A stretch of 64,000 nt of DNA, from contig JAHLKD010000098.1 of assembly GCA_025526935.1 (NCBI GenBank), forward strand, positions 144,773 to 208,772, written 5' to 3'. Below, in pieces: positions 1-64,000 of this stretch. Position 1 is the stretch's first letter; every line of letters begins with the position of its first letter. Position numbers and translations under genes: made by a program. The notes beneath the pieces are model-generated. The model was not told the DNA's origin, did no database searches, and saw only the letters and a list, made by a program, of their open reading frames with translations. This DNA is from Cladochytrium replicatum (Eukaryota > Chytridiomycota > Chytridiomycetes > Cladochytriales > Cladochytriaceae).

Positions 1-118
1 AATTAAGGGAGACTTTGTTGGGAATGGGAGAACCTATAAAAGGGGTGAGTCTCAAGCTTCCAATACATTGAACAAGTACCTCTTACCTGATCTTACCTGC
101 CCACCACAAAATTCTTTA
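1..118 (+). repeat. dispersed repeat copy A (LTR-like, with TATA motif)
   Basis: This is one of three copies in the window; the others are inverted at about 1523-1745 and 63779-64000. The segment contains a TATAAAAGGGG motif at 35-45 and a TGTTGGGAATGGG block at 16-28, as found near the start of many Copia-type LTRs. Copies B and C extend about 95 bp further upstream than this one, which is cut by the window edge, so TGTTGGG is not necessarily the element end. Identity between copies is roughly 90 percent by eye. It could be an LTR fragment or the promoter end of another element; no TSD was found. Confidence 0.7.
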
Positions 119-132
119 TGTAGGACATCTCT

Positions 133-297
133 AATAATACCATTAGCTTTGTTACTTTCAGGGTTATCAATGTATGGTTGTATTTGTCGCAAATTCTAGC
201 CAAAGAAACATGATCAATGCATACATTTGTGCATGCAAAAGTCACAAACCTGCTTCGACAACTGTGAATCTGAGTTTCCATGTTGATGGCCACTTCT
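133..297 (+). repeat. inverted repeat arm, partner at 2771-2930
   Basis: The reverse complement of 2771-2930 matches this segment at about 85 percent by eye over 160 bp, including a shared block around ACAAACCTGCTTCGACAACT. The two arms lie about 2.5 kb apart and enclose other repeats, suggesting two copies of an unidentified element inserted in opposite orientation. No protein is convincingly encoded. Confidence 0.7.
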
Positions 298-399
298 GAA
301 GCAGGTGCATAGTAATCCGTCAGGGCATTACAGTCTCTGGGAATATCCTACTGATCAGCGAAAAATTTGTGTCTCACAAGTCGTTAATTTACCTCACAA

Positions 400-1050
400 C
401 TTGAGCCAGCTTCGTGCAGCGTGTGCTGTCACCTCCTCCGCTATACAACAACTCGCTAAGTACGTCTGCCACTATCTATCGCATGTTCGGAGCATTAGTG
501 GATGCATATCCTTCTGAGTGGCTAAGGTTCTGGACTGCATACATCTGGCATCTGTCGTCCATCACGCTCCCTGAGGTGGATTGGAAACCTTGGAAGACAG
601 GTTTAGCCAAGGATTTCATGCTTTCAAATGACGACATCAATTGGTTCATCAGGACTGGGTTGGCAAAGGACGTAACCGGTGGTGGATTGGACTTGACGAT
701 ATGAACCAGATACAGAAGCTGATTTGGGCTGTTCCACCTATCAACTTGTGATTGTTCAGTGGAGTTTTGTTTCCTTTTACGATAGTGTTTCTAAATAACA
801 CACTGTCCACACAGACACAAAGTGTTCATGTAAATATCCGTGGTCTAACTCAAGCTCAATCAATACTCTCCTGGGCAGCAAATACCCGGCAGGTCAGGGT
901 CGGGTACGGGTTTCAACCACTTCTGGTCCAGGTATTCCCTTCCTACCCATCAGTGACCCGGCAGGTGCCTGGACAAACACGACCCGATATAAAGGGTTTA
1001 ATACGGGTTGCCACTGAAACCCGGACCTGTCCTGGACCCGCCAAACCTTA
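400..1050 (+). mobile_element. DNA-transposon remnant (3' end with ACCCG-rich terminal repeat)
   Basis: Bases 470-720 encode a broken peptide with the string YPSEWLRFWTAYI, shared with both arms of the element at 24078-25727. Bases 885-1050 match the terminal repeat of that element, including its end (CCGCCAAACCTTA against CGCGCCGACCCTTA). Only the 3' end of the transposase-like region is present, in different frames. I do not recognise the transposase superfamily. The ACCCG-rich end and the position of the coding remnant support a TIR transposon. Confidence 0.6.
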
Positions 1051-1522
1051 GGAGCTGTGATGGATTAGCTGGATTTTTTGGGCGGGTTATTTGGGATGAG
1101 TTTTACCTATTAGATACCATCAAAATAATCTTTACCTGCTTTTGTATCTAAATCGCATTAAATATCTAAAAGCAACATCGTCCCAGATCTCCAAAATTTC
1201 ACGAAAGTTACAAAGCACCCTGAAGTGGCTTGCGTGAGAAGCTTTTCGGGCTGAATGGGGAATACAAGCCAGGTTTGGGTGTAGGGAAGCGTTACATGAT
1301 GCCGATGAACCCGATCGTTGTCCCGCTATTTTTACAATTGCTATAATTTGGACTACCGGGTTAGAGCCATACAACTACTTGGACTCGAGCTCAATTGTTC
1401 TCGGTCACCACTTTGCCTCCAATATCGCTTGCAAGTCATAGGTACGTACACCAGATTTTTTCATTGAATTTTGATATGAATCTTGCATATTCAAGACTTA
1501 TTTCTATTTCTTTTTGTTTTGT

Positions 1523-1745
1523 GGAATTTCTTCAGAGGCAGATAAGATCAGATAAGAGGTACTTGTTCAATGTATTGGAAGCTTGAGACTCACCCCTTTT
1601 ATAGGTTCAGCCATTCCCAACAAAGTCTCCCTTAATTTGTCCTAGCCACGTCAGCAGCGGCACTCTCCTTCCTCCTTTGGTAAGTCCCCTTCAAGTTTGC
1701 TGGTGCGCCCGAATATTCTAGAACGCTGGCTTAAAGTTTTCGTCG
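1523..1745 (-). repeat. dispersed repeat copy B (inverted relative to copy A)
   Basis: This matches the reverse complement of copy A and then continues about 95 bp further, in agreement with copy C at the right end of the window (shared block CCACGTCAGCAGCGGC and following bases). With copy A it encloses the transposon remnant at 400-1050. Confidence 0.75.
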
Positions 1746-2770
1746 AAGAACATAGAACCCACAATAGAAACATCAACCAAAGAATTTTCACACGACAAAG
1801 ATAGCTTGGTGGATTAAGCCACCAGCCATAAAACTTGAAGACAGAAGTTCAATTCCGAGGGTCCACTTAAGTCTACCTACCATCCTCAGGTGAGATTTTC
1901 TTTTGAAAGCGAAACCAAAGAAGGAGAACTTTTTATGAATGAACCAAACACTCAGCATGTTTTTTCCTGACAGCCTGTCAGTGATCGACAGTGTTAAATC
2001 TTCCAACAGCTCGATTAACCTCGATGCAACGGTAATCGAAAAATTGCTTCCCTCATCAGGTACAGGTTACAGCCGTCAAGGAGCGACATCTCAGCAGATA
2101 CTTGATTTTCTGATATATGTTTATTTTATCGTAGGACACTGAAGATATCGGATGAAATCGTAGGAGATCTGCACTTTCTTCTTGCTTGTCATTTGTTGAC
2201 TATTTATTTCCTGATTTTTTGAAAAATTTTCAGCAGGAATTAAACACTAACATGCAAGCGCATTCTCCCAGCTTTTGACACGACATTTTTCCAACCCAAA
2301 CCAAAATGAACGAAGGAAAACCTGAAAAAATGATGCAGCGCACTGTTTCCCGGATAAAGAGAAGGAGACTTGAAGATGACAAAATGGACAGACCTTTGAA
2401 CCTGAAGGTAATGGTGGCCAAGGTCGAAGGATAACGAGATCTCAATGTTAGAATCAACTTTCATCCTTCTCCGTATCAGGGATCTAAATAGACACTGCAA
2501 CTGAGCGAAAGCTGTGGGGCTATGGGGCGAAACGTCCAAACAATCTGTTTGGACACGTTGCCCCACTCAGTGCCCACTATAATGTTTGCCGCATCCCAAA
2601 GCGTACTGTTGAGAAATCAAACAATCAAATGACCTCAATCAATCTAAGCTCTTTTCACTCAAAAGTATCCCCTAGCCGAAGGCGAAGAAAGGAGATCAAA
2701 TCATCAGATAAACGTATGATTCTTCAAATCACAAGGTTGTTATTTGCTGATTGTAGATTTCATCCTGCGG
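1746..2770. other. no supported gene
   Basis: Short open frames occur on both strands (for example 2240-2566 minus), but none has recognisable motifs, consistent splice sites or low-complexity bias typical of a real protein. I see nothing firm here. Confidence 0.5.
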
Positions 2771-2930
2771 AAGTGAACATCACCGTGGAAACTTGGATTC
2801 ACAGTTGTCGAAGCAGGTTTGTGAATTTTGCATGCACAAATGTATGCATGGATCATGTTTCTTTGGCAAAAATTTGCGACCAATACAACATACGTTGATA
2901 ACCCTGAAAGTAGCGAAGCTAATGATTAAG
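2771..2930 (-). repeat. inverted repeat arm, partner at 133-297
   Basis: Reverse-complement match to 133-297. It ends exactly where a transposon-like terminus (TAAGGATCGGCGGGTT) starts at about 2928, so that terminus probably marks an insertion next to this repeat. Confidence 0.7.
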
Positions 2931-2994
2931 GATCGGCGGGTTTTAGGGTCTTTTGGGTCAGGTCCGGGCCCATTGACCAAATTTACCCGACCCG
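2928..2994 (+). mobile_element. isolated transposon terminus (GTCGGCGGGT-type TIR)
   Basis: The start TAAGGATCGGCGGG closely resembles the left end of the element at 24078 (TAAGGTTCGGCGGG) and the inverse of its right end. It is followed by ACCCG/GGGTC-rich sequence to about 2994, after which the 97-bp tandem repeat begins. No internal coding part follows, so this is a solo or truncated end. Confidence 0.5.
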
Positions 2995-3275
2995 ATTGAC
3001 GGTACTTCAGTGATCTCTATCAAGTACAACTAAGCTCTCTACCAATGTTACTAGCAATAAGATTCTGTCCACCCGGACACTTTCTTAACTCATTGACGGT
3101 ACTTGAGTGATCTCTATCAAGTACAACTAACATCTCTACCAATGTTACTAGCAATAAGATTCTGTCCCCGTGGACACTTTCTCAACTCATTAACGGTACT
3201 TCAGTGATCTCTATCAAGTACAACTAACCACTCTATCAATGTTACTAGCAATACGATTCTGTCCCCGGACAATTT
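2995..3275 (+). repeat. 97-bp tandem repeat, about 2.9 copies
   Basis: Three near-identical units begin at 2995, 3092 and 3189, an exact 97-bp period. Each starts ATT(G/A)ACGGTACTT and carries CAAGTACAACTAA and CAATAAGATTCTGTCC-type blocks. The last unit is shortened at its 3' end. The array abuts the transposon terminus on its left and overlaps the 3' end of a minus-strand open frame on its right. Confidence 0.9.
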
Positions 3276-3720
3276 CCCAGAAGTCATAACGGAAGTTCTG
3301 TGACGGGACAGCATTGTTGGTTTCCCTGCATCCACCGCAGAAATTCAAAACGGATAATCCCACGCTGTTGCACCTGCTTCCGCCTCTGGCACTCTTGTTT
3401 GTGCCTCTGCCTGCGATTGAGCTGCCCCCCGTGCCGCTGCTGGTGCCGCTGCTCGCGGTGCTGCGAATGCTATGATTATTGATGTAAACGGGAGATGGAG
3501 GGGCTGTAGCTGGTTCAAGGCAAAAATTATCATGCAATAATGTTGGTGATGAAGCTGATGGCCAAGCTGAGGCATTCGATATTGGAAAAGTAGGGATGCT
3601 GTCAAAGTTCGGGGACGGTGGGACTGTTAGCGGTTCATGTGCCGAAAGGACAGGGCTCGGTGAATGAACTGAATTGTCGTCAGTCATTTTGTCTTTTTCA
3701 GATTCGACTGGATGGTTCAA
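3214..3720 (-). CDS. Ser/Pro-rich hypothetical protein, weak candidate
   Basis: A 168-aa minus-strand frame begins MNHPVESEKDK. It carries a Ser/Pro-rich segment with repeated PPSP motifs (residues about 25-80), then a Gly/Ser/Thr-rich stretch. No domain is recognised. The last ~20 residues are read through the 97-bp tandem repeat, so the true 3' end may differ. An upstream frame in the same orientation (to about 3946) could be a 5' exon, but I found no convincing splice pair. It could be a real disordered protein or chance coding in biased sequence. Confidence 0.25.
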   Translation of the reverse strand: MNHPVESEKDKMTDDNSVHSPSPVLSAHEPLTVPPSPNFDSIPTFPISNASAWPSASSPTLLHDNFCLEPATAPPSPVYINNHSIRSTASSGTSSGTGGSSIAGRGTNKSARGGSRCNSVGLSVLNFCGGCRETNNAVPSQNFRYDFWEIVRGQNRIASNIDRVVSCT

Positions 3721-3946
3721 GGATATAAGGAGTCAACATAGTAGGGTGAGCGATACGGACTGTTTGTAGGCGTGACTTACGGATGATCGATTGTCTGTGT
3801 GATCGATTATCCTCGTGAGAGCCCTTTGTAATCCTTACGACAGAGGGAGCGAAACCGTGTTGGGTTTGTGGTCGTCTCGTGCAAAGGTAGCTGGGCATGG
3901 TGTTCGGGGAGTGCGTCTCAGCTTTTGGTGTGAGGTCTAAATACAT

Positions 3947-4545
3947 GGATGTGCTTCGGATACTGCGTGAGGTTTAGATAACATACATTTCTCAGTTTCT
4001 TCGCGAATGGCTTTACTGTTCGCCTGCTGGGTCTTCAGGATCCTTCTCTTGGCTTTGCAAGCTACAAAGTACAGTGATCTGGATTGGGGTGACCGCAATC
4101 TTTGCTTGCGACAGCCTTTTTGGACAGACGGAACGTTTCGCAGACTCCATTGCCTCTCGATAGTGGAAGTGATCGGTAAGGATCACTGCATTCAAAGAGT
4201 GATGGTTGTTGCTCTAAATCGCCGAAAGACTTACAAGCTGGTACTGATCTAAATCGTAATTTCAACCAACCGTTCTTCATGATTCGTGTTTATGCTCAGC
4301 CGCAGTACAGTAAAAACAAACAATAAACGAGTGGAGAGATTTAAAATTGTGACCACCTTTTTACCAGAGCTTTAAAAAGAGATTTGAATATTTAGTTAAA
4401 TTACCTACCAGCATAATTTGGATGACATTTTCTTCGGCAGCTCTATTCCAGGTGAAACTAACAATTCTTGAAAAACTTTTCAACCTTACATAGCCACTGA
4501 GATAACCTGTCATCTATTCATTGCACAAACTTTCAAAACTTTTCG
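3947..4545. other. intergenic, no supported gene
   Basis: Overlapping short frames lie on both strands at 4007-4280 without recognisable motifs. Bases 4300-4545 are AT-rich and are presumably the 5' region of the next gene. Confidence 0.4.
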
Positions 4546-6174
4546 ATGTGGAGAATCGCCCACTCAAGGGCATCGCGGCATGCAACAAACGTACGACACG
4601 CTACAGCGGTAGCGGGAGATATGAGAACCGCAACAACCTTATCGCAGCACGATAAGCCGGTGTGGAGGGAGGTGAAAGAGAAATGGGCTCGACTTGTTGA
4701 CAACGACCGGAAGAGGCAGATCCACGCTTCGGGTGGCCAAACGAGCCCTGTTCTGGCGTCTACCTCTCACTGGCGAGTGGACCAAATCAAGATTATTGCG
4801 TCTGCAACACCACCAACACACGTATCGCTTGTTCCACTTGAGCAAGGACAGGTGCCACGGGTGTATGAGCGTCAGAGAGACGAGATTGTGGATAGATCGT
4901 GGATTCTTGGTACAAAGGGTCGGTGGATGTCTCAGGCACCGCCGTACCAATCTGCGATGCTCGCAAAGGCTGCAAACTCGGCCATTGCGCTGCCTTACGG
5001 AGACCATATGGCCGCAGTCAAGTTCACCGAACTTCCGTCATCATTGGAGCTTTGGGAAACCAGCGACAGAGTTCAATTGGATGTATTACGACATGAAGAA
5101 AGTTCAGTAGTGGTTGCAGAACAGCCTGCAGGACTTTTGGCTTCTATCGCCAGGGGTTTCGATGGAATCGTGGACCAGGTCGGAATGAGTGCGACGGACT
5201 CTGTTGCGCGCAACTTTGTGGAAACTGTTTTTGGAAAGAGGTATTGTTATTTCTGATTCTTGATGTCGTCTGTTCGATTGCCCAACTTAATCATGTTCAT
5301 TAGCTATTTGGAGAACTACTTTGGTGTAGGAGCTCAGCAAGCGCTCAGACGTCTCGCAAAGGACATGTCCACCATCGCAAATGGTGGATCGTACGATCAG
5401 CAGTGGAGCAAACTTGAGAGACTCGTCTCGCCTTCACTTCGACGTGACCTCACTGCCCAGATGGCCACCCTCCGAAGCGCTCTTAACCCATTGCAGCTCT
5501 CCCTCAACATCAAGCGAATGACACCCGCCACAGTCGAGAACGTTTCAGTAATCTGGGGTCCGGACGTGCCAATTGACCATGTCACAGTCGACGCTGACGA
5601 TGCCACATACTCCGAGCCAACCATTATATCCTGCGGAAACGACTACGACCTCCTCAAATGGCACTCGTCTGAATGGATCCTCCCCCGCGGCCAGCAGACA
5701 GCAGCCGACGTGAAGCGTAGCATGAACCTCGGAGCGCGCTTCCGTGTCACCGTGACCCAATCCGTCCACTTCGCCTCGCCGTCCCCGGACTCGCGAGTAT
5801 CAGTCAAACCTCACCGAGTACCTTCCGGTCAGGGGCTCTCTAAAGCGCTCTGGGCTGCAACGGCTGCGGACGCCGAAGTTGTGAAAACTGCCGTACAGGA
5901 GGAAGTGAGGAATGTGAGGATGGTGTTTGAGAGCTCGTTTGTGCCCGCATCGATCCTGGAAGGGCGGGAAGCACTTGCTTGGGGTATTGGAGAGGAGGAG
6001 GACGGATGGAATGGTCATTGGAAGGTTGCGGTGTCTGAAGGGTTGTTGATGGGGCCAAGGAGCGCGGAGAAAGCGGAAAGCTCCGCGTCTGTTGCGAATG
6101 GTGGAGCGCTGGCACTGCCGTCTGGTGTCCATCCCGAAATCTTGGAGTCTATTGTCAGAGCAGCATCCCGATAA
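4546..6174 (+). CDS. predicted mitochondrial protein, possibly Tim44/mL45-like
   Basis: Two exons (4546-5240, 5304-6174) joined across a 63-nt GT...AG intron give 521 aa. The join restores one frame (...ETVFGKS-YLENYFG...). The N-terminus is basic, Arg/His/Ala-rich and nearly free of acids, as in a mitochondrial targeting sequence. The segment after the intron (GVGAQQALRRLAKDM, later WSKLERLVSPSLRRDL) has the helical A-x-x-A-L / L-x-x-LVSP-L rhythm of Tim44-like import or mL45 ribosomal domains. This is a resemblance, not an identification. The C-terminus is Ala/Ser-rich. No neighbouring gene suggests a role. Confidence 0.75.
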
Positions 6175-6713
6175 GAAGCATACGCGGTAGCCAGTGATTC
6201 GTGTTTCTCGATTTTGTCTTTATTTGATCCCTCTTTGGTTGGCGCATGTCTTCCTCATGTATTCGGTAGTGTGGCCTCTTTCTTCAGACAGTGCAGTTTT
6301 TGCCCGTTTTGAAGCGTTGTTTCACCCCGTTTTCACCCGTTTTGCTGTTGTTCTGCTTCCTATTCACAGTATTTTCGCGCTTTCTGTCATCACCTTTTTG
6401 TTTTTCATTCTCCCTGCACCTCACATTTGCGATTCCACTAGGTCATTGAACAACAACCCTTTTTTCTCTTTGCCAACTGTACCCCATTTTGGTTGTTGAT
6501 GAGTTACTATGCTGGCTCCTGTTAAATACCTCTAGCTGTTTAGTTGTTATGTACACTTTTCTTTGCTTTAGTATTCAAAGTACAGTCAAAAGTTTTCATA
6601 GCAATTGTCACCGGTGTCCCTTTGATACATAGATGATAAATAAGCGATTAAACAAAGGAAGTGAAAACAGAATATCAGATACTTTGCTACACTTCATCGT
6701 TGTCAACGAAACT
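6175..6713. other. intergenic between convergent genes
   Basis: T-rich sequence follows the stop at 6174, and the minus-strand gene ends at 6714. It probably holds both 3' UTRs; nothing else is seen. Confidence 0.6.
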
Positions 6714-8119
6714 TTACCCTCCCGATCTCCGCCGCGAGGGCGAGTACGACAAGCCAGCAGCTTCCAACTCTCTCGAGTACGAAGACGCCGCCTGTCTCGC
6801 CGCCCTCGTCTCCGCCTGCGACCGATCCAACGAAAACCGCATCCGATCCACCTGCCTCTCTCTATCCACGACTTCATTCCTCAAGCCCTCGCACTCCCTC
6901 CTCAAACCGACCAACTCCGCCTCCGTCCGAAAGAGCACGTCCTCAAAATCACATCTCTCCAGCCTGTCATTTAGCGCCACGACGTCGATCTCGACCGCGC
7001 CGAGCATCTGCACCTGGAGATCCAGGTCGCTGTCGTCACCATCGATGGGGTAGAGCGGTACTGACGTGTCGAAGATGTCTGCGAAGTCGAGGGTGTCGGT
7101 TAGAGGCAACATGAGGCGAGTGAGGTAGGTTGATGCGTCGAGGGGCGAGGTGAAGAGGAGTATGTGTGGGGCTGGGAGTTCAGGGGGGCGGGGATGTGAG
7201 TCAAAGATCAGGAGCTCGGGTGGTGCTGGTGCACGCGACGAATGATACCGTGATGGAGAGCGAGGAGGAGAGTGATTTCGAGCACGAATTAAAAGAAGGA
7301 GGGTTTGAGGTGGTCGTGCTATGATTGCTGCAAGTGGTTTCGGTGGTGAGCTGGAGCGGTAGAGATTCAGGAGGCTCTCGATGCACTGGGCGATGTTGGA
7401 GGCGGGAGACTGGTTTGTGAATGTGTGCTTTAACCTGGAGGAATAACGTCTGATCCTGGGTGAGACAAATGATCGCACTTGCATCCCGTCACAACACACC
7501 GGAAGGAGGAGTACGTTTCTTCGAAATCAAGGTGATAAGGAGAGCGATATGCTGATGCGAAGTCAACGATCCTGTCAACTAATCTGAAGTCCACTTTCGA
7601 TGAATAACCTCTGTAAGCGACATATCGATATAGAAATTTTGACTCACCAGCATTGTCCCCTGGGAGTTGAAGCAACTGAAGGGCAGCTTCTAGAGCCATA
7701 ACGGTGCAGGCTGTACTCTTAAAGTTAAGACAAAAGTTTGCTTGACCGTCAACGTTCTTACCTGATGGAGGAACCGAGTGGTGTTCCGTCGACTCGCCAA
7801 GGATCACAAGAGGTGACAGGCCGGTGAGCGCCATATTCTCCGATAACCTTCGTGTGCACTCAGCTCTTAGAGATTTTTTTCGGTCCTCGATGCTTTTAAT
7901 GCCACCGGCGGAGGTCAAAGATGCCCCTTGTGACCCAATGCACGGCACCTCCACATCGCGTGTCGCGCGGATGCCTTTTTGGGGAACTGGGGAAAAGTCG
8001 ACAAATGATTTTACGTAGAGAGACGGTTTCCCTGAAACTAATCGAACGCTATAGTGTTGACTATAACCAATGCAATTAAGTGTGCAAATGGGAATAATCC
8101 AACTCAAATATGGTAGCAA
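6714..8119 (-). CDS. predicted papain-like cysteine peptidase (deubiquitinase-type fold) with C-terminal coiled coil
   Basis: Three exons on the minus strand (8119-7762, 7710-7515, 7455-6714) join in frame across introns of 51 and 59 nt to give about 431 aa; the 5' end is unresolved because no ATG opens this frame. After splicing, a Cys-containing helix motif (ACTVMALEAALQLL) is followed about 110 residues later by PLAAIIARPPQTLLLLIR and a FDSHPRP motif. This Cys...Asp-Ser-His order resembles papain-like peptidases such as viral tegument or MINDY/OTU-type deubiquitinases. The C-terminal 80 residues are charged and coiled-coil-like. The peptidase call is inferred from motif order and spacing; a non-catalytic relative is possible. 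A start near 8185 (MTDLGIP) spliced to 8029 is one option. Confidence 0.5.
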
Positions 8120-8206
8120 AGGGAATGGGCAATGGTAGCACTGTATTCAATGGCGTAGACGGGGAATGCCCAAATCAGTCATTGTGCTCGGACCGCCTTA
8201 GATTGG

Positions 8207-8482
8207 ATGGCTTTTGTTGGTAAACTTAACATGCTGGATAAAATATACTGCGCAATAGAATACTTTAACTGCAAGATTCAAAAGTATCAGGATCAATTGT
8301 TTCCAAAGCTCTCGGTAAGTATGCGTAGATGGGAGCCCCCAACCAATTCTCCGCAGGATGACGTCCAATTGCAAAGCGGACCTGAAAGTCAATTAACAAT
8401 AACAGATCTCTTCACGTCATCACCATACCACATGTGCAATTCTGGTGGTGGATGTAAGATCATCCTCCCAAAAGCTGCTTAA
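8207..8482 (+). CDS. small hypothetical, weak candidate
   Basis: An open frame contains a good-looking 42-nt intron (GTAAGTATG...CTCCGCAG, about 8313-8354) whose length is a multiple of three. Spliced, it would give about 77 aa ending ILPKAA. No motif is recognised. Its opposite strand also carries open frames, so the strand is not certain. Confidence 0.25.
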   Translation: MAFVGKLNMLDKIYCAIEYFNCKIQKYQDQLFPKLSVSMRRWEPPTNSPQDDVQLQSGPESQLTITDLFTSSPYHMCNSGGGCKIILPKAA

Positions 8483-8921
8483 CCATCCTTCCCTGTTTAC
8501 TATCATCAGAAGAGCCAAACTCAAATTTGTGGCTGCTTAACCTCGTCGTGAATAGGGAAAGTGATGTGATTCGTTTCCAGAATTGATGTCAGTCAGTTGC
8601 ACACCTCGATGAAAATCAAAGGAAAGCCATACCCTAACCACGTTACCGACCCAGTCACGGACTCTTTCATTGTTTCGCTGCGAACCTATCCAATCTTTTT
8701 AAAATCAACGCACCCTCATCCCACTGCTCCTCCTCCGGATCATCCGAAATTGTATTCCAACCGAAATTGTGAGCAAATGTGCGAGCTATTCACTATCCAA
8801 GACTTACTAGTCTGGGGCGGGATCTTTGGTAGAGCTGACTTTGCTTACGCTATCAAACCAAACATCTTTGGCAGAATCATCGGACCTTGCATCTCTCTGT
8901 GAAATGTAACAATAGTTACAG

Positions 8922-9880
8922 TTACAGTTGATCACACCAGATTAAACATAGGTCTCCAAACCTTATGCTGCTCGAGCTACCTTCGCTCGCGCCCACAAGG
9001 GAATGACCTAACTCATCAAACTCAGCTTCAATCTTAGGAATTGAGAGTTGAGTTTGTGCTCTTTGAAGGTGACGACGAGTAAGTCTTGCCTGCTCCTGGT
9101 TGAGAAAAATCAGCCATTCACCATCAGATTGGCGAGAATCGGAAATATCATTCGATTCGGGTGCATCATCATACTGGGATTCCGAATTCGCCATTAGATA
9201 CTCGTTCACGATACTGTGAAAGCATTCTTCTTCAAATAGTCTTCCGTCATCATACATTCTGCAACTATAAATATGAGGGATCAAACAGACACAAAGAGGA
9301 TTCTCTTTCTTCACCTCTTCATCTTCACAGCTTTGATCATACAATTTTTCGGTCACTCTTGCCTGAACGACCTAAAGATTCATGACAATCAGCTTTGTCA
9401 TGATATTGACTGGGCAGAACACACATACCGAAAGCTCAGAAATCGTAGTGGTAGCGCGTAACAGAGTCCCTGCAACTTCAATGACGGCGCTTAATTTATG
9501 CGAAACCTCGACCATGGTTTCTTTGTTGCTGTTCAGGCAAGTTATACTAGTACCAACGGAAAGAACGATTCATTAACCGAATTAAGATACCGAAAAGTTT
9601 TCGCTCACCAAACATTCGGGACAAACTTCACGACAGCAGTTAGTATTGTTCTCTGTGCCACGTTCTCATTTTGGATTGCAAAAGACTCTACACAGCAATT
9701 ATTCCGAAAACGACTGGCTCCTGATCAAGCCTTGGCAGATTCTCCAGAGTTTCATTGAATGTGATCATCACGTCTGGTGTCCGCAGCAAGAGCCGCTATG
9801 TCGCTGTTGGCCATGGAGCAACTGATCTCAGACTGCCTGTCAAAGGAGTTGATCAATCTCTTCTCCAAGCACTAAGGAGG
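8922..9880 (-). pseudogene. multi-exon minus-strand gene or gene remnant, function unknown
   Basis: Several coding-like blocks read on the minus strand: about 9690-9609 (VESFAIQNENVAQ...), ending at a GTGAGC donor; 9520-9429 (EVSHKLSAVIEVAG...), ending at a GTATGT donor; and 9370-8922, an acidic stretch with SDGEWLIF. An acidic frame at 9840-10090 (IIVITTLDHAQEP) could be a further 5' part. I could not join them into one uninterrupted protein. The Copia remnant begins on the 5' side, so insertion may have cut the gene. No domain is recognised. Confidence 0.35.
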
Positions 9881-10191
9881 AATCATCTGCCTCGCTATCA
9901 TCCTCCATTAAACGAATTGAGTTGTAGGTGGTTTCGAATACAATCGGCTCCTGAGCATGATCAAGAGTGGTGATAACGATAATGTCACTTTGTGAAAGAA
10001 TATCGTAAAATTCATTCATGATAACCTGGTCGCTCTCATCTTCAAGGACATTGATGATGAAATCGTCGTCTATCCTCTTCCTGGTGACCAACCTGTGATT
10101 GCACAGGTGACGGCGGCGACGGACGAAACGGACGTGATACCAGACATTATTAATGCAGGGGAGGTGGGGGAAGCTGCTGAGCTTGTGACTG

Positions 10192-12105
10192 ATGACGAGC
10201 ATGGCATTCAAATTGCTTCTGGGGTTATTACCCCTCCGCCTCGCCACAGTCCCCCTTTCAGACTTTCCCACCCCTCGTGCCCCTGATCATGACAATCTCG
10301 ATGGTTTCCTAACACCGGTACCTGTCACACCAGAACCGGCGCTTGAGCCTCGCCCACAAGGCTCACTAACCACGCCGACGCCTCGCCGAACTGAACGCAC
10401 CCGCAAACCCACAGAGCGATTAATCGCTGATCCAACCTTTGGACGTCAAGGACCTCCAAAGCAAGCAACCAAATCCGTCCTTGTTACGCTTGCCAAACAT
10501 CTTCTCGCCCGCGATATCCCGCTCCCAGGATCTTACAACGAAGCGAAACGTTCGCAGTACGCTACAGAATGGGACGCAGCCATGCACTCCGAAATGCTTG
10601 CGCACAGGGATAATGGAACTTGGGAGCTCGAGGCCCCACCCCCCAACTCAAAGTTAATTGGAACGAAGTGGGTGTTTCGAGTCAAGGAGAATCCTGACGG
10701 GACAGTCGCGAAGTTTAAAGCTCGCTTGGTTGCTCAAGGCTACACTCAACGGGGAGGTGTGGATTTTGATTGGAACGGACTGTACGCCCCTGTCGTTCGG
10801 CATTCGTCGCTCCGCATCATTTTTGCCATTGCAGCGGCCCTTAACCTTCAACGACACCAGCTCGATGTCATCACAGCTTATCTAAATGGCATCATCAAGG
10901 AAGTCATTTATTTGCGCCAACCTCCCGGCTTTGAAGTACTTGGCCGACCTGACCTTGCGTGCAGAGTCCGCAAAGCACTTTATGGTCTCAAACAATCAGG
11001 CAAAGAATGGAACTCCGTGATCCACCGCATCCTCACCCAGCTTGGGTACACGCGGCTTTCGTCTGACTCTTGCGTTTACGTGAAACGACGAGGCAACGAC
11101 CTCACCATCATTACTATTTATGTCGACGATTTCGGCATTTTCAGTAACTCGACCTTGGAGGTGTCGTGGTTAAAAGAGCACTTATCAAAGTCGCTCTCCA
11201 TCTCTGATCTCGGTGAACTGCGGTTCATTCTCGGTTGGCAGGTGGCCCAGGGGAAGGATGGATCATTGATGGTCCACCAAGAGCAGTTCGCTACTCACGT
11301 CCTGAAACAACTACTTTTCAGCAACTCTACCCCAGTTTCAACTCCATCATCAACCACGAACCAACTTACCAAAATTATGGAAGGCGAAGTTACGGAATGG
11401 TGGGAAAACATAAGCTATCGCACGGCGATAGGCTCGATCATGTACCTCAGTATCGGAACTCGACCTGACCCGGCCTACTCGCTCAACACGGTTGCGCGCT
11501 ATCAAGCTTCTCCTTATCTAGGCCACTGGAGTGCGGTCAAAAGGATCCTACGATATCTGAAAGGTACAACCAACGTCGGTCTGACTTTTCGAAAGTCAGC
11601 CAACAACTCGCTGCACCTCGAGTGCTACTCCGACGCCGATTTCGCAAATGACGTTGACGATCGCAAGTCTGTAACTGGTTATGTCTTCCTCATCAACGGC
11701 ACGGCCGTCGCATGGAAATCAAACAAGCAGTCAACCGTAGCAACATCAACAGTCAACGCCGAATACGTTGCGCTTTCTTCTGCCGCAACTGAAGTCAAAT
11801 GGATCCGTTCCTTTCTCGGCGAGCTCGGCTTCCAACAAAGCGGGCCTACGGTCATTCATTGCGACAACAACGGAGCAACCTCGCTGTCGTTTGGCGAACA
11901 GAAACACTCGTTAGCCAAGCACATCGACATTCGCTTTCACTTTCTTCGTGAACTCACCGCAACGCGCCAAATTGTGGTGGAACGGGTTCCTACGGCAGAG
12001 AACATCGCGGACGCCCTCACGAAAGCAGTTCCAAGACCAAAGTTCAGTTTCTGTCGACACGGCATGGGCTTGAGTTCACTTACCAGCAAACCTGAATTGA
12101 AATGA
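10192..12105 (+). CDS. Copia-type reverse transcriptase-RNase H polyprotein (partial)
   Basis: One open frame of 637 codons covers the end of the integrase-RT linker, the full Copia RT and RNase H. Visible RT motifs are KWVFRVKENPDG, KARLVAQGY, the polymerase site YVDD at 11119-11130, and LYGLKQSGKEW. RNase H shows SDADFAND, TVNAEYVAL and the terminal KHIDIRFHFLRE block with ALTKAVPR. No stop or frameshift interrupts RT or RNase H, which is notable for a truncated copy. The first ~30 codons lie in a different frame from the preceding segment. The element cannot move by itself because integrase and gag are absent here. Confidence 0.93.
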   Translation: MTSMAFKLLLGLLPLRLATVPLSDFPTPRAPDHDNLDGFLTPVPVTPEPALEPRPQGSLTTPTPRRTERTRKPTERLIADPTFGRQGPPKQATKSVLVTLAKHLLARDIPLPGSYNEAKRSQYATEWDAAMHSEMLAHRDNGTWELEAPPPNSKLIGTKWVFRVKENPDGTVAKFKARLVAQGYTQRGGVDFDWNGLYAPVVRHSSLRIIFAIAAALNLQRHQLDVITAYLNGIIKEVIYLRQPPGFEVLGRPDLACRVRKALYGLKQSGKEWNSVIHRILTQLGYTRLSSDSCVYVKRRGNDLTIITIYVDDFGIFSNSTLEVSWLKEHLSKSLSISDLGELRFILGWQVAQGKDGSLMVHQEQFATHVLKQLLFSNSTPVSTPSSTTNQLTKIMEGEVTEWWENISYRTAIGSIMYLSIGTRPDPAYSLNTVARYQASPYLGHWSAVKRILRYLKGTTNVGLTFRKSANNSLHLECYSDADFANDVDDRKSVTGYVFLINGTAVAWKSNKQSTVATSTVNAEYVALSSAATEVKWIRSFLGELGFQQSGPTVIHCDNNGATSLSFGEQKHSLAKHIDIRFHFLRELTATRQIVVERVPTAENIADALTKAVPRPKFSFCRHGMGLSSLTSKPELK

Positions 12106-12123
12106 AATTGTTGCCATGTGTCG

Positions 12124-12136
12124 AAGTGAGGGGAAG
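12124..12136 (+). promoter_or_regulatory. polypurine tract of the Copia element
   Basis: The run AAGTGAGGGGAAG directly precedes the LTR start TGTTGGG. This is the position and composition expected of the plus-strand priming site. Confidence 0.7.
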
Positions 12137-12426
12137 TGTTGGGATTGGTCGAGGCGAAGTATGGGCGGAGTATTCAGGCAAAGCCATTGTGTCACTTTGA
12201 CTACATGGCGAGACAAAGTTAGAACATTCATTATTATGTTTTTGTTTACTTATCGTGTACATTGTTCCAACCTTGATTCACGTAAGGTGGGAGGGTTGTT
12301 TCACCCGCACTTGTTTAAGTACGAGTTTTTCCCTATCAATAAAATATTGGTACTCTACATTGGGTCACTGTCTGCAGTGTCGTTATAACGATCTCGAGCT
12401 CATTGTAAAGAGCTTACCCACCAACA
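12137..12426 (+). repeat. 3' LTR of the Copia element (290 bp)
   Basis: It begins TGTTGG and ends CCAACA, a perfect 6-bp terminal inverted repeat with the canonical TG...CA ends. It lies 31 bp downstream of the polyprotein stop, right after the polypurine tract. An AATAAAATAT run near 12340 is a possible TATA/polyA signal. It is unrelated to the 1/1523/63779 repeat except for the short TGTTGGGA start. Confidence 0.85.
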
Positions 12427-14661
12427 GGTACACATAGCCTGCATTTCAACACACTACCACATTGGCTTGACATCGAGACTGCCGATTGCCGTCAAAAGAT
12501 CATTGATGGGATTTGATGCCATCTGGTTGTTGTTTTCCCGAACGGATCTGTCGGTGCATGATATTAGCCTTTGTGCCGCTCGTTCTTGCGATTCATTTCG
12601 TTGGATGGCTGCACAATAGTCGTCTTCACCAATTGGTCCAGAACAACGCGGACGAGGAAGGGGAGCGGCGGCGAGAAAGTCTCATCGTTGATTGATGATC
12701 GGAGCAGCGTGAGGGTCTATGATTTGGGAACGAATATTTGATCCGCGATGCAGTGCGAAGGAGATCGAACGAATCGCAAAACCTAAGCGTCCGGACGCGG
12801 TCATGGCGGACGGGAGGGTTGAGGATAGGACGGAGAAGAGAGGGACTTCTGCGAGTTGCAATCTTCAGGAGAGTGCGATCCGTTTGCTTAATGTCGCCAT
12901 AGGAGCGAGCTCGGAGATGGCGAATGGGAGAGCACTGGCACTTTGACACAACAGCAGTGGAGAACCGCGCTGGATCTTGTTGCTGTGCTTGGCATGAAAG
13001 AGGTCACAAAGGGAAGCGGATTCAGCTGGTCATCTTGAGTTGGTGGGAAAGATTCTTCCATAAATACAAAAAAAAGTTGTTTTATTAACGCGAATCCGGC
13101 ACACGCAGTTGATTGCTCTATAATAGTCATGTAGAACGGAGTTCCCTCGAAGACCTCCACGTCAAAAATAGGAAACTTTCGCCGCATCAAACGTCATATT
13201 TTTGTTGCAACTGGATTGCGTGGCGATGAAACTGGGACACCTTGAGCCAACACAGGTTTGTTTGGCATTGTCGGAAATTCCACGGAAACGTTGCTTGTAA
13301 GGTGAGCAATATCGATTCTCTCCGTGCATCAATGAAAGGACACATAAGATTCATGGATGCGAAAGCGGCATCAGATGTTCGTACGTGCCAAAATGTGGGT
13401 TACCCAAGACGTTGATCTCCTCGATGAACTCCAAGATTAACGAAGAAGGTCTGTTTCATCATTTCAGAACATGCAAAGCGGCGAACAACATAGAAACCTA
13501 CACAGAAAGGAATTCGTTGTTGTGATGTATTCTTCATGCTCATTCTCCTCTCCAATGTCATCAAATGCTCGGATTACTGTCACGATCATCAAGATCTCTT
13601 TTTGGCGGAATGGGCCAATTCCTAGCTCACCACTGTCATTTGGACCTTACGGAGGAGCTATATCATTGCAAGCTCAGACGGATTTGATCGTCTTGACAGA
13701 CAACACCAAGATCCACAACGGTTCTCTACTGCTGTTGTGTTGAAATTCACTGTTATGATGGTTTCTTCATGACTCATTCTCTCCTCTCCAATGTCAACAA
13801 TGGTTGGATTAGTTTCACGATCACCAAGAACGCCATTGCGATCAACGGAGACTGAGCCAGTGGTTCCGCTGTAATGGGGGGCACAAAATGCGGTTGACGA
13901 GGAGAATCTGCCGGTTGGTTGGTACACAAGGTTTCAAAGACAAAATCTGAGAGCAGGAAGCGGCTCGTTCGAAAAAATTGTTTATGGTTTTGTCCTCTCA
14001 GAGGCATTCGATTGGGCCAAGGTTTTCACTGTCCGAAAATGGATGTAACGGGATTCATTCTTTCGACGGCCGTATCCGCATTTGTCATGATTGCGCATCA
14101 ATGGTGGTTCCAAGCAAATGTGCACCAAACATCAGCCCCGTCATGACTGGGTTGAAAGAGAGAGCATAAAGTAGCCCGTTATTCTTTAAAAATGAGCATC
14201 ATTTTTAAATCTGAATGAGAACTGCGATGGGTGTTCAGAAAAAAAACCACTGTGGTCGATTCAATAATCGGAAGAGACAATCAATTATGATATTGATGAC
14301 CATGAGCCAGAACAGTGGCTCTGGGTGCTGGCTAAGCGTGTGGACAAAGTCTCGACCAATCCCGATGCTGGACAATGTTTATGTTAAGCAAACAAAGCTC
14401 AGCCTGTCTGGACTTTCATAGTGCAGCGTCTTTCGGCTTGACCATATCACAGCACGCCATCGCCGAAAACAAACATGCTGACGAGAATGTGCCGAGAATT
14501 GAGATCACGAGCACAAAAGTTTAGGAATCGATAAAGCCGTTATCATCTCCGCCAAGAAGATCGTGCGACAATATGAGAAGGATCCGGCGCTCACTGAAAC
14601 TCATCTGCTTCAGCGACAAAACAATTGGCTTGTCATGGCTTTTGGCCGGTCGAGTCTGTAA
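12427..14661. pseudogene. decayed coding fragments, no complete gene
   Basis: Short coding-like pieces lie on both strands without a continuous frame. They include a 45-codon plus-strand frame from about 12558 with an N-terminal hydrophobic segment (MILAFVPLVLAIHFVGW). A plus-strand block ends at 14661 (VIISAKKIVRQYEKDPALTE). Two minus-strand segments at about 13490-13600 and 13735-13830 are related to each other (DIGEENEHEEY / DIGEERMSHEE). The region looks like one or more broken genes; none can be reconstructed. Confidence 0.4.
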
Positions 14662-14837
14662 TAATCATTGTTCCGACTCTTGATTCCGATGTGATCTGTT
14701 TGTTACTGTAAGTCAACCGGGTCAAAAACCGAATACTCTCGGCCGTTTGCACAAAATAATGAAGTGCCAGTAAATGTCATCTGAACCTCTTAACATAATG
14801 CATTTTCGTTATTTTTTATTTTCACAATTTCTGACAC

Positions 14838-16090
14838 ATGAATGATTCGGTAGTCGTTGTGGTCGGTCCATCGGGTTCGACATCTATCCACAGACAACAA
14901 CGAGGACCCTCCCGTCGCTCGTGCTCGTTCCTCCGCTTCTTCCTTCTCATCATCGCTATCGTCACCGGCGCGTTCCTGCTACTCTCACCAAGCACATCGA
15001 CCTCATCATTTGAACTTCAAGTATTGTGCTAGAAACTCTCCATGCGTCGTTTGCTTACGCTTTCTATCAGCCTGGAGAACAGCGTCTGCTTCGTGCATGG
15101 GATGGGTACTACGAGAGCGTGACCGTCGATGGAGGTGCTCGGTCGTATTTCTTTGAACGAAAGCCGGTGATGGAGAGCGTCAAGTGGCCGACTTTGCTGG
15201 CACAGATTAGCTTTAAAGGTTTGAAATACACCCGTATAATTAACTAGGAGTCTAAAAGTGTCCATCCAGACTCGGATGTTCAGATTTTGAGGCAGAACCT
15301 GTTCCGTGACTCGGAAGTGTCGGTCTCTTGGAGGATGTGGTATTTTAAGACACTGGATGTATGTTGAAACATGGAGGTTGATCTTGGTGACTTATCCAGG
15401 CCCGGAGAAGAAATCACACTGTATGCTTTCCGTTCCGAGGGTGCTGTTGCCGTGTACCTCCGCACCGGCCGCATCATCTCCCCCGCCCTCATCGACACCG
15501 CCTCCGGAAACTCGGGCACACTCACCTTTGTGACCTCGCGACCTGGCATCCAGCGCGAGCCTCTCACCACAGACTCCTTTTTCATCGTCGTCGTCCCAAC
15601 TCTCGGCAGCTCCAGCTCCGGTGGCGGTCTGGCATCCGTGAACGTCCGTGCGCGGATGTACGGAATCACAAACCCGGTCCCAGTCTCGCAATGCAAAGAG
15701 AACGCAAAGTCGTGCAAGATGGAAACGAAGAAATTGTCGTCGGGTTCGTGGTGGTGGCCGTCAACGGGTTTCGTGATGCTTGAGGCACCGTTCGGTGCGA
15801 AATCGGCGATCGCGACGGTTCAGTTTAGACCCCGCGATGGGGCTGCTGTGCTGCTGACGCTGTGGGTGCGGTGGGTCGTGCTAGCATTCTGTATCTCGGC
15901 GGTGGTATCAGCGTGCTGTTGCTGCTGTGGTGGTGGGAGAAGGAGAAAGGTTGCTTACTATGCAGATACAACAGTGCTTCCAGAGGAAACGGAGCCGCTG
16001 GTCTACCGACCAGTTGGATATGACGGGCGTAGAGGAGGCAGCTCGAGGCAGCAGGACGAGAGGGGACCGCCACCCGCTTACAGCGGTTGA
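14838..16090 (+). CDS. membrane protein with N- and C-terminal TM segments and a PPAY tail
   Basis: Four exons (14838-15020, 15071-15218, 15270-15339, 15400-16090) with introns of 50, 51 and 60 nt give 363 aa. Residues about 31-50 (FLRFFLLIIAIVTGAFLLL) form a signal anchor. A central, presumably luminal or extracellular domain follows. A second TM near residue 285-305 runs into CCCCC and a basic stop-transfer segment. The last residues are PPPAYSG, a PPxY motif of the kind bound by WW domains of Nedd4/Rsp5 ligases. The Cys cluster next to the TM is a plausible palmitoylation site. No family is recognised. The last donor is chosen for frame; an alternative at 15359 does not keep it. Confidence 0.7.
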
Positions 16091-17499
16091 TTTGCACCAA
16101 GAGCATATTGTTGCTTTCTACTCATTTGATGTATTTTATAGCTTTCTATCGTATTTTCATAGCACAATTTTACTGTTTAGGAAAAGATCTCAAAAAAGTT
16201 TGTCTCTTTCTCGGCTGATCTGGTGGCCTTCAGTCGATGGAGCTTCAACCCTACTACCCCGTTCATGGTGTGCGTGCGAGTAGGAACCAGGTACTTCGCG
16301 CTTGTGCTGAAAACTGCCAGGATCCGGAATTCTCTTGAGCATCGCATGGAAAGACGTAAGCACAGTCATCGTGAACATATTCCGCGGCTGGAACAGTTGA
16401 TGGATTTGGTGGAGCTGCGACTTTATCGATTGAAAGTAGAACGCTCGTTCTGAAATTGCGGCGGTACGCTGCGGGGCCGGCGCAACCGCGGGATTTGGAG
16501 TCGCTCTATTAATTGAAGGGATTAGAACCCTCGTTCTGCATGATCATTCTTAGTCTTTAATCAACCTGGGCAGTTTAGCACTGTTGCGTTTATCTTGCTG
16601 GCGATGAAGTGTAAGAAGCGATTTGCACTATCATGAACTGTACTACCTTCGCTCAATCACAAGTCAATCTCGATCCTGCAACAGCGTTATCAGCCCCGAT
16701 CTGAGTCGAACGTGCGATTTCTACTGTCGATATGTCCAGTTCTTCAAAGTGATTCACTACTTTTTTCACACTCCACTTTTTCAGCAAAGAAAGGTTGTCG
16801 GTTATTCACATGGAATGTGGCATCGACGTTGGAGTAGTTTCCACCATCACTCAGGCACGGGCAAATCAACACAGCGCTCTCTGTCGATATTGACTCCAGT
16901 GACAAGGCTGTTGATTGATGCCATATCATTTTCATTGCTCTCGCAGACAGTGTGGGAAGCTATGGTCCATATCATGATTGGACGACTGAGAAACGTGCCG
17001 GATTTAATCCAAACTTCGTCGACAGGCTCATCTCCTTCGACGGCGACAATCTCTGCGAGAATTTTTGTTTGAAGGAGCCGCGACTAAATTGTCCTCTGCA
17101 GCAGCAATCACGCTTTGAGCCGTGGCATCATCATCGTGGATCAATTGGACCGAGCTTGAACTCTTAGTGTCTCCTTGTTGTCAGTTAAAGTGGCGAGGTT
17201 TTGAGGGGGTTGAATGTGCTCTTAAGTAGCTGCAGCATCAGCTTCGTCACTGAGAGGGTGATCAGCAGCAATCCTGGTGAGATCCTGGTTGAATCAAGTG
17301 GATGAAGCGAGCCGTTTTGGATGCATCAGAACAGATCCAAGAGCTCTGATCTTTAAACAAAAAAGAGATACAGCTCGGTATCATACTCATTATCACTCTC
17401 ACCACCCAAAGGCTGCAATGACGCTGACGAAATCACAGCAGCCACCACACGAGGTGCTCGTCAACATGTCATTTTTATATTGAACATTTCTCATTTCAA
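16091..17499. other. no complete gene; scattered coding-like fragments
   Basis: Plus-strand frames at 16623-17167 include YGPYHDWTTEKRAGFNP and a following acidic/Cys segment, but they change frame repeatedly. I cannot assign them to a family. They may be further debris of the decayed region that continues into the M28 pseudogene. Confidence 0.35.
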
Positions 17500-19420
17500 A
17501 TAACTAAGGAAAAGAACCGCACCAGTACCTGGACAACGTGGGAGCACATCTTCCCCATCAAGTCAAGGAGTTCAGGGGAAACGTTGTCGACCGTGTCGCA
17601 AGACTGGTGATAGCTGGAAACATTGGTCGGTCGAACCATATTTCTCGCTCAGATTGTAGGTTACTTACCAGGGGTCAAATGGAGTATTCGCAAGCCTGTT
17701 ATGTAAACGATGGATCGTTAAAAAACAATGAAAATGTGCGAAATCAATAGGGCTTACCCTCTTCGAAAAGATAAATCCATCAACAGTTGGGAGATTGATT
17801 CAATCAGCGCGATGTCCATCGCGATTCTCCTCTTAGTTCACTTACCCGTACAACTTCCTCTGCTCGACCTTCAAACCCGCACAAAATCAGAATTGCTCAA
17901 ATCAGAACCCGTCTGACAACTGCTCACCGTTTTGATTCCGCCAGCGCCGGTTTCCACGCCACCTGCCATGAACGTGACACTTACCTTCGTCGCCAGTTCC
18001 TCCTTGTTGTTTTCAGAGAGGTCGGTCGTGTAGTAAGCGCTTCCAAGGAGCCCGACTTCTTCCGCTCCCCACCATATATGTTGACGATCCGAGTAGAAAG
18101 TCCGGTCCTGTAGAGCTAAATCGCCATCTCCAGCACAGCCGACGTTCCTGGAAAGCTATACAAGGAGTCTTTCGACTGCCACCGATTCAAAAAGCAATTT
18201 ACCAGATCCGTCATCGTTGATACGCTTCCGTACGGAACACCATCAAAGTGTGCGCCGACAACTTCGATACTGTTCTTGTCTCCCGCGGGTGTGTCAGCGA
18301 GAGTATGGAAATTTTCGGACGTCCTCTGTTCCCGGTCTGGTACACCCTAACACAGCTGACGCTTTCTGGCTGGAAACGTGTTTCTTCAGCGCGAGGTCCA
18401 GTTTCTGCGTCGCACCTTGTGAAAAGCACAAAGTCTGGACGGGATACCCGCTGATCGCTTCATACTCATACGTTGAATTGCTGCGTTCTAACCACAAATA
18501 AATCAAAAGATTCAGATACAATGATCGGAAACGGGAAATTCAGATAGTACCAAACCCTTCATCACGGATTCCTCATTATATTCACTCGCAGTACTGAGAT
18601 TTTCTTCTGCTTGTTGCGTCAAGAATTGCAGCAACGTTGGGCTAGATTGAGTGGAGAAATCTGTTAGCAAATGATGCGGATTAGTCAAGTATACGGCTTA
18701 CCGTAACGAGAGCCTCTAGCCCACACTCATCTGCATGATACTTATTGTGGTGGAAACATGGTATGGTGCCGTGGGATCCGCACCTTCGCACAACGAATCG
18801 TTACAGAACCTCGAACCAGGCAAGTACTTAACAGTGACTTTGGGCACACTGATCGAATCCAATGAATAGACAAAGGAAGCTTGAGAGCAATAATATTAAG
18901 TTTCACAAGTGCGTATAATCTCCAGACGTTATTTACCTCCGTTGGTCCCTATAGGGGCAATGACAGGTTCCTAAACATCCATTGCGATCGATTCCAACTT
19001 GAAGCGCGTAACATTGAACGGCTTCACCGTGACAGCGTACTTAGTATGCTTTTGCAACTGCTCGAGGACGTATTTCCCGGTGGCCTGCCGCCGTCGACAG
19101 CGGAGGCCTGGGCTGCAATTTCGAGGTTGCGGAGGTGGATGAAAGTGTTCACGGCATCGACAGCCTCGGTGAGCGGGATGCGAGTGTACACCACTTGAAA
19201 CAGTTCACGGTGAGCGCGTGAGGGTGAATATCGACAGAATGGTTGGGCATTTTACCAGAGAAACCGATGCCCAGGATGACAGTGACACCGATAACAGCCA
19301 GGGTCTGAAAGAAAAGCTTGGCCGGGCTCCGGATTGGAGACCTCGTTGAGATCAGGGTTGTTGGGCCACGCTGTCCGCCATTTCGAAAGTGTTCGTGGGG
19401 ATGTGTGGACGAACACAATG
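17500..19420 (-). pseudogene. decayed M28 aminopeptidase, paralogue of the gene at 21041-23305
   Basis: On the minus strand, blocks occur in the same order as in the intact copy: a TM-like N-terminus (LAVIGVTVILGIG), HLRNLEIAAQASAVDGG, TPAGDKNSIEVVGAHFDG, a broken GINDDGSG site, SAVLEMAI, WWGAEEVGLLGSAYY, AGGVETGAGGIKT and CYHQSCDTVDN. Disabling changes are visible. A base is missing at about 18219-18226, just after the metal-site GAHFDG motif. There is a TAG stop at 18116-18118. The ~20 residues around the NRSVGSKGYDATVEYF segment are deleted. The exons between the AEE motif and AGGVETG are absent. Original splice sites are still recognisable in places. Confidence 0.88.
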
Positions 19421-19585
19421 CCAGTGTGGACGGTAGATGGGTTAAATTTGAACGGAATAAGACAATCGATGAAAGGGATCAGGGCTTATTTTACCGATTC
19501 TGCAAAAATAGAAAATCCAGTCGCAGTTCGTTTTCAGCGTTTCTTTTTGCACAGCAGAAAGTTTTCTAGAGGACGCGCCATTCAA

Positions 19586-20849
19586 ATGGCCTCGGTCTTC
19601 TCGACATTGACGGCACTCGTCCTGTGCTCGTTCTTCACCGTCATCTTCGTCGGTTCGCTGTACATCGCTCAAAGAAACCTGCCGAATTCCTTTTCTCGCA
19701 ATCATCCTGCTGTGATTATTGCTCGGTTCAAGGGAATTGCTGTCGCAGTCGTATTATCTCTCCTTTTGGTTGCGGCAGTTTGCGTTACTTCCGGAGCATT
19801 TCCAGCGTACTTGGACACTCCATATGTACGGATTTATAAACTCTGTCGCTGAAAAGAAATTCTGATTTACGAATGTTCAGACGAGTTCTGATGCCTTACG
19901 ATTGACCTTGCGGTTCGTTGGATTGTGGCCGGATGGAGCAATCCTTGCAGCGGTACAATGCTTGCTAGTTACTGCAGCTCTCTTTACCGGTCCGATCGTT
20001 CACCTCATTTTTTGCATGGATGCTGAGGAACCGAACCATGATGGAGTCAATAAAGGTTTTCGATGGCTTGATCTGGCTCCCGTTCTTGCGACCGGTGAGC
20101 TAACTCTCATCGACTGGAGGAACTACATAGTGGTATGATACATTGTAACGCTTTCAATGTACGGTGACTCGAGCTCGAAGCTTTCTTACAGGGACCTGCT
20201 GCGGAGGAGCTTGTTTTCAGATCATGCGTAGTCCCAATACTGTTTCTATCTGGAGCTTCGCGAATGAATATCATACTCTTCAGTCCAGGCTTTTTCGCTC
20301 TTGGTAAGCTTGCCCGCCTCTTTGCCATAGTGGTCCTGAACTGTTTTACGAAGCACACCTCCATCATACATACGAATACTACAAGCAGAATGGTCGGAAT
20401 AGTAGAGCGCTGCGAAACGGGCTCCTTATTGCAGGTATATCTTTCACTTTCTACAGTGCCACCATCATTTTCTAACCACACAACTGTAGCCTTTCAAATG
20501 ACGTACACAACTATTTTTGGGTGGTTATCCACTTTTCTTTTCCTGCGAACGGGTACAGTGACCATTGAACCATACGTCCACGGAATCTCATCTCTTTATT
20601 AAGGACATGTTAGCGGTCCTTTCATCAGCCATGTGTTTTGCAACTACATGGGTGTTCCAGACATTGCAGACGTCATATCGCGGCCTCTTCACCAGCGCGC
20701 AGGTAGATCTCTTCTTCATTTTTCACTGGCCCCACTTTAACTCAATCCCAGCACTCTTGTTGTTTTACGTCTCGGGGGTTGTACTATTTGCATTCTCCTG
20801 CGTTCCTACAACAAATACTCCGCGGTCGATATACTGGCAGAAGCTTTGA
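19586..20849 (+). CDS. RCE1: CAAX prenyl protease 2 (RCE1-type, CPBP/Abi family)
   Basis: Seven exons (19586-19825, 19881-20132, 20192-20303, 20354-20434, 20490-20552, 20604-20702, 20752-20849) join in frame to 314 aa. This is an intramembrane protease of the ER that removes the aaX tripeptide from prenylated CaaX proteins. The catalytic EE-x-x-x-R motif is in GPAAEELVFRSC (about residue 169), directly after RNYIV. The first His block is FFALAHLHH, created exactly by the exon 3/4 join; the second is ISHVFCNYMGVP. Multiple TM helices are evident. The start ATG precedes the first TM. It sits between the M28 pseudogene and its intact copy on the opposite strand. Confidence 0.93.
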
Positions 20850-21040
20850 TTTGTGTGCACTTATGATTCACAAGTAGAAGCTTGCGTTGCGGAATTTGAA
20901 ATTAAATGAGGGGCAAACGGCACTTGCAGTGGGCATAGCTTAGATTTACTTAATAGATGTGTCAACTAAAGATTCAGAATAAACTTGACATGCAACATAG
21001 AAGGAAAGCGGAAGTACCACATGGATACATACACAGAACT

Positions 21041-23305
21041 TCACTCCCACAGCCATTGTAGAAGGTTTGGCTTGTATGCCAGGTACTGCACAACATGTCC
21101 ACACATCTTAGTCATCAAGTCCAGCAATTCGAGCGATAAGTTGCTCACGGTGTCGCAATATTGATGATAGCAGGGATCCATAGGTTCATTTGCCACACTA
21201 TTCGAAGCAAAAAAGGTCCTCATCAGTCCCTGCTCATGTCGCCAAAATGGTATCCACTTACCCGCTGAAGCAAAGTGCGTGGATCATGTTCAAGCATTCA
21301 AAGGTTAGTGGTTCCAATTTTTCAACTTGCAAAATAGAAACACTTACCCAAAACGCTTCTGTTGCTCAATCTGAACAACCGTTTATCAGCGAATCTTGCA
21401 TCCAATCAACATCGCACTCACAGTTTTAATACGGCCGGCACCGGTCTCCACACCTCCAGCAGGCACACCGACTTGTAGGAACGAGAAGTGATCACTTCCC
21501 ATGTGCAGCGGTCGCAGCTCGTAGTTCTTTCCCGGCAATCGATTCTCAAAGTAATTGGTGTAAACTTTCTGAATCTTTACATTTGGACTGCTCAAGGTTG
21601 TGTTTGCTGTGTACGTGGTTCCATCGTGGATACCTGATATTATAGGACTGTCAGGGTGGAATGAAGTTACCTATAAAAGGCGAACTCACCAGGAGAACCG
21701 TTGGGAGAGCTTTAATTATGGGAGAGAAAAGGGATCGATCAGCATGAAACTCGGAATTCTGGCAGAATTTCATACCCAACCATGTCCTGATTATCATTCA
21801 AAGTATTGAATAATGTGATGATTAGGGATAGAGGAGCGAAACAATACTGGTTTGGCTTACGTGGTTAAGATTCAGTGCAATCTTCATGAAATTGGTTGTC
21901 AGCTGGAGGTATGAAATTTCAGCGGACAAAAGTACTCACCTTTCCAAGCTCCTTCTTTGCCAACAGATTTTCAGCGTAAAAAATGCTGCCCAATCTACCT
22001 TCCTCTTCCGCCGCCCACCATCCAAATCGCACCTTGTTCACCACATGTTTAGAAAGCCCGGTACTGTACAGCTGAAGAGCGATTTCCAACAATGCCGCAG
22101 ATCCTTTAATTTATAATCGAGCGGCATAAGACAATTGCAGCAAGAAAGCATAATTCCCTTACCGGAACCATCGTCGTTGATCCCGCTTCCGTACTCGACG
22201 CCGTCAAGATGGGCCCCAACCAGAACAACAGAGTTCTCATCTCCGCCAGGAGTCTCCGCAAGAACATTGTAAGTTTCCACATTCTCGATCTGCCCTGTTC
22301 GTGATAACCGAAGGAATGCAGAGGTGGTTGGCGAAACGTAGCTCGTTAGTGACTCGCCGAGCCAAGAATTTTGTGGCGCCATGATCAAGAATTCGGGCCA
22401 CGAGGCCATCGGTTTAATGCCGTCATTGAGAATCGAAAATCGATAAAGCTCTGCTTTCTGCAGCACAATACTTTGAGGAACGCAGTGCAAAGGCGTTAAT
22501 GAACGTACCATAGATTTGGTGAGTGCTTCCTCCGCCTCGCGAGCAGACCAAACGTCCAAATCGACAAGGTTTGAATCATCCACAATCGTCAAGAATAGGC
22601 CCACAACGCCGAGTTGCGAGTAGAAAATGTTGGTTCCGCAGGTTCTGACTGCACTCGCGGTTGCGACAACATGGTAAGCCGCCGAGGACTCCGTGTTTTT
22701 CCATTGCTCAGGATCACAATATCGGGTTCCCTCGAAACGCTTGACCGTGATTCCGAAATTTTCGTAAGACTCATATGGATAGATGACCGACGCTGTTCGA
22801 AAGTTATCAGCATGCCTAGTTTAAGATACCTTTCTTCTCGCTCACCTTTGTTGTCGATAACCGCTTTTCGATCCGGTCCGAAGAATTCGAACTCGAGCAA
22901 CTCTTGTCGGTAAAGAGGAACGATGAATGGTTGGACGGTGATTTCATAGTCTGTATGTTCCTTCAATTGCTCCACAAAATACTCGACGGTAGCGTCGTAT
23001 CCTTTCGAGCCGACCGATCGATTCGGCACTTTTCCATCAGCGGTCGAAGCGGCAGCGGCAATCTCGAGTTGCTTGAGGTGCACAAGAGCTCCGGAAGCAC
23101 TGACGGTCTTGGCGAGATCGATTTCCTTGTACAGATCTGTCGATAATGAGAATGAAGATAATGGAAGGAATATGTTCATACCAGAGAGTGTGTAGCCCAC
23201 CACAATGGTGATAGCGAGTACCGCCACTGTAAGCAACCCTTTGCCGAAGTTGCCAGACTTCCCGGGCAGGGTCCTATTCGAAAGCAGCGGTTGAGATTCA
23301 GACAT
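21041..23305 (-). CDS. M28 metallo-aminopeptidase with N-terminal TM anchor (aminopeptidase Y-like)
   Basis: Eleven exons: 23305-23182, 23136-22846, 22792-22163, 22103-21940, 21881-21861, 21786-21776, 21709-21690, 21633-21422, 21370-21348, 21264-21262, 21197-21041, giving 551 aa. A TM anchor (residues about 24-42) precedes a PA-like region and the M28 catalytic domain. All five zinc ligands are present: His and Asp in VGAHLDG and INDDGSG, Glu in AAEEEGRLGS, Asp in NHDMVG, His in GSDHFSF. The C-terminal DPCYHQYCDT block is typical. The family removes N-terminal residues in vacuole or extracellular space. Exons 5-7, 9 and 10 are microexons; the Asp ligand lies in the 11-nt exon. Exon 10 (3 nt) restores the usual GG before the DPCYH block. 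Skipping it also keeps frame. Confidence 0.9.
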
Positions 23306-24077
23306 TGGTTTCTGAAGGCGATGAGGAATTTCTCAGCGGCACGGGGCTGCGCAGATGCACACAAAAACTAATTTTTTGGGTGTCTAACAGGAAACAAAAA
23401 TCACCGAATTCAAAACAAGCAACACTAAACCAGCCTGACAGGGAAGAGAACTTTGAGCGAATGTGTACACATCCCACGATTGGAGAATATTCAATGGCTT
23501 TGGAGTTGGTAGAATTTAAGAATTGATTTCGTTCCACGGCCCGTACACACCGAGTTGCCAAACTTTTTTTAGTATGTGGTACGTGCGTAAATGAACCTAA
23601 TAATTGCAACTTGCGCTGGGATCAGCTCGTCCGCTGGACCGTATTGACACCACTGTGTTGAGTATGCTTTACCTTGTAAAGTGTGTAAATGAACCTAATA
23701 ACTTCATCTTTGTTCGGATTGTTTTTTGGAGCATCCAACAGCTGGCACAGTCGACCAAGGGTGTACTCGCAACTCTAAAGAATAAAAGGATCTGTCTCAT
23801 CCTGCCGCTATGTCAATATTCATAGCCCTCTTCAAAATATTTATGGAAGGCAACTTTGTCAATACCTAATGCAAAGAAAAGGCAAAATCCAAGCTCACCA
23901 ACCTGATCGTAATTTGTTGTGTATCTTGTAACAGTGCCAGCCAAACTTTCACCTTCTTATCAGATTCTTTTGCCAGGACATTCCCAGGCATTGTTAATTT
24001 GGATGATGTGAGATAAGCACATATCAATCTTCTTAAAAGTATTTCAAGAGAGCTTGGAGAACATCAATCATTTCATT
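23306..24077. other. intergenic, upstream of the M28 gene
   Basis: No supported gene. A GTGTGTAAATGAACCTAATAA-type block occurs twice (about 23585-23602 and 23681-23700), a short direct repeat. Confidence 0.4.
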
Positions 24078-25727
24078 TAAGGTTCGGCGGGTCTGGGTCG
24101 GGTCCAGGTTGTAGAGTCAACCTGGCTAAAACCTGTATGTTTGGTCGGGTATTTCCATGCACCTGCCGGGTCACTGCGGGTAGCAGCGGTATACCTGGAG
24201 ACAAATTTGTTGAACCCCGTACCCAACCCTGACTAGTCCTTTTTGCTGCTCAGGATTGATTTAACTTGAATTAGAAGACTGTATTTACATAAACGCTTTG
24301 TGTCTGTGTGGACAGTATGATATAGCAAACACTATCGTAAAGATGCACGAAAATCCATTAACAATCACATGTTGATAGCCTGTGGAACAGCCCAAATCAG
24401 TCTCTGTAAGGTGTTCATTTCCTCAGAGTCCCATCAACTACTAGTTATGTCCATTGGTCCTGATGAACTGATTGATGTCGTCATTCAAAAAGCAGACTTG
24501 TGTTGCAAGGTTTCCAATCCACCTCAGGGAGCGTAATGGACAACAGATGGTTGATGTATGCCATCCAGAAGTTAGCCACTCGGAAAAATACATGTCTATC
24601 GATGCTCTGAACATACGATAAATTGTGGCAGAAGTACTGAGAGGGTTACTATGCCCAATCTGATTCCCAAGCAAGACGTGCACACGAATAAGAGTAAGGT
24701 TGCTCTGAACACCACTACTTGAGCTACTTGAATACGGTGTTGGTACTGATGCTCGGCTTAAGCGTTCCGCAGATTCATCAAAGATAGGCTGGTAGGATTC
24801 AATTTCAGGGAGTATTTTGTAGTTGACGTTGACAAACTTGATTGATTGTGGTCAAGATGGCAATTTATGTCATGTATAGCTTCATTGATCTTATGCATCT
24901 CCAAGCAGATTCCCTGGACAACTTCCTTCACCAAAATGATAGCCCTGCTCCAGGCTAACCAAAGCGCGAGAGCTCTTGCATCATCCTTGGTAATTCTGCC
25001 AATTGCTTAATAGCTGACGAGATGCTTCTTGGAGCACTTGTTGATGTTGGTGCCGCAGGTGTCGCCACTTCAGAATGAACAGGCTGTCCTTTCAGAGATA
25101 CTAGCTCTTTCCAAGGTGGGCGCACGTGATTTCCATCTTACTCTTCTTAGGGTGCACATAATGCTCGGAAACTGGATTCAGCACAACAACTCACTCAGTA
25201 TGCCACTATATATCGCATGTTCAGAGCGTTAGTGGAGATGTATCCTTCTGAGTGGCTAAGGTTCTGGACTGCATACATCGACGATAGGTCGTCTGTAATG
25301 CTCCCTGAGGTGGATTTGAACCTTGGAAGGCAGGTTTGGCCAAGGATTTCATGCTTTCAAGTGACGACATCGATCGGTTCATCAGGACCGGTTTGGCAAA
25401 AGACATGGCCATGAACCAGATACAGAAACTGATTTGGGCTGTTCCACTTATCAACTTGTGATGGTTTAACGGATTTTTGGACATCTTTACAATTGTGTGT
25501 GTAAATATCATACTGTCCACACAGACACAAAGTGTTTATGTAAATATCTTGTTCTAGCTCATGTAAGGTCACTCTGCAGCAAAACCCCGCTGGTCAGGGT
25601 CAGGTACGGGTTTCCACCACTTCGCGTCCGGGTATACCACTCCTAGCCGCAGTGACCTGGCGGGTGCCTGGACAAACACGACCCGACAAGGGTTTTACTC
25701 GTGTTGCCCCGGACGCGCCGACCCTTA
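24078..25727. mobile_element. palindromic TIR element with two inverted copies of a transposase 3' end
   Basis: The ends are inverted repeats of at least 150 bp: TAAGGTTCGGCGGGTCTGGG at 24078 against the inverse of ...GACGCGCCGACCCTTA at 25727. The inner sides also match in inverse: 24300-24690 (minus) and 25150-25480 (plus) both encode the broken YPSEWLRFWTAYI-type peptide and CTGTTCCAC(C/T)TATCAACTTGTGA. The element is therefore almost a palindrome of one 3' half around a unique 24720-25140 centre. No intact transposase remains. Superfamily unknown; a hAT-type origin is possible but not shown. Confidence 0.7.
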
Positions 25728-26135
25728 GTTGGATTCAACCTTTGGGTATTCTTACTGCGTTAGTACTGTGGAGGGTTGTGATTACATGCTGGTATATGGC
25801 TGGGGCTGCGGGTAGCTTGCTATTCCTCTATATACCTTTCTTTATCAGTAGAACATGATCTATGGCTCACCAACCTGACACAATATTAAGTTTGTGTCGG
25901 TACCAAAAGCGTCACAAAGGGGGTTTTGGAGGCCATCCATTCGAAGATAGAATATATTTATACATGATACTTTTGGGAGGATGCGACAACATGCGTTCCT
26001 CCCGATATGTGTTGTGGGCAAGTGGGTTTTCTGCTTTCTTTTTTCATCTTCAGCTTATGAATGGGTACACAGAATTCAAACTGGGTTCGAAAATACTGAG
26101 GTTGACAGCACCGATTATCGAAATACACATACATT
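25728..26135. other. intergenic, 3' of HSP20
   Basis: No supported gene. Plus-strand frames here (25862-26352) are antisense to or downstream of the HSP20 gene. Confidence 0.5.
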
Positions 26136-26771
26136 TCACTCGCTCAAATTGATCTCAATCTTCCTATGCTGCTTCGCATCCAGATCCTTTGGCACGTTCA
26201 CAGACAGAACTCCATCCTTCAACTGTGCCTGCACCTTCTCCGCATCGATCTTGGTCGGGAACGCAAATGTCCTCTGGAAACTCGACCTCGCCACCGACGA
26301 AGCTGACCGTTCGTTGATCCAGTACGTCGGTTTCGGCTCCTCGTTGCTCTGAACTTCAGTATGCTCGGCCGAGATGTTGGGTGACGCTTCCTGCATCGGA
26401 GCAGAGTCTCCTTTTAGAACGAGCGTGTTGTCATCGATAACCTGGAGACTGATCTGCTCGCGCTTCCATCCAGGAACCTCTGCTTCGATAACGTACTGCT
26501 TTTCCGTTTCTATACCATTATCACTGATTTTTTAGAGAGAAGAGGGATGAGAAGAGTGACTTTTGAGCGTACCTTTTACATCGACAGCGGGCCTTTCTAG
26601 AGCTCCGAGAGAAGTGAACGCAGAATCGAGTGGAGATGTGAAGAACGGATCTCTGAGTAAGTCATTGAATACTCGGTTGGTCAGCGCGGCTGGAGCTAAG
26701 TGACGTGAAGCGAATGGAGAAAGGTCTGAGGCAAGATGCCTGAACTCGCGTGGGAAGAATCGACGGATCAT
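26136..26771 (-). CDS. small heat shock protein (HSP20 / alpha-crystallin family)
   Basis: Two exons (26771-26573, 26509-26136) across a 63-nt intron give 190 aa. The intron removal joins ...PAVDVK to ETEKQYVIEAEVPG, the start of the alpha-crystallin domain (residues about 60-185). Visible family features are YVIEAEVPGWKREQI, a loop rich in Glu/Asn, SFQRTFAFPTKID and the C-terminal DGVLSVNVPK motif. A basic N-terminus of about 20 residues (MIRRFFPREFRH) could act as a mitochondrial signal, but this is uncertain. It is an ATP-independent chaperone that holds unfolding proteins. A TATA box and a short heat-shock element lie upstream. Confidence 0.93.
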
Positions 26772-26850
26772 CGGTTGATATGTTGAGGGTTGTTTGAGTG
26801 TTTGCTTTTCGGTAACCCTTTTCAGCGAACAGCTGGGGCGGCTCCTGATG

Positions 26851-26858
26851 CTTATATA
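26851..26858 (-). promoter_or_regulatory. TATA box of the HSP20 gene
   Basis: On the minus strand it reads TATATAAG, about 80 bp upstream of the HSP20 start codon. Confidence 0.6.
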
Positions 26859-26932
26859 TCAATTGGGAGTCGGAAGCCTCCCGAATGACCACGTTTGTTC
26901 TCGGGTGACACAGGCGCGTCATTTCCAGAACG

Positions 26933-26940
26933 ATCCACAA
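26933..26940 (-). promoter_or_regulatory. candidate heat-shock element
   Basis: TTCCAGAA is one perfect TTCnnGAA pair, about 160 bp upstream of the HSP20 start. A full element normally needs three units; the third is imperfect here. Confidence 0.35.
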
Positions 26941-27142
26941 ATATTTTACACACTTTCTTTTTTAACTACAGAACTCACTGTTTTCACACCAGTAACCTGC
27001 AAAGCACTTGGGAATAACGTCTAAGCAAAGCACAAAAGACAGCGCACCTCCGACACATCATAGAGCAAATCAGCCAAACATAACTAAACTCCAGCGAAAA
27101 GTACAAAAAAAAATATACGAAATTACAAAGAACGACTTGGAG

Positions 27143-28963
27143 CTAATTAGTGTCATTAAACTGCCTTGATACACGCCTCTGCCTGTGCTTTTTGACCTCG
27201 GCTTTCCATCGTCGCCTTCTTTCCTCCCGCGCAGTGGAGTCCTCCTGCAAAAACGCAGGAGTAAATTCCTCATCAGTTAACTGCTGCTCCTCCAGCTGTC
27301 TCGGCTGTCTCTGCTGCCGACGTGGGACCACGTTCGTTTGATTGCGTGTCGCATTCACCGGTCCCTCATCGAATAATACGCACAGCCCTTCCCACCACCT
27401 AGCCATAACAAGTACAACAAAGAAAAGATGGAACTCTACCAGCACACGTGCAAAGGCCAGTGGAGACTCTCTCAGAACCGGGAGCCCACCTCGAAACCGT
27501 CCGGCCTGAACCAGTGGTCCACCCGCATCTTCGATGGGTCTTGCGTTTTGACGTGCGATGCTGTTTGGCGCAGTAGGTGTCCGTGGTCGAGTCTGGCCAA
27601 AGCGTCCAGATTCCGATCTAAATTCACCGCGTGCTAAAGGTGAGGAAGGGGAGGCGATTGGCCTGGTGCGTGAGGCAACGGAGTCCAGAGTATTCGTTCG
27701 AATCATAGGTCGCGGCTTTGGAGACGAGTTGGACCGGCTTTTCGAAGGAGAGTTGGGTCGAGAAAGGGTTATATCGAGGGCTGTCTGTGTTAGAACAGGT
27801 GTGAAGTTGGAATGTAAGAGTTCCTGCGCTTGCTGTTCCTGACGCCTCTTTATGCGACGTTCAAACTTGCGAATCTGTTTCTGCTGGAGTAGATAGAGCT
27901 GCTGCTGATCTCGTAACGAAAGTTGTACCTGTGACATGTCGCTTTCCGAGTCCGACATATAAAAACCCTTCGAGAAACTGTTGAACTGGTTCGGAAAGCC
28001 GACTCCTGGTGGTGAACGATAGGCATGAGGAGCTGCAGATCGCCACTCTTCAAGATTAATGGGTTCTGTTGATTGTGGCACGAATTCATCGACTGCTCTG
28101 ATCTTCGAGGTGGTTGGCCACTCACCGTCCGAATCAAAGTTATAGGTTATGCGGCTAACTGGCGATTGTCTGCAAATGCATTCATCAGGGGGACAGCCAC
28201 AATCATTTGCAGTGAACGATTTTCCACCACCCTCTACATTGAATGGAATGCGGAGAGAGCTTTGCGATCGTATCGTTCCGAGTTTTTGTCGAGAACCCGG
28301 CCGATTGCTGAGGCTAAATACTGGGTCCTCATCGTCGTCCTTGAATGTTGGAGTATTGGAAGCGCGTGGGGTGTCAAATGCCATAAAGTGCGGTGTTTGC
28401 GGACGAGATTCTTCTTCCACAACCTCGGCGGAATGACTGAAGTTGTGAACCGCGCTCTGACCTTCATCAATGAGAGACTGCAATACGTTCATCATTCTAT
28501 TGTATCGTGCTTCCTCTTCGTCAGCAGCAATGTCAGGGGTATCTGCACGGGAGCCGAGTGTGCTGCTACTCGAAGTGGCTTCAGTTGGTGTTGTAGATGG
28601 GGGGCGCCAGGCATCCTTCATGTTCAAGTGCATCCTGCGAAGGAGTTAATTAGATTCACTTTGTCAACGTTTATCAGCGGTCACTCACTGTTCCATGTTG
28701 TTCCTAAGCTCTTGCACAGTCATGGACAGCTGGTGCTGAGAGCTCTGAATAGTATGAAGCGCCTGGAGCATCGAGGAAATCTAGTAGGGTTTGAGAGAAT
28801 ATGAGTAAACTTGCACCAAACGCGCGCGAGTGGACCTTACCTTCACGTTCGTTTCGCCCTGCCCCAGCGAGCTTTCAGCGAACAGTCGCTGAATGAGCCT
28901 GTCGTCAACTTTCAGGCTTTTCGGTGAGACGGCTTTCAGCTTTTGGACTTCCGTTGTGTCCAT
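27143..28963 (-). CDS. coiled-coil / low-complexity protein, function unknown
   Basis: Three exons (28963-28841, 28780-28689, 28634-27143) with introns of 60 and 54 nt give 568 aa. The N-terminal 70 residues form a helical segment (LIQRLFAESSL, then ISSMLQALHTIQSSQHQLSM). A Cys motif, CGCPPDECICR, lies near residue 190. Residues about 290-330 are a charged coiled coil (RDQQQLYLLQQKQIRKFERR). The rest is Ser/Pro/Arg-rich. The C-terminus is basic. A hydrophobic stretch (VEFHLFFVVLVMA) interrupts the polar tail; it may be a retained intron, but the obvious splice sites do not keep frame. No family is recognised. Confidence 0.75.
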
Positions 28964-29853
28964 GATTGCTGTTGTGAATGCAACGAAGTAACGCTGATTT
29001 AGCCAGGTAGCCGCACGAGCTTCGGAAGTTCCGAACCAGCAACGTTGGCACCTCAGACCCGCCTGGAAGGATATTCAGATTTTACTGCCGCGATGTAAAT
29101 TTCAAGTGGGTGTCAAGTGCGAATTAATGCCATTTTACACCGCCATTTGTAATATTGGAAACTCCGCTGTCGTGGGAATGACGCTCAGTGATGAACACTG
29201 AGCACTGCTGTATGGATGTGTAGCTCAGGTTCATCGGATTCCTCTGGACAGAAAGTTTTATGGGCCTCTAAATAAGATGATGGATACTTTCGGGTTGGCA
29301 ACGGAAAAGTCGACAGAAAAGCTCAACAATTGGTACTGAGCTGATGGGGTTCAAGCAAACATACACCCATTATCCTGTAGTAAGTCAGTGAATTTATTTA
29401 GCAGACGATGACTCAAATTTCTGGTTCCGGAGACGATCCCACACCTTGGAAGCAGCACAAGAGTTCCCATCAATGATCTGATGATTATTTCTGTTGTGCC
29501 CAAACAGCGCAGATGCCTTGAAAATCGTAGCGAGCCTCGTGAAAAGAGCAAAGGCAATTCAAATTGAACCGCTCATGTCGTCTGCCATTTCTCAGTGCTA
29601 CCGCCAGTTCGACAACTGGGAGGATATCGAGTTGTTGCTGACATTCTATGGAACCAACCGAATCGTCGACAAACCTAATGAGGTTGAATCCTGCATATAT
29701 TTTAAACTTGGGGATACATATTTAATAAATTTTGATTTTATTATGATCAAAGAATAGCAATGCGGGGAGTCAGGGGCAAAGAGAGTGCATGTGCAGAAAA
29801 TAACTGATCTTGACCCGCCGGGATGGATGTGCCAGATCACCTTTTTGAACCTC
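28964..29853. other. intergenic; one weak coding-like block
   Basis: A plus-strand block at about 29512-29700 (SADALKIVASLVKRAKAIQIEPL...) follows a possible acceptor (GCCCAAACAG) and looks protein-like. I found no start exon or further exons, so it may be a gene fragment. Nothing else is supported. Confidence 0.35.
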
Positions 29854-32800
29854 CTACTTGTCAACGCGAGCCTGTGCTTGTTGGCGCTTCAATCTATTTA
29901 TTCCGATCCCATCCTTTTTCACAGTCGCCGCACCTCCCCGTGTGGGAGTACCCATAATTGCACCTTTGCTGCCAGTTCGACTCGCCGCTGCTTTTGTCTT
30001 TGAAGGCACCTGGGTAGCTGAATTTGAAACTGCCGTCGGCGCTCCGTTTTTATCCGCATTATCCGCGGCCATCTCATCCAGCGTCTTCATGCGTGTGGCA
30101 GCGCCTTTGCCGGAATTTGCGCTCTGCTCGAAACGCCTCACTCTTTCTTTTACAGATGCCGAACGGGCTAAGAAAACTCCGGTTGGTTGTGGGCGGGATG
30201 GTGCAGGATGCGAGTCACAGCCGTGAGAGTGAAGATGCACGACGTTTTGTGGTTTCGCGGGCTCCGCGTTTAGATGTGATGGATCACGATCAAATAAATT
30301 GTTTACACCATCGCTGCATGCAGATGTGGTGTCGTGGGCTGAAGTAATCGCTAATTGTTCCTCACTGGACGTTCGTGAGCCCATCCCTTTCTTGGTCCAT
30401 GCAGATCGTCGCCTCGCGTCTGTTGAGGAAGCTGAATTTGGTCGACCATTCTTTGGTGACCCTTTCTGCTCGGTATCACGAAGTTTGGCCGCTGTAGGAG
30501 CGACAAGTTTTTGTGGTGAAACTAATGGTGAGCCACCGGCAGGCTTCTCCGCAAGAGCAATGGACAGCGAAGCCGGGAGAGGCGAGGAGCTTTGAAGAAC
30601 TGCGATGGCCATGGACCCACGTGTCGGCGTTACAGGTTTTGATGGCGAGTCTCCTTTTCGACTGGTGACGTACTGATAAGTGGTTACTGAAGGTCGATTA
30701 CTTCGTGTGACGCTCTCACGTCCCTGCTGTTTAGATCGATGGCTTTCTTTCGGGGAGCCTTTAGAGCCACGCCTTGGATTCGAGGAACCGTCATCAAAAT
30801 CCCCGCTTCCGCTTTTCTGGAGATACCCATCCTGTGCTTTCTGTGACACAAAAGGGGGCTGCTCAGATGCGGATTGGGTAGGTTGATCAACTGCCGGTTG
30901 AACTCGGTTGATCTCAGCAGAACTTTTGGTTGGAAGAGGGGGCGGAGACGCTGTAACGTCAAGGCCGGACACTCCTTCGCGATGAACGTCTTTAGATTCA
31001 TATCCAAGTTTGTTGGGCGGTGTTTTTTCCAACAAATTTGTCGAAGTTGGAGAAGCAAATGATCTAACCTCAGACGTGCGAGCTGCGGTGCTCGGCTTCG
31101 ACGATGCATAGCTCCCTGAATTCACAGATTGGAAGAACGAAACCTTTTCGGAGATAGCTCCATTCCGGGCGTTTGGAAGTGACTTGGCATTGTCCAAACC
31201 TTTGATTTAAGCATTAGTCAGATTCTCGGGTTTATATATTGAGTCGACTCACTCGATGTCAGCTTTTCTCTTGGTTGGGAAGTCGATGATTCCATCTGCG
31301 ACCTCTCTTGTGATCGTTTTGAGGTGGAAACGGGAATTTGTGATTTTTGCATCCGAACAACAGGAGGGCTCTTTTCTGGTTCCGCTGTTCGATTTGGCTT
31401 CTCCGTATATTTCTCACCATCTTCACATGGGCGCACGCTCTGCACCGAAACTCGTGATTCGTTTGGTGCACTGATATTTGAAGTTTCCACCTTCGACTCT
31501 GGGTCACAAATCTGGTCACCATTTGGTTTTATGCTGTCTCTCGCGTTATCAGCGTAAGGAATGAACGACACCGGCTGTTCATCTTGGGGTTCCGTTAATT
31601 TTTGCACCGGGGTTTCAGCCGGTGTCCCTCGCTCCATTTTGTTTACCCCAGCTTTCTCCGTTATACTCTCGGGTGCAGTGGCGAGTTGACATGATTCTAA
31701 CTCGATGCTTCCGATTGTGACTTCAAAGAGTTCTGCATCTCTTGATTCGATATTGTCTGGTGGCTGAACATCAGATTTGGAGTCAAAAGCAGATTCAGCA
31801 TAAGCGTCTGTTACAGATTCCCTTATCACGTCCTTCGATTCTAACGAGCTCGGCTGTTTCCCGTCGTCTGTCCGCTCGTCCTCGTCGTAATGCTGTTCAT
31901 CAGCACTTTGAGTTTGAAAATCGGCTCTTCGTTGCATCTCAGCCGGATGGTCCCTCTCCCCACGCAGTACCTGAAGTTCTTCGAATGACCCTTCCAGCGA
32001 ATGAGAGACAATTTCGTTTTCCCAAATGGGGGATGCAGGATTAGTCGTCGAATTATCCAAGGGCGGTGCGATGAAAATTTCCGGTGAAGTCTCTTTTTTA
32101 GCAGTTCCTTCGCGGACTTTGCTGACAATTTTCTGCTTCGAATTTTCCACTTCTTCATCATCTGATCCATCATCCCCATCGCTACCTTCTTCAACTGTCG
32201 ATTTTAGAGGGTGCGAATGGAGGTCGCTTCTGGGCTTTGGAGGAAATTTTTTGGCAAAGTCTTGGTGCAAGAACGAGTTTGGCTATTAGAGTTTGAGAAA
32301 ACGATGGTTCTCAAATTACCTTTCAGTAATGCTTTGATCTCCTTCTCGTTTTCCTCCAACGCAACATCTTCCAATGTTTCTCCATCATCCGTTTCAGCGG
32401 TAAGGTCAATAGGACCATCAGGCGGATAAAACCACACGTCGGTCACTTGGGAACCAGGTGGAGCACTTGTGCTGAAATCATCCTCCGTTCTCCCCTGGCA
32501 CTTCCCCAATAGCTTGATTATCTCGATGTGACCCTCTGCGACAGCACAGTGAAAAGGTGTCCAACCCTCCTTATCTTTCACGTTAACCATCGCTCGAACT
32601 TCGTTTCCGATCAAAAGCTGCACAATGTTGGTGTTTCCATGTGTACACGCGAGGTGAAGAGCTGTCAGCCATTGATGCGGTGTACATAAATTGTTGATGT
32701 CCACTGTCAAGTCCACGGGGCTGTCTGTCGATTCCTCCAGTGCATCGCCGAGACCTAGGGTTTCTCGAAGTGTTGGTAGCGTTTCATTATCAACCGGATC

Positions 32801-34046
32801 TCCACGCATACAAATGTCCAAAACCGTTGTTCCTGGATCGAAGAGAACTCTTCCAAGATTTTTCACTTTGGACTTCGTAGTTTTCACTAAAATTCCTGGT
32901 CTGCCAGTTTGGTACGGAAGATTATCGGAGGAGACAGCACCTTGTCGTTGTTCAGTTGGTATCGGAATAGAGGTTGGTGGTGAGGTAGGATGAGGGGCGG
33001 AAAGAGATTCAGTTTGAAGCTGGACAGACATCCCGCGCTTGCGGTCAGCAATCTTTTTCTCATTTCGTAAATTGTCTTCTGTGCTATTGCGAAAGCTCGA
33101 TGTCGAGACTAGATGACGTGCTGGCCATGCCAGAACGTTCTCAACCGAATATTGCGGTCGGGATGGATGAAGTGGGGATACTGCGCTGACGTTCGAACTT
33201 TTCGGCAGCACTTGCATCTTGATGTTAGTTGGAGATGGTAATAATCGCGATAAAGGTACCTTCCGAAATTGTTGTAAACATTTTGCGAGTTATATCGTCA
33301 TCAGCACAGTCAACTGGCTTGTAACCTCTCTCGTTCTTCCTGTTTGGATTCGCTCCGTCCTGTTTTCGCTAGTCAGAAAGTGTCAATTTGCAATAATATG
33401 AAACCTCTACCTCAAGCAATTTCTGAATTTTTTTTGTTCCGAATATTAAGTTTAAAACATGAGACGTATAAGATTGTCCTGCTCACCTTAACTAACTCGC
33501 TCATCCCCGAGAACGCCGCAAGGTGCAATACAGTATTCCCCTTACCCCATACTCTTCCCATGAACTCATACAAGACCTTGCGTGCGACCATCTCATCCGT
33601 TACTTTGTGGACGAAACTCAAAATATCCAAGGCCATTTCCTCGTCCCCCAGCATGCAAGCGATTTGGACCGCATTAAGATTCTCGACACTGTATAGGCGA
33701 ATTATTGATTATCTGCTCTAGATTGGCTCACGTTACGTTCTTACCTGTCACCAAGTAGCTCATGAGCATCAGTCAAAACATCCGGGTCATGCGAGTAAAA
33801 CTCTTCATGATTTTGGTACGAAGTTGTCAGCAAAATTTGAAGGATTTCTGTCGAATCCTCTTCTTTGGCAAACATTTCTTGCAATCCTTTCCGGTCGCCA
33901 TCGTTGATTGCAGCGAACACTTTTCTTTCGAGCTCCGCTGAGTCACTATCCCCTCCACTACTTTCTGTAGACTCTTGTCGAATTCTCTCCACACTCCTGG
34001 AGTCAATGTCGTTGTCCCCGTTCTCTTCTTTGTTCCTGTGTTCCAT
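29854..34046 (-). CDS. large ankyrin-repeat protein (1289 aa)
   Basis: Seven exons (34046-33745, 33688-33487, 33422-33411, 33368-33260, 33210-32320, 32260-31253, 31199-29854) join in frame. The N-terminal third carries ankyrin repeats: ELERKVFAAINDGDRKGLQEMF, NAVQIACMLGDEEMA, GNTVLHLAAFSGMSELVK, then ALHLACTHGNTNIVQLLI and GWTPFHCAVAEGHIEIIKLL. The remaining 800 residues are disordered, Ser/Pro/Lys-rich and polyampholytic, typical of a scaffold. Exon 3 is 12 nt (KLLE) and completes an ankyrin helix. Ankyrin arrays bind other proteins; the partner is unknown. An in-frame upstream Met at 34154 would add about 36 residues. Confidence 0.85.
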
Positions 34047-34188
34047 GTGGCCAAAACGCGAACCAGCGCGCCAGTCACATGAGCAACCGTCAGATTTTTT
34101 CACAAATTTGATTTCAATTTGATAACACTCAGCATTATGTTTTCGTTTCAACATTGCGTTTTCTTCTTCTTTTCTTTTTATTGCCTTC

Positions 34189-36000
34189 CTATCTGTCCGA
34201 GTCCTTCCCTATTTTGAGCAGGCCCTCCGCAAAGTCCTTCGATTCAGCGGCATCAAATGGTATTAGCAACCTCGTGCTATTTCTCCGTGTTCGGGAATTT
34301 TGTTTTGTGCTGACCTGATGAGTTTCGCTGCATCTGATGCTTCGGCTACCGCTTCGCCTCTTCCTTTCGTTATGTCATCCATCATGGCGTCGATGAATGC
34401 GGCTGAGATGCCCTCATTTCTACGACAATGGAAGGTACAAAATCATGTGAGCGAGTAATGGGAAGCATGTGGGGTTGTGTCAGGTCTGGATGGAATAACG
34501 ACATCTTTAGGATCTGGTGCGCTTGACATCTTTAGGATCTGGTGCGCTTGATTTGCTAGACCAAATAAGTCGAATGACTTCTTCCATCAGCGCCCGACGC
34601 ATTCTTGAAACATCCGGAAGCCCTTCTGATTTCCTCAAAGCAAGCTCGAGCCTATACACTGTTGTAGCACATAGCTGTGCAAAGGATACTCAAATGGATT
34701 GTCACTCTCCGCTAGTGCACCAAAGTTCGGGTGTCGAAGTCCTCCTGCGCTTCGCCGCTCTTCGCTGCTCATTCATTAAAATCGGTTCAAGCCCTTCATC
34801 AAGAATCTCTGCTGCCGACGTGAGACGACCAGTGAGGTAAAACGTAGTGATTTGAACGTGATAGAGATCTCCATAGCTGCATGCCCTACCAGGTTCCCTG
34901 CTATAACGGGAGCTCCATCCAGAGTCTCCGTAGCCTTTTCAATCAAGCCTTGATTCACAAATGCACTCGCAAGGAACTTGTGGAATTCGATCATCGCATA
35001 CGGGTCGTTAATCAACCCTGCCAACGCGCGACCGATCTGTACGTATGATTCATATGCGGATAATGGAAGGAAGGGTTCAAGCTCAACGCAAATATTGCAT
35101 GACCGTATGCGATCAGCAAATCTCACGTCGGTAGGATATACTCTTCCATCAAATTGATTTTCTGGAATATCCAGAACAACCCCCTCACGGTGCAGAGATT
35201 TCCCAGTCCTTCCAAAACAAACAGCCTCTCATCAAGCTCCCTGCCCAGAACAGTGACTCGTCCATTACACCCCGAAAACAGCGTCGGAATTGCATTCCTG
35301 ATCAGTGCCTTTGTCACTTCCGTTACGTTGACCTGTCGTCCATTGAGACATCTGACATTCCATCCTCAACAGAAGCTTCTGCGTTCAAAAGCTGCCTTCG
35401 GAGAGCCATCCGCATTGAATCAGTGCCACCATGCAAAGGAATAAAACTCATAATCGAAGAGATTCGGGTAGTAGCATTTCGGTTTCTTCGTCTGTAAAAT
35501 GCTGGTATCTTGCAGAACGACCTTTCTCTAAATCTTTGCCGGCAGTTGTATTGAGGGAACCTATGCTGCATATGGTACGTATCCGGCACATGAATCTATG
35601 GTCTGACCACGGTCCAAAACCTCCTCTGCTGATTCCTGAGGCTCCATATCACTTGGAGATGAGGCGTTTAGAGTTGCTGGAGAGGCTGAAGGTGAATGTG
35701 CATCTGACGCTGCGGTCGCTGACGAAGGAGATGTAGCTTGCGGATATTGGGAAAACGAGCTTCGATTGCCTGCATCCACGCGATCTTCGGAATATCGGGC
35801 GAAGCCAAGTGCAACTTCGTGCACTTTTCGCGATGACTCGTACAGAAACTCTCGTGTTGTTGAGTGTGTTCAAAATCCCAAGGAGAAGCTTTGACCAGTC
35901 AGACCACACACGCATACCTCGTTGGTCCGAAGCGATTCATGTCTTCTCAACGTAAAAACAAGAAATTTGTCTCTGTGTATCAATTATGTGCAGTTGTTCG
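34189..36000 (-). CDS. multi-exon gene of unknown function, structure incomplete
   Basis: Coding blocks read in order on the minus strand: a probable start at about 35942 (MNRFGPT) before a GTATGCG donor; a Ser/Ala/Pro-rich segment (VHEVALGFARYSEDRVDAG...); QVNVTEVTKALIRNAIPTLF with VLGRELDERLFVLEGLG; a helical region with SAYESYVQIGRALAGLI and FHKFLASAFVNQGLIEKA; ITTFYLTGRLTSAAEILDEG; LELALRKSEGLPDVSRM; and a C-terminus ending LLKIGKDSDR at 34189. The helix pairs look TPR-like or like the middle region of fungal transcription factors. Some joins could not be made cleanly, so a frameshift or missed microexons are possible. The stop lies only about 140 bp from the ankyrin start. Confidence 0.5.
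34505..34554. repeat. 25-bp perfect tandem duplication
   Basis: GACATCTTTAGGATCTGGTG and the next five bases occur twice head to tail. It lies near the end of an exon of the gene above; the period is not a multiple of three, so it shifts the frame if both copies are exonic. Confidence 0.85.
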
Positions 36001-36176
36001 GCTACCATGTTTACCGGGCCGTTCGAATGGTCAGCCGATCATCTCTAAACTCATTATAATAAGAACTGTGAAGGAGTCAGACTAGATACAAATTAAACAT
36101 CTGAGATAAATAAGTGTGCAGACTGGGAGCCACAGATTTGCAAAGGAGGGAACAACCAGGATTCAAAAGTGGATGG

Positions 36177-37633
36177 TTACAGTTCTTGCAGCACGCTACC
36201 AAAGAAAAGCAATCCTAAAAAAGCTGCAGCTAACAAAGCGGTGATCCAGCCACTCTTTCCGAGAGTGGGTTGTCCTCCTGCTCTAAGCGCTCCGTCAATA
36301 GAAGCATATGGCGCCCATAACCTGAACGGATTCCACGAAGCCGGCTTCCCTTGCACCGCGTCCACAAACGAAGAGTACTTCACGTCGCGGTACACGATAA
36401 ACGCTTCCTTAGCGAGCTCAACCACATCCGTCGGATCAAAGTTGCCGATATTGGTAACTGGCCATCCGCTCCCGTTTACAAGCACGTATGACATGAGAAA
36501 GTTCAATGCCCTCGCCGCCGACCGCCCGTCGTTCGTCTGGAACTGGAAGTACTCAACACCAGTGCTCTGCGCAAGCCATCCCTGCGTAAAGTGGGCTTTG
36601 AGGTTGAAGATCGAGTACTGCCACGATAGTGGTCTGGTGAGCTCGAGCGGTTGCTGTCCGTCGGGGAGAACTTGCTGCAAGAGCCGGCTGAGCGTGACTT
36701 TGCGCTGGACATCGGCAGCAAGCGCGGTCTGCCCGAGGAACAGAAGGATCGTCGTTCTCTGGACGTCGTACCATGTTCCTTGATTGTTTGGCGAATTTCC
36801 TTCGGCTTGTCCACGAGGCGACTCGATGAGCCAGTTATAGTACTCGTTGAACCACGCTTGTAGGGCATTCCAATCATCGTTAGTGAACGAAGGTGAATTT
36901 CGAATGAGTCCGATCCCGTCCGTGACACGCCAAACCCGGGAGAACTCTGACTGCAGTTTCAATACCATGATCATCAAGTCAATTACGAAGAAAACATACC
37001 GAGAAGACCTCCACCTAATGCCGCGGTGGTCCCGTTTGCGTTGGTGGGTGTGCCCTTGATCCAGTTCGCAAAGTTCAAGTTGGGGTTCATCTTCGTGGCC
37101 TGGTTGATAAACCAGTCTCGAAGTCTCTGGACTGCTCGATCCGAATAAGTAGAATTTCCGGTGAAAAAGTACGCGAGGCCGCAATCAAACACATCGTCCA
37201 TCATCGTGTCCAGGAACGCAGAGTCGGGGATCGAATAGATCTCGGGGTTCGGATACCCGTCCTTGCGCACATATTGACCTCCAGCGGTGCTTGGCCAGTA
37301 GTATCGCGCGAGAGAGTAGTAGTCGTGCGGATCTCCCGAGGGAGCGTACAAGGTGTTGACCTTGGCCGTCACCGAGTAGACGTTCGTGTCAGCGACGGCG
37401 GCATTCGCGTATCGAAGCAGACGTTGCAAGGCGGGGTTAAGCTCGCGTCGGCCACGGTTGATAAAGTCCCTGTTATCCCAGAGGAACATGGGGTTGATGT
37501 AGTAGGTCGTGATCGAGTTTGAAGCTGGACTTCCGGCGGAATCGAGCGGCCATGAAGCTCCCAGAGCATTCCCGGCATAGAGAACGCCAGTGATTAGCGA
37601 AGAAATGATCGAGAGGTTGGAGATTCTCATCAT
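36177..37633 (-). CDS. secreted alginate-lyase-like polysaccharide enzyme with C-terminal TM
   Basis: Two exons (37633-37000, 36946-36177) across a 53-nt intron give 467 aa. Residues 1-25 are a signal peptide (LSIISSLITGVLYAGNALG). The catalytic region shows the alginate_lyase (PF05426) signature: DPHDYYSLARYYWPS, RKDGYPNPE, then the helical alpha/alpha-toroid with GIGLIRNSPSF and QGTWYDVQR. The His/Tyr pattern fits polysaccharide lyases of the chondroitin AC/alginate lyase fold; the real substrate is unknown and could be a wall or algal polymer. The C-terminus (SGWITALLAAAFLGLLFF) is a TM anchor or GPI signal. It is likely cell-surface bound. Confidence 0.85.
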
Positions 37634-37871
37634 TTGAGGAGATCAAGGCCACGCGGAGAGCGGAGGAACGGCGAAGGTTTTTATGGCCCGACACGACACG
37701 AAGACGCGTTGTCACGTGTGCAGGGAAGTTCCGCGCAGAATCGGAAAGTCGCGAAAAAAAGAAGCCAAAATTTGAATTGGGATGTGAAGTACGATATACA
37801 TCACGATCAACACAGTAAAACAAGCTGTACAAAAACTGGAGTTGGTCTTGCTGCAAAAACGGATACAATTG

Positions 37872-40225
37872 CTATCTCCAAACCGGCCCCCCACCCAATC
37901 CTCCCGGGAGAGAAATATTCGGAACTGGAGAGTCAAGAAGGTACAAATTTTGTTGCTGCTGCTGCTGCTGCTGCTGGTTTTGGTTTTGCTGGCGTTGGAG
38001 CTGATGCTGGGACTGCTCCCGTTGGTTGTGTTGAAAATGCTGGTGTTGATTCATCGTTCGATGTTCTTGGCTCTGCCCAATCTGCTGGATCTGGAGTTGC
38101 GGGTGAAGTACATGCGTTCGTTGATTCATCTGCAGCCGCGGATTCTGCTGAGCGGACTGTTGGTGCAGTTGGTGGGACAGCAATTGGCTGCTATGTTGAT
38201 GTGACTGACTCAGGTTGGATTGTTGGTATGAATTCATTGCACCAGTCGACTGTCGCGTTTGCAGGTCTTTTGGAGGTGGTGGATGGAATTGTTTATGGAA
38301 CTCGTGCGATTGTTGCTGATTCGGTTCCGGTGGTGCCATTACAAGCATGTCATCGTAGATGTTGCTTTGGCCCGACGATGAAGCTTTCAACAAAAGCTCT
38401 TCGACAGACTGAGTGGGGCCAGCAGAGACGGGCGTCGAGTTTGACTGTGCAGTCGCCACGGGCGCATTTGCTGAGTTTGAATTGTTTGTTCCTGAAGATT
38501 TACGCTTGCGTTGGAATTTGCTGTCCAAAACAGTCGGTTTCCCTAAAACAGACCATGTCAATGCAAGAACCTTTGAAATTGACTTCTGCGATCAGCTACC
38601 TTGTGCCTTTTGTTCCTGGTGCCACTGTTCCCGATAGCGTATGTAGTCCTATAGCAATTTCTATCAATACATGTTGACAAAGTATTAGCCTCATGCAACA
38701 CTCACTTTGTATTGTTCCGATTGTCTGTATATCTTCTTTCGCCGGTCATAATCAGCCTTGTCAATTGCAGCTTGCTGCTCGAGTATATTCTTTTCGACTT
38801 CAGGCATGTTCCTCCACCTGTGGTTCGTCAGCCCAAGCTCGAGTCAATCTGCAGCCATTACTTACTTGTCGCCAACAATCTTGGAGACCTCATCAAATTT
38901 CAAGCTGCAACCGTCTTCTTTCAACTTCTTCCTCATTCGATGTTGGAATGCAACGTAAGCACTGTGTGGCCTCACTGGTGCATTTGGATCCTTCTTCGGA
39001 TGTCGCTTATACCCACGCTTCTGAACGCTCGAACTTCCTGTCGCACTCTCACTACGAGTATCGTTCGAATCCGAAGCTCTTCGTCGTTTCGTCGGGGGCT
39101 CTTCTTCTGCATCAGACATCTCGTCAAACTGGTCCGACGGTGTGGATGCCTGCGGAGTGTCCGGAATCGAGAGAGCTGAGGTGCCGAACATCGGAGCTGG
39201 ACTCTGTGCCTGGGAGTGCATGATGGAGACAAACGAAGACCCTGGAAGCGCTATAACAGGAGGCGGTGGAGGTGGCGGTCGGTTAATGTTTGTTGGGGCA
39301 GGGGCTATGTTTGGGAGCGGCTGCTCTACTTTCCGTGGTCTGGATTGGGTGGTACATTGAGAACATAGTGAAAATACTTCGAATGACATCATACTTCGCC
39401 GGCGGTTTCTTCGCCTCGATCTGAGATCCACTGTCGACAGCAGGGAGTACAGGCGGGTTCTTAGAGTGGGAAACTGATTGGACCGGCGAGATCAGTGGGG
39501 TTGGCGCGACAGGCTGTGATGTCGTAATTGGAGGGGACGCCCTTGCGAGAGTTTGTGGAGGGCGCTCAACGCTCATGGGTGGACGCGAAGGCGGTAATTG
39601 CCACATCCCGGTTGGAAACATGTTCGCTGCGGCCGCAGCGGCCGCGGCTGCTGCGTTGAGACTCGTGCTCGGATGTGCATTGAAAGCTGCAGCAACTGCC
39701 GCCACAGCAGCTTGATTTGTGTGGATTGGTAACGTTGGTTGTTGCACGGGCGACAAATGATGGCTGGAGTGTGGGGTTATTTGAGCGTTTTCATGCGAAG
39801 TAGCCAAATTATAGCCGTGCTGAGAACTATATATCGACAAAGCACGTTGCAAGCGGCGACGGTGTCCAAGCTTCACATCTAGCGCTTGCATATCGTCTTC
39901 GGTCTACAATCCGGGGATAATCCATATTGCATTTCAACAATCCATTTCGGGCGACTTACTATATCCACAAGCTGGCGGGTCAACGTCACAAGATTCAGGA
40001 CTTGGCGGATGAACATGTAACTGCAGCGATACTTACCGAAATCATTGCATCGAACCCTTCGGCAATGAACCGCTCTGCATACATCCCCAGATCGTTCGCA
40101 TTGAGAAAGTTGCGCACATCCTGCACCACCGGATTAGCCACGGGATTTTCAACACACACAACATCAGTAGCGCAAGGCTGTCCTAACCATTCGGTGCTGC
40201 CCCCAACAAACAAACACCGCAACAA
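37872..40225 (-). CDS. SAM domain + HMG box + polyglutamine DNA-binding protein
   Basis: Seven exons (40225-40037, 39971-39960, 39903-39395, 39339-38866, 38817-38706, 38648-38600, 38542-37872) give about 671 aa; the 5' end is uncertain because no ATG opens the first exon frame. A SAM domain covers residues about 28-100 (VRNFLNANDLGMYAERF...TEDDMQALDVKLGHRRRL). An Ala-rich stretch follows. The HMG box lies at about 345-420 (PKKDPNAPVRPHSAYVAFQ, then GDKWRNMPEVEKN), and the C-terminus is Gln/His-rich with nine consecutive Gln. Exon 2 is a 12-nt microexon (LVDI) inside the SAM domain. HMG boxes bend DNA; SAM domains oligomerise. It is probably a nuclear regulator. Confidence 0.85.
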
Positions 40226-40616
40226 GTTAGCATTTCCGAAATGAGAAAGTTAAACCGCATTCTGGTACCGGCCAACCGATCCACAAATCCACAAATCGAT
40301 TCCAAATGCGATATTTTAAGGTTCCCGTGTGCGTGGCTGTGCTGCCGCTTAACTTTCGCAATCCTGGAGTGACCGCATTGCCATATATGGCTATCTTCCC
40401 AAAAAGGCAACTTGATTTCAAACGTGTCGATCGCACTCCATTTCCCATTTCCCATTTTCTGCTCCGCTCCAATTTTCCGCCTGCCTCAAATTTTCCATGA
40501 TCGTCGACGATCTGCACTTTGGATCGGGAAGTTAATCCATTACGTCGAGTCACCACTTCGTTTGTCTCTCTGTAACTCTTACGGCCGTCTCTCAATTCTC
40601 AAAGAACACTCCTTGC

Positions 40617-42614
40617 ATGGCTGATTCTCTCCTTCCTCTGGCCGCATGGCGCTCACAGCCCGGAACGATCGGGGATTCCTCCGACGCATCATCTTCGGGT
40701 CTATCAACCTTCACGCAGACCGGCGGCACCCCAAATCCAGTCGTGAGCTTTCGTTTCTCGCTGGGTCAGTTCAGCAAGCTTGGCGGGATGGCAAAGCACT
40801 ATTCTCCGGTTTTCGGGTCCAGTAGCGGGAGGCTATGGAGAATACTGGTGCATCCTCGAGGTAGGTCACGCCAGCTACACGAAGACCTCAATGTTTCCGC
40901 TGAAAAATTTACCATGACTTAGGCGAGCAAGTGAATGATCGTGAACGGGACCTGAATCAGTACGTCGCGGTATTCTTGGAGGCCGTGAGAATGCCAGGTA
41001 CTCAACCAAACAGCGTTCATCCAACACTCTCTAATACCCATGAACGCATTCAACTCGTAGTTGAAGGATCCGGATGGAGCCGAGGAGCATGCTTTACTCT
41101 ATCGATGGCTAAAGGTGTAAGGCATCCACCGGTATGTTACTCGTTTGTTCTTTAATTCAAGGATTAACCGGGTCTCTTTAGTTCGCAAGGAGCGCTCCTA
41201 TGTTCCAATGGTTTCACGATGGTGCATCGAACTGGTAACCTGGATATGATTTTGACGCAACCACGCTGACCCATTCATTTTTAGGGGTTTCAAAAGGTTC
41301 ATCAAAATCACCGACCTTCTAAACACAGACCAGCTCGATTCAGATGTTCTCTTCATTTGCGCCGACATCTCCGAACCAGCCGAGCTCTCTCCCACAAGAA
41401 ACATGCTCGACTCAGCCATCACTTCACCATTCACATTCGTCTCAGACTCTCCAACCCCGATACCCCAATCGGCCGAATCGCCATTCGCAACGCCTCTCGC
41501 TCACGTCAGTTCCTTCGGAAGCGCAGAGTCGACACACCCAACGGGCTACTCCCCAGACCTCCGGAAGCTCATCAACGACCCCACCTTCGCGGACGTCCGC
41601 TTTGTGGTGACTTACTCTGCACGTCCTCGGAACACGGGAAAAGGTGCTCCAACAGTCGCAGACCTGGTCAAGTCAGAGCCAAACGGGCGGAAAAGCATCA
41701 GACAATCTGCCACATGTGAGTGAACAAAATGTCCCAAATCCTAGATCTGCTACAGAGTTTTGATGCGTATGTTTGATATTTAGCAACTGCCGCAGGAGGA
41801 TCATTCACATTACCACATCAACGTCGTCCAAACAACCCACGTTCATCCCGCTACAACTCCATCTCCTCACTTTCCCCGCCATTACTCCCAGATACCCCTC
41901 CGCCAGCGTCCACCATCTCATCATCTCCCGAATCCGACTCTCCGCCATCACCCGCCCCCGAACCCGTCTATCCATCCACATCGTTATCCTCATCCTCCCA
42001 ATGGACCCCGTCCTACGGCCTAACGCAAACACCCGCAACCACAATCTACGCCCACCGTGTATTCCTCTCCGCCCGTTCCTCCTGTGAGTACAAACCACCA
42101 CCACATTCCTTCACAAAATCCCCTAACAACCCTACAAGACTTCTCAGCCATGTTTTCCTCAGGCATGCGCGAATGCTCATCCCCAGTCTCCACTGTCTCC
42201 GTCACCGACTTTTCCCCGTCAACCCTCTGGCTCATGCTCGACTACCTCTACACCGGCAAACTCGCTGACCTCCCCACGGAAGACTGGACCGACGCGTTCC
42301 GCATCGCGGAAACGTACGTGCTTGAGGACATGAAGGCCCAGGCCGCGGGGCTCGTGAGGTCGCGGATGGGCGTCGGGAACTGCGTGGAGGTGTACGAGTT
42401 TGCGTCGAGGGAGCGCGAAGATGGGGATAGAGTCAAGAAGGAGGGACGGTGTGGCGAGGATAGCGTTATGACGGAGCTTGCGGAGGCGGCGTTTAGGTAT
42501 ATATGCATGAATTTGAAGAGCGTGATGAGCGAGAACGAGAGGTTTAAGGAGAAGCTGAAGAATGGAGATGATCCAGAGCTGGTGATGAGAATTTTGTTGA
42601 GTGTGGGCAGGTGA
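40617..42614 (+). CDS. MATH-BTB protein, probable cullin-3 substrate adaptor
   Basis: Six exons (40617-40860, 40923-41131, 41182-41234, 41285-41715, 41784-42083, 42139-42614) give 570 aa. The N-terminal half has the MATH/TRAF-like beta sandwich (VSFRFSLGQFSKL, later FKRFIKITDLL). The BTB domain starts at LINDPTFADVRFVV and resumes at TIYAHRVFLSARSSYFSAMF after an inserted Ser/Pro-rich loop of about 100 residues, then LMLDYLYTGKL and the BACK-like helices. By analogy with SPOP-type proteins it would bring substrates to a CUL3 ubiquitin ligase. The long insertion inside the BTB fold is unusual. Confidence 0.9.
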
Positions 42615-42779
42615 ACTTTTTGAAGGATTCCTATACACTGGAGTGATGATGGTCAGGACCATTGAGTGTTCCATGCAGTATTTTCGTTTTTGATGAAATC
42701 GACCCTTTCTGCACTGTCATTTTTCACTTTATTTTTGTACAACAGAAGCAAAAGTCGAGTGTCTGGCCAATAAGCAACC

Positions 42780-43270
42780 AACAGTGATTAATCAGCTTCC
42801 ATCTCAAACCCCAAATGATCAGGAATTCGCTGTCTCCACTAAAAAGCAAGTACTCTTTAGCTCATCCCCATTCTCACCTTTGTAACGGATCTTTGTAAAC
42901 TGCAGGCGACTGCATTGATGAAGGAGCCGTGTTCGCTCGAGATGTCTGTGCAGAAGTAAACCCACTCCTCGCCCTTTGTCCACAAGATTTGCCGATGTAA
43001 CAGTCATCATTAGCTGCGATCGATAAATGGCAATACATCAGAATTTATCCAATAGTACCACAACATCCACTCACGTCGGATCAGCGTCTCCACAATCGCG
43101 TACCGTGTCGGTGTCTTTAGTCGGATGTCTAAGTGCCCCCGCCTGTATCCAAACCTGAAACTCGGCTAACTATAAAGCTGGCAGAGAACCTCGTCAAGCA
43201 CCTATTTCTTAGTCAAAATTCGCTACCTGAAGAACCTCCTCAGGTGCTTTTGCATTCCAAAACGCATCGC
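42780..43270 (-). CDS. short multi-exon minus-strand gene, unresolved
   Basis: Minus-strand blocks look coding: FWNAKAPEEVLQ, then VWIQAGALRHPTKDTD, then a segment around 42960-42890 (GEEWVYFCTDISSEHG in one frame) and a short final exon RIPDHLGFEMEAD before a TAA near 42790. Good donors and acceptors exist (GTGAGTGG, GTGAGAATG...CTTTTTAG), but I could not find one frame through all blocks. It could be a small gene with an unseen microexon, or a pseudogene. It overlaps the promoter of the next gene on the plus strand. Confidence 0.35.
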
Positions 43271-43283
43271 CCAATACACCACA

Positions 43284-45230
43284 ATGCCCTCAGTTAACGC
43301 AGACCTACCCGCCTACGCCCCGCCGCGACCCAATCCACCTCCGTCTACTGCTAATGCATCAAATCCAACTACCCAGAACGCTTCCGTTCGTCTTGACAGT
43401 TTCGGCCTTGAAGCAGAGTTCAAGAAAATGGGCGAAGATGGCCCTTTCTACACCAACGTGCGGGTCATCCCGCCCTTCCAAGGCCCACGCAAACCAGCCC
43501 TGATCGTCTGCGCGATCGACGTCTCGTACTCAATGAACGACGCCGTGTTTCTGGACGGTCAGTCCACGGGTCTCTCCATTCTGGATCTGGTCAAACACTC
43601 TGTGAACACCATCATCGAAATGCTAGGGCCCGAGGACAAGATCGCCTTTGTACCTTTCACGAACGCGGTGGTCGACGAGATGTCTCCGATGCTGATGACA
43701 CCGGAAGGCAAAGACGAAGTGCGCGCAAGGCTGGCGGCGCTGAGGCCGCTGGAGAGCACAAATATTGGAGACGCACTGATAAAATCAGTGCAATTCGCTT
43801 CCAGCGAACCCGCGTACGAGAACGTTGCGATATTGCTTCTGTCGGACGGTGTATCAAACGCCGGCCCATCTGTGGAGTTTGAACTCGAGAAAATCGCTGT
43901 CAAACGGCAGGAGAGGCAGTTCAAGGGCATCATCCACTCCTTTGCGTACGGCTACTCCACCGACACAAAGCTGATGCGCCAGATCGGCGAGACCGGCAAG
44001 GGAATCTTTGCGTTCATCTCGGACGCCTCGATGGCCGGCAACGTCATCATCCACGCCGTCTCCTCCGTCCTCTCTTTCGCGCTCCAACCCGTCCTCAAGC
44101 TCGAAGCCGCCGGCGGATGGAGCTCCGTGGTTGACATGGGCGAGCTCATGTACGGCCAAACGCGAACCCACGCGCTCTCCATCCCGCGCAACAACCCACT
44201 CAAAGCGACCCTGACAACTTTCGATGGCCAAGTCATCAAATCCGTCGAATTCATCGAGACTGCTGGAGACGATGAATTCTGGTTCCACCACGCGCGCTAC
44301 CTTACCATCAAAGAGCTCGACGTCATCGCGGCACGTCTGGAACGCCAGGAAAAGCTCAAGGCCCTCATCGCAACCCTCGAAGCTCTCCCGGCCGAGCACG
44401 AGCAGCTCGAAGCGCTCGTGAACGATCTTGCCGGCGAGGTGATACTTGGGTTGCAGGACGGCGAGACCTGGAGCAAGTGGGGTGAGCGGTACTTGCTCTC
44501 GTTCCGGCGGTCGCACGAGCTGCAAGTGTGCTCGAATTTCAAGGACAAGAGTCTGAAACCGTACGGCGGGCCGATGTTCCAGGATTTTAGGAACAAGGGC
44601 ACCGAGCTGTTCAAGAACCTCCCACCGCCGATACCGTCGCTGCTGAATGCGCCGGCGTATAGCAGCAGCAGCAGCAATGGGACTACGCGGTACGTGGCGG
44701 CGCCGACGGTGCAGATGGGCCAGCTGTACGATGAGTATGGGCCGTGTTATGAAGGCGAGGGGACGGTGTCAATGGCGGACGGCAAGACGAAGCGGGTCAA
44801 GGATCTCGTGAAGGGCGATGTGCTCGCGCACGGCGCGGTGGTCGAATGCGTCGTGTACACTCCCCTCAAGGTCCCCGTGGACATTGTCATGCTCAACGGA
44901 GTCAAAGTGAGCCCGTACCATCCTGCCAAAAACCCCGCGGAGACCCAATGGAGCTTCCCGATCACCATTGCCGGCACGAAAGCCAAAATGTCTCTGGACG
45001 CGTTCTATAACCTCGTTGTGAAAGATGCGGAGCACAAGGTGACGATCAACGGGTACGATTTTGCGACTCTGGGACATGGACGGATGGACGACGAGGTTTT
45101 GAGGCACGGGTATTTGGGGACCGGGAGGGTGATTGAGGATCTGAAGAGGATAAAGGGGTGGAAGGAGGGGCGTGTTGTTGTTGAGAGGGTGGTGAGGGAT
45201 TCGGAGGGGTTGATTGTGCAGATGAAGTGA
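43284..45230 (+). CDS. vWA domain protein with C-terminal Hint domain
   Basis: One intronless frame of 648 aa. After a Pro-rich N-terminus, the von Willebrand A domain spans residues about 72-250, with an intact metal-ion (MIDAS) motif D79-V-S-Y-S83 and later TNIGDAL and LLLSDGVSNAG. A helical, Leu/Glu-rich middle region follows. From C488 the C-terminus is Hint-like (intein/hedgehog fold): CYEGEGTVSMADGKTKRVKDL, VVECVVYTP, VKVSPYHPAK, TLGHG and the final RVVRDSEGLIVQM. In Hint proteins the first Cys attacks its own preceding peptide bond. Whether this one processes itself is inferred. It is the only intronless long gene here. It precedes the TIR-VIT-vWA gene by 540 bp on the same strand. Confidence 0.92.
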   Translation: MPSVNADLPAYAPPRPNPPPSTANASNPTTQNASVRLDSFGLEAEFKKMGEDGPFYTNVRVIPPFQGPRKPALIVCAIDVSYSMNDAVFLDGQSTGLSILDLVKHSVNTIIEMLGPEDKIAFVPFTNAVVDEMSPMLMTPEGKDEVRARLAALRPLESTNIGDALIKSVQFASSEPAYENVAILLLSDGVSNAGPSVEFELEKIAVKRQERQFKGIIHSFAYGYSTDTKLMRQIGETGKGIFAFISDASMAGNVIIHAVSSVLSFALQPVLKLEAAGGWSSVVDMGELMYGQTRTHALSIPRNNPLKATLTTFDGQVIKSVEFIETAGDDEFWFHHARYLTIKELDVIAARLERQEKLKALIATLEALPAEHEQLEALVNDLAGEVILGLQDGETWSKWGERYLLSFRRSHELQVCSNFKDKSLKPYGGPMFQDFRNKGTELFKNLPPPIPSLLNAPAYSSSSSNGTTRYVAAPTVQMGQLYDEYGPCYEGEGTVSMADGKTKRVKDLVKGDVLAHGAVVECVVYTPLKVPVDIVMLNGVKVSPYHPAKNPAETQWSFPITIAGTKAKMSLDAFYNLVVKDAEHKVTINGYDFATLGHGRMDDEVLRHGYLGTGRVIEDLKRIKGWKEGRVVVERVVRDSEGLIVQMK

Positions 45231-45773
45231 GAGGGCGTGGTCATTTGGGGTTGAGTTTGACGCAAAGGAGATATGTTCATGGATACTTTGGCAAGTGGAG
45301 GATTCAGCGACACTTTTAGATTTACTGTTAATCCAACGAAGGAGATCAGCTTTGTACATACATTCTGTACCAAATACACACATGAGAAAACTTGTCATGA
45401 TTGTCGGGACACCCACCTGCAACCACCACCTCACACCGTCCTCCCACTCCCCACATTCAACTTTGGCTCCGAAACAATCAGCCTCGAATATATGCGCTCC
45501 TATCCAGCATGCTCAGCGCGCCGCACTTGCAGTCCTCGCAGTTCACCCGAATTAAACGCAAAATAACCCATTGGGCTAACAAACAAACCCCTTCACCGAT
45601 TCAATTTCACCGCCTGCATTGCAATTTACAAACATCTACAGAAACCGTTGCTTGGATTCTCGGTTCTCCTCCTTCGATGGTGGCAATGAGTGGCACACAG
45701 ATCTTGGACCCTTGGACCCTGGGAATCCAAGGGCTCAACACCACCGACCATCAGACGGCTCACCTGTGCAGAC
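45231..45773. other. intergenic between the vWA-Hint and TIR-VIT-vWA genes
   Basis: Short frames only. Open reading on the plus strand just before 45774 is interrupted by a TGA in the TIR frame, which supports the start at 45774. Confidence 0.5.
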
Positions 45774-48700
45774 ATGGTGGCCAAAGTCTCGATTGCACCA
45801 GGATTCGAACAACATGTGAGGTTTCTCCTCATCTTCGCACAAATTCTCCTTACGCTATCTATTTTGGACAGTTTTTCATTTCGTACTCTTGGGCAGGTGC
45901 CGGAAAGGAATTAGCCCGTAGACTTGAGCAGAATTTACGGCACGATGGCTATACTGTGTGGGTTGACGTGACCAGAATGTCTGGCAACATCAATGATGCC
46001 ATGGCCGAAGGGATCAATACTTCGATGGTCTTTATTCCAATCATGGATATCCACTACGGAAAGTCGGCAAATTGTAAAAAGGAGCTTAATTACGCTTCAG
46101 ATATTCGAAAGGTGGGGATGTGACGTTGACAACTGAGGCTACCTGGTTAACACTCGATGCTAAAGGCGATCGTTCCGATCCGCTTGACAAACCAACTCCC
46201 GGAGGGCGAAAAGTTTATAATTGCGGGCCTGCTACGTGTGTTTGTTATCTGCTCAAGAATCATATTCGCCTTTAATCATTGTAATCCAGATTTTGAGCTG
46301 GACTCCCGATTATGGCGGCCAAGGTACCTCAAATTACTCAAAGAACTCGAGAAAGTACTAATCGGTATGTCATATTCTCTCCTTGAATGCTCATAATTCA
46401 TCTTGATCTTTCTTGCAGATGTCGAAACTGTTCCGTCACCGCGCGTTGCTCTCTCAATCAATGGAACTCAAGAGAGGGATATTTCCGCTACCAAGTCAAC
46501 ACCCCGGGGCGTCATCGCTAGTGCCGTTCCAAAAGTAGCCCAAGGGAGAACTCTTGCTCCCATAAAGCCAAAGTCGCGAGGTGTCAGCGTTGGCGGTACT
46601 TCTTCCCGAAGCCTGCTACCTGAAGCAGCTCAAAAGAGCAACCCTACGTTAACTAAGACCGCCTCGGACGCGAGTGTTGCTCGACAGTTAGAGAGCGAAC
46701 TCATCCAGAAACTGGAACAAAGAGGAATTGACTTTATCTTCAGTAAGCAATTTGCAGTAATCAACTGATGCTTTACTTATAATTTTTTCCCCCCGGAAGA
46801 ACCGGTCTTCATACCCATTTCTGACATCTCTTGCAAAGCGAGAGTTGTCAGCTTGGTGTCCATCGTCAATCTTCAACACACCTTTCACAACACAACTGAA
46901 CAAACGCTCACCGAATGTGTTTATCTGTTCACCGTTCCAGAGAACGCAAATGCCTCAGTTTGTGGATTTTATGCAGAGGTCGCTGGGAGAGTATTGAAGG
47001 TAACAAACATCTCAACATTCGGACATAATTATCTCACAATATTTACTTGATTAAACAGGGTGTTGTAAAAGAGAAGGGGGAAGCTCAGCGGGAGTATACC
47101 AATGCACGAGACAAAGGAACCGTGTCTGCGCTTATGGGAACAGATGTAAAGCCCGGACAGTTTCGGGTATCAATTGGAAACCTTCCCGGTGATGCAGCGG
47201 CTACGATGCATATTACGTTTATCATGGAAGTTTCATCGTCATCAGAGAATATCCGGATTGTATTTCCGACCCAGCGACCCACTGCTTTGGAGTTGGAGTC
47301 GACTCCAGCTGCTGTCGGAACCGAAACAAAGTTACAAGTTGAGGTTGGCGTCGAGCTATTGTCAGGCACGATCAGAGCATTATCGTCCCCTTCGCATCGC
47401 AATGTGTTTGTGGAGATCGGCAAGACGGTCAAACTCTCACACGCGCTTGCGGACGCTGGCGCTTCGGCGTTTGGAGAAACAACAGTCAGCTGTGCCCGCG
47501 CGACCTATTCTGGGCGGCCATCCGAAGATCCTTTGGAGATTTGCGTGGCGGTAGACCCTGGATCTAAACCTGCGGGGGTCGTTGAGCTTGACGAAAACCA
47601 TGGAACGTCAGTAGGAATGCTTGCTTTGACTCTGGATCCACCTCCTCCCGACCGTTATCGGACTGAAGTGCTGGTCATGATTGATTGCGGATTATCCATG
47701 CGTGGCGAGCCGCTTCAAATAGCCGTGCAACTCGCTCTCCGTGCATTACAAAGTGCTTTTGCGGGACTTGTTCTGTGCTTTGGAGAGAAGGTCGATCGTT
47801 CTTCCTTGGAGAGCATCCAGTCTCCATTCGCAAGTGCTAAAAAGCATTTGGACAATATCGATGCAGTCTTGCAGCGATGTGGATCCAGTGAAAATAGAGA
47901 GCTTCTCCCCGCAATGCATGCCGTGTTGGGATCACGATTAAGCTACGTTAAAGACATGCGGACCGTCATTTTGGTGCTATCAGATGGAAAGGTATCTTTT
48001 ATTGTTTACTCACATCTATTGTGAGCTTGACAGCGTCGTAAAATTATTAGTTTTCGAATCTTGCCAATGTTGCCGCAACTATTCCGAGGCTGGTCGCCGG
48101 AGCAACGAATCAACATTTCACGGTCTGTGCGCTTGGTGTTGGTGAGGACGTTTCACGGCCAGCACTCGAACTGTTGGCCCAAGTGGGGAATGGGGTGTGC
48201 GATTTTGTGAAAAGATCCGATTTTGAGACTGACCGCGCCTGGGACACGCTCGCTAGCGTCGTTTCTGTACCATGGACTCGCGTGCAGGTGATCTGGCCTT
48301 TTGCTTCGCAACATACGATCGGAATGATCCCGACCGCCCGCTTGGGATGTCTTGCGTTATCTTCAATGCAAGAGAAATCAACAATGGGGGAGTGTGCTGC
48401 AACATCCGCGGTGCTGACACTGGGAACAGAGGCCAAGGTTCGCATACCACTAAAACCTCTCATAGACACTTTCGCACACACTATTGCTGCACAAAAAAGA
48501 ATTCGCGAGTTGGAGTCGCTACGAAAAGACGCTGGTCGTCATGACAAAATGTATGCCCAGGAAATCGCCCGGCTCGGAATTGCCTACCAGCTTGCTAGCT
48601 CTCAAACATTGTTTGTCGCGATATGGGATGGGACTGACAGTTCAGTCACGCAACCTGACTACAATGTCGAACTCAATGCAATCGAATCGAAACACATGGC

Positions 48701-48818
48701 CTACGTGCGCCCTGCCTCCTCTGGCGGCTACGGCGGTGGACGCCGTGGCGGACTTGATGGTTTCGGCGGCCGACGACGCCGTGGTGGCTACGGTGGTGGC
48801 TACCGTAGCAACAGGTGA
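45774..48818 (+). CDS. TIR-VIT-vWA fusion protein with RGG-type tail
   Basis: Eight exons (45774-45815, 45872-46111, 46166-46235, 46290-46364, 46419-46742, 46800-46999, 47059-47991, 48051-48818) give 883 aa. Residues 15-130 are a TIR domain: FFISYSWAGAGKELARRLEQ, GYTVWVD and SANCKKELNYA, where E85 sits at the catalytic glutamate position of NAD-cleaving TIRs. A Ser/Lys/Pro linker leads to a VIT domain (about 250-390: VNLQHTFHNTTEQTLTECVY, KEKGEAQREYTNARDKG). The vWA domain (about 520-700) has a weakened MIDAS, DCGLS instead of DxSxS. The C-terminus is Gly/Arg-rich (GYGGGRRGG). VIT-vWA is as in PARP4/ITIH proteins. The start (MVAKVSIAPG) is chosen because the frame is closed upstream. Confidence 0.85.
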
Positions 48819-48907
48819 GTTTGTAAATGAGCGGATTCAGAAACTTTCTCAACAAGATTACCGGCGAGGACAGTCTCAGCAAGAAGCTAGCACCTCTCCA
48901 ACCGCAA

Positions 48908-49553
48908 ATGTCGTCCAGTCCCGCTTACACTCCACTGGAGCCCTCGGGTGGATCATCCTCGGTGCAAAATGTTTGGAAAGAAAGATTGTGTAGAACTCGT
49001 ACTAATAATTTAGTTTTTTAAGGTCCAAACTCAACTGGATGAGGGTACTTCATAAAAAGATCCACTTTACTTGAACAGTGTCTCGCTCATCGTTCACAGT
49101 TACCAGCATCGTCCAAGACAACGTCAGCAAGCTCCTCGCCCGTGGCGGCAAACTCTCGAACAAATCCGGGCTCGCGGCCAGCTCGGAGAAGTTCAAACGC
49201 ACCGCAAATAAAGTCCGATCCAAAATGTAATGCCAAGAGAACGCACAACGTCGATATTTGCAGAGTTTGACAAAGTTTGGGGCGTTTTTTTCCTTAGGTG
49301 GTGGCAGAACATGAAGATGAATGCTATTCTTGCCGGCGTGATCGGGATATTGCTTCTCGCCTTGGTTTTGGCAATTCTGTTCCAGACCGGTGTGTTGAGA
49401 ACCGGGGGGTCGACTGCCGCACCAGCGACGTCATCGGCGTCTTCGTCGGGTGGGAGCGCCGTTGGGATCACGACGACACCATCCGGCTCGTCAGTTGTCT
49501 TGGGTGGGGTTTACAAACACCTCGGGGCTGGACGAGGGAAGTTTTCGGTATGA
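48908..49553 (+). CDS. R-SNARE (synaptobrevin/VAMP type)
   Basis: Exon 1 starts at MSSSPAYTPLE; the start is chosen because the decayed copy begins likewise (MSQAYTPLE). Its donor is uncertain (about 48950-48972). A SNARE exon ends at 49228 and the last exon runs from about 49300 to 49553. The SNARE motif is VQDNVSKLLARGGKLSNKSG, with the central zero-layer Arg in LLARGGK. The splice join creates SKM-WWQNMKM, the juxtamembrane signature of synaptobrevins, followed by a TM of about 22 residues. R-SNAREs drive fusion of secretory vesicles. Unlike usual family members, about 60 Ser/Gly/Thr-rich residues follow the TM on the luminal or extracellular side. Confidence 0.8.
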
Positions 49554-49938
49554 TCTGCCAACGATTTCAGGCACAAAGCCATTTACAGGAGCGGCATGAT
49601 TATGTTTTTATTCGCACACTTTCACTTATTGCTCCTTAGCGTTGAAATTGTTGTTCCCGCCCGCACGATGATGATGGCAACCTTTGATCCACTTTGATTC
49701 ATACGTACATCCCAATACAAATCCGTGAACCAGTCAGTCCCTGTTTCGCCCTCGTTCAGAAGATAAATTTTTGGCATTTTGGCAGGAGTTGTGGCCAGCA
49801 GAATGGGTTCGTCAGGGGAGGCTATGGAAACGAATCAGAGTCGCCGCTCTATCTTGGCCACCGATGCCCAGAACAATATATTTACCACAAAGCAAAGCAA
49901 AGCAACTGAGAGAAAACCCACAGCCACGATCATACTCC

Positions 49939-50569
49939 ATGTCCCAGGCGTACACTCCTCTGGAGCAGGCGACAGAGTCGACACCGTCCTCGATCCTGAA
50001 TGTGAGGCACGATATCGAGCTGAATCATTCATTATAAGCTGATCTCCAACTCATAGTTCGAAAAGCAGGTCGCTGAGGGTCTCTTTCAGTTCATCACCCA
50101 TCCTGCTGCTTGCTTTCTCAGTTGTTCTATTAGAGGCTAAGATTATCAAAGACAACATGGAAAATTCTATAGTCATGAAGATGAGCTGAAGGACATTTCA
50201 GAGCAATCGGAGAAACTCTCCGTGAATTCTGAAAGGTCAAGTAGTAAAAAGCCAGCGACTTCAAGTCCAACCTGTAAGTACAAATTTTGCAAGTTTGTTA
50301 AACTTTGCGTTGACATGATGTGTTAAAAGTTGGTGGCAGAATGTCAAGATGAAGTTATCCTTGCGGCAGCAATCGAACTCCCACTGCTAGCCTTGCTCCT
50401 GGTTGTTCTGTTCCAAACCGGTGTGATGAATACCGGCGGATCGACTTCAGCGCCAGATACATCAACCGGATCACTTGCGGATGCGAGTGCTGTTGGGATC
50501 AGAGTGAGTGGATTGGGAACATCGGAGTTGTTGCCCTTCGTCGAGAATAACCGGGGGGATGGAGAATAG
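49939..50569 (+). pseudogene. decayed tandem copy of the R-SNARE gene
   Basis: Same order as the intact copy: MSQAYTPLEQATES, a SNARE block (IIKDNMEN, then after a frame change SHEDELKDISEQSEKL), and TGGTGGCAGAATGTCAAGATG (WWQNVKM) followed by a TM-coding segment and TGGSTSAPDTS. The zero-layer Arg position reads His. A one-base shift lies in the SNARE block near 50163. A base is missing right after the WWQNVKM codons, so SNARE and TM cannot be read in one frame. The gene is non-functional as an R-SNARE unless edited. Confidence 0.8.
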
Positions 50570-50908
50570 CGGCATGATCCCAGTGCAGGTGTGTGGTGCG
50601 CAAACGCATCGATTGAGCAAACGTCCCGTCGTAGCGGGATTAGCATTGATTTTCGGTTGCACCCCCAAACTTTGCACTTTTTTTGCTTTAATTTTTCAAA
50701 CTCTTGTCATTTTCTCAAACTGTTGGGGACCGCTTACCATCATCCTCTACCTACGTCTGCAGCCGACATTTTTGTATGTATAATTTCTTTCGTTTATCCC
50801 CTTTTGGTGGCTTCGAAACCCCAACGGCCACCATAAACGAGCCCAATCTTCTCACGCCTGAATCACATAAATCACAGAGATCCTCGCATTTGGAGAGCAT
50901 TCACGGCG
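50570..50908. other. intergenic, promoter region of malic enzyme
   Basis: T-rich sequence without a supported gene. Confidence 0.5.
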
Positions 50909-53070
50909 ATGAGGACCACACCCCCCACCACAGCTGCAAACAACAGTGCGACGACCCTCGTTGATCGAAGCACAACCAAACAGTCCATCACTAACGGGAT
51001 CGCCATCGTTCGGTCGCAGTTCGTCAACCAAGGTTCGGAAAGAGAGATTATCTTGACACCTCTAGCTTAATGTCAGCAGGAACGTCTTTCTCTTCATCGG
51101 TGCGCACCAGGCTGCGTCTGGACGGTGTCCTTCCGTCGGCCATCGAAAAGCTTGAAGATCAAGCGTCACGCTCGATCGCTTTCATGCGGACTCTGGAGAC
51201 CGCGCTTCAGAAATACATGTACCTCAATCGGATCAAGAATGAGAACACGACGCTGTTCTATAAATTGATCATGGACCATATGAGCGTGAGTTTGCAATCT
51301 ACATGTCCAACTTTTCGAAACTCCAACGGTGTCAATTGCAGGAGCTATGCCCGATTATATACACGCCGACCATTGGAGAGGTCTGCATCAAGTTTTCGGC
51401 TATTATCACCCCCGGATTCAACGAGGGTTTGTTCTTACCGGTTTCGGATAAACACCGTGTTACAGACATTCTTGGGAACTGGCCGTACCCATCTCCGGAC
51501 ATTTGCGTCATCACCGATGGCTCGAGAATTCTTGGGCTTGGAGATCTTGGTGTGAACGGGATGGGTATTCCCATCGGGAAACTCTCATTGTAGGCACCAA
51601 ATTCCGAACGAAAAGTCTTCTAATGAATCTACCCAGGTATGTGGCCGCCGCTGGCTTCCAGCCTCACAGGACCCTACCAATTACCCTGGACTTCGGCACA
51701 AACACCGAGAAATATCTTGACCCAGCACTTGAGCCGCACTATATCGGCTCGCGTCAGAAACGCCCCGCGGATCCCGAGTTCTTCGAGTACATGGACATTG
51801 TCATGAAGGCGCTCGTGGAAAGATGGCCCAAGCTTTTGATTCAATTCGAAGACTTTTCGTCCGAGCATGCCTTCGAGACACTGGCTCGGTACCGGAACGA
51901 CTACTTCTGCTTCAACGACGACATTCAGGTAATATCAAACCTCCCCCGGGTATTTCTTAGGCGAATCATTTTTTTGTTGCAAAGGGTACCGGCGCGGTCA
52001 TCCTCGCGGGCTTCATCAATGCAGTTCGTCTCTCCGGGATCCCGCTCCAGAACCACCGCATCCTGTTTTCTGGTGCAGGAAGCGCAGGTGTGGGTGTCGC
52101 CCAGCAGCTGTGCGAGTACTTTATCCGCGACGGAAGGATGTCCGAAGTGGAAGCCAAATCTCTGTTCTGGCTCCTCGATTCAAAGGGTCTGATCACCATC
52201 GACCGGGCCGACGCCGTCCCCTCCGATCCCGCAGACGCACCGGGATCGGCACTTCCCGCACACAAGCGCTTCTTTGTGCGCCACGATAACGACGGTCAGC
52301 AGTTCAAAACGCTCGCAGAGTGCGTGGAGTATGTGAAGCCGACGGCACTGATTGGGTTGAGCGCGATCGGGAAGAGCTTTGACGAGGGGATTTTGAAGAG
52401 GATGGGGGAGTTGAACGAGCGTCCGCTAATATTCCCCTTGTCGAACCCGAGCGCGGTGAGTATTGCAATTTACTGAGCTGCGGTTCTCACTGAGTCAACA
52501 CTGGTGTTTCTCGAGAACGCGGAGTGCACGTTCGAGGAAGCTATGACGCATACTGAAGGACGAGTCCTCTTTGCTTCGGGAACCGCGTTCCCGCCTTATC
52601 AGATCCCCGGAACCGACGCCTTCGTACAACCAGGTCAAGGAAACAACATGGTACGTCTCGCCATCCCTCCTATTTCCCTTCCGTCCTCACAATTCTCTTT
52701 GGGACAGTATATCTTCCCAGGTCTCGGACTCGGCTCCGTCCTCGCCTGCGCCAAAACCGTCACCGACACAATGGTCTACCAAGCCGCCGTGACGCTCGCG
52801 CACTCCCTGACCCCTCACGAGCGAGATGAGCTTGGATCGCTGTACCCGGGACTTCAACGCATTCGCGAGATTTCGGCAAAGATCGCCGCCGACGTGATCC
52901 GAGTTGCAGTGAGAGAAGGAAACGCGACTGATAAGGTTGCGATTTCGATGGTGGAGGGCGATAAGGAGGGGGGCGAGGCGTTGGAGACGTTTGTGAAGGC
53001 GAAGATGTGGGAGCCAAAGTATCCTATGGACGAGAGTCTGCTGCGTGCGGGATTGAGGGCGTTGGTATGA
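50909..53070 (+). CDS. malic enzyme (oxidative decarboxylation of malate)
   Basis: Seven exons (50909-51032, 51080-51285, 51342-51589, 51637-51928, 51985-52455, 52516-52650, 52708-53070) give 612 aa. It converts L-malate and NAD(P)+ to pyruvate, CO2 and NAD(P)H. Signature blocks: NQGTSFS at the N-terminal join, YTPTIGE (catalytic Tyr), GIPIGKLSLYVAAAG (catalytic Lys), LIQFEDFS and CFNDDIQGT (metal ligands Glu-Asp and Asp), GAGSAGVG (dinucleotide fold) and SNPSANAECT. The N-terminus (about 30 residues, Thr/Ser/Arg-rich) could be a short mitochondrial signal. Cofactor preference cannot be read with confidence. Length is typical of the fungal enzyme. Confidence 0.95.
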
Positions 53071-53552
53071 TAGCCGGTTTGATCAGATCCCCCAAAATAA
53101 AACTTGGAAACACCTCAAAGAGCAGAGCAAATCGAAAAATGCTCCTTGATCAATACTCCATGATTGCTGCCTGTATTGTAGCGAAATGGCCACAACACCA
53201 CTAACGAATTGACCGGCGCGAAGCACCACGCAATTCTTCGCTTCCACACATCGTGTAAGCAATGCTGATTGCGTGTGGATAATTCGTACCAAAAATAGCT
53301 GACATTAATGTCATTCGATACTGTTACCCAGATGGTACAAGAGGAGGTTGTCAATCGCCAAACTAATGATCCTGGATAATGACGATAATTATCAACTTAT
53401 TCAAGTAATCTCTCGCTGAATTAAATTTCTGCATATTTCGAAGATCCACAGAGCAACTAGGGTTGCTGCCCTTAACAGCCCTCATTTCACACGTGAGCAG
53501 TATAAGAGCATCCCCCTTTTCTGAGCGACGGTTTCTCAGCTACAGCAACGGA
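53071..53552. other. intergenic between malic enzyme and the next gene
   Basis: AT-rich; no supported gene. Confidence 0.5.
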
Positions 53553-54608
53553 ATGTCCGTGGAGACTCAACTGGCGCCGTCGATGCTCGCTGCCCATAGA
53601 GGCCCCGCCTACCGCAAGGCAGCTCGCTCTCTCGAACTCAGGGTCGGAAAAGGTACAACGATCGGTGGAATGACCCTTGGTGGTGTACCTGTCAGTCCAC
53701 GAAGCCCAGGCTCGCCAAAACTCTCCAGCCTAGCACAAGCAGCAGCAGCAGCAGCAGCTGCTGCTGCCTCTGCTGCCTCCTCTCCAGCGGAGATCGTTTC
53801 TGCATCACGCACTCTACCTAGTTCAGTACCAGCATATACAACAAAGACCCGTACCTCACCCAACAAGCTTCACAAATCCTCCCCACTCTCTCCAAACGCA
53901 TCGAACCCTCTCTCTCCCGCACTCACGCCATCCACTGCCCGTCGAATCACCCATGCCTTCGTTGCAAAGGTTTCTGTGGAGAAGGTGAAGAGGCTCTTCT
54001 CGAGCACACGGGCTGCTGTTGCAGAACGGACCACAGAAAACATGGAGGTCCAGGTGCGAAGGACTTCGGTTCCGTTATGGAAGCTTCTCCTTATCGACCG
54101 GGTCTTGGACAAACTGGAGGCCACTCAGCCTGGAATCAGTATGACTGTATTCAGAAGCAACAGTGACAGAAGGAAGCACTGGACGACTTTCAAGACTAGT
54201 GACGATGCATCATCACCCAACGAAAGCCGCACTCCCCCTTCCAAATCCGAAGACAATACGAAACCAAAATCACAACCACCTTCCCCCGAACCCACTCTGA
54301 AACGAAGGCGATGCTCGAGTCCGCTTCGATTTGAAGTGGAGATCCCTGAGGAAGAGACTGTCGCAACTTCTCCTGATGTCAAGCGCATCGCCGCCGAAAC
54401 TCGACGACCGTCACTGAAAATCGAGGACATTCTTGCAGTTCCAGACCCCAGCAAGATTGAATCATCAATGACCGACGCGAAGCCAGAGGCAGAGGCACCT
54501 ATGGCGGTTCAAGTGACTATCTGTGGCGTGCTTGGCTTTGATAAGAACCCGCGGCCACAGGAACGGAAGACGACTGGATTCTGGTCCATCTTTTGCTGTT
54601 TCGCATAG
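53553..54608 (+). CDS. low-complexity protein ending in a CaaX-like CCFA
   Basis: One intronless frame of 351 aa from the first in-frame ATG (MSVETQLAP). An Ala-rich run (about 12 Ala, encoded by GCA/GCT) lies at residues 60-80, followed by Ser/Pro-rich sequence. A basic helical segment (about residues 130-200) includes HAFVAKVSVEKVKRLF. The tail is acidic and Pro-rich. The last ten residues are GFWSIFCCFA. The final CCFA fits C-a-a-X, so farnesylation or palmitoylation at the adjacent Cys is possible; this is inference. No family is recognised. A protease that would process such a tail (RCE1) is encoded elsewhere in this window. Confidence 0.75.
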   Translation: MSVETQLAPSMLAAHRGPAYRKAARSLELRVGKGTTIGGMTLGGVPVSPRSPGSPKLSSLAQAAAAAAAAAASAASSPAEIVSASRTLPSSVPAYTTKTRTSPNKLHKSSPLSPNASNPLSPALTPSTARRITHAFVAKVSVEKVKRLFSSTRAAVAERTTENMEVQVRRTSVPLWKLLLIDRVLDKLEATQPGISMTVFRSNSDRRKHWTTFKTSDDASSPNESRTPPSKSEDNTKPKSQPPSPEPTLKRRRCSSPLRFEVEIPEEETVATSPDVKRIAAETRRPSLKIEDILAVPDPSKIESSMTDAKPEAEAPMAVQVTICGVLGFDKNPRPQERKTTGFWSIFCCFA

Positions 54609-55150
54609 GCGATTGAGACTCCTTAGGTTACCTGGTATTTGATGTGCAGAACGATATCCACATTTTCTCCGTTTCGATTTCATATTTGTGTTCTATTTTC
54701 GTTCCATTCGTTTCTGTCGAAATGGTTTGGTTATTCTTTTTTTTTATTTACTACCCAAGATCAAGTTCTTCGTATACCTTTATTAATCTGGTTCTTTATG
54801 TTCACAATCGGTGTGTGTTACAGTGCAGTGGTACATGTTTCCTTCGCTTTCCTGTTCAGCACATTCTGCGGATTGCTTATGCGTCCATTTGCATTCTTTG
54901 TTACGTTTAAGCTCGAACACTCCGATTTCAGCTTTGTCCACATTCGGTCACTAGTATTTGATTCTGTTTTTCCTTCTTTTTTGGTTGTATGTTTCTTCTT
55001 TTTCCCTCTATAGACCTGTATTTTCGTTTTGCTTCTTAACATTGATGACATACAAACCAAAATTGTGCTGAATCTGTTCGTGGCCTGTTAACTTTTTAGG
55101 CGTTTTTTGGTTTTTTGGGTGCAACAATTTGTGAACAAGAACAACGAGCT
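54609..55150. other. intergenic, T-rich, between convergent genes
   Basis: Very T-rich on the plus strand; probably both 3' UTRs. No supported gene. Confidence 0.6.
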
Positions 55151-56407
55151 TTATTGGCTGTGCTCTGCACTAGAGGTTCCAGCTCCAAAAATGGCCTGAC
55201 GCAGGGCCTCGTACGCCGTTTCCACGTCGTCGTTGATCAAGATCGTGTCGACTGATCCAGCCTGCACACCCCACTCTATCTCCCTCTTTGCAGCATCCAA
55301 ACGCTTCTGAATGCTCTCCTCCGCCTCCGTCCCACGACCCCTCAACCTCCTCTCGAGCTCCTCAACAGACGGCGGCATCAAAAAGATGTACAGCGGCGTT
55401 GCGAGTCCAGCAGACGCTGCAGCCTTCTTGAGCAGATCGACGCCCTGTGAGTCAATGTCCAGGATAACGTTCTTGCCGGACGAGAGCACATCCTGTACAG
55501 CCTTGAACGATGTTCCTGTACACAATCAAAGTTAAACCACCGGCATGACGATTGGTTTTCAATCGCTCACCATAAAGGTTGCCCGAAAACTCTGCGTTCT
55601 CGATGAAATGCCCCTCTGCGATCTCTGCAAGCATGTCCTCTCTTCCCACAAAGTGGTAGTGTACGCCGTTCTCTTCTCCGGGCCTCGGCTTCCTCGTCGT
55701 GTGGGAAACGCTGAAACCGAACTGGGCGGGGTACTCTGCAAACAGTTTCTTGAGCAGGGTGGACTTGCCGGCGCCCGAGGGGCCGCAGATGACGATCGGG
55801 CGGACAGTGGTGGTGGTCTGAATTTGGGGGGCCATTGATTCTGATTGGTGTAGGTCTGTGTGACCGGGAATGACCGATTCTTCAACACTTTCTTCTGTAA
55901 CGGCCGAGGCTTCTTCAGCAAGAACTTCCTCGTGCGATTCAACGACGGGTCCACGCTCCGCCACGGCACTGGTCGCAACACCACTCCCTCCCTGAAAAAA
56001 ACAATAAAAAGGAGCAACAGCCCATCATGTAAAAATCACCAATCCGAAAATGCGGATTAGATTGGAATTTGTGTGTTTTCTTTTCAACTGACCGCTTCGG
56101 GCTGGTTCCCCTGCATCAACCCAAACGCGAGGATCACCGCGCCGACGCCGTGGACGAGCCTCGCGAAGGACGGGTCCATCATCGCGTCGGGTTTCGGCGC
56201 AGCGGCTGCGATCGCTTTGGCGCGCGCTGAGTCGGGTTTGCGTGAGAGGAGGGTGATGGGCCGGCTCTGGCCGGGTCGTGACATCACGGCCGGGGGATGG
56301 AGTGGGGGGCGAGAGAAGGGGCCTTTGGCGAGACGGGAGAGGGCAGGGGAGTTGTGTGGGACGGCGAGGCCAGTTGTGGAAGCGGCGACGCGGATTCGGA
56401 GAGGCAT
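55151..56407 (-). CDS. GUK1: guanylate kinase with N-terminal mitochondrial-type extension
   Basis: Three exons (56407-56093, 55991-55571, 55515-55151), introns 101 and 55 nt, give 366 aa. The C-terminal ~200 residues are a standard guanylate kinase (ATP + GMP to ADP + GDP): P-loop [49 protein letters not shown] and IFLMPPS. The first ~150 residues are not part of the kinase. They start with a basic presequence ([16 protein letters not shown]) and a hydrophobic stretch ([15 protein letters not shown]), then an acidic linker. An internal Met (MAPQIQTT) just before the core could give a cytosolic form. The first donor (GTCAGT) is slightly unusual. Confidence 0.9.
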
Positions 56408-56590
56408 CTTTTTGGGTTGTGAAAGATGTCGAAAAATTTGTGATGAAAAGTTGGCGGGAGGGAGAGTACAGGAGTGGGTGGATGATAAACATCATTCTGT
56501 GGAATATGGCTCTTTGATAAAATCAATACTATCTGTCAAAATACATTCGAAGAACTGGAACTGCGTTGTTGGCACATGAAACTGAGAGGC

Positions 56591-57150
56591 ATGGATCGTG
56601 GGACTGAAGAGCTCGTTGGAGGTCATGTTTAGAACAAGGACTTGTCGGAGCAGCAACACATCAAATCGGGGAGCAGTGTTGTAAGGTTCGCTCGCAGAGA
56701 CTGTATACCTCCACCAGGATTCCGAGCTACGACAACTTTAAATACATCTCGAACACGTTCACCGCTCTTGTCGCTGTTGACTACCTTCCGCCATTGGAGG
56801 AGCGTCATCTTCGCCCAACGATCATCCGATGGAGCACGCATAACGAGTTCCCCGAAAAGCGGGCGTCATTGTTGCGGATCTTTGAGCGTCACGGGAAACA
56901 CCTCCGTTCTTCTTCGTTTTGTATCTGCTCTCTCCTTGACTCCGAATCACTTCGAGTTCTCGTAGAACATCGTCCCAACCTCGAGTTTCTGGAGCTTGAT
57001 CGCACTGGAAAACTGGCGACGGTTGATTCCGTTATCGATGCTGTCGGAAAGTTGACTCAGCTGTGGGAGCTGAGATTGCCTGATGCAGCTTTTGAGGGGA
57101 CACCGAATAAGTTCACGATGGAACACGTGGAGAGGTTCCAAGCATCCTGA
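56591..57150 (+). pseudogene. truncated leucine-rich-repeat protein fragment
   Basis: Plus-strand sequence from about 56723 reads YDNFKYISNTFTALVAVDYL, then LRVLVEHRPNLEFLELD and LTQLWELRLPDAAF, the spacing of leucine-rich repeats as in F-box/LRR proteins. A possible short first exon starts at 56591 (MDRGTEELVG) with an intron to about 56692. The frame ends at HVERFQAS, right before sequence without coding, about 280 bp from the LINE cluster. The array is only about two repeats long. It is probably a 3'-truncated gene. Confidence 0.45.
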
Positions 57151-57429
57151 AAGCAATCTCTAGCACGGTTGGGTCCAGAGGCTGGGGAATAGTTTTTTTT
57201 ATTGGAAAAGACAAATACAGAGACCCCATGGTGATAGCGGTGCCGCCAGGCTCGGATTTTCGAAACATACTGACATAGATACAAAAACAAGATGTGATCC
57301 TGTCATCTGTATACATTAAATAATGGCTTGGTAAATCGAATTAAATTGAAAATAATGCCTGCTAAAATTTTGCTGCAACATAGTCACAAAGCATTCAATC
57401 AGCTCTAGGATCACATAGGCGTAAGACAA
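57151..57429. other. intergenic, no supported gene
   Basis: AT-rich sequence between the LRR fragment and the LINE cluster. Confidence 0.4.
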
Positions 57430-58713
57430 AAGCAAATATTTTTGATGACCCTAGTTCTTCATCAGTGCCTTCTCTTCTGAAACATGTGTCTCATGCTCAT
57501 TGCTGTGCTAACTTTCGTACTTCCGCTAATCGTTTAGATTTCAATCCTCAGTCGTTAGCCAAATATGCTGATCATTTTGCTAGTGTGTACGATGTTCAGG
57601 CTGCTGACCCAGTTTCACTTCAATTGTTCTGTGCGATTTTCAGCTGCCATTGGATGTTGAAGCTTTTGTTCTAGCATTAGGGACTGCCCTTAGAGTCTGC
57701 CCCGAGTCATGATTGTCTGCCTGCAGAACTTTATTGCCCAATTTCAGCAATTCTTGCTCCATTGTTCTTGCAGCTTTCTCAGTCCATTTTTCGCAGTAGT
57801 CTTACACCCACGTCATGGAATCTTGGGCTTTTTCCTCGGGAATGGAATGTGTTTTTGGTCTTCAGGCATGTATCTCCCGTGCGTCTAATGCCAAGGTTCC
57901 TTGGGTTGCTGGTACTTTAGATATTCAAGCAGCTTATGACACCACCAATCGTGCAATTCTTTGGGCTGAGCTTCTTTCTAGGGGAGTACCGTTGCCATTT
58001 GTTTTTGTTTTGAAGTCGCTGTTTGATTTTTGTTCTTCCAGAGTGGTTGTTGCAAACTGTTTTTCAGATCCTTTTGATTTGTTTCAAGGTTCTGTTCTCA
58101 GTCCACTTCTCTATATCACTTTTCTTGATCCTCTACCTGGGCTCCTCCGACCATTTGCCCCTCCTATAACACTCTTTCATCCTGCCAAACCACGATGTAA
58201 TTCTTTTCTATTTGCAGATGATTTGGCCTTGTTTGCACTTACTTTGGATGCTATGCAGGTTCTTCTCTCTGTTTGTGAACAGTTTGCCCAAGCTCCTGGT
58301 TTCTCTTTTGCTCCTTTGAAGTCTGTGATTCTCACAAGAATTCCCATTCCTGCTAATTCGCCTTTGCTTCTTCATGGTCAAACTCTGCCTGTCCAGCAGC
58401 CTTCATTTCGTTATCTGGGTTGCTTTTTTGGAGATACTTAATATTTGATGTTTCACTGACTATTTCCCATCGACTTGCCAAAGCGCGTGCAGCTTCTTTG
58501 CTTTGCTTTCTTTTTCAAGGATGTTTGATTCTCATTCTGGTTGTGGTTCGTCATTTGTTTTTGTCTTTTATTCGACCTACGCTTGAATTTGGTTTATATT
58601 TTATTCTTCCCTCTGTTGCTGTTTGCAAACCAGTTAGGACATTTATTCACCAAAGTTTGTGTAGATTTCTTCGCCTTTCATTTTCCACTGCAACACGAGG
58701 GGCAGACCCACCA
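57430..58713 (+). mobile_element. non-LTR (LINE) retroelement fragment, plus orientation
   Basis: It encodes part of a LINE reverse transcriptase on the plus strand, in several frames. Readable pieces are AGTLDIQAAYDTTNRAILW, LFQGSVLSPLLY, the polymerase motif FADDLALFA (about 58215) and FIRPTLEFGLYFILPS. The 5' part (endonuclease) is missing and the frame breaks at least twice. It ends abruptly at about 58713, where a minus-oriented LINE begins. Confidence 0.85.
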
Positions 58714-61700
58714 AAGTACGAGACATAAGGTGCAAAAAGATGCAATGAGGCACGAGCTTTCTCTAAGCGATGATCAATAGTTGCAGCAAGATCAAACCCT
58801 GCAATAGTAAAATAGTGACCAAGGTATCTAAATGAAACCTCGACAGGGAGGGCAGAGCCATGAAGCTTCAAGGGGGTGGGTAACCGCTGAGAAGATAACA
58901 CAGCACACTTTGAAGGTGAAAACACAAAATGAGAAGCTAAAGCAAAATCTTCACAAATTTTCAATGCACGTTGGGCTTGCTCAGGGGCAGGGGTGACAGA
59001 AAACAAAGCTATGTCATCAGTAAAAAACAACGAATTGAAAACAGGAGTGTTATAAGAAAACCTAGCAAGATGAGAGGATTCACGACGAAGGAGCTGTGCT
59101 AAAGGATTGATGAAAACTGAGTACAAGAACCGAGACAAAACAGAACCTTGAAAAAGACCTCGTGGAAGCGAAAACAAATCAGAAGCACGATTCTCTATAA
59201 CAACCTGAGAAGAACAACAATCAAACATACTCATCAAAACAGAGATCAAACGGTTTGGAATTCTGGGAAATTGACGAAGACGTTCCCACAAAAGAGGCCT
59301 ATGCACAGTATCATACGCTGCTTTAATATCTAAGAAAGTAACACAATAAGGCAGAGCAGTGCGGGAAGCCCGTCGCAGGGTAGCATCTAATGCAAAAACA
59401 CACTCAACACCTGAACGATTGGCCTAGAAACCAGCTTGGGCCGGATCAAGTTTACCAACATAAGCTACAAGCATAGGAAGCAGGGTACGCTCAATCATTT
59501 TCCATCAATATTGGTTAAAGTAATGGGGTGGTACTGACTAATATCACCAATGGAACCCTTATTCTTCCAAACAGGTAACAACAAGCCAGCATTCCAGGCA
59601 GAGGGCGACAAACCTGAACGGAAAATAGCGTTTGAAAGTTGAACAAAAAGGATAGCAACATCAGAAGCTAACGGCTTAAATAACTCAGCTGGAATATGGT
59701 TTGGGCCAGGAGCAGAGTTATTTGGGGAATAACGAATAGCACAAACAAAGTCACTAATACTAACTGACACAGAATCATTCAGCGCATGTAGACAAACGTG
59801 TTCTGCACTGGCAGAGGATTGTGCAAACTGGGTCTGATAAACGGAGGCAAAGTGATTGCGATAATGAGATAAAGAGGCAGGATCAGACAATAAACCGCTT
59901 GAAGCTGAGCGCCGTTGATGACACCTACGCGCAGTGGAAAGAACTTTGCTAACCTCGGTTAAAGAACTAGGAGAAGAACTAAACATATTGTCGCCAGAAG
60001 CCTCTCGAGCTCGCTGAGAAAGAGACCAAGTACAAAAAGCTTTGACACGCTCACGCGATAGCCGGTCATGCTCCAAGTGGCAATACTCAACTAAAACAGG
60101 ATCAGGATCATCACAGGAAGAAACAGCTAAAAAGTGCTTATGAGCAAGTAAGTAGCTCCGTCGCAAGGCCACTAAATGCGGCGGCACAAATGGCAGGGCA
60201 GGGCGACAGCGAACTAAACTGGGGGGTCCAATGACACAAGCAGCACACGAAGTAACAAAGGACAAAATAATATCTAATGCAGAGTCAATACATCCCTGTG
60301 CAACATCCACAGACATTTGGGCAAAGGCGGGAGCTTCTAAAATTGGACTGAGCGCATCATTGACATCAGCAAGGGTGGGATCAAAAAACAAATGTCCCAC
60401 ATCCTCCATTGCTTGAAAGACAGCAGGTTCACGCAACAGATGAGCAGCCCAGCGCTTGTGGGGGGGTGCAGCAGAGGGAGCGCTGGCATTGGGAGGAGCA
60501 AAAGAAAAAACAGCTGTAACCGGAAAATGGTCAGAAGCCCAAGGCATAAACTCGCTGTCGGCTAGACGACTATGAACTATATAAGAAATAGGATCACATT
60601 GAAGCAGAGGATTGACAAACAACAAATCGATCATGGAGTCACCATTGTGAGAAGAAAATGTGGGGTTATGACAGGAAGGGTGCTTAACTAGAGAGAAACT
60701 AGCGGCAGAAATAAATTGCTCAAACAACCTACCCCTACGATTTGAAGAATGATCACCAGTAGCTAAAAAACGGGCATTGAAATCGCCCAACAAAAGAACA
60801 GGGCACAGAGACGACGGGACATGTTGAGGAAGTGAAGCAATAAACTCTTCAAGGAAGGGGTCCTGAGCAATACCACACGGAGGCAAATAATACCCTCCAA
60901 CGAAAAGCCCACGAAATGTAAACCATAGAGAGGTGCCACCAGAACTAGAAACGAGACGGGAATCAGAAGCTCTACAAAGACTGCGATTGATCAAGACTCC
61001 CACACCAGCCCGTCGTGTACCCGATGACCCAGGAGAAAAACGAGTGTCAAAAATCAAATCTGGGGAAGGCAGAGGGTCTGAAGGAAAAGTGTGTGGTTCA
61101 GTCAGGAGCAGAAAAACAATGTGATTTGTGCACATAAAACGAAACAGTGAATCAAGAACTCCAAAGCTCAAATTTCAACAATTGAAGGTACCAACTCGAA
61201 CACTAATCATTAACGAAGATGGGTTGAGCGAGGCTGACGCGCAATCCCGTGGGCACTGTCCAGCACAGTTTCCTGAGCATCCATGGGGAGCTGACCACGG
61301 ACATACAGGAAAATAGCAGGATCAGTAACTGAACTGAGGATATGTGCATATCTCTTGTGGACAACTTCCCTGACCGCAGCCTCCCGCTGCTCCAAAGGCA
61401 GAGTAGAGGCTCGGCGAAGAAAGTCAGGGTTTGATTTGTCAGTGGAAGCTTCCTGGGTGGAAAAGTGCGCACGGAGAGCAATTGCGGTTGAGCGAATACA
61501 GATAAAGGAAGCAATGTTGCGACCAACAGAACTGATGTGGCGGATACCACACACCACCTCATCACCCAAGAGAGCCCTCAGCATGGTCCGCACAAAGCCG
61601 AGCCGCTATCTCATGATGTCCTTGATGTACACAGTGGTCAAATCATCCACACGGGCCTGAAGATCAGCAGGTGGGGAGACCAGCAGCGGAGAGGTCGGAG

Positions 61701-62600
61701 AATAGAATACGACAGGCCGAGGGCCACAAAGGCTGACATTCGAAGTGGGGTCACGACCAGCAAGGGCAGTCCTGACAGCTTCTGTACGAGATTCAGCACT
61801 CAGTGTGGGGAGACTCTCAAGCACACAGGCACGGGCATTGGCAGCAGCAGCGGCATATGTGCGTGGACCACGAGGTCCACGTGGGGCAGGTCGACTAGAC
61901 GGGGGGCGAGGGCCAGGAGCACCAGAGTTCCCAAGATCGTCCTGAATTGGAGGATTACCATGCAGTTGTCTAGGGGGAAGGCACACAGGCGCAGCCACAT
62001 CATCATGGCGGGAGACAGGGGCAACCGGAGGTGAAGGCGAAGGCAGCGGCCTCCCAAAGCGACCCACCAGATCCTCGGCCATATCACGACAAACACTAAA
62101 AAATTCAGCAGGAGTGTCCCTCGGCAAATGTGCAAGCATAGGATCCAGCATCGCCAACGGATCAAAGGTTGCACAAACAGATCGCATCTGAGTGAGAACG
62201 ACACGGAGATCTGCCAGAGATGCAACACTCGATGGAGCAGCCAGAGCAGCAAGAACCCGGACACCGGGCAGATGTGATCGAGAACGAGAACGGGAGCGAC
62301 CACGGGGCAGTTCATGTTCAGCAGGTCTTTTGGCGCGTCAGTCACGTGATCGGAAGTCACGTGATTCGGCATTTTCATCCTCCCCCATATTCACATCATC
62401 AGCCCAGTGAATTGGAGAGGCAGGAGCGGAGAATGGAAGCTGTGGAGCGGAATTTTCAACAGAGGAGGCACGGGGGTGCGAACAGCCTCAAAAATCACGG
62501 TGCCACCAGAAAGTCCATCAGGGGGCACAGCGGGGGTGCGGCGGGCCGTGGCGCATCAGGCAGCTGCATATGCGGAGCGCTGGGAGGCGGCATTGATTTT
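58714..62600 (-). mobile_element. non-LTR (LINE) retroelement, minus orientation, 3'-truncated and inactive
   Basis: Reading on the minus strand: ORF1 (about 62187-61210), an Ala/Pro/Arg-rich gag-like protein interrupted by an in-frame TAG at 61606-61608; ORF2 with an apurinic endonuclease (61171-60450: LLLGDFNARFL, SHNGDSMIDLLFVN, SDHFPVTAVF); then the RT (about 59650-58714: SPNNSAPGPNHIPAELF, DIKAAYDTVHRPLLW, LFQGSVLS, FTDDIALFS). A one-base shift near 59497 and a TAG at 59424-59426 break the RT. The C-terminal region after the RT is absent. It is a different copy from the plus fragment, to judge from the diverged RT. Confidence 0.9.
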
Positions 62601-62605
62601 TGTGT

Positions 62606-62611
62606 GAGAGA

Positions 62612-62674
<63 letters not shown>
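62606..62674 (+). repeat. (AG)n microsatellite
   Basis: An almost perfect AG dinucleotide run of about 60 bp follows TGTGTGAGAGAGTG. On its right is a run of T (62675-62698), the inverse of a polyA tail of the LINE 3' fragment beside it. Confidence 0.95.
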
Positions 62675-62679
<5 letters not shown>

Positions 62680-63778
62680 TTTATTTTTTTTTTTTTTTAT
62701 ATTATTATTTATTTTGCACATACAATGCATAACAAAAAACAACACCCAAAGTGCCTTACAAGATGGTCATGGACCAGCACATAGGGAAGCGCGCAGCATA
62801 AGGAAAAGCAACAAAGCAAAACAGAGAATGTAAACTCAAACCTGTGGCTACCCGTCAGATACTGCTAAGGTGCCAAAAAAACAGGTGAGTAATAAATAAT
62901 GAGAAAAGAAAATGTTAAAGATCCACAAATGCAGGCCAAAGAGGGAGTCTGGAGGAGAAACTTCTAATGGCAGACCCATACATTGAAGCCAAATCTTATG
63001 GAGACAACAAAAAACTAGATACCACGGTGCAAGATTCACTGGGTTGACAATGCGAAGTGGACGAAGGCTATCAACTGCAACGTCAAGCGGAAGTTGTAAA
63101 ACAGGAACAGGAACAGGAGGCAACAATAGGTCAAGACGAAAACATTCTGAAACATGAGATCTAGGACGCAAACATTCTGAAACATGAGATCTAGAGAGAG
63201 TTGCAGTGCGGCAGTGACAACACTGCTTGCGGGGGTGATAAAACAAACGTCCAAGGCGATACTGCAGAAGCCTCAAGATTGATGAAATAGGGAAGCATGG
63301 AGGAGCAATTGCTAGCGCATGAGGGTGTGCAGATGCAAGGGGAGCAAAGCTAGCAGCTATAGAATCATAGGCAGATGAGGCTACTTGGTGAAAGTGATTT
63401 GCGATAACATCAGAAGGTTTGGGAACTACAACATTTGCAGCCGGGAAGAGGAAGTGATTGTTGAAAGGGACAGGAGAACAACAAAAGTGCTTTCCCTGGT
63501 GAAGAAAGAATGACAACATAGGGTGAACCATATCAGGGGCATCATCATCCAGCCAATGTTGAAACATCTGAAACTGCAGATATTGAAGCCGAAACTGAAG
63601 GTCAGGAAACTTAAAAAACAGTAAAACCCCAGCAATTGAAGTAGAAAATGAAAGGCGAAGAAATCGACACAAACATTGGTGAATAAAAGTCCGAACTGGT
63701 TTGCAAACAGCAACAGAGGGAAGAATAAAATATAAACCAAATTCAAGCGTAGGTCGAATAAAACACAAAAACAAATGT
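62675..63778 (-). mobile_element. LINE 3' fragment (C-terminal region, 3' UTR and polyA)
   Basis: The minus strand starts inside the RT C-terminal region (FIRPTLEFGLYFILPSVAV, the same motif as in the plus fragment), continues to a Cys/His knuckle (CCHCRTATLSRSHVSEC) and a 3' UTR, and ends in a polyA tract (inverse T run, 62675-62698). It is 5'-truncated at about 63778, exactly where the dispersed repeat begins. A 30-bp tandem duplication at about 63146-63195 doubles the RSHVSEC codons inside the zinc knuckle. Confidence 0.85.
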
Positions 63779-64000
63779 AGAATTTCGTCGTAGGCAGGTA
63801 AGATCAGATAAGAGGTACTTGTTCGATGTATTGGAAGCTTAAGACTCACACCTTTTATAGGTTCTCCCATTCCCAACAAAGCCTCCCTTAATTTGTCCTT
63901 GCCACGTCAGCAGCGGCGCTCTCCTTCCTCCTTTGGTAAGTCCCCTTCAAGTTTGCTGGTGATCCGGAATTTTCTGGAACGCTGGCTTTTGAAGTTTCGT
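63779..64000 (-). repeat. dispersed repeat copy C
   Basis: Same repeat as at 1523-1745, in the same orientation and about 90 percent identical by eye; it continues beyond the window. It carries the inverse of a TATAAAAGG motif. Its inner edge is joined directly to the LINE 3' fragment. Confidence 0.8.

Follow-up and report, generated by a model that had tools for sequence, protein, structure and literature searches.

A small TIR-VIT-vWA gene family in the chytrid Cladochytrium replicatum with a different duplicated host gene in frame behind each intact head: possible integrated-decoy-like proteins

The TIR effector of SARM1 is carried on a regulatory ARM-SAM scaffold, and PARP4 likewise joins a VIT-vWA module to an NAD+-using enzyme; a DxSxS MIDAS is common, though not universal, in VIT-vWA proteins. 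In bacterial vWA-MoxR conflict systems, a TIR domain on the vWA component is described as a predicted NAD+-based effector (PMC7159879). Chytrid NLRs with TIR domains have been mentioned (PMC9815663), nine C-terminal kinase domains on NLRs of Sordariales, likely derived from CHK-2, have been put forward as good candidates for integrated decoys in fungi (PMC12258605), and the t-SNARE SEC-9 is proposed to be surveyed by PLP-1, a patatin NLR of filamentous fungi (PMC12881547). An initial annotation of the locus described here presented its TIR-VIT-vWA architecture as not known to be a described fungal system. This stands for the three-domain combination, no description of such a protein having been found among the matches listed in the part of the open-licence literature covered; TIR on a vWA protein is known from bacteria (PMC7159879). 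Nothing was found in the open-licence literature on TIR combined with VIT or inter-alpha-trypsin domains or on fusion of TIR with a chitin synthase gene, and in data set PMC6950771 each of the words vwa, tir and vit occurs a single time; the architecture may occur in other genomes or papers.

The locus lies in a 64,000-nucleotide stretch of C. replicatum DNA (contig JAHLKD010000098.1), referred to here in its entirety as the window, in which reverse-transcriptase ORFs are also present. Conceptual splicing of positions 45774 to 48818 of the forward strand joined eight exons into 883 codons and a stop with no internal stops, confirming that the TIR-VIT-vWA frame is real. Eight in-frame exon joins had been claimed; the frame held, and the count is corrected to seven, since eight exons have seven joins, all of them GT-AG, across introns of 54-59 nt. 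Exon 8 ends at 48818 if read to the TGA and at 48814 if the splice donor at 48815 is used. The parts of the gene, with the evidence for each, are as follows, C44 and C102 being the two paralogues considered below:
45556 to 45773, + strand: 5′ flank in common with the C44 copy, on the promoter/5′UTR side of the duplicated unit (DNA alignment)
45774 to 45815, + strand: exon 1, MVAKVSIAPGFEQH (frame, GT-AG, join repeated in two paralogues)
45872 to 46111, + strand: exon 2, bulk of the TIR domain, with the putative catalytic Glu85 at 46082-46084 (Pfam TIR_2, CKKEL in two paralogues)
46166 to 46235, + strand: exon 3, TIR domain (frame, paralogue introns, Pfam)
46290 to 46364, + strand: exon 4, end of the TIR region (frame, paralogue introns, Pfam)
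46419 to 46742, + strand: exon 5, linker, near neutral at dN/dS 0.68-0.92 (frame, dN/dS)
46800 to 46999, + strand: exon 6, first half of VIT (Pfam VIT)
47059 to 47991, + strand: exon 7, remaining half of VIT, then the middle region and the first half of vWA, with DCGLS, the degenerate MIDAS, at 47683-47697 (Pfam, motif position)
48051 to 48814, + strand: exon 8, completing vWA, with the C-terminal part of the module reaching to about 48686 and a captured tail after it (frame, alignment end)

A Pfam search of the 883-residue product placed all three predicted domains above their cut-offs in one protein: TIR_2 (PF13676; residues 15-120, 64.4 bits, E 1.8e-17, cut-off 28), VIT (PF08487; residues 258-371, 84.8 bits, E 6e-24, cut-off 26.5) and VWA_3 (PF13768; residues 520-679, 30.8 bits, E 3.6e-7, cut-off 27). 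The older TIR model PF01582 scored 16.6 bits against the whole protein, under its cut-off of 21.3, and neither an NB-ARC/NACHT domain nor a HET domain was among the Pfam matches up to E 1. Residues 254-793 matched PARP4 (E 8e-21). The module looks complete, as NCBIfam TIGR03788, a family of VIT plus vWA proteins, spans residues 260-822, at a score far under its equivalog cut-off. The glutamate of the CxxE position, catalytic by analogy, was verified as E85 within CKKEL. Solved TIR structures, including Cat1 and SARM1, matched the window TIR weakly by sequence (E 0.27-0.67); CKKEL aligned over CWDEL of Cat1, and the SARM1 match, given as a range only, covered residues 15-88, with E85 inside it.

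Paralogues were sought with an 826-residue query in the 50.5 Mb genome (198 contigs); 55 of 88 candidates were scored, so that the copies reported are a lower bound and weak ones may have been missed. Two further copies had an intact head, at about 355.1 kb of C44 and about 116.3 kb of C102, both on the minus strand. In splice-aware alignment, each full copy repeated 7/7 introns at the window positions and phases with a stop-free head, extra introns placed by the aligner beyond the end of homology being disregarded, and these shared introns and open heads support a single gene for TIR and VIT-vWA, as first annotated, far better than frame alone. CKKEL was present in all three intact heads, the VIT-vWA exon blocks of the C44 and C102 copies were 87-92% identical in residues, and DNA identity between window positions 45556-48686 and the C44 copy was 90.9%. 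Decayed head copies were found on C7 and C9. The latter, 68-82% identical to the window over three stretches, has TIR and VIT pieces in the same order and keeps KNCKKEL, which makes the TIR-VIT-vWA architecture older than the recent copies. A truncated copy at about 347 kb of C44 lacks the TIR: its match to the window breaks off at the start of exon 2, resumes in the middle of exon 5 after a gap of about 713 bp left by a deletion, and ends in exon 7; the 3′ end of this copy is at about 346.4 kb.

Selection on the head was estimated as Nei-Gojobori dN/dS for the pairs window-C44, window-C102 and C44-C102, in that order throughout. The ratio was 0.19, 0.23 and 0.21 for the TIR domain (Fisher tests, p 1.7e-4, 5.4e-4 and 9.9e-5), 0.87, 0.92 and 0.68 for the linker (p 0.74 in one pair), 0.77, 0.14 and 0.13 for VIT, 0.34, 0.39 and 0.54 for the middle region, 0.51, 0.49 and 0.38 for vWA, 0.49, 0.21 and 0.19 for the part after vWA, and 0.49, 0.38 and 0.34 for the whole head. 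By these ratios, the TIR evolves under purifying selection in all three pairs.

A VIT search of the genome returned eight loci, four of them (C31, C25, C127 and C24) outside the TIR-VIT-vWA copies. All four of these other VIT-vWA genes have a DRSGS MIDAS and much stronger VWA_3 matches (E 2e-23 to 6e-26), and no TIR_2 was among the matches listed within 6-7.5 kb around each. In contrast, the window protein has DCGLS at residues 526-530, where DxSxS is usual, and the three intact heads read DCGLS, DCGLF and DCGLS, with DxSxS in 0/3. The weakened MIDAS noted at the outset is therefore a feature of the TIR-bearing group, in which the metal site is degenerate and the fold, judged by profile, is kept.

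Homology to the window ends at window position 48686 for the C44 copy and 48671 for the C102 copy, just past the module end FVAIWDGTD, and a different duplicated host gene follows in frame after each intact head: a chitin synthase gene in C102, an Hsp70-like gene in C44 and an RGG exon in the window. In C102, exon 8 continues in frame into chitin synthase, with Chitin_synth_1 at E 5e-62 and Chitin_synth_1N also over its cut-off at E 1.6e-8 (Pfam). Over 2736 bp, DNA identity reaches 98.65% between this tail and a chitin synthase gene that stands alone about 14 kb away (C102:125-129.5 kb) and has a longer N-terminus than the fused copy. The sole gap is 9 nt, and the tail is stop-free in the 534 codons modelled, the 3′ end of the gene lying outside the model. 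Substitutions are concentrated near the junction, with 13 in the first 243 bp and 15 in the remainder; within the modelled codons, 4 synonymous and 10 non-synonymous codon changes were counted, and past codon 90 there is one change, which is synonymous. The pattern points to gene conversion or to strong constraint past the tail's first part, and to free change just after the junction.

In C44, a short segment separates the head from a twice-repeated partial copy of an Hsp70-like gene's start. Both repeats are in frame, and the second continues into the gene without its ATG. DNA identity of this tail is 91% to C25 and 82% to C77. The gaps relative to C25 are 9, 2, 13, 2, 1, 1, 2 and 1 nt; the last five were placed in introns by eye, and the coding gaps of 2 and 13 nt together restore the frame. 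The tail may be HSPA12-like, judging from its motifs, and its assignment to Hsp70 is weak (PF00012 E 0.056, below cut-off; PDB E 0.28). Because the segment between head and tail is partly common to the decayed C7 copy, it may represent the head's old tail. In both C102 and C44, a duplicated host protein in frame with the head thus has a stand-alone copy elsewhere, as seen in the DNA itself. The source-gene frame is kept at all three head-tail junctions, for which the chance probability is 1/27; this is not overwhelming. The intact heads number three, all from one genome.

The Gly/Arg-rich tail of the window copy is present, as had been annotated, although it is no part of a conserved protein, occurring in one of the three intact-head copies. 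A DNA search with 146 bases of the window returned, besides itself, C6:191609-191729, 91% identical over 121 bp, and C47, 89% identical over 106 bp. The C6 source frame encodes an RRM_1 domain (E 3.2e-9) followed by an RGG tail in the same frame as in the window, and a low-complexity extension was rejected as the origin of the tail in favour of a captured exon of an RRM gene. The features of the window from the end of homology onward are as follows:
48694 to 48814, + strand: RGG-tail exon captured from a gene for an RRM/glycine-rich RNA-binding protein, source frame kept (91% over 121 bp to C6:191609-191729)
48815 to 48820, + strand: GTGAGT, matching the splice donor of the source exon, with the TGA at 48816-48818 inside it (C6 compared with window)
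48825 to 48882, + strand: 58 bp copied from the beginning of the Hsp70-like gene on C25 and C77 (MSGFRNF.NKITGEDSL; 94.8% and 89.7% DNA identity)
48919 to 48970, + strand: SNARE exon a, which continues the exon 8 frame if splicing removes 48815-48918
49023 to 49044, + strand: SNARE exon b (SNARE exon model)
49100 to 49226, + strand: SNARE exon c, with a 4-residue deletion relative to the stand-alone copy on C85 (comparison with C85)
49298 to 49553, + strand: SNARE exon d, encoding the transmembrane anchor and the C-terminal tail (Synaptobrevin match)

This tail combines pieces of three host genes (the RRM gene, the Hsp70-like leader and the SNARE) in a mosaic of about 230 bp. Where C6 reads CAACAG(CGGCGG)GTAAGTTTAGG, the window reads CAACAGGTGAGTTTGTAA, and the similarity extends into the splice donor (C6 CAACAG-CGGCGG-GTAAGTTTAGG, window CAACAG-GTGAGTTTGTAA). 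Since the RGG exon has kept its donor gene's splice site, which overlaps the TGA, the apparent stop is probably intronic, position 48818 is probably not the true end of the gene, and the encoded protein probably has the order TIR-VIT-vWA-RGG-SNARE, with about 1,034 aa if the acceptor is 48918. The spliced R-SNARE matches Synaptobrevin at E 1.4e-21 (Pfam), with 74% DNA identity to C85. The step from RGG to SNARE stays in frame only when splicing uses the retained donor; otherwise the frame stops at 48818. Three of the nine AG acceptors between 48856 and 48969 (48873, 48879 and 48918) open the frame into the SNARE, which is the chance level, so that support for the fusion comes from the retained donor and the two sister chimeras rather than from acceptor frame. 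The Hsp70-like leader would be wholly or partly intronic if donor 48815 is used and would otherwise provide a start for the SNARE frame. A neighbouring SNARE gene with its own start, the ATG at 48827 that opens the frame of leader and SNARE, is the less likely reading because the stop overlaps the retained donor. The four residues that the window SNARE lacks relative to C85 lie inside the SNARE motif, and their loss should shift the heptads.

Taken together, chimerism in the DNA is well supported by these alignments, and we infer that the proteins may function as integrated-decoy-like TIR proteins. The whole reading, a small chimeric family in which each intact-head copy pairs a constant head with a duplicated host gene not shared by the others and works in the manner of an integrated decoy, is one that we favour tentatively. 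Under this reading, the TIR domain would be an NAD+-consuming effector held inactive by the VIT-vWA scaffold, and the tail would locate the TIR at a cell-wall, secretion or chaperone target and serve as bait; disturbance of the tail would cause the TIRs to cluster, leading to NAD+ cleavage and a cell-death or stress response, and the protein would be a receptor with an integrated decoy but without an NLR core. Because chitin synthase, SNARE and Hsp70-like proteins have N-termini that are expected to be cytosolic, the TIR head would fit each of these tails and be cytosolic every time. SEC-9, a SNARE proposed to be surveyed by PLP-1, offers a fungal precedent (PMC12881547). VIT-vWA had been proposed as the sensor, a reading not supported in that form: the VIT-vWA exon blocks are similar between copies and the tails wholly different, which makes the variable host-derived tail the better candidate for the sensor and VIT-vWA the better candidate for the scaffold. 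Against this reading, recent duplication alone can yield functionless chimeras, one of the pairs has a VIT dN/dS of 0.77, and the vWA ratios lie at 0.38-0.51. A broader proposition, that this is a non-NLR fungal immune-receptor family renewing its recognition by repeated in-frame capture of host cell-wall, secretory and chaperone proteins as baits, once using the splice site of the donor gene, we regard as doubtful.

Exon shuffling without purpose would account for the same chimeras if the promoter and a self-sufficient TIR-VIT-vWA head were copied in front of other duplicated genes, by ectopic recombination or by a gene-capturing element, with the tails as passengers; this is a serious, if somewhat unlikely, explanation. 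Gene-capturing transposons produce gene mosaics of the kind seen in the 230 bp of the window tail, and the two decayed copies, the truncated TIR-less copy, the 4-residue deletion in the SNARE motif and the reverse-transcriptase ORFs all fit passengers, whereas the source frame kept at 3/3 junctions, the frame-restoring C44-C25 coding-tail gaps of 9 and 2+13 nt (the other gaps being assigned to introns by eye) and the fused chitin synthase free of amino-acid change past codon 90 of the modelled part do not, and no transposon ends were noticed in a casual look at the left flanks inspected. The tails might alternatively be addresses rather than baits, tethering a TIR enzyme to chitosomes, secretory vesicles or an Hsp70-like partner for a local role in growth or development. 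Chitin synthase and R-SNARE are both membrane proteins of the secretory pathway, which agrees with addresses. So would a fused chitin synthase that may be active, being unchanged in residues past codon 90 as modelled, and the developmental roles described for VIT-vWA proteins in Dictyostelium (PMC10539598). Yet addresses leave unexplained why whole enzymes were taken instead of short anchors, and why an Hsp70-like tail, and we consider them unlikely. The SNARE deletion is neutral between bait and address, as it should spoil zippering and not anchoring.

Turning from the tails to the head, a non-enzymatic TIR, serving for interaction in a scaffold or adaptor protein, would be consistent with the weak similarity to solved NADase TIRs (E 0.27-0.67), but all three intact heads and a decayed copy retain the CxxE glutamate, and CKKEL stands over CWDEL of Cat1 in the alignment; we therefore hold this alternative to be distinctly unlikely. 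That TIR and VIT-vWA are separate genes joined by mistake would suit the almost neutral evolution of the exon 5 linker and is scarcely credible given that order, seven intron positions and phases, and open frames are repeated in two paralogues and that a decayed older copy holds TIR and VIT remnants in unchanged order; the two-gene model was rejected on the paralogue introns.

Integrated decoys are known from NLRs, and if the tails described here are decoys, the strategy is independent of the NLR core, another TIR-restraining scaffold might be equipped with a copied host protein, and the tails would indicate what parasites target in the fungus (chitin synthase, a SNARE, an Hsp70-like protein). 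As the tails are 74-99% identical in DNA to their stand-alone relatives, the chimeras are young enough for the joining events to be read base by base.

Compared with SARM1, the likeness is a TIR effector on a regulatory scaffold, which for TIR-VIT-vWA is proposed from sequence, and the difference is that VIT-vWA and a captured tail stand in place of ARM-SAM. As in the PARP4/ITIH/VWA5A family, VIT is followed by vWA, both over their Pfam cut-offs and with PARP4 matched at E 8e-21; unlike that family, a TIR domain replaces the PARP domain, stands at the N-terminus and is accompanied by a degenerate MIDAS. A TIR domain is fused to a vWA protein both here and in bacterial vWA-MoxR systems, but those are multi-gene systems that include a MoxR ATPase and one further component, and TIR-VIT-vWA is an intron-bearing eukaryotic gene with host tails; VIT as a word is absent from the main text of the vWA-MoxR paper (PMC7159879). 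As with PLP-1, which is proposed to watch SEC-9, a putative cell-death protein is linked with a SNARE, although PLP-1 and the t-SNARE SEC-9 are separate proteins and here an R-SNARE copy lies beside or is fused to the TIR protein (PMC12881547). Like the integrated-decoy NLRs of plants and fungi, the C. replicatum genes combine a cell-death-type effector with a duplicated host protein that is a possible bait; unlike them, they have no nucleotide-binding domain or repeats, and their core is VIT-vWA (PMC4246468, PMC12258605).

A whole-genome profile search matched TIR_2 to 84 stretches of the genome at E <= 0.01. With one ORF considered at each of 15 of the 20 TIR loci, TIR and Sel1 repeats were found within a single ORF at locus L024, and Sel1-repeat ORFs adjoined the TIR match at L023, L025, L026, and L027. 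Contigs C61, C63, and C80 carry clusters of many partial TIR_2 matches, two of which fall within reading frames 1349 and 2327 codons long; these partial matches possibly represent a repeated family.

The fused chitin synthase, which follows the C102 copy of the TIR-VIT-vWA head in frame, was compared with the stand-alone gene on the same contig:

C102:110.7-113.5 kb, fused chitin synthase
C102:125.3-129.5 kb, stand-alone chitin synthase

The two differ by 5% in the first 243 bp past the junction and by ~0.6% thereafter, an uneven divergence that looks like gene conversion. A decayed copy of the head (L077, C7:462400-464400) has an internal piece inverted, and downstream of this copy lies a frame containing a hydrophobic, anchor-like stretch.

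Several further features were located in the window, two of which are retroelements:

10189-12102 (+), reverse-transcriptase (RVT_2) ORF, retroelement
43176-45230 (+), vWA protein that also carries Vwaint and Vint (Hint, intein-like) domains, immediately upstream of the TIR-VIT-vWA gene
49642-49728, 50328-50454, and 50851-51000, additional stretches similar to the C85 stand-alone R-SNARE locus
59498-61174 (-), endonuclease-reverse-transcriptase ORF, retroelement

The C85-like stretches, identified by DNA comparison, include a second, partial SNARE copy downstream of the window SNARE.
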